DNA of 5,244 nucleotides from Muribaculaceae bacterium (GTDB taxonomy: Bacteria; Pseudomonadota; Alphaproteobacteria; Rs-D84), in assembly GCA_023665245.1 (NCBI GenBank), contig JAMPEH010000184.1:1-5244 (forward strand), given 5' to 3'. The notes beneath the pieces were generated by a model. It had not been told where the DNA came from and ran no database searches. It was given only the letters and a program-made list of their open reading frames with translations. Both the position numbers and the translations under genes were made by a program. This document shows, piece by piece, positions 1-5,244 of this stretch (positions within the stretch are counted from its first letter, which is position 1; every line of letters begins with the position of its first letter).

Positions 1-1
1 C

Positions 2-802
2 CGTAGTATCGAGGATCGGGAGGTAACCAAAACCACCGTTACGGTGAATACCGCAAACGGCGAGGAGCATGAAGTCACCACCACAACGATTGAGAAATTC
101 GCCGTCTACACGATTTCATATAACGGCGAAGTTTATTTTGCCGAGAATGTCTTTCATTTAACGGCAGAACAGAAAACGCTGGCAAATGACTATGCGTATA
201 ATCTCAGCCTGTTTCTGGGCGACAGTATGTTTCAGGGCTTGCCCGAAGGGTACAAAACCATTACGCCGCTCGGGGACATTCGTTTTACCGATGGGCAAAC
301 TGCGGTTGTTTACTTCAATCAGACAGACGAGCGATATGCCGGTCAACCCTACGGTACGGACAATATCGGCGGATACGGCTGCGGGCCGACCTCTATGGCA
401 ATGGTTGTATCTTCGCTGACAGATAAAACCGTCGATCCGGTTGAAATGGCAAAATGGGCGTATGAAAATGGTTATTGGTGCGCCGGAAACGGCTCCTATC
501 ATTCGCTGATTCCCGGTGCGGCTAAAGCGTGGGGGCTTGCGGTTGAAGGCTGCGGCAAGGAGGACGGACAAAAAATCGTAGATGCACTGGCGGAGGGAAA
601 ATTGGTCGTTGCCATTATGACGAAAGGCCATTTTACAAGCAGCGGCCATTTTATCGTTCTCCGCGGCGTCAAGGACGGTCAAATTCTCATTGCCGACCCT
701 TTCAGCTATGACCGCAGCCAAATGACATGGGAACTTTCCCTTATTCTAAACGAAGCCGGCTCGTATGCCGCAGCAGACGGTCCGTTCTGGATTATCGGTT
801 AA
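2..802 (+). CDS. C39-like cysteine peptidase domain, C-terminal part of a larger ICE protein (5' partial)
   Basis: The reading frame is open to the left edge with no stop, so this is the last 266 codons of a longer protein. A GTG at 44 is in frame but lacks a ribosome binding site and is probably internal. Counting from that GTG, residues 19-90 form a beta-rich lead-in (YTISYNGEVYFAENVFHL) and about 90-252 form a papain-like C39_2 type domain. The likely catalytic residues are Cys113 in GYGCGPTSM (codon 380-382), His202 in SSGHFIVL (647-649) and Asp218 in IADP (695-697), in the usual C...H...D order. The protein ends in FWIIG. In Clostridia ICEs a protein with this ending sits just before virB4; I recall it as the CD1108-type mobile element protein. 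Because of this position, a role in opening the wall or processing a surface component during conjugation is inferred. No C39 ABC transporter is visible here, so bacteriocin-leader processing is unlikely. Domain call is good; substrate is unknown. Confidence 0.85.
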   Translation, partial: RSIEDREVTKTTVTVNTANGEEHEVTTTTIEKFAVYTISYNGEVYFAENVFHLTAEQKTLANDYAYNLSLFLGDSMFQGLPEGYKTITPLGDIRFTDGQTAVVYFNQTDERYAGQPYGTDNIGGYGCGPTSMAMVVSSLTDKTVDPVEMAKWAYENGYWCAGNGSYHSLIPGAAKAWGLAVEGCGKEDGQKIVDALAEGKLVVAIMTKGHFTSSGHFIVLRGVKDGQILIADPFSYDRSQMTWELSLILNEAGSYAAADGPFWIIG

Positions 803-827
803 ACTATCAAATACAAAGGACACAAAA

Positions 828-992
828 ATGTATGTTTTAATTTTTATTTTAGGAACTCTTCTCGGCGGCTTGCTTGCCTTTTGCTTCTTCTGTATGTTTG
901 CCATAAATGCACCGGAAGCAGGGGCGGAGCGCCGTTTTATTGAGAAACAAGAACGAACCAAGGAAGGAGGACACCGTGAATCGTCAAAATGA
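828..992 (+). CDS. Small single-pass membrane protein, DUF3789-like
   Basis: This is a 54-residue protein starting at ATG 828, preceded by AAAGGA at 815-820 with a 7-base spacer. Residues 2-26 are one hydrophobic helix (MYVLIFILGTLLGGLLAFCF...) with small-residue packing positions G9, G13, G14 and two cysteines, C19 and C22. The remaining ~28 residues are charged and hydrophilic (RRFIEKQERTKEGGHR). The positive charges suggest a cytoplasmic tail, with the N-terminus outside. Length, glycine pattern and position immediately before virB4 match my memory of DUF3789, a tiny membrane protein family of Firmicute mobile elements with no established function. It starts 25 bases after the peptidase stop, and its last 17 bases overlap the virB4 start, so translation of the two is probably coupled. 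It may be a membrane subunit or assembly factor of the mating channel; this is inference from context only. Confidence 0.75.
   Translation: MYVLIFILGTLLGGLLAFCFFCMFAINAPEAGAERRFIEKQERTKEGGHRESSK
961..970 (+). promoter_or_regulatory. Ribosome binding site fixing the GTG start of virB4
   Basis: AGGAAGGAGG lies 5 bases before GTG 976 and inside the coding sequence of the preceding small membrane protein. It rules out the in-frame ATG at 907, which has no comparable site, as the start of the VirB4 protein. Confidence 0.85.
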
Positions 993-3918
993 ATACGAGA
1001 CCTATTATATCCCGCCGAATTTCATTGAGGGCAGCACCCTGTTCGGTGGGATGTTCAAACTGCGGAATGTCATAGAAGCCGGTATTCTTGCCGCCGTAAT
1101 CGGCGTGTCCATTATTTTTCTGGAGCTTTCGCTTACAGTCCGTATCATCCTGTTATGTCTCACCGCACTCCCTGCGGCGCTTATTGCGCTGATCGGGATT
1201 TCCGGCGAATGCCTTTCTTCCTTTGTCCTGTCCTTCTTCAAGTTTCTGTTCAGTCGGCGTGTGATCGGCAAGACGGAAGAAAAGAAAGAAAAATCGGCAA
1301 AGAAGCCCCAAAAACCAATAGAGAAAGAAACACCGCCTGCGGATACTGCGGAAGCCTCCATGCTTTCGGAAATTCTGGCGGTTATCCGTAAACGCTCGGC
1401 ACATAAGGAAAAACCAAAAAAGGAGCTGGTAAAAGCCGCTGAAACGAAAAAAAGCAAGAACTCGCCGCGTAGAGGAAAAACGGAATCCAAGTATCTGAAT
1501 CCCGCAGCAGAATATCTGCCGGTTGAGAAAATCGAGAACGGCATTATCTATACCAAGGATCACCGCTATATCAAGGTGATTGAGGTCGTACCCATTAACT
1601 TTCTGCTGCGCAGCGGCAGAGAACAGCGGAATATCATCTATTCCTTTATCTCGTATCTGAAAATCAGCCCTGTCAAAATCCAGTTTAAGGTGCTGACGAA
1701 ACGTGCGGACATTAACCGCCATTTGGATATTGTGAAAAAGGAGATGGCACAGGAAACCGATCCGAACTGCCGTATGCTTCAGGAGGATTATTTGCATTTG
1801 ATAGACCGCATCGGCTCCAAAGAAGCGACTACCCGCCGCTTTTTTATTTCCTTTGAATATGAATCCATGGGAAGACGCAGCGGCGGCGAAGAGGACGATG
1901 CTATCGCTTCCTTGCAGGTTGCGGCCCGCACAGCGATGAACTATTTAAAGCAATGCGGAAACGAAGTCGTTACGCCGGAGAACGAGGATGAATTCACGGT
2001 GGATGTACTGTATAACATTCTCTGCCGTCAAAGTAGCGCGGATATCCCTCTTGCACAGCGAGTGCAGAATGTGGTGTCCGATTATCTGGCGGCCGGCAAA
2101 GACACGGAGAATATTCCGAGCGCCGAATTTTTCGCTCCGAAGCAAATCGACTGCACGCACGGTAAATACATCTGCGTGGACGGGCTGTATCACAGTTATT
2201 TGATGATCCCGTCCTTCGGGTACAAATCACAGGTTACCGCCGGGTGGCTGAGCCTGATTGTCAACGCCGGGGATGGGATTGACATGGATTTGTTTCTGTC
2301 CAAACAGCCGAAAGAGCGCATGGTGCAGAAGCTCGGACAGCAGATACGCATCAACCGTTCTAAAATCAAGGAAACGAGCGATACAAATACGGATTTTGAC
2401 GACCTGGACAGCGCTATCCGAAGCGGATATTTCCTAAAAAACGGTCTTGCCAACAACGAGGATTTTTACTATATGAATCTGCTGATTACGATTACGGCAG
2501 AAACGCCGGAGGATCTGGAATGGCGGGAACGGGAAATGCGCAAGCTGCTGCTTTCCCAGGACTTGAATATCGTGACCTGCTCTTTTCGTGAGGAGCAGGC
2601 TTTTTTATCGGCTCTGCCGCTGGTATCGATGGAAAAGCATTTGTATGAGCGTTCCAAGCGCAATGTGCTGACCTCTGGTGCGGCAAGTTGCTATCCCTTT
2701 ACCGCCTATGAGCTTTGTGACGACAACGGAATCATGCTGGGGGTAAACAAATTCAATAATTCGCTGACTATCGTAGATATTTTCAATTCCCGCAATTACA
2801 AAAACGCCAATATCAGCATTATGGGGACTTCGGGAGCCGGAAAAACCTTCACGATGCAGCTAATGGGACTGCGTATGCGGCGAAAAGGGATACAGGTATT
2901 TGTAATCGCACCGCTGAAAGGACACGAATTTCACCGTGCCTGCACCAATATCGGCGGCGAATTTATTTCTATCTCTCCCGCTTCCAATACCTGCATCAAT
3001 GTAATGGAGATACGCAAGGTGGACAAAAGCGTAGACGAACTGCTGGACGGCGGCGGAGTGGAGCGTTCCGAGCTGGCGTCAAAAATACAGCAGCTACATA
3101 TCTTTTTCAGTCTGCTGATACCGGACATTACGCACGAGGAACGGCAGCTTTTAGACGAAGCGCTGATCCGTACATACGCCGCAAAAGGTATCACGCACGA
3201 TAACGATTCGCTGACCGATCCCGATCACCCGGATAAATATAAGGAAATGCCGATTCTTGGAGACTTATACGATGTGCTGATTGCATCACAAGAAAGAAAG
3301 CGACTGGCAAATATTCTGAATCGCCTTGTTCACGGCTCGGCGCAGACCTTTTCCCGTCAGACCAATGTGGATTTGGACAACAAATATACGGTTTTGGATA
3401 TTTCCGAGCTGACCGGTGATCTGTTGACAGTAGGAATGTTTGTGGCACTTGATTTCGTATGGGATAAGGCAAAGGAAAACAGAGCGGTCGAAAAGGCAAT
3501 TTTTATCGACGAATGCTGGAAGCTGATCGGCGCCGGCAGTAATCGTCTTGCCGCCGAGTATGTGCTAGAGATCTTCAAAATCATCCGCGGTTACGGCGGC
3601 TCGGCTGTCTGCGCCACACAGGACATTAACGACTTTTTTGCCTTGGAGGACGGAAAGTACGGCAAAGGTATAATCAACAATTGCAAGACTAAAATCGTGC
3701 TGAACTTGGAGGACGACGAAGCCCAGCGGGTACAGTCGATTATGCGGCTGTCCGAAGCGGAGGTGATGGAGATCACGCACTTTGAGCGTGGCAACGGCTT
3801 GATTTCTACGAACAACAACAATGTCACGGTAGAGTTTAAATGCAGTGATTTGGAAAAGAGTCTGATTACGACCGACCGCCGTGAGCTTCAGGAATTGATC
3901 GAGCAGAAAAGGACGTGA
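976..3918 (+). CDS. virB4: PrgI-VirB4 fusion: type IV secretion conjugation ATPase (CD1110-like)
   Basis: This is a 980-residue ATPase that would power assembly or substrate transfer of the conjugative type IV secretion system at the inner face of the membrane. Residues ~7-98 resemble a PrgI-family domain: YYIPPNFI and LFGGMFKLRNVIEAG, then two membrane helices (~33-50 and ~57-75) and a FLFSRRVIGK end. Residues ~99-172 are a Lys/Glu-rich, probably disordered linker. Residues ~180-590 are the VirB4/CagE/TrbE N-terminal region (EYLPVEKI, GIIYTKDHRYIKVIEVVPINF). The RecA-like motor follows, with Walker A GTSGAGKT at 617-624 (bases 2824-2847), Walker B AIFIDE at 841-846 (Asp845, Glu846), ATQ at 880-882 and ERGNGLI near 937-943. 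All key ATPase residues are present, so it should be active. The start is GTG 976, set by a strong ribosome binding site; the gene overlaps its upstream neighbour by 17 bases. Typical unfused VirB4 proteins are about 800 residues, so the extra length is the PrgI domain plus linker. Confidence 0.95.
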   Translation: MNRQNEYETYYIPPNFIEGSTLFGGMFKLRNVIEAGILAAVIGVSIIFLELSLTVRIILLCLTALPAALIALIGISGECLSSFVLSFFKFLFSRRVIGKTEEKKEKSAKKPQKPIEKETPPADTAEASMLSEILAVIRKRSAHKEKPKKELVKAAETKKSKNSPRRGKTESKYLNPAAEYLPVEKIENGIIYTKDHRYIKVIEVVPINFLLRSGREQRNIIYSFISYLKISPVKIQFKVLTKRADINRHLDIVKKEMAQETDPNCRMLQEDYLHLIDRIGSKEATTRRFFISFEYESMGRRSGGEEDDAIASLQVAARTAMNYLKQCGNEVVTPENEDEFTVDVLYNILCRQSSADIPLAQRVQNVVSDYLAAGKDTENIPSAEFFAPKQIDCTHGKYICVDGLYHSYLMIPSFGYKSQVTAGWLSLIVNAGDGIDMDLFLSKQPKERMVQKLGQQIRINRSKIKETSDTNTDFDDLDSAIRSGYFLKNGLANNEDFYYMNLLITITAETPEDLEWREREMRKLLLSQDLNIVTCSFREEQAFLSALPLVSMEKHLYERSKRNVLTSGAASCYPFTAYELCDDNGIMLGVNKFNNSLTIVDIFNSRNYKNANISIMGTSGAGKTFTMQLMGLRMRRKGIQVFVIAPLKGHEFHRACTNIGGEFISISPASNTCINVMEIRKVDKSVDELLDGGGVERSELASKIQQLHIFFSLLIPDITHEERQLLDEALIRTYAAKGITHDNDSLTDPDHPDKYKEMPILGDLYDVLIASQERKRLANILNRLVHGSAQTFSRQTNVDLDNKYTVLDISELTGDLLTVGMFVALDFVWDKAKENRAVEKAIFIDECWKLIGAGSNRLAAEYVLEIFKIIRGYGGSAVCATQDINDFFALEDGKYGKGIINNCKTKIVLNLEDDEAQRVQSIMRLSEAEVMEITHFERGNGLISTNNNNVTVEFKCSDLEKSLITTDRRELQELIEQKRT

Positions 3919-3924
3919 TGACCG

Positions 3925-3967
3925 TAATACGCAGTTATTACGAATTTAATGCGTATTAGCCGCATTA
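3925..3967. other. Overlapping inverted repeats, possible mutually exclusive hairpins
   Basis: TAATACGCA at 3925-3933 is the exact reverse complement of TGCGTATTA at 3950-3958, with a 16-base loop. TAATGCG at 3947-3953 is the exact reverse complement of CGCATTA at 3961-3967, with a 7-base loop. They share bases 3950-3953, so only one stem can form at a time. Neither stem is followed by a run of T, so a Rho-independent terminator is not supported. They may simply be a by-product of near-palindromic repeat units, or may act as an RNA processing or regulatory switch. Confidence 0.5.
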
Positions 3968-3997
3968 CACGGTTTTAATACGGACTTTATGCGTATA
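3925..3997 (+). repeat. Six phased 11-bp direct repeats in two triads (iteron- or operator-like array)
   Basis: The gap between virB4 and the next gene contains six tandem 11-mers. Triad one: TAATACGCAGT (3925), TATTACGAATT (3936), TAATGCGTATT (3947). A 7-base spacer AGCCGCA (3958-3964) follows. Triad two: TTACACGGTTT (3965), TAATACGGACT (3976), TTATGCGTATA (3987). The consensus is TAATRCGnAtT. T1, C6 and G7 are invariant; A9 and T11 occur in five of six. The whole triad recurs at a 40-base offset with 23 of 33 positions identical. The 11-base blocks on either side (3914-3924 and 3998-4008) do not fit, so the array is bounded. A period of one helical turn would put all units of a triad on one DNA face, as in known operator and iteron arrays. 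Its bound protein is unknown. The array ends directly at the ribosome binding site of the next gene, so control of that gene is the simplest inference. Confidence 0.8.
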
Positions 3998-4002
3998 AGG
4001 AA

Positions 4003-4007
4003 GGGAG
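4003..4007 (+). promoter_or_regulatory. Ribosome binding site of the DUF5697-like gene
   Basis: GGGAG (within AAGGAAGGGAG, 3997-4007) lies 6 bases before ATG 4014. It begins right where the last 11-bp repeat unit ends, so a protein bound to the array, or a hairpin in it, could influence translation or transcription of this gene. Confidence 0.75.
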
Positions 4008-4013
4008 ATACCG

Positions 4014-4532
4014 ATGAAAACCAGAGAACAGATATACCGAAAGGAAGCCGCCGAGCTTCTGCGGGACATTTCCACCTATCACTATATCCGGCACGATCAG
4101 CTTTTGCGGCTCTATCCGAACAAGACGGAAAAGATCGACAATCTTCTTTCCTACCTTGTCAGACAGGGACGCATTTTTTATGATTCCGACCGCGGTATGT
4201 ATCACGATGGAACGGAAGCGCAGCCGGATATGCACAGCATTGCCGCCTTATGGGTGCTGATTGATTTTATTGAAAAGACTGAGTATCATTCAGCCGCAGA
4301 GTTTCCCGCCAGCCTGATTTTCCTTGCCGGTGAGGAAATTTACGAGGTAGTCTATGTTTCATCAGATAATACGGCGCTGCTTGAACACGCTTTGGCACAA
4401 AACCAGCCGGACGGAAAACGAATCGTCATTACGGAGGATGCGTCGGTTATTCAGGCGCTGCGAATAGATGAAGTAGCAGCGTACTGTACCGTATCGGAAA
4501 ACGGACAGGTTCAGTATTACAAGCAAAGTTAG
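4014..4532 (+). CDS. DUF5697-like mobile element protein with N-terminal winged helix
   Basis: This is a 172-residue protein starting at ATG 4014 after a good ribosome binding site. Residues ~7-66 read as a winged helix-turn-helix: a helix (REQIYRKEAAELLRDISTY), the segment IRHDQLLRLYP, a recognition-type helix (KTEKIDNLLSYLVRQGRI) and a wing hairpin (IFYDSDRGMYH). Residues ~74-172 form an alpha/beta domain with strands such as EIYEVVYVSS and KRIVITED and a terminal GQVQYYKQ strand. The first part recalls the wHTH of replication-relaxation type mobile element proteins, but I see no clear catalytic motif. Sequence style and position match my memory of DUF5697, common in Clostridia ICEs and of unknown function. 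It lies just after the 11-bp repeat array and is followed after 10 bases by the next gene, so the two form a pair. DNA binding, perhaps to the array next door, is inference. Confidence 0.8.
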   Translation: MKTREQIYRKEAAELLRDISTYHYIRHDQLLRLYPNKTEKIDNLLSYLVRQGRIFYDSDRGMYHDGTEAQPDMHSIAALWVLIDFIEKTEYHSAAEFPASLIFLAGEEIYEVVYVSSDNTALLEHALAQNQPDGKRIVITEDASVIQALRIDEVAAYCTVSENGQVQYYKQS

Positions 4533-4536
4533 GAGG
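4531..4536 (+). promoter_or_regulatory. Ribosome binding site supporting a TTG start
   Basis: A perfect AGGAGG begins inside the TAG stop codon of the upstream gene and sits 6 bases before TTG 4543. No in-frame ATG or GTG lies nearby at a suitable distance, so TTG is the best start of the downstream gene. The stop/ribosome-site overlap suggests translational coupling. Confidence 0.85.
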
Positions 4537-4542
4537 ACACTT

Positions 4543-5205
4543 TTGGAAAGACAAGTCATATCACAAAGAATCGGGCGGATTATCGGTGACATCGGCAAGC
4601 TGCAAAACACGCTTTACGCCATGGAAAACACCGATATTCAGCAATACCCCGATAATTACGCTATGCTCTCTACCGACGCCGCATTGCGCAGCGAGCTGAT
4701 CGCCTGCCGGATACGGCATTTACTTTACGGGAGTACCAATGTAAAAAAGCCTGAATATTTAGCTTCGGCGGGCGTGGTACAGGGCATCAAAATTCAAGAC
4801 AATGATGGGATTCTTGAAATCACGCTACCGTGTCTCTTGCCCAAAAGAAAACAGCGGCAAAGTACGGAATTTCTGACCGATCCTGTTTATTTCACGCTCA
4901 GTCAGTATGCCGACTCCCATACGATGCCGCGATATGCGCACTGCGTTGTCTGCTTTTCGCATATTTACAGTCCGGAGCTGCCGAAACGGCGAATTCGGGA
5001 TTATGACAATCTGGAACTGAAACAGCTTTTGGATGTGATCGCTGCCTTTATTATGGAGGACGACAGCGGGCTTTTATGCGACGCTTATAACACGACCGAA
5101 ATCGGAGAAACCGACAGCACGCGGATTTCGGTTATGGATTGCAGCCGCTTTTCCGGATGGATCAAGGAGCGTGAAAATCGCCTGAAATCCATATCCGATT
5201 TTTAA
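4543..5205 (+). CDS. DUF6100-like protein with a RusA-like nuclease core
   Basis: This is a 220-residue protein beginning at TTG 4543. Residues 1-65 are mainly helical. The part from ~87 on follows the order of RusA Holliday junction resolvases: a first strand GILEITLPCLLPKRK (89-103), a middle strand AHCVVCFSHIYSPEL (132-146), the motif RRIRDYDNLELKQLLD (149-164), then IMEDDSGLLCDAY (170-182) and a closing strand TRISVMD. Compared with E. coli RusA as I remember it (RRRRDLDNLQK...DALT...LDDAQVVDY), Asp153, Asp155 and Asp174 fall exactly where catalytic Asp70, Asp72 and Asp91 are expected. The active-site Lys is displaced by one (Lys160 rather than 159). I recall the family label as DUF6100, frequent beside DUF5697 in Clostridia ICEs. 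A role in resolving or trimming branched DNA during excision, transfer or replication is inference. The N-terminal ~85 residues are additional to ordinary RusA (~120 residues). Confidence 0.8.
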   Translation: MERQVISQRIGRIIGDIGKLQNTLYAMENTDIQQYPDNYAMLSTDAALRSELIACRIRHLLYGSTNVKKPEYLASAGVVQGIKIQDNDGILEITLPCLLPKRKQRQSTEFLTDPVYFTLSQYADSHTMPRYAHCVVCFSHIYSPELPKRRIRDYDNLELKQLLDVIAAFIMEDDSGLLCDAYNTTEIGETDSTRISVMDCSRFSGWIKERENRLKSISDF

Positions 5206-5244
5206 GGTTTTTCACTCTTCCGTTTTGGGACACCGGGAAAGGCT

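Follow-up and report, generated by a model that had tools for sequence, protein, structure and literature searches.

Genes and repeats at the virB4-DUF5697 junction

The window (the whole 5,244-nucleotide stretch of DNA analysed here) carries part of a type IV secretion system (T4SS) operon. It contains a C39-like cysteine peptidase gene (2..802, + strand; PF13529, E 7.3e-22) whose 5′ end lies outside the window, a small gene, a virB4-like conjugation ATPase gene related to CD1110 (976..3918, + strand; PF19044, P-loop_TraG), a DUF5697 gene (4014..4532, + strand; PF18954, E 9.7e-49) and, next in the module, a DUF6100 gene (4543..5205, + strand; PF19595, E 4.9e-77). NCBIfam VirB4 models match the virB4-like gene as well, but under their cut-offs. 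DUF5697 is predicted to form a winged helix (wHTH; residues ~1-68) followed by an alpha/beta C-terminal domain that weakly resembles PD-(D/E)XK nucleases (weak structure matches).

The sole sizeable gap of the window is the 95 nt from 3919 to 4013, between the virB4 stop codon (3916-3918) and the DUF5697 start codon (4014). It is occupied by an array of six 11-bp units, at 3925 (TAATACGCAGT), 3936 (TATTACGAATT), 3947 (TAATGCGTATT), 3965 (TTACACGGTTT), 3976 (TAATACGGACT) and 3987 (TTATGCGTATA), which runs up to the DUF5697 ribosome-binding site region, assigned from sequence (AAGGAAGGGAG, 3997..4007, + strand). T1, C6 and G7 are invariant in all six units, and the unit steps of 11-11-18-11-11 give two triads at an offset of 40 (3925..3958, TAATACGCAGT TATTACGAATT TAATGCGTATTA, and 3965..3998, TTACACGGTTT TAATACGGACT TTATGCGTATAA, both + strand). 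The first-pass annotation of this DNA had described the six units with their invariant positions, the paired triads, and their place in the only sizeable gap of the operon, up to the ribosome-binding site; each of these descriptions is borne out. It had overlooked that the third unit of either triad closes as a 12-bp near-palindrome, TAATGCGTATTA at 3947-3958 and TTATGCGTATAA at 3987-3998 (both strand-neutral). These last units are the best palindromes among the units of the window, with PWM core scores of 12.6 and 12.7 bits, respectively. The first triad also has an outer 9-bp inverted repeat (TAATACGCA/TGCGTATTA).

The first-pass annotation had named shuffled sequence as a test of the 11-bp periodicity. 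Within 3919-3999 the lag-11 self-identity is 0.486, compared to a shuffle mean of 0.257, and was reached in 0/5000 dinucleotide shuffles; the lag-40 self-identity is 0.634, again reached in 0/5000. The maximum self-identity over lags 5-44 of the same segment was matched by 1/5000 shuffles, and the top lag-11 value for any 81-bp stretch in the rest of the window is 0.43. Tandem repeats in helical phase exceed chance at this site. Tandem Repeats Finder gave no report for the array, because its units are degenerate.

Recurrence upstream of DUF5697 genes

In the loci gathered here, DUF5697 belongs to T4SS modules of clostridial conjugative elements, gut samples being the source of many. Loci were drawn from GTDB genomes and from plasmid and phage records, and 103 DUF5697 matches (E ≤ 1e-15) were reduced to 63 non-redundant loci by removing matches that had less than 300 nt of upstream sequence, lacked a start codon or shared more than 90% ungapped identity with a kept locus. 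The 41 loci with E < 1e-40 were termed core loci. In 39 of these the gap before DUF5697 is at least 50 nt (for gaps above 260 nt, the last 260 nt alone were scored); the two core loci without a z value are L045 (gap of 26 nt) and L047 (overlap).

The lag-11 z value exceeds 2 in 27/39 core gaps and 3 in 22/39, compared to z > 2 in 0/24 core loci and 0/42 of all loci when the control segment was the 3′ end of the virB4 gene next to the gap. Lag 11 is the only widespread lag among lags 6-45 (z > 3 in 22/39), the runner-up being lag 40 with 5/39. The CG dinucleotide layout 11-11-(17-19)-11-11 can be traced in full in seven of the 39 core gaps, and 15 have five or more of its members. In most core gaps of related elements the 11-bp phase and the CG core persist while the other bases drift, which is what the first-pass annotation had proposed to look for.

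EM on 45 gaps gave WATRCGYATW, a near-palindrome with CG at its centre. Across 45 scanned stretches (760,610 bases, partly overlapping) this motif forms 34 clusters of at least three sites. Twenty-two of the 34 precede a DUF5697 gene, among them the second of two DUF5697 copies that share a contig of G011, and 21 of the 22 have at least one 11-bp step; none of the 12 clusters elsewhere has such a step. PWM clusters overlook some arrays, L004 and L013 giving none. High lag-11 values were found in 158/351,477 81-bp stretches, with the arrays themselves counted in and one N-containing locus left out. For the 17 annotated gaps tested in 40 kb of pMM35_02, z is 5.3 at the DUF5697 gap and 2.1 at the next best.

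Where virB4 lies upstream, 22/30 core loci pass lag-11 z > 2. Elements with the same flanking genes and no periodicity, named beforehand as the finding that would count against the array, do exist as a minority: 8/30 miss the threshold. Four of these eight (L004, L015, L031, L041) fall below z > 2 yet have motif sites, while L002, L003, L046 and L047 have no motif sites or array before DUF5697. Among core loci without virB4 upstream, 5/11 pass z > 2. In one clade the module begins with DUF5697 behind an HTH gene pair, not behind virB4, and its TACGTAC arrays are loosely phased (2/7 pass z > 2); since the array is present there, at DUF5697, it goes with DUF5697 and not with virB4. In the distant part of the family (22 members), z > 2 was reached in 0/11 testable gaps, and some members (L083, L080) carry other repeats of the same core. 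In L083, six AATACGTATTTTG-like units with 20-31-bp steps lie ~40-170 nt before DUF5697, with the same core and a different spacing.

The array accompanies the DUF5697-DUF6100-(unknown)-VirD4-S1 module even away from virB4, which would suit a transfer-initiation site (oriT or relaxosome accessory) at which DUF5697 brings element DNA to VirD4, encoded three genes downstream. Such a role is unlikely but deserves serious weight. wHTH accessory proteins with tandem boxes beside their own gene are known at oriT: two 9-nt TcpK boxes lie in the mapped oriT of pCW3, downstream of tcpK (PMC6137059). The likeness lies in a wHTH protein of a Gram-positive conjugative element with short tandem repeats beside its own gene (PMC6137059); here, however, there are six 11-bp CG-centred palindromic units, located upstream of the gene and inside a T4SS operon, DUF5697 has an extra C-terminal domain, and there is no mapped oriT. 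The weak PD-(D/E)XK-like resemblance of that domain points towards transfer, as does a search of 14 genomes and two plasmids (some contigs being short), in which no PF03432 relaxase turned up on the DUF5697 contig at a distance of up to 45 kb; pMM35_02 (142 kb) likewise has no PF03432 relaxase. Against this, L002, L003, L046 and L047 have DUF5697 without the array there, with the module genes following in L002 and L003, and a scan of 10-20 kb to each side of array-less loci showed no phased array. These array-less elements speak against an origin-of-transfer role, and the search found neither a nick site nor a relaxase link. The more specific proposal that the array is a missing origin of transfer and not an operator, a site where DUF5697 assembles cooperatively to nick the DNA or dock it for VirD4, appears improbable.

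Array letters and their co-variation with DUF5697

The units are degenerate CG-centred palindromes whose flanks vary by clade. In clades picked by hand from a tree, which take in 31/41 core loci, the in-phase unit reads TAATACGnATTT in the window-like clade (eight loci), TAATACGnnnnT in another (10 loci), ATACGTACA in the virB4-less clade (seven loci) and AWGRCGCCT in a further six loci. Part of each array in L007, L009 and L014 is a long inverted repeat built around TATACGTACAG/CTGTRCGTATA; the RNA folding z values there are -5.3, -2.8 and -2.6, respectively.

Distances in CG context between gaps were compared with distances for three neighbouring proteins only, DUF5697, VirB4 and DUF6100, in the 26/39 core loci with virB4 within 260 nt and DUF6100 found. 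The correlation is 0.64 for DUF5697, 0.34 for VirB4 and 0.33 for DUF6100 (n=26). In partial Mantel tests, which gauge association and not binding, DUF5697 retains an r of 0.50 with the other proteins and GC3 held constant (0/2000 permutations; n=26); VirB4 (-0.01) and DUF6100 (-0.10) do not track the array letters in the same sample. Without GC3, the DUF5697 signal survives leaving out L046/L048/L098, the GACGCC clade, or both (0.43-0.54, 0/1000 each). In a 29-locus test, the wHTH part of DUF5697 (0.355, 1/2000) explains more than the C-terminal part (0.154, 92/2000). Across the loci compared, the letters of the repeats change with DUF5697, the adjacent predicted wHTH protein.

It could be argued that another regulator, encoded by the element or the host, reads the array and that the link to DUF5697 reflects shared ancestry only. 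All module genes share a history, DUF5697 and VirB4 distances correlating at 0.49 in the 29-locus test, and some elements have a MarR-like HTH gene upstream. Moreover, a control in which the CG context of virB4 ends was compared with DUF5697 was weakly positive (0.21, 37/2000), so part of the DUF5697 correlation may be background. However, the direct neighbours VirB4 and DUF6100 do not account for the motif when DUF5697 is controlled for, and we give a different reader only a slim chance. The gene between DUF6100 and VirD4 (L036:21330-22448) has no Pfam or NCBIfam match and 1062 homologs among the scored candidates; by eye, its product has a wHTH-like N-terminus.

The rhythm of the array is kept while its letters shift in step with DUF5697, which suggests that array and protein most likely work together. 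The first-pass annotation had proposed a cooperative array for a wHTH protein of the element itself, and this is supported in that the drift follows DUF5697; binding itself we infer.

Proposed control at the operon junction

A sigma-70 promoter search of 3700-4100 in the window found none. The other virB4-flanked loci likewise showed no convincing sigma-70 promoter at the array, the best among them being equalled in 9/60 and 15/60 shuffles. A classical operator reading would thus appear to be missing its promoter in virB4-flanked loci, which would place any control on read-through or translation and not on initiation. In the virB4-less clade, an alignment of ten leaders shows a common sigma-A-type promoter with a spacing of 17 nt, followed by a GCACC/GGTGC terminator and then by the motif array. 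This conserved leader appears attenuator-like. The promoter scores 10 in six of seven loci (0-9/60 shuffles as good) and 9 in L095 (15/60); the score alone is not decisive, and its conservation across aligned leaders is the stronger evidence. The ten leaders (L010, L011, L012, L025, L029, L035, L093, L095, L096 and L097) carry a GCTTATAGTTTTC-like segment between promoter and terminator.

In L002, L003 and L046 a similar strong intrinsic terminator replaces the array, ~25-57 nt before DUF5697, with related stems (AGCGTTCGG...CCGRRCGCT) and then a T run. A terminator at the place of the array is consistent with a read-through gate. L011 and 1/27 array-positive core loci have terminator-like sites as well, and therefore terminator and array are not strictly exclusive. 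L047 has neither before DUF5697. L002 and L003 have a toxin-like gene, assigned by reading, between virB4 and DUF5697.

The array might instead act as RNA, with hairpins between virB4 and DUF5697 governing translation, processing or termination. Compared with shuffled sequence, the gaps tend to fold more stably (average z -2.9; below -2 in 32/49), and palindromic units lie next to the ribosome-binding site. However, RNA structure is unremarkable in several of the strongest arrays (window -0.9, L036 +0.9, L075 +0.4, L077 -0.2), some of the strong folding values are due to terminators, and the window is without an Rfam match up to E 1. A fixed 11-bp phase is also not required for RNA pairing, and an RNA-level function seems improbable to us.

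We favour, at roughly even chances, a model in which the array is the cooperative binding site of DUF5697 at an internal operon junction, most likely autoregulatory. The wHTH of DUF5697 would bind the double-stranded array directly upstream of its own gene, copies of the protein aligning at one per helix turn (the 11-bp step) as two sets of three (11-11-18-11-11). The resulting cooperative complex, on one helical face, would span the virB4-DUF5697 junction, and accumulating DUF5697 could act against elongation of the T4SS transcript coming from upstream, or against ribosomes entering from it. This block would set the dose of the coupling-protein module, DUF5697-DUF6100-(unknown)-VirD4-S1. We infer that the protein binds, does so cooperatively, regulates its own expression and exerts this control as a roadblock, and consider that array and DUF5697 together most likely form a switch. 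Of the functions offered by the first-pass annotation (operator, replication or partition site, processing region), an operator-like one fits best; the data do not settle the choice.

PhoB/OmpR operators provide a familiar precedent, in which wHTH proteins occupy tandem half-sites 11 bp apart. These proteins are response regulators with receiver domains and promoter-linked sites; here neither a receiver domain nor promoter-linked sites were seen. TraN of pIP501 has two wHTH motifs, prefers a 34-bp site near oriT and has a named promoter of its own (PMC10877727). It resembles DUF5697 as a wHTH protein from a Gram-positive T4SS operon, and TraN binds a promoter of its own gene and acts as its repressor (PMC10877727), whereas the array here has no detectable promoter. 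On smeA-sffA, BldC occupies direct repeats at roughly one helical turn for each subunit, and BldC and RdfS share with the proposed complex the assembly of head-to-tail wHTH oligomers along DNA (PMC6428758, PMC11963761). They differ in being MerR-like or RDF-type proteins, and RdfS has no apparent consensus, whereas here a strict phase and a CG core are kept (PMC6428758, PMC11963761). Phased sites for a wHTH protein are a known type of array; what is new is the protein-site pair, the clade-specific letters and the operon-internal place without a visible promoter.

DUF5697 is named in no paper of the literature searched, and no paper there combines DUF6100 with 'integrative and conjugative element' (most subscription papers were beyond reach of both searches). 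The array gives this domain family, which has no assigned function, a candidate DNA partner of known phase and letters, and TAATACG, TACGTAC and GACGCC are natural variants of these letters and candidate specificity variants. Autoregulation by DUF5697, if true, would show how these elements divide a single T4SS operon into two halves whose doses are set separately; a role in transfer, if true, would point to the origin of transfer in elements without a nearby PF03432 relaxase.

By analogy with tubC/TubR or parC/ParR, the array might be a centromere-like or partition site read by DUF5697, a reading that we regard as very improbable. ParR of R1 binds 11-bp direct repeats beside the operon of the binder, parC usually lying upstream of parM (PMC9426499). 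However, ParR is a ribbon-helix-helix protein with ParM as its partner (PMC9426499), whereas DUF5697 is a predicted wHTH protein in a T4SS operon. The gene after DUF5697 is DUF6100 in 12/12 loci whose gene order was compared, and the gene before DUF5697, where the sequence extends that far, is virB4, an HTH-linked hyp0 or a toxin-like gene, with no partition NTPase recognised among these direct neighbours. The DUF5697 family also occurs in contigs of 2.5-7 Mb, and pMM35_02 has its own ParM locus elsewhere. In pMM35_02 a single palindrome, TAATGCGCATTA (L109:7910-7921), lies ~59 bp before the parM start.
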